This document shows, in pieces, positions 1 to 31,783 of a stretch of 31,783 bases of DNA. The DNA is from a virus. Made by a program: the position numbers and the translations under genes. Each line of letters starts with the position of its first letter. The first letter of the stretch is position 1. The notes beneath the pieces were generated by a model. That model was not told the origin of the DNA. It did no database searches and saw only the letters and a program-made list of their open reading frames with translations. The stretch is taken from positions 1 to 31,783 of IMG/VR virus record IMGVR_UViG_3300031772_000178. One strand, given 5' to 3'.

Positions 1-3000
1 ACACCGTTCATCGTAGTGTTTCCACCTGGGTCGATGACGAGCTTCCCGACTGCGGCGACCTGGAATACGAGATTGCCCAAGTTCGCGTTAATCCACGTAT
101 CATTCGATGAAGGCGCCGTCTGGAATACCGAAACATAATCGACAAAATTCGCCTTGAATAACTTAATGATCGTAGCGTCGGCCGCCGTCGGAGAACTCAT
201 CGCCAGCTGTGTGGTATTCGCAAAAATCGTTGAATCGTTGATAGCAAAAATGACGGAACCTGTGTTTGCCAACTTAAAGACATTGGCGGTCAGGGCCACC
301 GCTTCATTGTTCACGGCGAGCAAGGTGCGGCCTGTGAGCGCGGCGTTCATCGAGAATACACCCGCCGACGCCAGAATCATGTTACCCAGGTGTGTGGTAA
401 TGAAACACTGGTTGCTCGATGTGCTTGACGAAAGCGACATCACGCGATCCACAAAATTGTTTTTGTAGAAGTTCATGTTCACGGCCTGGCCGGCCGCGTT
501 GGACGAGATCGCCAGGAGTGTCACATTGAGCGAGAACACGGTGCCATTTGCCTGTACGAGTATGTCCGCAGTATTTCCAACCTTGAACAGGGTTCCGACC
601 ATCAGGTCCGAGGCCGTATTGACAAAGAGACTGCCACCGTTGACGAATACGTTGCCCCGAAGGTCGGACACTCCACGGACATCGAGCACGGATGGGCCTG
701 CCGCATTGCCAATTAGGGTGATTGTCGTGTTGGTGCTCAGAACAAGGTTAGCAACACCATAGATTTGGTGATACTGTGAATAATTTGTATTGGCACCTGA
801 AACGAAATTGGCCGCCCCGAAGATCAGTGGATAGACCATGGAGCTTTGGTTATAGAGTGCGGCGGTGCCCGAAAATTGAGTATTCGATGTTCCATTGTTG
901 CCAAGTAGACGACCGTCACACCCAAATGGGGCACCCGTAAGGTAATTTCCAACCGGCCCTGGCACAGCGAGATGGTTGATGAGGACGATGTTATCATTGC
1001 TGTCGCCCGTATCAATGGACGTACCAGAGAACTGCGCCAATGGGGTTCCCTGCGCACCTGTCAGGGTGGTGTCCAGAATGAGACCTGTGTTGTTCCCAAC
1101 TTCCATCCATCCTTGGCTAAAATCAACGGTGACGCCGTTGATTTCGCAGGCCGATCCAAGACCGGCCGAGGAGAACGTGTAATTGCTGATATGCACCACC
1201 GACGTGTAACTGGTCGCGTTGACGGCTGATCCGCTCACATGCAAACTGCGCCCATTCGCGAGTGAAGAAGAATGTCCCTGAACGGTTAATCCGTTGAAAT
1301 AGATGTAGGCAATCGGCCAATTTTGGTTGGTATCTCCAATTTTGATGTTGTCACGCAAACAGTTCCATACGCTGATTGTGTTGAACCAGCAGCGATAGCC
1401 ACCGGCGGCGACATAGAGACCCGTATTGCCCACTCCCGAAGGGCCTCCGTCACCCATGATGTTAATTTTGTCGAGGACGATGCCCATGGTATGCTTCGTG
1501 TCATCGCCAATTTGAACAACAGGGTTCGCAGGATTGAACGGGACAAGCGCCGAAGCATTTGCACTACTGAAGTGCATCGAACGAGCGCCAATGATCGACC
1601 GATTGTTGACGGTCAAGACGAGGTTGACCGCGTATTTCTTCGTCAAGGATGCAGGAATATAGGCGGTGCCCGTATTCGCCATCGCGTCATAAAACGCTTG
1701 CGTATCATCGGTCACGCCGTCGCCGACGGCGCCATACGCGAGCACATTGCCCGCTGAGCGGTCCTGCACGGTGTTCGCGTAGATGGCGAGCACGCGCGCC
1801 GTTGGTGAGCCGATGTTCTGCGTGAGGTTGCTTGTCGGGATGAAGTTGCCCGCGGTGGGGTCCACAATCCAGCGAGCAATCGCATTCGTGACGAGCGCAA
1901 GGTTTGCCGAGCCCGACGTACCAACACCCATCGGACGAATTGTTCCGCCGCCGCTCCCCTTGACCGTCAGGATCGAGTGATAGCCTGTGAGGTTCGTGTC
2001 GTAATTCGTCCGCAGACCTTCAAAGACCGCGTTCGTAGTCCACAGACCAAATTCGTAAAGGTCCGCCCCCTGGTTCGCGGTGTTGACAGCCAGACGAAAC
2101 AGCATGTTGTTGCCGCTACCGTGCCAGGCTTGAATGAGGTCGCCATTGCCGCGTGCCGCGCTGGCCGAACCATTGTCCAACCAGAGCGCGACAGAGTTTG
2201 CGACTGTGCCCCACGGAGCGCTCGGACCAGACGTGGACGTTCCAAGCGTTGCAACGAAGGCAATGCGGTTGTTCCCCGTCGCACTGACGGCCGCGACCGC
2301 ACCGATAGCAACGTTCGCGGCTCCCGACTGCACAAACTGACCCGCGATACTCTGGTTGAGCGGAGCGGCGGCCACGAGCGCCTGAATACCTACGGCGATA
2401 CCTGTACCAGTGAAACCTGCGGCGATGTCTACGCGATGTCCTGTCTGGGTTTGTGTATTCGCCCCCGCACCCGTGAACGCAAAGTAACTACCAATCTGGA
2501 CAGCACCAGGATCGGCTACGAACGTGCCCGATATGCTGAGCGCGGCGTTACCCGTGAGCGGACCACCCATCGTGCCCGCGATGAGGCTGATCCCGTTGCC
2601 GTAGAACCCGACATTGCTCGTGGATACGATGGAGCCGTTTCCAAAGACCGATACGTTCGCGAGCACGAGGTTGCCCGAGGCAATCGTCAAGTTGCTCGTG
2701 AGTGTCGTGCCGCCACCGTTCAGGAATTCCATGCGGGTGACGCTGTTGGCAATGATGCGAGTGTTGGCGTCGTTGGTCGAACCGAGCACGAAGGCGAAAT
2801 CGCCGGTACCCTTGGACTGAATGATGCCCGAGGTGCCGCCATTCGAGGCCACAATCGTGAGCGCAATGCTATTGACGGTCTGCGGAGACTGCCAATTCGT
2901 GGCACCCTGGTTCTTGACGCGGAACACCCACCGACCGTCGTCCGAACCGTCGAACCCAGTAATCAGGTCATCGACGTTCGTGGCATTATGGAGCACAAGG

Positions 3001-4613
3001 GACGACCCCTTCACCCCATCTGAGAGTGAAGCCGTATTGATGGTGGCGGGGTCGGCGAGCGCCGAGGAGAGATACCCACCAAAATAATAGGCGCCGGCGA
3101 CAAATCCTCCAAACCCATACACACCGATATTGAGGTTCGCAGACGCCGACGCTTGACCCACCACACCAATCGCGAGACCGTTGGCGCTCAGGTTTCGGAA
3201 AAGTCCTGCGACCGTATTCCCAAAACCCGTAAAGCCTGCTTCATACGTTGAGCCGAAGGCGGTAAATGTCGCGAGACCAGGGCTAAGGGACGCATAGTTC
3301 GGTGTGACATCCACCCACACCGCAGGATTTCCGTTCGTGACGTTATTGTTCGCGACAATCTTGAATATGGTGTTCGCGTGAAACGTGAACGCATTTCCGA
3401 AGAAGTGGTTCCCCAAACGCATTTCGGGGTAGTTGCTTGTTGGAAATCCTGTGAGAGCCGAATACGCCGGCCCGAGCTGGTTGCCTTCAGCATAGACGTT
3501 GTTCGCGGTGCCAAAGTCAATCGGGAGCGCATGTCCGTAGAACTCGTTGCCGGTGATCGTGACGCCGCTCGCGGCCCCCAACTTAATACCAATGGCGCTC
3601 GCGTTTGAGCCGGTGTCAATGATATTGCCCTGAATGACCGCACCTTCGACCGTGCCGCCCGTGAAATCCAGCACGGTGCCCACATTCGTACCGTCGCCGA
3701 CCCAGTTACCTTGGAACACGAGCGCGTTGACATTGGCGGTCGTGATGACCATCACGGTCGGGGACCCCTCGGTGTTCGCTTCAAAGACGTTCTCACGGAC
3801 CGTAATCGCGGTGCCACCCAACATCAAGGGCACGCCTACGGCGCCGTTGAAATAGTTCTCGGCAATAGCGACCCGGTTCAAGTTGATGTAGACGTTGGAC
3901 GTACCACGGATGTGCGAATTGGCGCCCGAGAACAAATTCCGTTCAATCGTGATGTCCGCACCCAGGTCCATGAAAATCAAGCTGTTGGCGGATTGCCCTG
4001 CGCCCGACTTCGTGAATCGTGAATCGTGGATGTAGACACTATCCGTAATTTGCGTCAAGTTGGTGGAACGGAGGTCCACCAAGTGGCCCGTGTAGGACGC
4101 ACTCGTGTAGTAAATCCAGATGTGATCCAGCTCGAAGCCCTTGATGGTATCCGCCGTGAGGAACGACGCATTCGTGGTCGCATTCGTGTAGAGGCGCGAC
4201 GTATTGTTGACGACCGCCGCTTGCGTCTTGGTCTCACCAAAGAGACGCACGTTGGTCTTGTTGTTGAAGTTGAGGACGCCAGGCGACACGAGGAAATTGC
4301 CGTGCGGAACATAGAGCACACCACCGCCGGCGGGGAGCGCAGCCACCGCGGCCGCAATCGCTACGTCGTTATTCGTTGTGCCGTCGCCGACGGCGCCATA
4401 CGCGGTGATGTCAATCCACGGGGTGCCCTTGACGATAAACGTGTTGGCGACGAGAGACCCGAACGCGGCGGTACCGGTGAGGGTGACGTTTCCGCTGACG
4501 GTTTCGTTGAGGCGCAGCACGGACGTATTGAAATAGTCAATGAGTTCGTTTGTGCGAACGCGCCAATCATCGAAGGTGTTGGCGACTGAGATGTAGCCGT
4601 TGCTAAATGGCAT
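1..4613 (-). CDS. Giant tailspike / tail fibre with two pectate-lyase-type beta-helix domains (3' end off the window)
   Basis: The frame is open on the minus strand from an ATG at 4613 to the left edge, giving at least 1537 residues with no stop. After a short N-terminal segment (about 1-65, probably the virion anchor), an ITAYGAVGDG motif at about residues 70-78 starts a right-handed beta-helix region of the Pectate_lyase_3 type, seen as repeated short strands rich in N, G, V and T to about residue 350. A second AYGAVGDG motif followed by TDDTQAF begins at about residue 959 and starts another such domain. Near the edge, two copies of a roughly 103-residue unit begin with FKVGN and FKLAN. This family includes phage receptor-binding and polysaccharide-degrading tailspikes. 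That it binds or cleaves host glycan is inference; no catalytic residues were assigned. It is the last gene of the baseplate operon visible here, 3 bases after the 84-residue gene. Confidence 0.85.
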   Translation of the reverse strand, partial: MPFSNGYISVANTFDDWRVRTNELIDYFNTSVLRLNETVSGNVTLTGTAAFGSLVANTFIVKGTPWIDITAYGAVGDGTTNNDVAIAAAVAALPAGGGVLYVPHGNFLVSPGVLNFNNKTNVRLFGETKTQAAVVNNTSRLYTNATTNASFLTADTIKGFELDHIWIYYTSASYTGHLVDLRSTNLTQITDSVYIHDSRFTKSGAGQSANSLIFMDLGADITIERNLFSGANSHIRGTSNVYINLNRVAIAENYFNGAVGVPLMLGGTAITVRENVFEANTEGSPTVMVITTANVNALVFQGNWVGDGTNVGTVLDFTGGTVEGAVIQGNIIDTGSNASAIGIKLGAASGVTITGNEFYGHALPIDFGTANNVYAEGNQLGPAYSALTGFPTSNYPEMRLGNHFFGNAFTFHANTIFKIVANNNVTNGNPAVWVDVTPNYASLSPGLATFTAFGSTYEAGFTGFGNTVAGLFRNLSANGLAIGVVGQASASANLNIGVYGFGGFVAGAYYFGGYLSSALADPATINTASLSDGVKGSSLVLHNATNVDDLITGFDGSDDGRWVFRVKNQGATNWQSPQTVNSIALTIVASNGGTSGIIQSKGTGDFAFVLGSTNDANTRIIANSVTRMEFLNGGGTTLTSNLTIASGNLVLANVSVFGNGSIVSTSNVGFYGNGISLIAGTMGGPLTGNAALSISGTFVADPGAVQIGSYFAFTGAGANTQTQTGHRVDIAAGFTGTGIAVGIQALVAAAPLNQSIAGQFVQSGAANVAIGAVAAVSATGNNRIAFVATLGTSTSGPSAPWGTVANSVALWLDNGSASAARGNGDLIQAWHGSGNNMLFRLAVNTANQGADLYEFGLWTTNAVFEGLRTNYDTNLTGYHSILTVKGSGGGTIRPMGVGTSGSANLALVTNAIARWIVDPTAGNFIPTSNLTQNIGSPTARVLAIYANTVQDRSAGNVLAYGAVGDGVTDDTQAFYDAMANTGTAYIPASLTKKYAVNLVLTVNNRSIIGARSMHFSSANASALVPFNPANPVVQIGDDTKHTMGIVLDKINIMGDGGPSGVGNTGLYVAAGGYRCWFNTISVWNCLRDNIKIGDTNQNWPIAYIYFNGLTVQGHSSSLANGRSLHVSGSAVNATSYTSVVHISNYTFSSAGLGSACEINGVTVDFSQGWMEVGNNTGLILDTTLTGAQGTPLAQFSGTSIDTGDSNDNIVLINHLAVPGPVGNYLTGAPFGCDGRLLGNNGTSNTQFSGTAALYNQSSMVYPLIFGAANFVSGANTNYSQYHQIYGVANLVLSTNTTITLIGNAAGPSVLDVRGVSDLRGNVFVNGGSLFVNTASDLMVGTLFKVGNTADILVQANGTVFSLNVTLLAISSNAAGQAVNMNFYKNNFVDRVMSLSSSTSSNQCFITTHLGNMILASAGVFSMNAALTGRTLLAVNNEAVALTANVFKLANTGSVIFAINDSTIFANTTQLAMSSPTAADATIIKLFKANFVDYVSVFQTAPSSNDTWINANLGNLVFQVAAVGKLVIDPGGNTTMNG

Positions 4614-4616
4614 AAT

Positions 4617-4871
4617 TTATCGTTTAAGGGCTGTGACCGCAGATTCTACCAAGCCGGTAAGTTCTGCGATGCGAGATTCTAATGTGCCGACCAAGTGACG
4701 AAGATCGCGCACTTCTTGGGTGTTTCGTGTCTGCTCTGTGGCGCGTGTGCGCATCGTTCGATGCCGCGTTAATGCCGGTCGATCGGTATTTAGCAGAGCA
4801 CCCGAGCGGGTTTCTCGAACCAAAGCTCGTTCTTCTGTTTGAACATACGCTGGAACACCCAAACTTGGCAT
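4617..4871 (-). CDS. Small 84-residue protein with a C-terminal coiled-coil-like segment
   Basis: This small gene sits exactly between the giant virion protein (stop at 4875) and the tailspike (start at 4613), with 3-base gaps on both sides. That spacing is the main reason to believe it is real. The N-terminal half is rich in Arg and Thr. The C-terminal half (about residues 50-84) shows heptad-like hydrophobic spacing, with DLRHLVGTLESRIAELTGLV as the clearest part, ending in Lys-Arg. I do not recognise a family. A short coiled-coil protein next to a tailspike could be a connector or a trimerisation or assembly helper, but this is inferred from position alone. Confidence 0.65.
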   Translation of the reverse strand: MPSLGVPAYVQTEERALVRETRSGALLNTDRPALTRHRTMRTRATEQTRNTQEVRDLRHLVGTLESRIAELTGLVESAVTALKR

Positions 4872-4874
4872 ATC

Positions 4875-7800
4875 TTACTCGTCCAGAGCAATTGCTCTAA
4901 AATTGGCAATTCTCGGAACATCGGTTGTTCCCGAACTTGCCATAACCACTTTAATCGCCCACACTTTGAACTTATCTGTAGTATCTACGACAGAATCGAG
5001 CGCGCGGCTATTCGGTGTCTGGAATTCAAATTCCTTCAATTCGGTAATTCTGTTGGAAACGGTGGCATCCTTCGTGACTTGCGTCATGAGACGCCATGGT
5101 TGGTCATCAAAACGCGCCGTATCGGCATTCGCAGGGAAGGCCTTGTAGTAGACGTAGAAATGACTTCCTAGAGGTCGATAGGCGTCGAAGATGACTACTA
5201 TGTCCCGCGCATCAAAACCGTCTGCAAGCGTCACCGAGTGCGTTCTATAGCGTGTGAGCGCATTGCCCCCGTTTGCACTCAATTCGCTGTTGTAGCTAAG
5301 AGTACCAGTCGTCTGTGCTATCGTATATCCCGTGCAAGCGTCTGGCGCAGGGACGGCGAGCAGTGGGGTACCCGAGTAGCCCGAACCCGTATTGGAAAAC
5401 ACGGTATTGCTAAGTTTACCATTACGTCCGACGGTGGCGTAGGCACTTGCATCTGCGCCGTTGCCCACGGTAATCGTCACGACGACGGCATTGTTCGCAC
5501 CTGACGTGCCATAGTCGTGGAACACGTTCGCGGCACGAGACGCGGTCGCATTGGTGGTCGCCACCAACTGAGTCGCGTTCGTGATTGAGGAAACCACAAA
5601 CTCCAAGTTGCCACCGAGAACCAGGGTATCGCCGGCGACGAGCACGGTGTCGAAGGCTGTGCCCACACCCACCAAGGTGCTGTTTCCTGATACAGACGTA
5701 ATCGTTCCCGCACGCAAGGTCGGGAGATAGCCCGCGCCGCGATTGGTAAACGTCACATTGTTGGAATACAGACCCATATTGTTGATGAGGTGCTGCACAC
5801 CGAGGAGGTTGACCTTCTTCATGTCCACATACGGCGCCACGTCAGGGCTCTTGGTCGACAATGAGAATAGCGCATCAATCGTGTTCGCGGCACCAATCGA
5901 TGGACCACCAAGGAAGAAGCGACCCGCGATATTGTTCGCGGCGGAGGTCCCGCCGTAGCCTTGCACCATGCTCCGATTGCTGAGTGGCATCCAGGTGTTA
6001 TTGATGATCGCATAGCGCACCGCGACCGCACCCGTCAGATCCCCTGTCGTGAGGTTTTGGGGCTTGATATCCAAGGCAAAGCTCGTCGCCGTCTTGTCGG
6101 AGAACTGGACTTGATGCGGATAGAATTCGATGCTATCAAAGAACGTGTTGGTCGCCGGCGGCACGGCGCGCGCCACGAGAATACCGCTCAACGGCACCTC
6201 GTCGGATGCGGTCCAGATGGCCTTGTTTATGCGGAACATCAAATCTTCGAACGGACTTTCTGTCCAGGTCGAAGCGTTTTGTGACTTGAAGAAGCTTCCC
6301 GCATAGGGCTGCTTGGAGACTTTGGCATCGGACCCAATAATGGACGACCCAAGTTCGGCGGTGTAGACCGTATACAAATCGCTATCGGAACGCACAATGA
6401 TGGCGTATTCCTTCCCTGGCATCAAATGAATGGGCGCCGCGAATTCAAATCGCGTATAGGTGCTGGCCGTATTCATGCTCGGTGCTGAAGACGTGTTGAC
6501 TTGGTCGTTGCGCAACGTGACGACTGCATAGCCCGTTGGCGAGACGCATGGGAGGATTTCCAGCGAGCTTGGGTAGCCGTTGATGACAGGACGCAGTTCA
6601 AGGATCACGGGGATGTCGTCCGTTGGCTTGCCCGCGAAACACAAATCAATGGAGGTGACAAACACACCCTGTGGGTATTTCACGCCATCCACCAAAATCG
6701 TTTCGGCGAGTGGGTCGACCCAACGCTGTCCAATCTCTTGTGTGTGCGTTTCTGAAGTCGAAAACGCTTCTGAGACCGTTCCTGTTTGGGTGATACCCAA
6801 GGACCGCGAGGTGACGCTTACGTCTTGCTGTGTTTGCGAGAGACCCGACGCTTCATACGTCGCATCCGCAAACGTGCTCGCATCGCGCGGGATGTTGTTC
6901 GCACTATCCGTCAAACGGAACTGACGAGTGCCTACGGGGAATAATCCCGCAGGAATATGGAATATGCCAGCGACGGTACCCGCACGACCAGAGGTAATCG
7001 TGCTATTGGCGAGGAACCCGTCTGTGACCGGTTGACCCACGCTGTAGATGCTTTGTCCTGCTGTAATGTTGCTGAGCGAGGACGTATCCAATACGGCGGT
7101 TTGGTTCGCCGTCGTATAGGAGACCACATTTGCGGATTGCCCTGCCCCTGGTCCCGCAACGAAGTGAATGACGGTTCCTGGTGTGGCGACGGAACTATCC
7201 TGAATGTCGAGATCGAAGCGGAGTTTCCCTGTTGCTGTTGAATACGCGCGCACGACACCCGAGCGACAGATTGCCGCATCAATGGTGTAGCTGTTCGCCA
7301 CAGGCACACGAGGCGAGGCCGGCTGCAAGAGCGTAGCGCCCGTCGTCGTATTGGCCCCATCTTGCACCATCTTGTCGGGACGGAGGCACCCGGCCGTAAT
7401 AGGATATGGTGTCGCGCTATCAATGTCTGCGTCCAATGTGGCGCGCACGACTTTCAATGTATAGACGACCGTATTGCCCGAAATCCGCTTGTTGTAGTCG
7501 GCCACCGTCACGGGTGTAAGCGTAAACACCGTCGCATTCGCGAGTGTTTGTGACGCCGTGGTGATCAAGGTCGCTGAGGTGTCGGTGCTGATCGCATTCA
7601 CATACGCATCAAATGTATTGACGCCCTGCACGATGCGCACCATCTGTCCTGCCACCAATTCATACGTCCACTTGCTGCCCGTGCCCGTGAGCGTGGTGTT
7701 TCCCGAAAGGGTCGCCACATTTCCTGTGAGAGCTTTCTTCACATAGACGGTCTGACCCATGAAGAATGGGTCCACTGCGGGAAGCGTTTGTGACGCCAAC

Positions 7801-10800
7801 TTGAGGACATCCCCCTGTTGCACATATTTGGTAACATTGGTGCCATCGAAAAATGGGTACAACGTTCCTGCTGGGCGGAGGCCATCGCCGGCAAAGAGCA
7901 CATCGCGCGCCCGAATGTTATGAATGACAGAAATGTCACGAACGATGTTTCCCAACGACTCATGGGCGGCGGTGACATTGAAACCGAAGGCGGTACCTTG
8001 ACGCGCGCGCGTGCTGCTCGTGGTGACTTCTTGGTAGGTCGTCTCAAGCAATTGGCCAATCGGGTGTTCCCACGGATGATTGATCCAATTGGGGTCATTG
8101 GGTGCATTGGTCACGGTTCCCGTTCCCGTGACGGCGCCCGAGAACGTGCTGTCCCATTCGCCCCATTGGGTGAAGTTGACATTGTGTGCATTCACCCACG
8201 CCGCGTCGGGTCCACCCAGATCGATGACTTGCGCCGGCCGGTTGATGGTGTCTTTCCAAATATCCACAGCAGGCGACAATTTGATATTACCGTAGTAATT
8301 GGCGATGTCAAATGGATTTACCGATACCGCATGGGTCGCCAACGATTGTGTGATGAACGCTTCGGTGTTGTAGCTCAAGACCGCCATATCCCCGACGAGC
8401 TTCGTATTGTAGGATGTGGAATTGCTCGTATCCCCCGCAAACGAGAGCACGAACGTATTGAACGCCGAACGCAACTGACGGGCTACAGGGTCAATCGATG
8501 CGGTGAAGTCGGGTTGTGCTACGTCGGCGAGCGCAAATCCAACAAACGGGTCCACGATGATGCCATTCTTGAATCGGTCGAGTCCATCGGCATCGACAAG
8601 CGACGTATCGTTGGTGACCCGCTCCAAGTTGTTCAGTGACGTATAGTATTCCAAGTGGGTGACGCGAGTATCCAGGCGCGCGAGGTCTTGCATCGTGTAG
8701 CGCCGGTAGTGGAATGTCTGAAGCGTCACGCCTGTCGGCACACCATTACTATCGACGATGGTGTATGGTGGGATGGTCAACTGGAATAGCAGCAGGTTGC
8801 TGTCCGTATCCAATGGTGGCTGAGGACTGACCGCATCCAATCCTTCTTGCACATTGATTGTGTTGTCATAGGACAACGACATCTTGTCAATACGCGCCAG
8901 GTAGTATTCGTATGACCCGAACCAAATATCATCCGAGACGGGAAACAGGTACGAATCACTGGTGACGGTCAAATAGGTTGCATCATTGGACGTGTCCGTG
9001 GACGCATACACCAGATTTGCCGACGCAAAACTTGTATGTGCGCGCACAGGGCGGAAGTCCAGCAAAGAACGCAGGTTGATAGCGCGATTGTATTTGGGTG
9101 ACGTGTAGTTGGGAATGGTGTCGTAGGTCATGCCCTTGATGATGTTGGCATCAGACAAGTAGCTATCGACAGAGGCATAGCCGCGACCCCCATGATCGAA
9201 CCAATCAAAAATGACGAGCAAGCGACCGGTCGGATGCACGGTAATGCCCGCGTCTACCAAGACGGTCAATTGCGAATATTCGTAGCTGTTGTCCCGCTGT
9301 CCCGTATCCAATGCAAAGAGCGACGTGACATCGGTCGCCGTCGAAAGGTCGGTATTGGAGAATGCGGTGTTGTCGGCTTTGTACCAGATTTTCGAGATCC
9401 GCCACACGTCCGTGGTCTTGAGAGAATACACGGCCCCTGGCGACACGTTCAACGTATGGAACTCGATTTGTCCATTCGAGAGCGCGCCCGTCGTATTAGC
9501 GAGTGCCGCAGATGTGTTGCCGATATACAGGGTCTTGGTGCGCACAGGCAAGCCCGTGATAGTCGTTTTCGCCAACCCCACCAAAGAGTGTGTTCCTGCG
9601 GAGACCGCGCCATTGTGATAGGTGAACAGAATGTTGTAGTCCGACCCCGATTGCGTCACATTGACATTCGACAAGAAGCGGTTGGTCGTGTTTCCCGAAT
9701 CGGCGAACTCGATCAAGATGCCGTGTCCGTTCGTGAGATTGGATTGGTCAAAAATCAAGAGGTTTTCTTGTGCCGTCGTCGCAGAGAGATTTCCTGTTGG
9801 GAGCGAGAAGTTTGCACCCGAAACCGTCAGGGTAAAATTCAAGTTTGAGGCGCCGCCGAGACCCTGCGCGTTTGCAGAAGTCTTGACCCACGCCTTCCAA
9901 ATGACGGTATTGACCGTCATCGTATTCGCCTTGAGGTAGGTTTCAGGAATTTGGTAGACCAACATGTTGTCGTTCGTATCCGACACGATGGTCGTACCCG
10001 TTGGGTTCCCGTTATCCTTGCTGTTGGTGTCTACGTCCGCCTGGAACGAGAGCCGTGGGTAATAGGGTGCGTCAATGGCGGCCACTGCGGCATCGCGCAA
10101 CGCAAAGCTGTCCAAATCGCGCGGCTGGAATAGCAACTTGTAGGTGGTATTCGCATTAGGCAACGTGGGGAGGAATTCCGCAAGTGTCACATAGGCGGCC
10201 GTCGCATTGGCCGTATAGTTGTTGACCGTGAACGTGCCCGACACAGGCGAAGATGCGCCACCGAGGATGATCGTGGCGCCCACAATGGCGCTATTGACAC
10301 TTCCTACAGCGTCTCCGACAGGAAATCCATTACCGGTGAGCACGGAGACCGTGATGGCCGAGCCGTTGACGGTGCCGGCGATCAGGTTGCCCGTCAACAC
10401 ATCGAAGGACACATCATAGAAGAACATCTTGGTGATCGTGTTGTTCGCATACAGAGAAATCGTTGAAGGAACCTCCCAGGGTTCCAACATGCGCACGCGC
10501 GCCTGACCGATTTTGGATTCCGAATATGATGCGGTGGACGACGTGTTGATCAACGCCACATTGACGCAATGGATATCCACCAATGACGTGTTGGCAAAGT
10601 ACGAGGTCGGATCGGACGCTTGCACACGAATGGTGTAGACGAAATTACCAACGGTGAGCGGGATCGAACGCGAACTCGCGTTCGCGGTGCTCCGTCCCTT
10701 TCGAAGTGACTTCTTGATGGTCTGGTTCGAATTGACTTCAAACCCACGCACATACGCTTTACCTGGGCCAACAGCGACAATGAAATTGTTACTATCGTCG

Positions 10801-11777
10801 GGGTCCGTCTGAATCACGGGTGCGAACGTTTTTACGACGTAGTTTCCCGATTCGTCGTAGGTGCGCCGTGCGAGAATGTTGTTCAGTTCATCAAAGCGAA
10901 CAAATCGTGGTGTTTCGCGCACCGCTTGAAGTTCCCCGTTGATGACGCGCGCCAATTCAATGAAATTGGTATCCGCTGCGTTGTCAAGTGAGCGTTTATC
11001 CAACGTGAGCGATATGCGGAAACGATGCGCACCAGGCGCGTTGGCATTCGCAGGGTCCAAGAGAGACGCACCCACCACATCGTCCAATTCATCGATGAAT
11101 TCCTCGGTAATGGTGAGACCGATACGATAGCTTGGGAGCGAACTAAACGGATTGAGCACAATCGTCTGCTGGCGCACGCGCACGAAGAAGCCCGAGACGA
11201 AAAAGATGCCCTCATCGATGCTAATCACGGAGGCGGATGTGAACACGTCTGCCTGCAAGCCGCTCACGAATGTCGCGGTGATGCCCGCGTCGTCGGACGC
11301 CTGCACGACAGCCGATGGGGCGAAGGGGACGGCTGTCTGGTATTTGAACAACAGATAGTTGTTGGACACCTGTCCTTCATCCGCTGACATGAACTGAAGA
11401 ACGTGTGCTCGCTGCGTGGTGGTAACGGTATCGAAAATCAGCTTACCTTGGTTGGTCGTCCGATTAAAGAACGCCACCAAATTCGACAGCGCCGTGACCT
11501 GTCCGCTTGATACGGTCGTATCCAGCGTGAGGTGTCCACCGAAAACAGCTTCACCGTCCTTGAATGAGGACTTTCCTAGACGCTCAAGTTGTGCTTGAAG
11601 TTGCGTCTGAAGTTGGGTGAGTTCACGAGATTGCACCGCAATCTTCGGACGAAAGAGGATACGATGGAAATCGTTGTATTCACCCTGAAGTTGAGTAGAA
11701 TCAACGTTCGATGCAGTATACCAATCGTCGTAATACTGCGTCCGTAGAGCATTCTGTGTGGTATTGGAAAGGGCCAT
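4875..11777 (-). CDS. Giant DUF4815-type virion structural protein (2300 residues), probable baseplate or tail fibre component
   Basis: The N-terminal 90 residues (YYDDWYTASN, then an EYNDFHRILFRPKIAVQSREL-like stretch and a Gln/Leu-rich helix) resemble the DUF4815 domain at the N-terminus of large structural proteins in T4-like environmental phages. Around residues 880-1150 come NLRSLLDFRPV and a region with ARLDTRVTHLEYY, also typical of these proteins. A segment with GLRPAGTLYPFFDG lies near residue 1290, and a beta-rich domain with DPLAETILVDG and MPGKEYAIIVRSD near 1690-1800. Much of the rest is Asn/Thr/Gly-rich, as in phage fibres. Its place just after gp8 corresponds to where T4 encodes gp9 and gp10, which attach fibres to the baseplate, so a baseplate-mounted adhesin is likely but unproven. 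It starts 10 bases after the gp8 stop, with a GAGA-type ribosome site. Confidence 0.85.
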   Translation of the reverse strand: MALSNTTQNALRTQYYDDWYTASNVDSTQLQGEYNDFHRILFRPKIAVQSRELTQLQTQLQAQLERLGKSSFKDGEAVFGGHLTLDTTVSSGQVTALSNLVAFFNRTTNQGKLIFDTVTTTQRAHVLQFMSADEGQVSNNYLLFKYQTAVPFAPSAVVQASDDAGITATFVSGLQADVFTSASVISIDEGIFFVSGFFVRVRQQTIVLNPFSSLPSYRIGLTITEEFIDELDDVVGASLLDPANANAPGAHRFRISLTLDKRSLDNAADTNFIELARVINGELQAVRETPRFVRFDELNNILARRTYDESGNYVVKTFAPVIQTDPDDSNNFIVAVGPGKAYVRGFEVNSNQTIKKSLRKGRSTANASSRSIPLTVGNFVYTIRVQASDPTSYFANTSLVDIHCVNVALINTSSTASYSESKIGQARVRMLEPWEVPSTISLYANNTITKMFFYDVSFDVLTGNLIAGTVNGSAITVSVLTGNGFPVGDAVGSVNSAIVGATIILGGASSPVSGTFTVNNYTANATAAYVTLAEFLPTLPNANTTYKLLFQPRDLDSFALRDAAVAAIDAPYYPRLSFQADVDTNSKDNGNPTGTTIVSDTNDNMLVYQIPETYLKANTMTVNTVIWKAWVKTSANAQGLGGASNLNFTLTVSGANFSLPTGNLSATTAQENLLIFDQSNLTNGHGILIEFADSGNTTNRFLSNVNVTQSGSDYNILFTYHNGAVSAGTHSLVGLAKTTITGLPVRTKTLYIGNTSAALANTTGALSNGQIEFHTLNVSPGAVYSLKTTDVWRISKIWYKADNTAFSNTDLSTATDVTSLFALDTGQRDNSYEYSQLTVLVDAGITVHPTGRLLVIFDWFDHGGRGYASVDSYLSDANIIKGMTYDTIPNYTSPKYNRAINLRSLLDFRPVRAHTSFASANLVYASTDTSNDATYLTVTSDSYLFPVSDDIWFGSYEYYLARIDKMSLSYDNTINVQEGLDAVSPQPPLDTDSNLLLFQLTIPPYTIVDSNGVPTGVTLQTFHYRRYTMQDLARLDTRVTHLEYYTSLNNLERVTNDTSLVDADGLDRFKNGIIVDPFVGFALADVAQPDFTASIDPVARQLRSAFNTFVLSFAGDTSNSTSYNTKLVGDMAVLSYNTEAFITQSLATHAVSVNPFDIANYYGNIKLSPAVDIWKDTINRPAQVIDLGGPDAAWVNAHNVNFTQWGEWDSTFSGAVTGTGTVTNAPNDPNWINHPWEHPIGQLLETTYQEVTTSSTRARQGTAFGFNVTAAHESLGNIVRDISVIHNIRARDVLFAGDGLRPAGTLYPFFDGTNVTKYVQQGDVLKLASQTLPAVDPFFMGQTVYVKKALTGNVATLSGNTTLTGTGSKWTYELVAGQMVRIVQGVNTFDAYVNAISTDTSATLITTASQTLANATVFTLTPVTVADYNKRISGNTVVYTLKVVRATLDADIDSATPYPITAGCLRPDKMVQDGANTTTGATLLQPASPRVPVANSYTIDAAICRSGVVRAYSTATGKLRFDLDIQDSSVATPGTVIHFVAGPGAGQSANVVSYTTANQTAVLDTSSLSNITAGQSIYSVGQPVTDGFLANSTITSGRAGTVAGIFHIPAGLFPVGTRQFRLTDSANNIPRDASTFADATYEASGLSQTQQDVSVTSRSLGITQTGTVSEAFSTSETHTQEIGQRWVDPLAETILVDGVKYPQGVFVTSIDLCFAGKPTDDIPVILELRPVINGYPSSLEILPCVSPTGYAVVTLRNDQVNTSSAPSMNTASTYTRFEFAAPIHLMPGKEYAIIVRSDSDLYTVYTAELGSSIIGSDAKVSKQPYAGSFFKSQNASTWTESPFEDLMFRINKAIWTASDEVPLSGILVARAVPPATNTFFDSIEFYPHQVQFSDKTATSFALDIKPQNLTTGDLTGAVAVRYAIINNTWMPLSNRSMVQGYGGTSAANNIAGRFFLGGPSIGAANTIDALFSLSTKSPDVAPYVDMKKVNLLGVQHLINNMGLYSNNVTFTNRGAGYLPTLRAGTITSVSGNSTLVGVGTAFDTVLVAGDTLVLGGNLEFVVSSITNATQLVATTNATASRAANVFHDYGTSGANNAVVVTITVGNGADASAYATVGRNGKLSNTVFSNTGSGYSGTPLLAVPAPDACTGYTIAQTTGTLSYNSELSANGGNALTRYRTHSVTLADGFDARDIVVIFDAYRPLGSHFYVYYKAFPANADTARFDDQPWRLMTQVTKDATVSNRITELKEFEFQTPNSRALDSVVDTTDKFKVWAIKVVMASSGTTDVPRIANFRAIALDE

Positions 11778-11787
11778 AGTGTCTCAA

Positions 11788-13152
11788 TTAACCTAGCTGG
11801 AAAACAAGTTTGATTTCTTCAACCTGGTCGTTCGCCCGCGTAATGGGGACGCGCTGGTCGCAGTAAAGAATGTCTCCCGTAAAGAATGTCAAGGCAGGGC
11901 TGTTGATGACCCCAATCGTGTATTCCACACCGGTGGCGTTGCACATCAGCACGTCGCCAGGGCTGAAGGGTGCGGTCTGTCCCTTGTCATTCACATAGGT
12001 GAGACGAAGCACGGGAACCGCGTTCCCATTCGGTTGCACGTCCACGACAATCGCCGTGGTGTTCGCCGCATTCGTTTCATTGAAAATCACATCATCGGGC
12101 GCGAACACGCCCGTATTGGAGGACACGATGCAATCGGTGGTTTGCTTGTAGAAGTTCGCGTTCGCTGCGTTTCCATTGGCGAGCAGCGGATTGACAATAA
12201 CACCCACGCGCCGATAGTTATTCGTGACGGTCAAGCCCCCGCTTTCGCTGAACTCGAACTGCGTCGTCGCCATGACTGCGGCGGTCCCCAATTCCATCAC
12301 GGGGTCATACCCATGGTTTGGATACGGTGGGATAATCGCGCGAAGGACCGCCGTCGTGGCCCCCGCTTGGTAAATATTGATCGTTTGCACGTTGGAATAT
12401 CCGAGACCCCCTGTGCTGAGCAGGACCTTTGTCACCGCTCCCGCGGTAATCGTGACGCCGGTGTTGACAATCGTGGCGCCTGATCCGTCTCCGATGAGGG
12501 TATCCACTGTCGTCACCGCGACGTTGTATCCCGCTCCTCCGTTGGTAATGACCAGCGGTACAGCAATCGGTAGTCTACCAGCATACGTGTTGGCATTTGA
12601 CTGAACTGTGGAGTTTGCCAATACAGGCATCCACGCGCTCGTCAAGAATGTGAACAAATCGGTGCCAATGGTATACATGTATTGCCACACGTATCCATCC
12701 CCTGTCGTTTGCGGATCAACGTTCGTCCCAATCGTGCTTGGGGCGATGGTGCTCGCCGCATTCGCATTATTCCACAAGCACTTATAGACTTTCAGCGGAG
12801 CGGATGTGGTGTCCAACACATAGAACGCTTTGGAGAACAGATCCGCATCCGTATCGTCATACTGGATATACGCTGTGTTCGTTGCCCAGTTACGTCGAGG
12901 AACGACCAGATAGGTATTTGCTTCAGGAATTCGCTTAATTCCGAGCATATCTCGCCAGTTCTCGAAAGTCTGATGCTGCACGTCATTTACGGGAACGGGC
13001 GGATTGGTATCGCTGACAGAACCGTTGGCCGCGTCTACCCAGTTCTGTGGGCGCCCAATAAACGCATAGACATACTGCGAGGTGTTCGCAAAGGCGTTCA
13101 GAAATTCCTTGGCGAGAAATCCACGATATTTTTTGGTAAGGATGCTTGACAT
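11788..13152 (-). CDS. gp8: Baseplate wedge subunit gp8
   Basis: The 454-residue protein carries the N-terminal pattern of gp8 in T4-like phages: an opening LTKKYRGFLAKEFLNAF, a YAFIGRPQNW segment, then YKCLWNNANA, DGYVWQYMYTI and WMPV between about residues 120 and 185. gp8 forms a dimer in each wedge of the T4 baseplate and bridges gp7 and gp10. It is longer than T4 gp8 (334 residues) because of an Asn/Gly/Thr-rich C-terminal half, as in other environmental T4-like phages. A CTAAATA motif lies 25 bases before the start, in the 42-base gap after gp7, so it may have its own late promoter. Confidence 0.85.
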   Translation of the reverse strand: MSSILTKKYRGFLAKEFLNAFANTSQYVYAFIGRPQNWVDAANGSVSDTNPPVPVNDVQHQTFENWRDMLGIKRIPEANTYLVVPRRNWATNTAYIQYDDTDADLFSKAFYVLDTTSAPLKVYKCLWNNANAASTIAPSTIGTNVDPQTTGDGYVWQYMYTIGTDLFTFLTSAWMPVLANSTVQSNANTYAGRLPIAVPLVITNGGAGYNVAVTTVDTLIGDGSGATIVNTGVTITAGAVTKVLLSTGGLGYSNVQTINIYQAGATTAVLRAIIPPYPNHGYDPVMELGTAAVMATTQFEFSESGGLTVTNNYRRVGVIVNPLLANGNAANANFYKQTTDCIVSSNTGVFAPDDVIFNETNAANTTAIVVDVQPNGNAVPVLRLTYVNDKGQTAPFSPGDVLMCNATGVEYTIGVINSPALTFFTGDILYCDQRVPITRANDQVEEIKLVFQLG

Positions 13153-13177
13153 AGGTGGTAACCTGTGAAATCAATTC

Positions 13178-13184
13178 TATTTAG
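13178..13184 (-). promoter_or_regulatory. Putative late promoter (CTAAATA) upstream of gp8
   Basis: On the minus strand the gap between gp7 and gp8 contains CTAAATA, ending 25 bases before the gp8 ATG. It shares TAAATA with the T4 late promoter element TATAAATA. The same 7-mer occurs at three other gene boundaries here. There is no mapped transcription start. Confidence 0.5.
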
Positions 13185-13194
13185 TGACTGGTTT

Positions 13195-16100
13195 TTAGTC
13201 GTCCTGGTCCAGTCCTGAGGCCGGGTCCTCTGCCTGGTTTTCTGCTTCACTGACGGGCTCATAGGTGTTATACTGTTCGCTGATTGCATTGGACGCAAGG
13301 ACCGAAATGGCATTTGCGTACCATGGGTAAATCATATCGACGCCCTTGCCGTGGCGGATAGCGGTTAGAGCTTCTGTACCATCGCGGAGCGCCGCATTCC
13401 AGAGGTCTTGCACATATTCTGGTGTGACAGGCTCGTTCAACAACGTGATCTGCCCGTAACGACCGACCGCGCCCCCGATGGTAACAGTGGTGGGGTTGTA
13501 GGCCACGTCGGGGATGATGTCCACGGCCTGATTAGACCCGTTCAAGTAAATTTTGAGTTCGCCCGCATTCAAATCAAGGAATTCCGTGTCAAACAAATCA
13601 GGATCGGCGCCCGTGTAGGACACGACGAGCATATTCCACGCTTGCAGGGAAACCGCGTTCGTAGACACCACAGTTTCCGCTCCGATATAACCATGGATCA
13701 GGCCGCTTGCATCAAGGGTGAGCTTGCACCAGCCGCCGGTATCCACAATCGTTTTTTCTGTAGCAGGAAGCCCACGTTCGGGACGGAACCACGCGATAAT
13801 GGCGCCGCGGTACTGTTGATCTCCGCTATGTCCCGCAAAGAGTTGGGCATTCGCATTGCTAAAGCTGTAGGTGGCGCCAGTGACCGCGCCGTTCGCAAAC
13901 TCCCGACTATTGAAAATGTGGGTGGGTCCATCATCCGTCACATTCGTCGTATCTCCCACGGCAAGGATTGCGGTGGTAATCCCGTTGCTAGTGACACTGT
14001 TCGCAATGAAGGTCCAATGGAGCGCCGGCGAGAACCCGTAACTGAATAGGGTCTGTTCATACGCATTGGCTTCCAGATCCGATCCTGCGGGAATGAAGAT
14101 GTTCGTTTCGGGACGCACAGGCACGTCCGCGGCCGTGCGCGACCGGTTGCGGTAAATCGCGCCGTCACCCAAATCGATGATATAGAGCATATCAGTCGTG
14201 GTCGACACAAGACCCACGTCGTCGAACAAGGATATGCCCGCGCCGGCGCCTGGTGCGAAATCGGGGTTGCTGTCGTTGGGATTCAACTCCAACGTCGCCA
14301 CATCGATAATGACCACGCGACCCACCATTTTGAAGCCAGCAGGGTGAAGAAGTTTGAGAAGCATATCCCGATAGCGGTCTATAGATTCTCCCACTTTGAC
14401 CACATAGACGAAATCGTTGTAGAACGTCTCATCTTGCAAGTATTTGTCAGAACTAAGGAACCCACGCGATGTGGTGAATGATCCTGCGTAGCGTGTGATG
14501 GCACCGAGCACGGGCGTGAAGTATGCGTCATCGCCTGTGCGACCATTACCATGTATTGCCGTGATCCCAATGTTATTCCCATCGAAATAGTTCACACCCG
14601 AATTGAGAATCGTGACCTTATTGATTTGCCCCGCATCGCGACCCACGACAAGATTCGCACTGGCAAAGAGCGTTACTTGATTGGCAAGTGAGATAACTGC
14701 GTTTAGCGGATCTTGTGTATCCACCGGTGTGACGTTCGGTTCGAGATAGTATTTCTGTTGCACGCGCGCCGAAATACTATCAGACGTGACGAAAGGAGGA
14801 TTGGTGTACCCATGGCCCTGGGTCAACAAGCGCACCCGCTTGATTTTTCCATAGAATTGCTGCGATTGTGGAACCGCGCTTTCGATAAATCCTGTCGCAA
14901 TGATTGAGTAGATATTGGAAACAAGATTGGTTCCCGATACCGCCCCGTAGATCGTCAAGAGCGTGTTGTTGACCACCGTTTTAACGACGGCGTGCGTTCC
15001 TGTCCCAAAGCGAATGTGGGTATTGGGACGGAGCACAGACGCAAACAACGTATTCGTTCCTGTGACATTCGCGGTGCCATCTGTTGCGACGGTGCCCGTT
15101 TGAAGCACGCCGGTGCCGTTAGCTTTGAGATACACGGCCGGCTGAAACTGGTTGATGGGCGTGATGTTCTTCAGATATAGGGTGTTGTGATTGTTTCCTG
15201 CACTGATATCTGCAATGATGACATTGGCCGTGAACAGCGCACCAGAGACATTGGTGGACGCATCCGCGGCGCTCGTAAGCGCGAAGACAACATCCGTATT
15301 TGTGAAATAGGTATTGGTCGCTGTCGCCAGTGTGGCCGCGACGTTCGACAAGGCCGCCGTCGTTTCGGTGTTGTTGGTGAACACCCACGGGATCATGAAG
15401 GGCTTTTCGTCCGTGGCGGCCAAAAAGATTTCAATTTCACTATCAATCGTTGTGCCGTTGAGTTCTACAACGCCGGTATCCACCCCATAATCTGTTGAAC
15501 TAATATTGACCGTTGCGGTCGCATTGCAGAACGGATCAATCAATAATTCCAAGATGATCGTGTTCTGATCTTCAAGGACGAGATAGTCCGTCGCATCGGG
15601 TGTCTGCTGCTCATTAAGGAAAAAGCCACCCTCCTCGGTCAGCCAATCACCGTAGACAATTTCGCTGATGATAGCGGTCGCACCAGACCCTGATGTGCTC
15701 ACAAACGTCACGGGGAGACCGACCGTATAGCCATCGCCGCCCGCGATCACAGTGACACTGTTCAATGAGGTATTCGCCACGGTTTTTGCTTCCGCGAGCG
15801 CACCATAGCCGTAGCCGCCAGCAGGACCCTGAGAGAAGGTAATCAGGTCACCAGGCACGTAGTTGCTACCACCACTATCAATGATGAGGTCAGTGATCAC
15901 CGGCAAAATCGTGGTCTGGACTTGCACATCCGTTTCGATGTTGGTAAGAATTTGTCCAGGCTCAAACGTACCCTGAAGGCTTGATGGTTTGAGATATACT
16001 TCATTGATCAGGACGAATTGCCCAAAGGCTTGCCCGACCACAGCGACGATCACGTTTTCCACAATGGCGGTGCCCGTGGCCGTGCGCACACGTTGCCCCA

Positions 16101-16650
16101 CATAGTAGGTGGCGACATCTTCATTCGAGCGACCAATCGCGGCGGACACCTTCAGCGTAACTGTCTGTACCCAACTGCCGTCGCTCGCGCGCAGCACATC
16201 TTCGCGAGGGAAATAAATGTCGCTGTCGGTGTTAAAGAATACGCGAAAGAACCATTTGAAGCTGCCGACGGACCCCTTGGATTGATAAAACTCCCGCAAT
16301 CCTGAGACCAAGCGGTCTTTGGGAATCCATGAATAGATCGGCACATCTTTCCCAAACATCGCCATGAAATGCACGATGAATTCGTCGAGGGTTGTTTCGA
16401 TATCCCGATAGTCAAAGAACTTCCGAGCTTCATAGAGCGGCCCACCCAATTGCGTCGTCGTGGTGACAGCAGTTGGGTGTGTCCCAAAGTCGGGGAAGGT
16501 ATCGGCGGATTCCGTCGTGCGGCTTTGTTCAAGGAAGGAAACAAAGGCTTTGACGAATTCGACAAAGAGCGGGTAATCGGCTTCTACGAAGTCGGGCACC
16601 GCCGATTTGACGAAATTGACGAACGATTCGCCTTCATTGAATGGGCGCAT
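13195..16650 (-). CDS. gp7: Baseplate wedge subunit gp7 with C-terminal LamG/concanavalin-like domain
   Basis: The 1151-residue protein opens with a conserved gp7-type region: PLFVEFVKAFVSFLEQS near residue 30, then DIETTLDEFIVHFMAMFG, IPKDRLVSGLREFYQSKG and GSFKWFFRVFFNTDSDIYFPRE up to about residue 150. gp7 is a core wedge protein of the T4 baseplate that binds gp6, gp8, gp10 and gp53. The middle is long and beta-rich. From about residue 920 to 1090 the sequence reads like a laminin-G/concanavalin jelly roll: GAIIAWFRPERG, WCKLTLDASGLIHGYIG, WNMLVVSYTG, GELKIYLNG and TVTIGGAVGRYGQITL. Such domains commonly bind carbohydrate. The end is acidic. It starts 3 bases after the gp6 stop. Confidence 0.85.
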   Translation of the reverse strand: MRPFNEGESFVNFVKSAVPDFVEADYPLFVEFVKAFVSFLEQSRTTESADTFPDFGTHPTAVTTTTQLGGPLYEARKFFDYRDIETTLDEFIVHFMAMFGKDVPIYSWIPKDRLVSGLREFYQSKGSVGSFKWFFRVFFNTDSDIYFPREDVLRASDGSWVQTVTLKVSAAIGRSNEDVATYYVGQRVRTATGTAIVENVIVAVVGQAFGQFVLINEVYLKPSSLQGTFEPGQILTNIETDVQVQTTILPVITDLIIDSGGSNYVPGDLITFSQGPAGGYGYGALAEAKTVANTSLNSVTVIAGGDGYTVGLPVTFVSTSGSGATAIISEIVYGDWLTEEGGFFLNEQQTPDATDYLVLEDQNTIILELLIDPFCNATATVNISSTDYGVDTGVVELNGTTIDSEIEIFLAATDEKPFMIPWVFTNNTETTAALSNVAATLATATNTYFTNTDVVFALTSAADASTNVSGALFTANVIIADISAGNNHNTLYLKNITPINQFQPAVYLKANGTGVLQTGTVATDGTANVTGTNTLFASVLRPNTHIRFGTGTHAVVKTVVNNTLLTIYGAVSGTNLVSNIYSIIATGFIESAVPQSQQFYGKIKRVRLLTQGHGYTNPPFVTSDSISARVQQKYYLEPNVTPVDTQDPLNAVISLANQVTLFASANLVVGRDAGQINKVTILNSGVNYFDGNNIGITAIHGNGRTGDDAYFTPVLGAITRYAGSFTTSRGFLSSDKYLQDETFYNDFVYVVKVGESIDRYRDMLLKLLHPAGFKMVGRVVIIDVATLELNPNDSNPDFAPGAGAGISLFDDVGLVSTTTDMLYIIDLGDGAIYRNRSRTAADVPVRPETNIFIPAGSDLEANAYEQTLFSYGFSPALHWTFIANSVTSNGITTAILAVGDTTNVTDDGPTHIFNSREFANGAVTGATYSFSNANAQLFAGHSGDQQYRGAIIAWFRPERGLPATEKTIVDTGGWCKLTLDASGLIHGYIGAETVVSTNAVSLQAWNMLVVSYTGADPDLFDTEFLDLNAGELKIYLNGSNQAVDIIPDVAYNPTTVTIGGAVGRYGQITLLNEPVTPEYVQDLWNAALRDGTEALTAIRHGKGVDMIYPWYANAISVLASNAISEQYNTYEPVSEAENQAEDPASGLDQDD

Positions 16651-16653
16651 GAT

Positions 16654-18540
16654 TTAGAGAATCCCACCTTGGAAGAAGGTTGCTTGGTCATCGGGCGTGA
16701 CATCATCATCCGCCTCAACCCGAATATTCAAATCTGTGGCATCGACCGTATAGAGCAAATTGAGTCGTGGAGCAAAATCATTGACCGCAGGACGAATGCG
16801 AATGCGGACATCGACTTCATCATTCTCAATCGCGAGAGGAATGAAGTTGTTCAGGGAGACGGTTCCATGTTCGCGGTCCACATTGCCAATGCCGGCTTGG
16901 ACGGTAGTGATCACACCATTTGCCAAACGACGCACGACGCTGATATCATCATTGCTTTCTATGAAGAAGCAGTTGTTGACGGTGGCGCCCGTCTGGTCCG
17001 CATAGGAAAACCGATGCGATAGATTTTCAAGAATTGTGGATTCTGAACCACGTTTCAGCGGCACACCATATTTGAGCGTGGCGCTGTTAGACGCCCCCAA
17101 AATTGGAACAACCCGCTTCTCCAAGTCTAAACGAGTGAGCGAGCTAACAATGGACTCATCCGTATCATCAATGACGCGCGTCAGTCGGGAAAACCGAAAT
17201 TGCGTATCAAACTTTTCAATATTCTGTTCGGCATAAAGCACGATGTTGTTGCTAATGGCCTGTTGCAATTGGAGCTTGGTGAGAGGCGCATTCTTGGGTT
17301 CATATTTCACCAGCGACCCAACAACAACATACACGTAATCGGGGTCAATGACCGATGGAATCGTCCCCACAATCACATGAGGCTTCACAATCGTTTCTTC
17401 GATCACGTCGCGGACACTATCCGTGAACCGCAACCCAATCTTGGGCTTGAGTGCGATGAATACTTTACCCAAAATTGGACGTTCTTTCGGGTCATTTGGG
17501 TCTCCCTGCTCGCCACCGAATACGTTGATCGCCGCGATGTGCTCACCATAGTCCCGCAGGATGATGGCTTTGTAGTCCGCCGCGGTCACACAGCGATTTT
17601 GTGTCTGATAGACAGACGGTGCGAGGAAACGAATGTCATCAAGCGTTTGTGGGTCCGCGCCGCCTTGGCTCGGAGACGTATTCGCATCGGCATCCGTCGC
17701 ACCTGTGAGGAAATTCGTGATATTAGCCGTCAAAATGCGAAACGGACCACGAATGCTGTTTGCGGTGTTTCCGCGTGAAATGAAATACTCGGCGAACACC
17801 AGATTACCATCTTCGAGCGCCGCGCCCACCACACCATTCCCGAAACGAAGTTCAGGGAAGCTATTGTAGGCTTCTTCCACCCAAAACACCTTGTCCGTGG
17901 GTTCGATCAACAAGAAGGAATTGGCGGGCTGCCACGTAGCGGACACGTTGCTGGTCACGCTATCAAAGACCACCAACGTAAGCGAACCAAAGTCGATATT
18001 CGCATTGGGGATGACAAACCGTTGTGTCGGGTCCGTGAGATTCACCACAAACCGGTAGGTTGCGGGGTTGCCTTCCACGAGCGCGACATCGGTGCCTTCA
18101 TAGTTCAGGCTGGTGGCGTTCTGGGTGAGTGTCGCGTCCTCCACATTATAGAAATTGAAGGAATTGTTGGCCTGGAGCACGAACTGGGTATGTTGCGGGA
18201 GGGTAATCCCCAACGGCGTCGTGTCTGACAGTTGCACCACGACGTTTGCCGTCATCCGCGCACTATTCACACCGTGGGTGTTGTATCCCAACATACGGGC
18301 GTGCGCGACCACAGAGGAACGCAATTGCGCCGTATCCAAGAACGCTTCATTCACCGCAGACGAAAGATACACGCCATTGTAATAGGTTACGTAGGCAAGC
18401 ACACGCGCGAGCATTCGCAAGCCACTTCCCGTGAAGTCATAATCCGAAAACGTCGGGTCGGCCTTCATGAACGTGATCAGATTGGTGAGAATCTGGTCGT
18501 AATCAAGTTCAGCAACGCGCAATTGGGGGTTAGTGGGCAT
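16654..18540 (-). CDS. gp6: Baseplate wedge subunit gp6
   Basis: The 628-residue protein matches gp6 of T4-like phages, a member of the baseplate J-like superfamily. Its dimers form the ring that joins the six wedges and closes around the hub. Visible landmarks are LRVAELDYDQILTNLITFMK and SDYDFTGSGLRMLARVLAYVTYYN in the first 60 residues, ELRFGNGVVG in the middle (the substrate-like loop typical of J proteins), and a VTAADYKAIILRDYGEHIAAI segment near residue 320. Length is close to T4 gp6 (660). It lies 4 bases after gp25 and 3 before gp7, the same gp25-gp6-gp7-gp8 order found in cyanophages. Confidence 0.9.
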   Translation of the reverse strand: MPTNPQLRVAELDYDQILTNLITFMKADPTFSDYDFTGSGLRMLARVLAYVTYYNGVYLSSAVNEAFLDTAQLRSSVVAHARMLGYNTHGVNSARMTANVVVQLSDTTPLGITLPQHTQFVLQANNSFNFYNVEDATLTQNATSLNYEGTDVALVEGNPATYRFVVNLTDPTQRFVIPNANIDFGSLTLVVFDSVTSNVSATWQPANSFLLIEPTDKVFWVEEAYNSFPELRFGNGVVGAALEDGNLVFAEYFISRGNTANSIRGPFRILTANITNFLTGATDADANTSPSQGGADPQTLDDIRFLAPSVYQTQNRCVTAADYKAIILRDYGEHIAAINVFGGEQGDPNDPKERPILGKVFIALKPKIGLRFTDSVRDVIEETIVKPHVIVGTIPSVIDPDYVYVVVGSLVKYEPKNAPLTKLQLQQAISNNIVLYAEQNIEKFDTQFRFSRLTRVIDDTDESIVSSLTRLDLEKRVVPILGASNSATLKYGVPLKRGSESTILENLSHRFSYADQTGATVNNCFFIESNDDISVVRRLANGVITTVQAGIGNVDREHGTVSLNNFIPLAIENDEVDVRIRIRPAVNDFAPRLNLLYTVDATDLNIRVEADDDVTPDDQATFFQGGIL

Positions 18541-18544
18541 AGGT

Positions 18545-18955
18545 TTACCGTAATCTTGAGAGGAAAAGCGATAGGGTAATGGGCTGAATTTGATTGAGCA
18601 ACCGAATCGTCAACTGTACCTGGTAACGATTGCCATCTTCATCGAAATCGAGTAACAATCCCAACACCTTGACGCGGGGCTCAAAGGCGGCAATGGACGC
18701 CAAAATCTCACTCTGCAACAGGGCTGAAGTGATCGGGTCCATCGGCTCAAAGAGCAGATGTCGAATACGAGAACCGTAGGCGGGGAAGAATGGCACTTCA
18801 CCCGTTTGTGTCATCAGGATGTTCTTGATCGACCGCTTGACCGCATCCACACCCGACAACGTTATGATGTCGAAGGTCACAGGATTTTTGGCAAACGTCA
18901 TGGAAATGTCTGTATATTCCCGATTGCGCGGTAAGGTGATGTCGATTTCTGCCAT
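18545..18955 (-). CDS. gp25: Baseplate wedge subunit gp25 (GPW/gp25 family)
   Basis: The 136-residue protein has the length and pattern of gp25, the small wedge protein that nucleates the tail sheath and sits beside gp6 in all contractile-tail systems. Landmarks are DAVKRSIKNILMTQTGEVPF, then the FPAYGSRIRHLLFEP segment near residues 60-75, and a FEPRV motif near residue 96, the conserved EPR triplet of the family. The stop is 4 bases before gp6. The start is set by the ATG at 18955, 18 bases after a CTAAATA motif. Confidence 0.93.
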   Translation of the reverse strand: MAEIDITLPRNREYTDISMTFAKNPVTFDIITLSGVDAVKRSIKNILMTQTGEVPFFPAYGSRIRHLLFEPMDPITSALLQSEILASIAAFEPRVKVLGLLLDFDEDGNRYQVQLTIRLLNQIQPITLSLFLSRLR

Positions 18956-18973
18956 AAGTGTTGAACTCGGTGG

Positions 18974-18980
18974 TATTTAG
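18974..18980 (-). promoter_or_regulatory. Putative late promoter (CTAAATA) upstream of gp25
   Basis: The 51-base gap between the peptidase gene and gp25 contains GGCTAAATA on the minus strand, 18 bases before the gp25 ATG. It shares the TAAATA core of the T4 late promoter element, and CGGCTAAATA is identical to the copy at 26424-26433. A fresh start for the gp25-gp6-gp7 wedge genes is plausible. Confidence 0.5.
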
Positions 18981-19006
18981 CCGCTATCTTGAGATGCTTC
19001 GCGGAG

Positions 19007-20221
19007 TTAATAATACCATTTGTTGATGAAGCCCTCTGTTGGTCCCCATGTTGGTCCGCTGCTGGCAATATCCACTCCGACGGCCGCGGCCAAGTCATCA
19101 CGTTTGTATTGAATGAAGTCCACCGCATGTCCATTGTATTGGTTTTGACCAGGGTTCTTACGAATATGTCCCCAATTGGGGTCTTTCCCGTGCAACACGC
19201 GCACGCACTCCTCAGTGAACGCACCGCGTCCCATCGGATTGGTTCGGTCAAATTCGTCACCTTGGTCAAATATCCAGGCTTTCGACGCAAAGATGACCTG
19301 TATCGTTGCACTTTCATTGGGCGGCTCAAATGCAGATCCGCCTCCATTGTCTGATCCGCTGTCTCCTGTGTTGACACCACTCTCCGTGACTTCTGTGGCG
19401 GTCTTGGGTGCCAACTTCGCCTGACGTGCTTGTGCGATCCGCAGGTCGCTGGTAATCAGAGCCAAGGCCGCTGCATTCTCACGCAGGGCTTGAGCCGCGT
19501 CTTCACCGGTCAAGGTCGTAACGTAATAAAGACCGGTATGGAAAACATCAGCAAAGTCTTTCGTCTGCACCAGTTCTCTGAGTGATGTTGGAGAAAACGA
19601 GACATGAATCCACGGCTGCTGGTCCCCCACATTGGTCCAATTCAAGATAAGTTGATCGAAATTGAGACTCTTTTGGATGTAGTCTGCGACTTCGTAGATA
19701 AGCTGGGGTGTTTGGTTGCGAATTTGCAAATCAACCGCTTCCCCCAATTCATGTTGGCCCACGCCCGTGTTCATCCGACGAAAGCCTCCGATAATGACGA
19801 TACCAGGATACTTGTCTTTCAGCGGTTGCAGCACGTTGACGCACAACAACGAGAGACGATAGAGGATGTCGTCCTCAAGGAGCCCCAATTGCGCGACAAT
19901 CGCGCCTGAGGGGTACTTGAACGCCACCCCTGTCCCTAGTGTGCCCGCATCGCCCGACGCGCCTACCTCAAAGGGTGTCCCGTCAGCGAGAATGCGAAAT
20001 TCCCAATAGTCATTCCATCCAATGCGCTCCACATTGTCAGAATAGATGTCATAGGTGGTCCCTTTGCGCACCCAATAATCCAAGTCGGCCGCACTCGGTT
20101 CATAGGGCGGGATCGATTTCTCGGCATACGTCGCCGTGACGCGCGCCCGTATGTAATCGGGATCGATATTCCCAGGGTTCGGTAATTCACTCAGAACGGG
20201 AAAAACAGGAATGCGTGCCAT
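19007..20221 (-). CDS. M15-type peptidase, baseplate hub-associated
   Basis: The 404-residue product has a central GGFRRMNTGVGQHELGEAVDL segment: His157 and Asp164 in HxxGxAxD form the zinc-binding signature of peptidase family M15 (D,D-carboxypeptidases and L-Ala-D-Glu endolysins), with a likely third ligand at His206 in PWIHV. It probably cuts peptidoglycan cross-links or stems. After a low-complexity Gly/Ser/Asp linker (about residues 280-305) comes a C-terminal domain ending in QNQYNGHAVDFIQYK and WGPTEGF, also seen in other phage and bacterial proteins, of unknown role. The ATG at 20221 overlaps the stop of the needle gene (TAATG); an in-frame GTG at 20233 is a weaker start. Its place after the gp5 pieces suggests it takes over the job of the T4 gp5 lysozyme domain at the spike; that is inference. 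Confidence 0.8.
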   Translation of the reverse strand: MARIPVFPVLSELPNPGNIDPDYIRARVTATYAEKSIPPYEPSAADLDYWVRKGTTYDIYSDNVERIGWNDYWEFRILADGTPFEVGASGDAGTLGTGVAFKYPSGAIVAQLGLLEDDILYRLSLLCVNVLQPLKDKYPGIVIIGGFRRMNTGVGQHELGEAVDLQIRNQTPQLIYEVADYIQKSLNFDQLILNWTNVGDQQPWIHVSFSPTSLRELVQTKDFADVFHTGLYYVTTLTGEDAAQALRENAAALALITSDLRIAQARQAKLAPKTATEVTESGVNTGDSGSDNGGGSAFEPPNESATIQVIFASKAWIFDQGDEFDRTNPMGRGAFTEECVRVLHGKDPNWGHIRKNPGQNQYNGHAVDFIQYKRDDLAAAVGVDIASSGPTWGPTEGFINKWYY

Positions 20222-22053
20222 TATTGTTGCCACGGAGACTGGAAGGGATCATTCGGATCGGGCGTCGGAGTCGGGTCGGTTTCCGAGTTCCGCAGACGGG
20301 GCGCGGGCAGCGGTATAGACATGTCCTCGGCCATGACAGTGGCATGAATATTGGTATCCACAAGCTCCGCAATGGTAAAGGACGTTCCACCCAACACATC
20401 CGTATTGGCATACGTGAATGTTCCCTTGTAATCATCGAAATTCAACAAGTCCACGGTCGGCTTCGTGCTCGGTGCCACGATGGGGCTCGTAAGCGTTGAC
20501 AGCGTTCCACCGAGTGCCTTGGGGTCGCTCGTCGTGGGCAAGTCCTCTAAGGTCTGCTGCAAGGCGATATGTGCCGTATAGTGTTCGAAGTTAGCCACTT
20601 CTTCGGGGGTGTCAAACAGTCGTATACGATAATTCGTGGCTTCAGGAGTTTTTGTCGCATACACAAACGGATTGGCAAGAGGACTTTCGGGGGGCACATC
20701 AAACGCCTCGCGCACGGGCGAGAAGCCCGCGACTCTTTGGCCATCGGGGGCCTTCGCCGCAGAGGCCTCATCGAAGGTCGGAAATTCTGCGTGTATGGCC
20801 GCGAGGTCGATCTTGGGTCCGAATTGTCCCGTGGGCGTCAGGCCTGAGAAGTACGGCATGATCCCACTTGGGAGCTTGATATACCGCAGATCGATTTTTA
20901 TCGCATCCGCTTTCACGGTGCCTTTGGCGTGGAGATTCACATTCTCAGCAAAGACGTTGAAATTTCCCTTCGCTTGGATGTTCACGTCTTGTTCGGATTG
21001 CACATGCACATTCTTCTTCGCGAAGATGGTAGCGTCTCCATCCACGGCGATGTGGCAATTCCCCGACACTTTGATAAACTGATCACCCATGGTCAAGAGA
21101 TAGCCATGCTTCATGTTCTTATAGACGACGGTTCCATCGGGATGCCATTCAATGAAGGACCCCGCGCGATGGAAGATGTGAATCCGTTCCGCACTCGGCG
21201 TATCGTCCCATTCCATCACATGGCCGGATTCCGTTTGTTGAACCTTGTTGTAGGGATATTGAGCACCGTAGGCCGACGCGGGTTCACTCCACGATCCCTT
21301 GTTCGTGGTATCCTTGAAGCGTTGGTTCACGACGGTGTTGATACTTGGGAGTGCCGCGACATGTGCAGCGGACAAGAGCCGTTGAAAGAATCCTGGTTTC
21401 CCTGTCGCGATATTGACGCCGCGCACGAGAAAGGATTGCTTGTCTTTATTGACGGCATCCGCTCGGCCCGCGGTGCCACCTTGTGCGAGCGCGGGTGTAG
21501 ACGGAGCATCGACCTGTTCCTCTTGAGGATTGGTCGTGCGCTTTGTTTTTTCTTCAACCTGCACACCACCGGCCGATCCTGCACCTTGGAATGCCGCACT
21601 GATGCGTGCCTTGAGACCCTGAAGCTGCTGCTTGCGCTGAATGAGAACTGCCTTGAAGGAGGCGGGCACCGATTGTCCTGGCGCCAGCGTCGAGAAATTG
21701 AAGAAATCCGCCGCACTCGGAAATGTGCTGGTGGGTGTCCGAAACAGGGCATCTTTTTGCACCACGTTGCCCTTGTTGAAGGCCGACTGGACCTTATCGA
21801 AATCCTTGAGCACCGTACTCAGCCCCGTCGAAAGCACCGAGAGTCCTGTTTTGAAGCCGAGCGTTTTCTTCAGGGACTCGCGCACCGCGCCCGTGATCTG
21901 CTTCGTGCTAGAGATGACACCTGGAATGGCATCTGCTCCCAGGCCCAGCTTCAGTGAATTCCCTGTGCTGAGCGTGCGCGCCGCGGGTTGCGCCGGCGCG
22001 AGCATGAGGTCGGTTGCAGAGCGTGTGTCTTTGAATCCGTCGTCTATAGCCAT
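20221..22053 (-). CDS. gp5: gp5-like central spike protein (needle beta-helix part, no lysozyme domain)
   Basis: Residues about 264-385 of this 610-residue protein match the gp5 C-terminal region: YPYNKVQQTESGHVMEWDD, ERIHIFHRAGSFIEWHPDG, VVYKNMKHGYLLTMGD, then short repeats with V-D-G and N-V-H spacing that build the trimeric beta-helix needle. That module pierces the outer membrane in T4. The N-terminal 260 residues are Ala/Ser/Lys-rich and show no lysozyme motifs. The C-terminus (about 390-610) is unassigned and ends in a Pro/Asp-rich tail. The OB-fold part of gp5 is a separate gene just upstream, 2 bases away and in another frame. The stop overlaps the peptidase start. Confidence 0.8.
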   Translation of the reverse strand: MAIDDGFKDTRSATDLMLAPAQPAARTLSTGNSLKLGLGADAIPGVISSTKQITGAVRESLKKTLGFKTGLSVLSTGLSTVLKDFDKVQSAFNKGNVVQKDALFRTPTSTFPSAADFFNFSTLAPGQSVPASFKAVLIQRKQQLQGLKARISAAFQGAGSAGGVQVEEKTKRTTNPQEEQVDAPSTPALAQGGTAGRADAVNKDKQSFLVRGVNIATGKPGFFQRLLSAAHVAALPSINTVVNQRFKDTTNKGSWSEPASAYGAQYPYNKVQQTESGHVMEWDDTPSAERIHIFHRAGSFIEWHPDGTVVYKNMKHGYLLTMGDQFIKVSGNCHIAVDGDATIFAKKNVHVQSEQDVNIQAKGNFNVFAENVNLHAKGTVKADAIKIDLRYIKLPSGIMPYFSGLTPTGQFGPKIDLAAIHAEFPTFDEASAAKAPDGQRVAGFSPVREAFDVPPESPLANPFVYATKTPEATNYRIRLFDTPEEVANFEHYTAHIALQQTLEDLPTTSDPKALGGTLSTLTSPIVAPSTKPTVDLLNFDDYKGTFTYANTDVLGGTSFTIAELVDTNIHATVMAEDMSIPLPAPRLRNSETDPTPTPDPNDPFQSPWQQ

Positions 22054-22055
22054 GG

Positions 22056-22358
22056 TTATGTTTGTGCGATAGCGGGAAGTACCCCAATGATGATGGGCTT
22101 CTGTGCAAGTTTTCCGTCAAAAAAGAATCCGACGACCCAATCTCCTTCCTTGAAATCGGCAAGCCCTTGCGAAGCCGTGATGGGGTTCAGTGGGTAGGCC
22201 CACGGAAGGTCTTGAGTCGATTGCACCTTCAGGTCAAAGTTGTGGTAGCCGAAAATGCGCACTTTGCAGCGCCCGACCTTCAGGGGGTCGGCACGGTCGA
22301 CGACCACGGCCATGAACCAAATGAATCCATCGGAACCGAGTTGAAACGATTGCGTCAT
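22056..22358 (-). CDS. gp5: gp5 N-terminal OB-fold domain as a separate 100-residue protein
   Basis: The whole protein corresponds to the gp5 OB-fold domain: GFIWFMAVVVDRADPLKVGR, VRIFGYHNFD, DLPWAYPL, FKEGDWVVGFFFDG and QKPIIIGVLP follow the pattern of the T4 gp5 N-terminus and VgrG-type spikes. In T4 this domain seats the spike on the gp27 ring. Here it is followed by a stop and the needle gene begins 2 bases later in a different frame. Its ATG overlaps the stop of the gp27-like gene (TAATG). The partner is therefore expected to be the gp27-like protein upstream. Confidence 0.87.
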   Translation of the reverse strand: MTQSFQLGSDGFIWFMAVVVDRADPLKVGRCKVRIFGYHNFDLKVQSTQDLPWAYPLNPITASQGLADFKEGDWVVGFFFDGKLAQKPIIIGVLPAIAQT

Positions 22359-23743
22359 TAGTCCTCACCTTTTGGAAACTCTACCAAGGGGCTTCCAAAC
22401 GAATCACGACAGGCTTCTAAGTGCATGAAATACGATAGGCTCGCCACACCGGTGCGCGTGAGTATGTGGCGCACAGATGTAATTAGGTGCGCGCCACTGT
22501 AGTAGCGCGACGGATTTGCTGGAATGGAGGATGTAGACGGCCCGATTGAATCTTCCAACGGACGGGATGACGGGTAATTGATGATCACGACGCTTCCCGC
22601 ACGGATGTCCGCCTGTCCTGGTAGTTCAATAGTGGTGCGTGCATGTCGTAACATTTTCACTTGACGATTTCGCTTTTCGATGGCACGGTATAGACGGTCT
22701 TGGTCGATGCGGTCTTGTGTGCTCTGGACGTATTTGGAATCTTTTGACCAATCCGAGGACGGGAGCACGAACAACTTCGCATTGACATTGACGACTCGGT
22801 CGAAATTCTTCGGATAGACGGGAAATTTGCTTAGGTGCGGAGATTCCTCAAACGTATCCGTGTAATTGGTATCCGTAAAGGCATACTTTCGCGCCAAAAA
22901 ATCCAAATGCAACACGCGCGAGCGTAAGACACCGCCAGCAATATCTTCCAGCACATTGAAAGACCGCTCCTGCGCCAAACGGATGATACTGTTGAAGGCC
23001 ACCGATTCATTGATCGTTTTGGCGTAACTGACGCCTCCCTCATTGACATTGAATATGGGTAGGACCGACACATCAGGCGGAGACAGCAGATTTCGGAGAC
23101 TGTTGAAGTGGAAACCCTCAAGCGTTTCATAGAACAAAAAGATGCTATCCTCTGCGGGATTCAAGGCGAGCAGGGTGAAGTAGTTGACCGCCGATAGTGG
23201 GGTATAATTTGGAATGATCGCATCGATCTTGAACGTCGTTTTTTCAATATCTGTCATGCGGTCGTTCGACACACCCATTTCTTCACTCAAAATACGTTGG
23301 ATGCCCTCCGAGCACGTCACGCCATTATATGATTTTTGCACCCGTCCCGAGACACTGGTGACAAATTCTGATGTGGCGATATCCACCGTGAACATGCGCT
23401 CCTCGTTCTTGGTAAATTCTTGGTCGCGAAGACCCACGACACGGAAGATGCGCCGAAATTCTTTGGGCGTCTTGTCACCCTGATCTACGGAGAACGCGAT
23501 CAAGATATACTCCACGCCCACGAATGGGAGATATTCAGGAAGTCCCACGGTATCGCTGAGGGTCAACGATCCCGACACCGTATCATCAAAGACGCTCTCG
23601 TAGAGGTCGATATTCACGATGTAGTTGCTGATATCCAGCCCCTTTATGGGCACGGTGCCCTGTGGCGAACGCTGCTCCATCCCAGGTGAATAGGCAACGC
23701 ACGCGAGGAGACGAACTTGGCGCGGACCGGCGGAAATAGCCAT
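22358..23743 (-). CDS. gp27: gp27-like baseplate hub subunit
   Basis: The 461-residue protein resembles the hub proteins of T4-like environmental phages. It has DISNYIVNIDLYESVFDDTV with GSLTLSD near residues 38-65, YNGVTCSEGIQRIL near 145, and a NYTPLSAVNYFTLLAL region followed by LFYETLEGFHFNSL near 180-215, the pattern shared by gp27/gpD-type hub rings. In T4 the gp27 trimer joins the tube to the gp5 spike. Order supports this: gp53 precedes it and the gp5 OB-fold gene follows with a 1-base overlap. It is somewhat longer than T4 gp27 (391). Confidence 0.75.
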   Translation of the reverse strand: MAISAGPRQVRLLACVAYSPGMEQRSPQGTVPIKGLDISNYIVNIDLYESVFDDTVSGSLTLSDTVGLPEYLPFVGVEYILIAFSVDQGDKTPKEFRRIFRVVGLRDQEFTKNEERMFTVDIATSEFVTSVSGRVQKSYNGVTCSEGIQRILSEEMGVSNDRMTDIEKTTFKIDAIIPNYTPLSAVNYFTLLALNPAEDSIFLFYETLEGFHFNSLRNLLSPPDVSVLPIFNVNEGGVSYAKTINESVAFNSIIRLAQERSFNVLEDIAGGVLRSRVLHLDFLARKYAFTDTNYTDTFEESPHLSKFPVYPKNFDRVVNVNAKLFVLPSSDWSKDSKYVQSTQDRIDQDRLYRAIEKRNRQVKMLRHARTTIELPGQADIRAGSVVIINYPSSRPLEDSIGPSTSSIPANPSRYYSGAHLITSVRHILTRTGVASLSYFMHLEACRDSFGSPLVEFPKGED

Positions 23744-24264
23744 TAGGTAAACAGTGTCGTCAATTCTTGTTGCAAAGCCGCGACAAATTGAGATGGGACG
23801 ACTTTGATTCGGCGCTTGGCATCATTCAGAAGAAGTTCTTCATCATATTGCGACGTGATGTTTCCGCGATTTTCATCAATCAAGGCCGCGTAGCTTAGGG
23901 CATCCACCACGACCCCATCCGTGCGGTGGTACACGTATAGGAGTTGTGCGGCCGCGGCGGACCCATATTTGCTCGTAATGTAGTCGTCAAAGTCTGCGGA
24001 ATCCAACGGCCAATCGGCAAGCGACATGATATTGTTCAGCAGGAGAAGAATCCACGTATATTTCGGACTCCCATATAGCCGTTCAGACACGTTGTCGGGA
24101 CGTTCCTCACCATTCACCTCATACTCGTAGATCACGGCAATGTTTTGCCGAAGCTTTTCGACAATTTTGGCGTGGGAGGTAATCTCCGTGAGCACCGCAT
24201 CAAATTGGGTGTTTCCCGATGTGAGCGTGTATTTCGATTCTGGAAAAAAGCGAAAGTAGTTCAT
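23743..24264 (-). CDS. gp53: Baseplate wedge subunit gp53
   Basis: The 173-residue protein shows the gp53 signature: IYEYEVNGEERPDNVSERLY and GSPKYTWILLLLNNI, followed by WPLDSADFDDYITSKYG. This is the same ERPxxxAxxLYGxPxYxWxxLLxN arrangement found in T4 gp53 and LysM-lacking relatives. gp53 is added last to the T4 wedge and links neighbouring wedges. It begins 3 bases after the gp48 stop, and its stop overlaps the hub gene start. Confidence 0.9.
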   Translation of the reverse strand: MNYFRFFPESKYTLTSGNTQFDAVLTEITSHAKIVEKLRQNIAVIYEYEVNGEERPDNVSERLYGSPKYTWILLLLNNIMSLADWPLDSADFDDYITSKYGSAAAAQLLYVYHRTDGVVVDALSYAALIDENRGNITSQYDEELLLNDAKRRIKVVPSQFVAALQQELTTLFT

Positions 24265-24267
24265 AGG

Positions 24268-25329
24268 TTACTTTTGGAGACGAGGATCTCTGAAGTTCTG
24301 GACTCCGCCACGAACAATTTCTGACGAGTCCCGACCCAACAGGCGAATTTCTTGAAATTCTAGAGACAAACGAGTGGACGCAGGATAGTATCCCCCGTCT
24401 TTTTCGATGAACGCCACCTTCGATTCTGACGAATTATCGATGGAGATGCTGCGAAGCACGGAGCGACCAATCGAATTAACGTGGTGGTCCGTGAGTTCAT
24501 TAAACTCGGAAAACATACGGATTTCAAATTCGTAGGGATAGCCAATGAGAAAGGTGGATGTATAGCTCCCATCGGGGGCCCCACCGTAGGATGGGAGCAT
24601 ATAGAAGCTGAAGAAAGACACGATGCTGTCAATGACGATGGCTTCCGCTTCGGAGCGGGGCACTAACAAAAAATCTAAACTGTGATGCCGATATTCCACG
24701 TTCCGAAAAAGGGTATCCGTGCGAGGGTTGATTGTTTTACCAAACGTGAGTTCAAGGGCGTCTTTCCCACCGGTGATCAGTGCTTCGGCTCCTGCTTGTA
24801 CGGCGCCTGCCAGTTTTGTTTTCCCCACTTCGACGAGGGTGCCGACCACCGCCTTGGCGGGTTCGATGAGACCGGTCAGGAACTCGCTAATATTCCATGA
24901 AGATCCTGCGGCAGCTTTTGTGAGCTGGTCGATGGGCTGGTCCTTGGCCGCTTTGATCGCCGCGAGTCCCCCTTCTAAAACGACGCCGGCCGCACCAAGT
25001 TGGGCCGCACTGTCAAAGGTCACTGCGGTCGACGTTTTGAGCGCCGATTCGGGAAGATACAACGCGACAGAGGCGAGGGTATCGTCTTTGTTCGATCCCC
25101 CTTCACCAAGGATCTGGTCTCGCAGAATGTGTCGGCCCGAGCGAGCTTCAAAGAGAATCCACTTTTCATACGGCCGTTGGCCGACGTTAGCAGGATAGCG
25201 ATGATGCTCGTTGCCCTGACCGAAAAACTGTTCAGTCGTGCCCTCACGCAGATTGGTGGATTCTGTGGTGTTGAGAAATGCCCCACCCTTGAGTTTTCCC
25301 TCTGAGATAAAGCTTCTGTCTATAGGCAT
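24268..25329 (-). CDS. gp48: Baseplate tail tube cap gp48
   Basis: Starting at the ATG at 25329 the product has 353 residues, close to T4 gp48 (364). The C-terminal half carries tube-like features: YRHHSLDFLLVPRSEAEA, IVSFFSFYMLPSYGG, IGYPYEFEIRMFS, SIGRSVLRSISIDN and RLSLEFQEIRLLGRD. gp48 sits on the hub and is the platform for tail tube growth. The N-terminal half includes an Ala/Lys-rich stretch (about residues 110-190) not assigned to any domain. An in-frame ATG 36 bases further upstream is less likely because AGAGGT lies just before 25329. It is the first gene of the long minus-strand operon. Confidence 0.8.
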   Translation of the reverse strand: MPIDRSFISEGKLKGGAFLNTTESTNLREGTTEQFFGQGNEHHRYPANVGQRPYEKWILFEARSGRHILRDQILGEGGSNKDDTLASVALYLPESALKTSTAVTFDSAAQLGAAGVVLEGGLAAIKAAKDQPIDQLTKAAAGSSWNISEFLTGLIEPAKAVVGTLVEVGKTKLAGAVQAGAEALITGGKDALELTFGKTINPRTDTLFRNVEYRHHSLDFLLVPRSEAEAIVIDSIVSFFSFYMLPSYGGAPDGSYTSTFLIGYPYEFEIRMFSEFNELTDHHVNSIGRSVLRSISIDNSSESKVAFIEKDGGYYPASTRLSLEFQEIRLLGRDSSEIVRGGVQNFRDPRLQK

Positions 25330-25332
25330 GCG

Positions 25333-25338
25333 ACCTCT
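25333..25338 (-). promoter_or_regulatory. Ribosome binding site AGAGGT that fixes the gp48 start
   Basis: On the minus strand AGAGGT lies 3 bases before the ATG at 25329. This is slightly close but is the only good match nearby, and it favours 25329 over the upstream in-frame ATG at 25365. It overlaps, on the opposite strand, the CTAAATA motif of gp4. Confidence 0.6.
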
Positions 25339-25343
25339 AAATA
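25337..25343 (+). promoter_or_regulatory. Putative late promoter (CTAAATA) upstream of gp4
   Basis: CTAAATA lies in the 19-base divergent gap between gp48 and gp4, 5 bases before the gp4 ATG at 25349. It shares the TAAATA core of the T4 late element. If used like a T4 late promoter the transcript would start at or next to the ATG. Confidence 0.4.
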
Positions 25344-25348
25344 TCTGT

Positions 25349-25795
25349 ATGAGACGAAACAACACATTACAAGGAACTTACACGCCCAAGCACCCCGAAA
25401 AGTATCGTGGAGACAACAGCAACATTATTTATCGGAGTAGTTGGGAGAGACGTTTCATGGTATATTGCGATGACACTTCTGCCGTCCTCCATTGGGCCAG
25501 CGAAGAATTCCATATACCTTATGTGTCGCCGGTAGACGGTCGCGCCCATCGGTATTTTCCCGATTTCTATTTGGAAGTGTCTGGTAAAACAGGACTTCAG
25601 ACGATGGTCATCGAAATCAAGCCCGACCACCAGACAACTATGCCAAAGAAACGCAAGGAGACGCGCCGCTATATCACTGAAGTCGCGACGGTGGCCGTCA
25701 ATCACGCCAAATGGCAAGCTGCGGAAGCCTTCTGTAAAGCCCGTGGTTGGAAGTTTATGGTATTGACAGAGAAACACTTGGGGATCAAATATTAA
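25349..25795 (+). CDS. gp4: Head completion nuclease-like protein gp4
   Basis: From the ATG at 25349 the product has 148 residues, matching T4 gp4 (150). It shows YRGDNSNIIYRSSWERRFMV near residue 20, a HRYFPDFYLEV motif near 65, and VIEIKPDHQT near 85. The D in PDF and the ExK in EIK follow the PD-(D/E)xK nuclease pattern, and the family is annotated as head completion protein. It closes the filled head before tail joining in T4. Longer in-frame starts at 25328 and 25238 exist but would overlap gp48 and lack conserved residues. It is 1 base ahead of the next gene. Confidence 0.88.
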   Translation: MRRNNTLQGTYTPKHPEKYRGDNSNIIYRSSWERRFMVYCDDTSAVLHWASEEFHIPYVSPVDGRAHRYFPDFYLEVSGKTGLQTMVIEIKPDHQTTMPKKRKETRRYITEVATVAVNHAKWQAAEAFCKARGWKFMVLTEKHLGIKY

Positions 25796-25796
25796 A

Positions 25797-26423
25797 ATGC
25801 CAATCACCAATGTGTATGACACGCTTCGGCAGCGAATTGAAAAATCCAATGGACTGATGCAGCACGAGCGCGATGCCTGGCTGTTTTTCAAAACATACCA
25901 GACCGAACTTTCGCGCTGGCAGAGTGCGATCAGAAGCAAAGCTGATTGGAGTACCCTAAGCAAAGGCACCTACTCGAAGCGGCTTGTGGGCGCCGGCGCT
26001 GCTCAGCCAGGCCAATTCTATTTCTTTCTCTACGACCCCAAACTTCGTCGAGAGCTACCCTATTATGATGCGTTTCCTTTGGTATTAGTGCTGGATACGG
26101 GGCCTGGCTGGTTCTTTGGGATGAACTTGCATTATCTCAACTACGAGTCTCGCGCACGGCTCTTTGATGCGCTGTATCCGTCCACAACCAGCAAAACGGA
26201 TTCACTCAAATCGCGGATGCGCATCACGTATGACATTCTGCAATCCTCTACCAATCCCATGATCTCTAGTTTCTTCCGTCCCTGTCTAAAACGGTATCTA
26301 ACCAGCCACCTCCAGACGCCGTTGTTGCAGGTCGGCTCGGATAGCTGGCACCTCGCATTGTTTCTTCCTGTGGACATGTTCAAGAAGAAGACCAATCGCT
26401 ATGTGTGGAGCGGTGGCGTATAG
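25797..26423 (+). CDS. Conserved T4-like phage protein, 208 residues, unknown role
   Basis: I do not recognise a T4 gene number. The sequence looks conserved and globular: an N-terminal helical region with Arg, Lys and Trp, then PGQFYFFLYDPKLRRELPYYDAFPLVLVL near residues 75-105, GWFFGMNLHYL near 110, and a C-terminal KRYLTSHLQ, WHLALFLPVDMFKK and VWSGGV. I recall similar LPYxDxxPLVL proteins beside structural genes in environmental T4-like phages, but cannot give the name with confidence. Its place between gp4 and the gp54-like gene suggests a virion, head-closure or neck role. It starts 1 base after the gp4 stop. Confidence 0.8.
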   Translation: MPITNVYDTLRQRIEKSNGLMQHERDAWLFFKTYQTELSRWQSAIRSKADWSTLSKGTYSKRLVGAGAAQPGQFYFFLYDPKLRRELPYYDAFPLVLVLDTGPGWFFGMNLHYLNYESRARLFDALYPSTTSKTDSLKSRMRITYDILQSSTNPMISSFFRPCLKRYLTSHLQTPLLQVGSDSWHLALFLPVDMFKKKTNRYVWSGGV

Positions 26424-26426
26424 CGG

Positions 26427-26433
26427 CTAAATA
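26427..26433 (+). promoter_or_regulatory. Putative late promoter (CTAAATA) upstream of the gp54-like gene
   Basis: The 16-base gap before the gp54-like gene contains CGGCTAAATA, 6 bases before the ATG at 26440. No Shine-Dalgarno sequence is visible in the gap. The 10-mer CGGCTAAATA also occurs upstream of gp25 on the other strand. Confidence 0.45.
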
Positions 26434-26439
26434 GTCAGT

Positions 26440-27237
26440 ATGCCAGACCTGAATACGTTCATCCATCATTTCCGACATGGGTTCCAACCAGAGAACCGCT
26501 TTGTGTGTCAGATTCAGACGCTCAGCATCTACAACGCGATCAAGGTGCAGCAGGCGGGCACCCAACGCACGGGCATCGTCGGAGCGATTGAGGATATTGT
26601 CGGGGCGGTCCTTGGTGAAGGCAGCAACGATTTGTCCTTTGCATCGGATCTCCTTGGACGCGGTCTGTTGTGCGAAGCTACGTCCCTCCCAAGTCGCGCC
26701 TTCCAAACGATGACCCAGACGATGTATGGCTTCAGCGAGCAGTTTCCTATTGCCGCAGAATACGTGCCGATCACCTGCACCTTCTCCATGCCGTTGTTCG
26801 GTACCAGTTCACCGATTATTACATCCCTTGAAAATCGTGCGCTAGAAGCTGTGTTGCCGAGTGCCGTGAAGGTCACCATCAAGACACCCGCGACCAATCC
26901 GTTGCCGGCGTTCTTCTCTGCATGGCAAAATCTCATTCAGAATGCGACGAACGGCCCCGCGTCGGGATTCAATTTGCGGTTCCCCTCGGAATATTACACG
27001 ACCATGCAAGTGATCACATATGACAAGCAAGACAACGTGTCGCTGGTCTATGCGTTTGAAAACGTCTATCCGCGGCTTGTTGAATCGGTGCCTGTGTCGT
27101 GGAGCGCCGATGGCTTCGCGAAGCAGCAAGTGAGTTTTCAATACAGCCATTGGCATCTGCTCCACACGAACCCATCCAAACTCAGTATTGGTCTCAGTGG
27201 TGTACCGTTCATTGGAGGCGGCACCATCAACTTCTAA
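26440..27237 (+). CDS. gp54: Baseplate tail tube initiator, gp54-like
   Basis: The 265-residue protein has the tube-fold pattern of gp19/gp54-type proteins: PENRFVCQIQTL near the N-terminus, LLCEATSLPSRAFQT near 75, YGFSEQFPIAAEYVPITCTFSM near 95, then NLRFPSEYYTTMQVITYDKQ, YAFENVYPRLVESVPVSW and a final VSFQYSHWHLL. In T4 gp54 is placed on gp48 and starts polymerisation of the tail tube. The partner gp48 lies just across the divergent gap. An alternative is a paralogous tube-like protein, since tube, initiator and cap share the fold; the adjoining gp26/gp51 and tape-measure genes favour the initiator. Confidence 0.7.
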   Translation: MPDLNTFIHHFRHGFQPENRFVCQIQTLSIYNAIKVQQAGTQRTGIVGAIEDIVGAVLGEGSNDLSFASDLLGRGLLCEATSLPSRAFQTMTQTMYGFSEQFPIAAEYVPITCTFSMPLFGTSSPIITSLENRALEAVLPSAVKVTIKTPATNPLPAFFSAWQNLIQNATNGPASGFNLRFPSEYYTTMQVITYDKQDNVSLVYAFENVYPRLVESVPVSWSADGFAKQQVSFQYSHWHLLHTNPSKLSIGLSGVPFIGGGTINF

Positions 27238-27242
27238 GGTGA
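27236..27242 (+). promoter_or_regulatory. Strong ribosome binding site of gp26
   Basis: AAGGTGA lies 6 bases before the ATG at 27249 and overlaps the stop of the gp54-like gene. It is the best Shine-Dalgarno match in the plus-strand block, in keeping with high expression of gp26. Confidence 0.7.
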
Positions 27243-27248
27243 CTTACT

Positions 27249-27974
27249 ATGTCCATACCCATACTCGCAATTCCTGAATATACCGTGAAGCTCTACTCGC
27301 TCCCGAAACCCGTGAAGATCCGTCCGTATTTGGTGGGTGAAGAAAAGATTCTCATGCTCGCACAGCAGGGAGAGGACCCCAAAGAAATTCGTAATGCCGT
27401 TGAGCAGATTTTGCGCATCTGCACGTTCGAGAAAGTGGACATTTCGAAGCTCCCATCGTTCGACTTGGAATACCTCTATTTGCAGTTGCGAGCGAAGTCG
27501 GTCAACAACATCGTGCAAGTGAATTATCGTTGCCGCAATCGCCCTGTGGACGGAGAGGCGGAATGCGGGAATGTCGTGCCCGTCAATATCGACTTGAACA
27601 CGATTGCGTTCAAGACGGTCCCTGAACACACGAACAAAATCTGGTTGAACGATCAGGTGGGTGTGACGTTGGCATATCCGTCAAAGGAGATCATCGAGCA
27701 CGTCCAAGCACAAAATGGTGTGTTTGGTATTGACCTCCTGGTGGGATGTCTCCGCACGATTTTCACTAAAGCCGGTGAGGTTCACGAGGTCAGTGAAGCC
27801 GACCCCGCAGAAATTGAGAAATTCATTGCGTCATTGAGCGTGTCGCAATTTGCCAAGGTTCAGACCTTCTTTGATACGATGCCAACATTGACACATTCGG
27901 TCGCTTTTGAATGTAAGAAATGTGGATTCAAGCAGGACTTGGTGGTGTCGGGACTCATGGATTTTTTCGTCTAG
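27249..27974 (+). CDS. gp26: Baseplate hub / tail assembly chaperone gp26
   Basis: The 241-residue protein corresponds to the T4 base plate protein family (gp26). It starts with a conserved PEYTVKLYSLPKPVKIRPYLVGEEKILMLA-type segment, then helical EIRNAVEQILRICTFEKVD and LPSFDLEYLYLQLRAKSV. Two cysteine pairs, C-x10-C near residue 100 and CKKC near residue 226, look like a zinc ribbon. T4 gp26 is needed for hub assembly. The gene ends in a slippery T-run two codons before its stop, and a -1 shift there would fuse it to the gp51-like frame, giving about 304 residues. It is followed by the tape-measure-like gene, the usual place of tail assembly chaperones. Confidence 0.85.
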   Translation: MSIPILAIPEYTVKLYSLPKPVKIRPYLVGEEKILMLAQQGEDPKEIRNAVEQILRICTFEKVDISKLPSFDLEYLYLQLRAKSVNNIVQVNYRCRNRPVDGEAECGNVVPVNIDLNTIAFKTVPEHTNKIWLNDQVGVTLAYPSKEIIEHVQAQNGVFGIDLLVGCLRTIFTKAGEVHEVSEADPAEIEKFIASLSVSQFAKVQTFFDTMPTLTHSVAFECKKCGFKQDLVVSGLMDFFV

Positions 27975-28162
27975 GCCAGAGTCATGATACTCTGGCGAAT
28001 TACTACGAACTGTGTTTCAATCTCAAGAAGTATCATGGATGGTCAATCAACGAAATTGATCAATTGCTTCCCTTTGAGAAAGATGTGTATGGACTGCTAA
28101 CGCGCCAGTGGATTGACGAAGAAGAACGAAAGGCGCGCGAACGGAACATGGGTAAACACTAA
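27920..28162 (+). CDS. gp51: gp51-like baseplate hub assembly protein, probably made as a gp26 -1 frameshift fusion
   Basis: The frame overlaps the end of gp26 and stays open to a stop at 28162. The conserved-looking part begins only after the gp26 stop: LANYYELCFNLKKYHGWS, INEIDQLLPFEKDVYGLL and WIDEEERKARE, the pattern of gp51-type hub assembly proteins in T4-like phages. The only in-frame ATG (27920) lies inside gp26, has no good ribosome site, and would give a first part (GLGGVGTHGFF) that is just gp26 out of frame. The natural reading is therefore a -1 shift at 27962-27968, adding 64 residues to gp26. T4 gp51 is a separate, longer gene. The stop overlaps the next ATG (TAATG). Confidence 0.75.
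   Translation: MWIQAGLGGVGTHGFFRLGQSHDTLANYYELCFNLKKYHGWSINEIDQLLPFEKDVYGLLTRQWIDEEERKARERNMGKH
27962..27996 (+). promoter_or_regulatory. Programmed -1 frameshift signal (slippery heptamer plus hairpin)
   Basis: In the gp26 frame the codons read GAT TTT TTC GTC TAG, so the heptamer T TTT TTC (27962-27968) fits the X XXY YYZ rule for simultaneous -1 slippage. After a 6-base spacer, GCCAGAGT (27975-27982) and ACTCTGGC (27989-27996) form a perfect 8-bp stem with a 6-base loop. The shifted reading enters the gp51-like frame directly. No expression data are available. Confidence 0.75.
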
Positions 28163-30186
28163 TGCCGAAATTTACAACGGAAGAACTCGCCTCTCTCAAG
28201 CGCCAGGGGTTTACTCCAAAGCAAATTGAGGAACTGTCGATCAAGGGCACGATTGTCGGGGGCGAGACTGACGATCAAATCGCCGAAGCCACGGTCGCTG
28301 CGGTCGTATCCACGCCCGTGGCCAAGAAAACCAAGAAAATCAAGAAGTCGAAGAAAATGAAGGTGCCGCAAGGGCCCGAATTTCAGGCGCTCCGTCTGAT
28401 GCTCAATGACCCCGAATTGGGAGAGCTATTCGATCTCGATATGGCGAAACCCGAGAAATCGAAATCGCCTGCATTGGTGCCACATCCCGACCTCGCGGCG
28501 CCACCTCGCATGACGCTGGCGCCCGATGAACCGACCTTCGACAGCCCCGTGGCGGTACCAGTGACACTGTTCAAGGCGCAAGTCACGACCCTCCAGAAAA
28601 TTCAAACGGGCCTCTATGATTTTTTCCGTGAGGAGCGCGATAGTGAAAAAGATATTCGCGAAGAACGAGAACGAGAACGGAAAGACAAAGAAGCGCGTCC
28701 GCCCTTGCGGATCACCACCGCAGTGCAGGGGGCTGGCAACGATATCAAGCGTGCCTTCAAGAACAACCTTGAGCAAGATGCGGTGGGTAAACTTCTGAGC
28801 GCAGGTTTGTTGGAAATGCTTGAGCCACTAGGGTCCGCGGCTCTGATCGCCGGCGCCGCATTGGGTGGTTGGGAAATTGGTTCCGTGATTGCCCAAGTTA
28901 TGGGACTCGGTGATTCCTCAGAGGCGCTCGCGAAACTCTTTGATACGAGCGGGCAATCATTGGGCGACACCTTCGATGCTATCAAACATGGCATGATGGA
29001 AACAATGAAGAGATGGTCATTTGGGCTCTTGGGAAAAACCGAAGAAGAAATAGCGGCTGAAGAAGCGGGACCCGTGTTCATCGCGGAGCGGAACAGAAAA
29101 AATGCTGCGGCACAGGCAGCGAAGGCCCGTGCAACGGCAAACACCTCTCCTCTGCTCAACGACACGAGCGACAATCTCAAGACAGGTGCCGTAACAGAAC
29201 CCGTTCCGACGAATCCCGATCTGGTCAACGACACGAGCGACAATCTCAAGACAGGTGCCGTAACAGAACCCGTTCCGACGAATCCCGATCTGGTCAACTC
29301 TCCTCTGCTCAACGGCACGAGCGTCAATCTCAAGACAGGTGCCGTAACAGAACCCGTTCCGACGAATCTCGATTCTATGAGTTGGCCGAATATGGCGCCA
29401 TCAGCGGTCGTCGGTGGTGCGGGACACGTTCTTTCCACACCCGCGCTTGCGCCGACGCCAACACCCGCACCGACAGTTGGGACGCCCGCGAGTGTGTCCA
29501 CCAGCGCGACGATTCAATCTGTTATATCGTCGGAGAAAGACGCCATCATAGTCAAGATGTCGGATGGGACCATTCAGAAGCGTATGGGATCGCGGTCCTG
29601 GCGTAACAACAATCCAGGTAATATCATTGCGGGACCGGGCATGGTCCCGACGAAGGATGTGGGCAACGGGATGAAATACGCGGTATTTCCTGATCTCGCA
29701 ACAGGAGAAAAGGCACGGGCCGATTTGCTATTCAAGTCCACGCACAAATATGGAAAGAAGGGACACGAATCCGCGTATAAAGACAAAACCGTCAGCGAGG
29801 CGATTGCCACGTATGTAGGTGACCCCAAGGCGGTGAAGGCCTACCAAGCGGTGGCGCGAAAAGCCTTGGGTGGGATCGATCCCGTCATGAGCACGCTCAC
29901 CCCCGAACAGCAGCGAACGCTCTTAAATGCCATGAAGAATCACGAAGGATGGAAGGCCGGGCGCGTGGAAACGCTGCCAAATACCATATCCCCGTTGCGA
30001 GCAGCAGGCGGACTGGCAACCACAGCACCAGGTGGCGGATCGCCGGTGACGATTATCAACAATAATACCACGAATGTCGCCGGTGGAAAATCTGGAGGCA
30101 CTGTGGTTATGCCGTTCCCCGTCGCTCCGCGCAACGGTGACGCTACATTGGCGGCATTGCGTCAAATGAACGGGCTCGGCGGGTAA
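28162..30186 (+). CDS. Tape-measure-like virion protein with C-terminal RNNNPGNI muralytic-type domain
   Basis: The 674-residue protein follows the gp26/gp51 frames with a 1-base overlap, the position of a tape measure protein (T4 gp29). It opens with a short helical domain (FTTEELASLKRQGFTPKQIEEL) and a Lys-rich run near residues 50-68. A highly charged helix rich in Arg and Glu spans about 154-180. A hydrophobic Ala/Gly/Ile stretch at about 224-250 could insert in a membrane. Three copies of a 23-residue Thr/Pro-rich repeat lie at 333-404, followed by a Pro/Ala linker. The C-terminal domain starts with RNNNPGNI at 481-488, then GMKYAVFPDLATGEKA and YVGD, a pattern seen in virion-associated peptidoglycan hydrolases. 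Length control of the tail and a muralytic role are inferred from position and domain; I cannot prove homology to gp29. Confidence 0.75.
   Translation: MPKFTTEELASLKRQGFTPKQIEELSIKGTIVGGETDDQIAEATVAAVVSTPVAKKTKKIKKSKKMKVPQGPEFQALRLMLNDPELGELFDLDMAKPEKSKSPALVPHPDLAAPPRMTLAPDEPTFDSPVAVPVTLFKAQVTTLQKIQTGLYDFFREERDSEKDIREERERERKDKEARPPLRITTAVQGAGNDIKRAFKNNLEQDAVGKLLSAGLLEMLEPLGSAALIAGAALGGWEIGSVIAQVMGLGDSSEALAKLFDTSGQSLGDTFDAIKHGMMETMKRWSFGLLGKTEEEIAAEEAGPVFIAERNRKNAAAQAAKARATANTSPLLNDTSDNLKTGAVTEPVPTNPDLVNDTSDNLKTGAVTEPVPTNPDLVNSPLLNGTSVNLKTGAVTEPVPTNLDSMSWPNMAPSAVVGGAGHVLSTPALAPTPTPAPTVGTPASVSTSATIQSVISSEKDAIIVKMSDGTIQKRMGSRSWRNNNPGNIIAGPGMVPTKDVGNGMKYAVFPDLATGEKARADLLFKSTHKYGKKGHESAYKDKTVSEAIATYVGDPKAVKAYQAVARKALGGIDPVMSTLTPEQQRTLLNAMKNHEGWKAGRVETLPNTISPLRAAGGLATTAPGGGSPVTIINNNTTNVAGGKSGGTVVMPFPVAPRNGDATLAALRQMNGLGG
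29158..29373 (+). repeat. Three tandem copies of a 69-bp in-frame repeat
   Basis: Copies at 29158-29226 and 29227-29295 are identical over the full 69 bases as read. A third, slightly diverged and incomplete copy at 29311-29373 follows a 15-base insert that repeats the bases just before copy one (the SPLL codons). The encoded unit starts NDTSDNLKTGAV and ends in PTNPDLV. It falls in the linker region of the tape-measure-like protein. Confidence 0.95.
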
Positions 30187-30390
30187 GCAAAAGCGAAGGA
30201 AAAGCGAAAGCGAAGGGAACGCGAAGCCCCCGATTTGCGGGGTTCGGTGACGGGGGTATAGCAGACTGCGGCCCCTTGCGGGTTCGCCGTTCCTACCCAA
30301 TCCTGACCCCGTTAGAGCGTCGTTTTTGCTAGTGTTTTGATGCGGAAGGACAAAACAGGGCGTGTCCCGTTATGGAACACGCCCTGTGTG
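30187..30390. other. Non-coding convergent gap with purine repeats and hairpins
   Basis: No plausible gene is visible. Directly after the tape-measure-like stop comes a purine-rich stretch (30187-30226) with repeated AAGCGAA units. It is followed by GC-rich sequence with a hairpin CCCCG/CGGGG at 30228-30242 (loop ATTTG), which could also pair its C-run with CGGGGG at 30251-30256. This may end plus-strand transcription, though no T-run follows directly. A T-run (GTCGTTTTTGC) lies near 30320-30330. The strong terminator of the minus-strand genes is at 30355-30387. Confidence 0.6.
30351..30387 (-). terminator. Rho-independent terminator after the small membrane protein gene
   Basis: ACAGGGCGTGT (30355-30365) and ACACGCCCTGT (30377-30387) form a perfect 11-bp stem with an 11-base loop. 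On the minus strand it begins 3 bases after the stop at 30391 and is followed by TTTTG. On the plus strand a TTTT run lies 7 bases beyond the stem, so it may also stop read-through from the tape-measure-like gene. Confidence 0.8.
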
Positions 30391-30747
30391 CTATTTTGGA
30401 ACAGTGCCGTGGGGTGTCGGATAGAGCTTCGCGACGAGCGGGCGCACGGTCGCCCACGGGCACAAGTGCGCGTGACCAGTTTCGTGATGGCAATGATAGC
30501 ATCGCTTTTCATCGTATCCAGGTTTGGTCACATACGGATCAACCAACGTTAATTGGTAGAAATGCAACAGGTAATTCAGCGTCTTGTCTTTGTCCTGCTG
30601 TGAAGGGTGGGCATGCAGTTCGTTGCGCACATCGCGCAACCGGTGCTCGTAGCGTTTTCCCCGAAGGTACTGGACGACGGGCCGCCAAAGAAGGAGCGCC
30701 ATCAACGCGATGGCGCTCCCCCACAAAATCATCGTACCGGTCAACAT
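30391..30747 (-). CDS. Small membrane protein with a Cys/His cluster, unknown function
   Basis: The 118-residue protein has an N-terminal hydrophobic segment (about residues 6-28, ILWGSAIALMALLLW) followed by a basic stretch, so an N-out, C-in single membrane anchor is likely. The middle is helical and charged. Near residue 82 a CYHCHHETGHAHLC cluster offers three Cys and several His, suitable for zinc or another metal. I recognise no family. It begins 2 bases after the gp32 stop and ends at a strong terminator, so it is the last gene of a gp32 transcript. An internal ATG at 30732 is an alternative start that keeps the membrane segment. Confidence 0.7.
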   Translation of the reverse strand: MLTGTMILWGSAIALMALLLWRPVVQYLRGKRYEHRLRDVRNELHAHPSQQDKDKTLNYLLHFYQLTLVDPYVTKPGYDEKRCYHCHHETGHAHLCPWATVRPLVAKLYPTPHGTVPK

Positions 30748-30749
30748 GA

Positions 30750-31736
30750 TTAGTTCTCGTCGTCCAATACCGTGTCAAAGAATCCCTTGATCGATTCTTC
30801 GTCATCGTCATCTGGTGGCGTGGGCGCTTTGGGTGCGTCCACTTTCACATCGGCCTTCGGTTCCACCTTCGGACGACCAGGAAGGCGCGCCGGCTTCGGT
30901 GACGAACTGACGGCAGGTTCTTGTGGTTCCTGTTCCTGCTGTTCCACCGCGGCTGCGGCCGTGCGTGGAGCATCTGACCCGGTCAGCACCGTATTGAGGC
31001 GCTGTTCCAGATCCTCATAGGTCTTGAACTGTCCTTCCGCCGTGAACTCCGCCAGCGGATACTGCGCGTTCCACAGGGTTTCCTGCTTCTTGTCCTTGTC
31101 CTTCTCGCCGTCGAACAATTCGCTTGGCGCGACGAACTCGGATTTGTCGTAGTTGGGATACCCCGCGACCTTCTGCGACTTCAACTTGAAATCCGCACCT
31201 TCCCAAATGTCGAACGGATTCGTCGGCACCTGGTCAGGAAACTGCGGCTCCACCAGTTCCATGATCTTGTCGTGGATCTTCTTGCCATACCGAAACAGGA
31301 AGTTCTTGCCGTTGTTTTCAGGATGCGCCTGATCGTCCAACACCAACACGTTGCTGATGTAGCTCAGCTTGCGCTTGCGCTTGCGGGCGACTTCCTTGTC
31401 CGCTTCGACGCCGCTGTTCCAGTATTTGTTGTTTTCCTTGCAGACGGGGCAGGGGCGGTTGTTCAGCGTCGTCGGGCAGTTCTCGATGAACCATGACCCG
31501 CTCGGACCCTGAAAGCCGTGATTGAAGATCCGCGCCCATGAGACATCCTCATTGGGTGAGGGCGGCAGGAACCGCAAACGCGCATAGCCGATGCCCGTTT
31601 TCTGATCCGTGCTGAGCTTCCACATGCGTGGGTCGTCCTGCTTGGTCGATTTGCTGGCTTGCTGTTTGGCGGTGTCGGCGAGCTTGCTGAGAAGGGAGGC
31701 ACGAGACTTACGGAGAGATGAGAAGGTACTTGACAT
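30750..31736 (-). CDS. gp32: Single-stranded DNA-binding protein gp32
   Basis: From the ATG at 31736 the product has 328 residues (T4 gp32: 301). The three parts of gp32 are visible. A basic N-terminus has RKSRASLLSKL, comparable to the T4 LAST-type region for cooperative binding. The core has a zinc site with His73, Cys87, Cys96 and Cys99 (H-x13-C-x8-C-x2-C) beside aromatic residues. The C-terminus is Pro/Ala/Gln-rich and ends in a strongly acidic tail with DDDDEESIKGFFDTVLDDEN, the part that recruits replication proteins in T4. gp32 coats single-stranded DNA in replication, recombination and repair. The start is set by TAGGAG at 31745-31750; a longer in-frame start at 31781 is unlikely. Confidence 0.93.
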   Translation of the reverse strand: MSSTFSSLRKSRASLLSKLADTAKQQASKSTKQDDPRMWKLSTDQKTGIGYARLRFLPPSPNEDVSWARIFNHGFQGPSGSWFIENCPTTLNNRPCPVCKENNKYWNSGVEADKEVARKRKRKLSYISNVLVLDDQAHPENNGKNFLFRYGKKIHDKIMELVEPQFPDQVPTNPFDIWEGADFKLKSQKVAGYPNYDKSEFVAPSELFDGEKDKDKKQETLWNAQYPLAEFTAEGQFKTYEDLEQRLNTVLTGSDAPRTAAAAVEQQEQEPQEPAVSSSPKPARLPGRPKVEPKADVKVDAPKAPTPPDDDDEESIKGFFDTVLDDEN

Positions 31737-31744
31737 GGTGAAAA

Positions 31745-31750
31745 CTCCTA
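31745..31750 (-). promoter_or_regulatory. Ribosome binding site TAGGAG of gp32
   Basis: TAGGAG lies 8 bases before the ATG at 31736 on the minus strand and decides this start over the upstream in-frame ATG. Only 33 more bases of leader are in the window, too few to look for a gp32-type autoregulatory pseudoknot. Confidence 0.7.
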
Positions 31751-31783
31751 TTGGTATATTGTGATATGACGCTTTGCGCAACA

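Follow-up and report, generated by a model that had tools for sequence, protein, structure and literature searches.

Introduction

In bacteriophage lambda, the tail assembly chaperones G and GT are a short protein and a minor −1 extension of it, encoded between the tail tube and tape measure genes. Among T4-like phages such frameshifting is reportedly conserved in several groups, and T4 itself is said to use genes 26 and 51. According to Atkins et al. (2016), the G-T frameshift is widely conserved among phages with long tails, 'except T4' (PMC5009743). Vladimirov, Gautam & Davidson (2022; Virology 566:9-15) identified the tail assembly chaperones of T4-like phages and the poly-T sites at which they frameshift, as relayed by two papers: the first reports from that study that some T4-like phages have one short and one long fused gene and no frameshifting (PMC10885494), and the second cites it for poly-T −1 signals in the TAC-N genes of T4-like phages (PMC12846349). 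As far as that set is relayed, T4 itself has separate short and long genes. For Vandenendeviridae and Andersonviridae, too, a poly-T motif where TAC-N ends has been proposed as a −1 frameshift site (PMC12846349).

Here we analysed a T4-like locus in IMG/VR record IMGVR_UViG_3300031772_000178, a linear sequence of 31,783 bp, probably a fragment, from an uncultured T4-like virus; the whole of this stretch is called the window below. A sequence-only reading had proposed that its gp26- and gp51-like regions are joined by a programmed −1 frameshift like that of lambda G/GT, and the conservation of the arrangement in about 200 relatives makes this the best explanation. We consider it very probable that gp26-gp51 is a T4-like tail assembly chaperone with a short form and a −1 frameshifted long form. 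That the locus is a new example of the published frameshift device in T4-like phages is well supported; since the device has already been described for these phages, the locus adds an example and not a new device. Compared with what is relayed of the published T4-like set, the window stands out by coming from an uncultured lineage and by a strong hairpin right after the spacer, while the Vandenendeviridae and Andersonviridae chaperones share the proposed poly-T frameshift and differ in motif (GTTTTT) and phage family. A clade-specific hairpin, an upstream Shine-Dalgarno (SD)-like element and a heptamer-less clade resembling Ackermannviridae, all described below, are possibly new. The published rule thus reaches an uncultured lineage, with T4-like phages outside the T4 branch frameshifting and T4 having substituted two genes, and the three additional features offer a natural series for how the product ratio is set.

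An in-phase slippery heptamer at the gp26 stop

The right part of the window carries genes for a gp4-like head closure protein, a gp2-like DNA end protector, the tail tube/initiator, gp26 and the gp51-like region, with gp32-like and baseplate genes on the opposite strand. Gp26-gp51 lies between the tail tube/tube initiator gene (26440-27237, + strand; phrog_45 tail tube, E 2.7e-22) and a gene in tape-measure position (28162-30186, + strand), which encodes a 674-aa protein, lies directly 3' of the gp51-like tail and overlaps the stop of the −1 tail with its ATG at 28162. The gp26-like gene (27249-27974, + strand) encodes the short chaperone TAC-N of 241 aa, ends in TAG at 27972-27974 and belongs to PF12322 (E 1.5e-55, score 188.7 with a cutoff of 24.5 bits) and phrog_150 (E 6e-57).

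The slippery heptamer T TTT TTC at 27962-27968 (+ strand) stands in zero-frame phase, with TTT and TTC as gp26 codons, and is followed by the 6-nt spacer GTC TAG (27969-27974, + strand), which ends with the gp26 stop. Heptamer and spacer are base for base as the sequence-only reading gave them, except that the heptamer, said to lie two codons before the stop, ends one codon before TAG. From 27968 the −1 frame is open to 28162 (+ strand) and encodes a 64-aa gp51-like tail, TAC-C (RLGQSHDTL...NMGKH), matching phrog_634, 'baseplate hub assembly catalyst', at E 1.7e-18. The predicted fused product, TAC-NC, has 304 aa. Across the window, a 31.8-kb fragment, the gp51-like tail occurs solely as a −1 extension of gp26; a full-length gene for the long form may lie in another part of the genome.

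The bare heptamer is not rare, with 7 matches to TTTTTTC in the window against 5.5 expected, and in-phase sites of the type X XXY YYZ (Y = A/T) number 16 in the 8618 codons of 16 window ORFs. No T6 heptamer other than the gp26 site lies within 10 codons of a stop in those 16 ORFs.

The heptamer is conserved across T4-like families

Wherever the loci of the first relatives examined (30-99% identical) reach the 3' end, T TTT TTN is present in phase, 0-1 codons from the stop, and a homologous −1 tail follows. Of 16 public phage records sampled, 12 have the same in-phase heptamer and homologous tail (HTVC008M, S-PM2, P-SSM2, Milchi, RHph_I1_9, Atu_ph04, nt-1, ACP17, Melnitz-3, Mosig, AS-zj and C48C1). 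Once 80 more metagenomic loci were added, T TTT TTN was in phase in 118 of 121 loci, the window among them, as TTTTTTC (80), TTTTTTT (31), TTTTTTG (4) or TTTTTTA (3). A second set, which partly repeats earlier contigs, gave 80/80. Both sets together comprise 201 gp26 loci, some duplicated, many 25-40% identical and, as relatives, non-independent samples, of which 198 have a 3'-end heptamer opening into a gp51-like tail. These tails are homologous and about 55-80 aa long where the contig extends far enough. The heptamer occurs in Kyanoviridae, Pootjesviridae, Busanvirus, Menderavirus and several Straboviridae (Mylasvirus, Schizotequatrovirus, Emmerichvirinae).

Given how these genes use codons, T is expected at both synonymous sites of the heptamer in about 0.61 x 0.69 = 42% of loci, against 118/121 observed; this unselected count replaces one of 94/94, which we dropped as evidence because those loci had been picked for the heptamer. 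Judged by sequence comparison, the heptamer arrangement is not a product of chance, and its conservation in relatives is decisive on this point.

The gp51-like tail has no conserved start of its own

The claim that the −1 frame enters the gp51-like region without a credible start was borne out by the phrog_634 match and by the lack of a conserved start codon. Were gp51 instead a separate small protein with its own start, made by reinitiation after the gp26 stop, T6 would merely encode Phe-Phe. Public records do annotate gp51 as its own CDS, and the window has one in-frame ATG 16 codons ahead of the tail; this ATG is absent in relatives L045, L046 and L129, however, and the next in-frame start in the window lies 32 codons inside the tail. 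Among nonredundant loci, 98 of 143 have no −1-frame ATG, GTG or TTG either upstream of the slip site or within the tail's first six codons. The Vibrio phages K413 (L035) and K476 (L205), members of the heptamer-less clade described below, have a TAATG overlap at the gp26 stop, so that their tail could come from reinitiation as a separate small protein. Against such a product in general, the heptamer retains T at its synonymous sites, which coding for Phe-Phe does not require, and T4-type phages have the tail only within a long protein. We regard a separately started gp51 as very unlikely.

In the public records L028-L043 and L204-L212, gp51 is either omitted or given a CDS of its own, which mostly begins within the tail and so is N-terminally truncated. 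No joined gp26-gp51 frameshift CDS was found among the annotation rows listed for those records. The T4-like public records examined thus wrongly present gp51 as a gene of its own and miss its start.

A lineage-specific hairpin and an upstream SD-like element flank the heptamer

Directly after the spacer, a perfect 8-bp hairpin with a 6-nt loop, GCCAGAGT-CATGAT-ACTCTGGC (27975-27996, + strand), is a probable downstream stimulator. The sequence and RNA folding both confirmed it as first described: folding of 27969-28010 returned exactly this hairpin at −13.8 kcal/mol, as stable as only 1 of 200 dinucleotide shuffles, and the longer stretch 27940-28040 was of ordinary overall stability (z −0.18). 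In the window's clade, which was defined via gp26 similarity with the hairpin not used, it lies directly after the heptamer in 6/6 nonredundant loci (the window, L044, L045, L046, L127 and L129). Four of these loci share a register, and in them two of the eight pairs have changed on both sides (C-G to G-C; G-C to A-U); 93.8% of cells pair, versus 22-50% when the strands are slid by 1-3 columns. These paired changes are suggestive of a maintained stem, coming as they do from four sequences, which encode a conserved peptide as well.

Stems scoring at least 7 were found in 9 of 143 nonredundant loci, most of them in the window's clade, versus 2.9% of control positions, and stems scoring at least 8 soon after the heptamer in 4.9% of the 143 loci versus 0.9% at control positions. 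The cyanophages S-PM2 and P-SSM2 and locus L025 have long stems of their own. Relatives as a whole do not share a downstream hairpin: averaged over them, the folding z near the site is only about −0.4. The stem, to which the sequence-only reading gave much weight, is therefore real in the window's clade but not a general feature, and comparison of the junction across relatives found the heptamer conserved (198/201) and the stem lineage-specific.

Upstream, duplexes with the anti-SD sequence, profiled over 94 loci, were strongest (mean −6.1 kcal/mol) for 8-mers that end 7 nt short of the heptamer. Best matches in this zone averaged −6.2, compared with −1.7 for controls, and SD-like strength exceeded that of synonymous shuffles (−5.71 vs −4.65; the Wilcoxon p-value is uncorrected for relatedness). 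The corresponding stretch in the window, located by the same profile at 27947-27954 (+ strand) and ending 7 nt before the heptamer, is weak at −4.0 kcal/mol and does not rise above synonymous shuffles, whereas the element is strong in most relatives. It resembles the SD-stimulated site of dnaX. In most of the 143 nonredundant loci it appears as GARGG/AARGG at a fixed spacing, about 7-15 nt upstream of the heptamer.

These features also bear on whether RNA polymerase, and not the ribosome, slips on T6 to shift the frame. Nearly all members have a T run and polymerase slippage would yield the same kind of fusion, yet it needs no fixed codon phase, and the T TTT TTN phase is kept in all but one clade. 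Six bases are a short run for transcriptional slippage, and the hairpin position and SD-like element suit ribosomal stimulators; we therefore hold slippage by the polymerase to be highly improbable. Scarcely credible is an assembly or sequencing indel that splits one real gene in the window, as a homopolymer at the junction might suggest, since the same arrangement in independent metagenomes and in the cultured isolates S-PM2, P-SSM2, HTVC008M, nt-1 and ACP17 already refutes it.

One clade keeps the −1 tail without the heptamer

In a deeper set, 41 of 65 loci had T TTT TTN, and the 24 exceptions (L213-L236) form one clade. These 24 loci and the phages Vi01, barely, phiMAM1, P01 and K413/K476 have no T TTT TTN at the gp26 end; the heptamer-less gp26 3' ends compared were L213-L236, L204, L212, L037 and L042, together with the Vibrio pair. 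In its place the clade has N RTT TTY (CTT in the Vibrio pair), as in GAA ATT TTC ATT TAA. Across this clade of Ackermannviridae and relatives the gp51-like tail is still open in the −1 frame, and Ackermannviridae such as Vi01 have no ATG, GTG or TTG before mid-tail in those inspected. The tail may be expressed there through a single slip, by the Phe-tRNA in the P site, on T TTY.

For the superfamily as a whole, we tentatively propose, at somewhat less than even confidence, a fixed T TTT TTN core with an SD-like contact 7-9 nt upstream, to which exchangeable lineage hairpins are added that tune the ratio of short to long product; in the Ackermannviridae clade the core would have eroded to N RTT TTY, with the −1 tail persisting by a non-standard, possibly single-tRNA, slip.

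T4 encodes the short and long forms as two genes

The statement that T4 genes 26 and 51 are separate is right and incomplete, as gp51 itself holds a gp26-family domain as well as the tail. T4 gp51 (249 aa) matches the gp26 family PF12322 over residues 1-201 (E 3.9e-52) and the gp51 family at its C-terminus; T4 gp26 consists of just the N-domain. When 154 frameshift tails were combined into a profile, it picked up the gp51 C-termini of T4, Aeromonas 31, Acj9, SFHK24 and RB43 (E 1.6e-11 to 3e-7); above its inclusion threshold there was no gp26. The makeup of gp51 thus identifies it as the long form in a stand-alone gene, with T4-type phages encoding the short and long forms as two genes. In contrast to the window, T4 has two separate divergent genes and no heptamer at the end of 26.

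Among the two-gene Straboviridae compared (L208, L209, L210, L211 and L031), genes 26 and 51 are divergent in T4 (M77695, L031), Aeromonas 31, Acj9 and SFHK24; in RB43 they stand in tandem on one strand, the short gene second.

In an N-domain tree with long branches, whose root is for drawing only, the gp51 copies of T4-type phages cluster together (98/95), as do the frameshift phages and one further clade (99/98). Given this tree, the build of gp51 and the fact that Kyanoviridae, Pootjesviridae and several Straboviridae have the frameshift, the simplest reading is that the T4 branch lost it when the gene duplicated to give a short and a long copy, a direction that we infer from sequence relationships. 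It had been left open whether this phage 'keeps or has regained' the frameshift; with the heptamer widespread across families, 'keeps' is better supported than 'regained'.

A predicted mechanism resembling that of lambda G/GT

The AlphaFold2 model of gp26, built with an alignment of 46 relatives, is confident (pLDDT 92). Among viral models, its matches are predicted gp26 proteins and one 'hub assembly catalyst'; no match was found to PDB folds at E<=0.001, nor in a sequence search of the PDB, and family searches in PHROG and Pfam gave none to lambda-type chaperones. Lambda G/GT differs in slippery sequence and in protein sequences, with no homology by family or PDB fold search. As no solved structure was matched, a lambda gpG-like way of working is argued from the published identification, the order of the genes and the design with a short and a long form rather than from structure. 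The likeness would thus be one of way of working; sequence and fold similarity do not point to descent from lambda-type chaperones.

Support for the frameshift comes from the sequence elements, the conservation of phase, homology, the lack of a conserved tail start and the two-gene counterpart in T4. From these we infer slippage at the heptamer, its efficiency and the chaperone function. Most ribosomes would end at the gp26 TAG and release TAC-N of 241 aa. Phe-tRNAs in the P and A sites may re-pair one base back (TTT, TTT) at T TTT TTC, aided by the 8-bp hairpin downstream and, in most relatives, also by the SD-like contact upstream, and a minority of ribosomes would then read CGT CTA GGC... 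to make TAC-NC (gp26-gp51) of 304 aa. By analogy with lambda, TAC-N would coat the tape measure protein, and the tail of TAC-NC would recruit tail tube subunits.

Other features of the window

The 674-aa protein in tape-measure position showed no convincing similarity to the putative tape measures of relatives and matched tape measure phrog_2276 weakly (E 3.4e-5), over residues 425-596 only. Its C-terminal stretch (about residues 425-596) resembles tape measure and endolysin families, and the protein has a repeated NDTSDNLKTGAVTEPVPTNPDLV-type segment. Further downstream, a 118-aa ORF on the opposite strand (30391-30747, − strand), for which PHROG and Pfam searches gave no match, contains the cysteine/histidine-rich stretch CYHCHHETGHAHLCPW.
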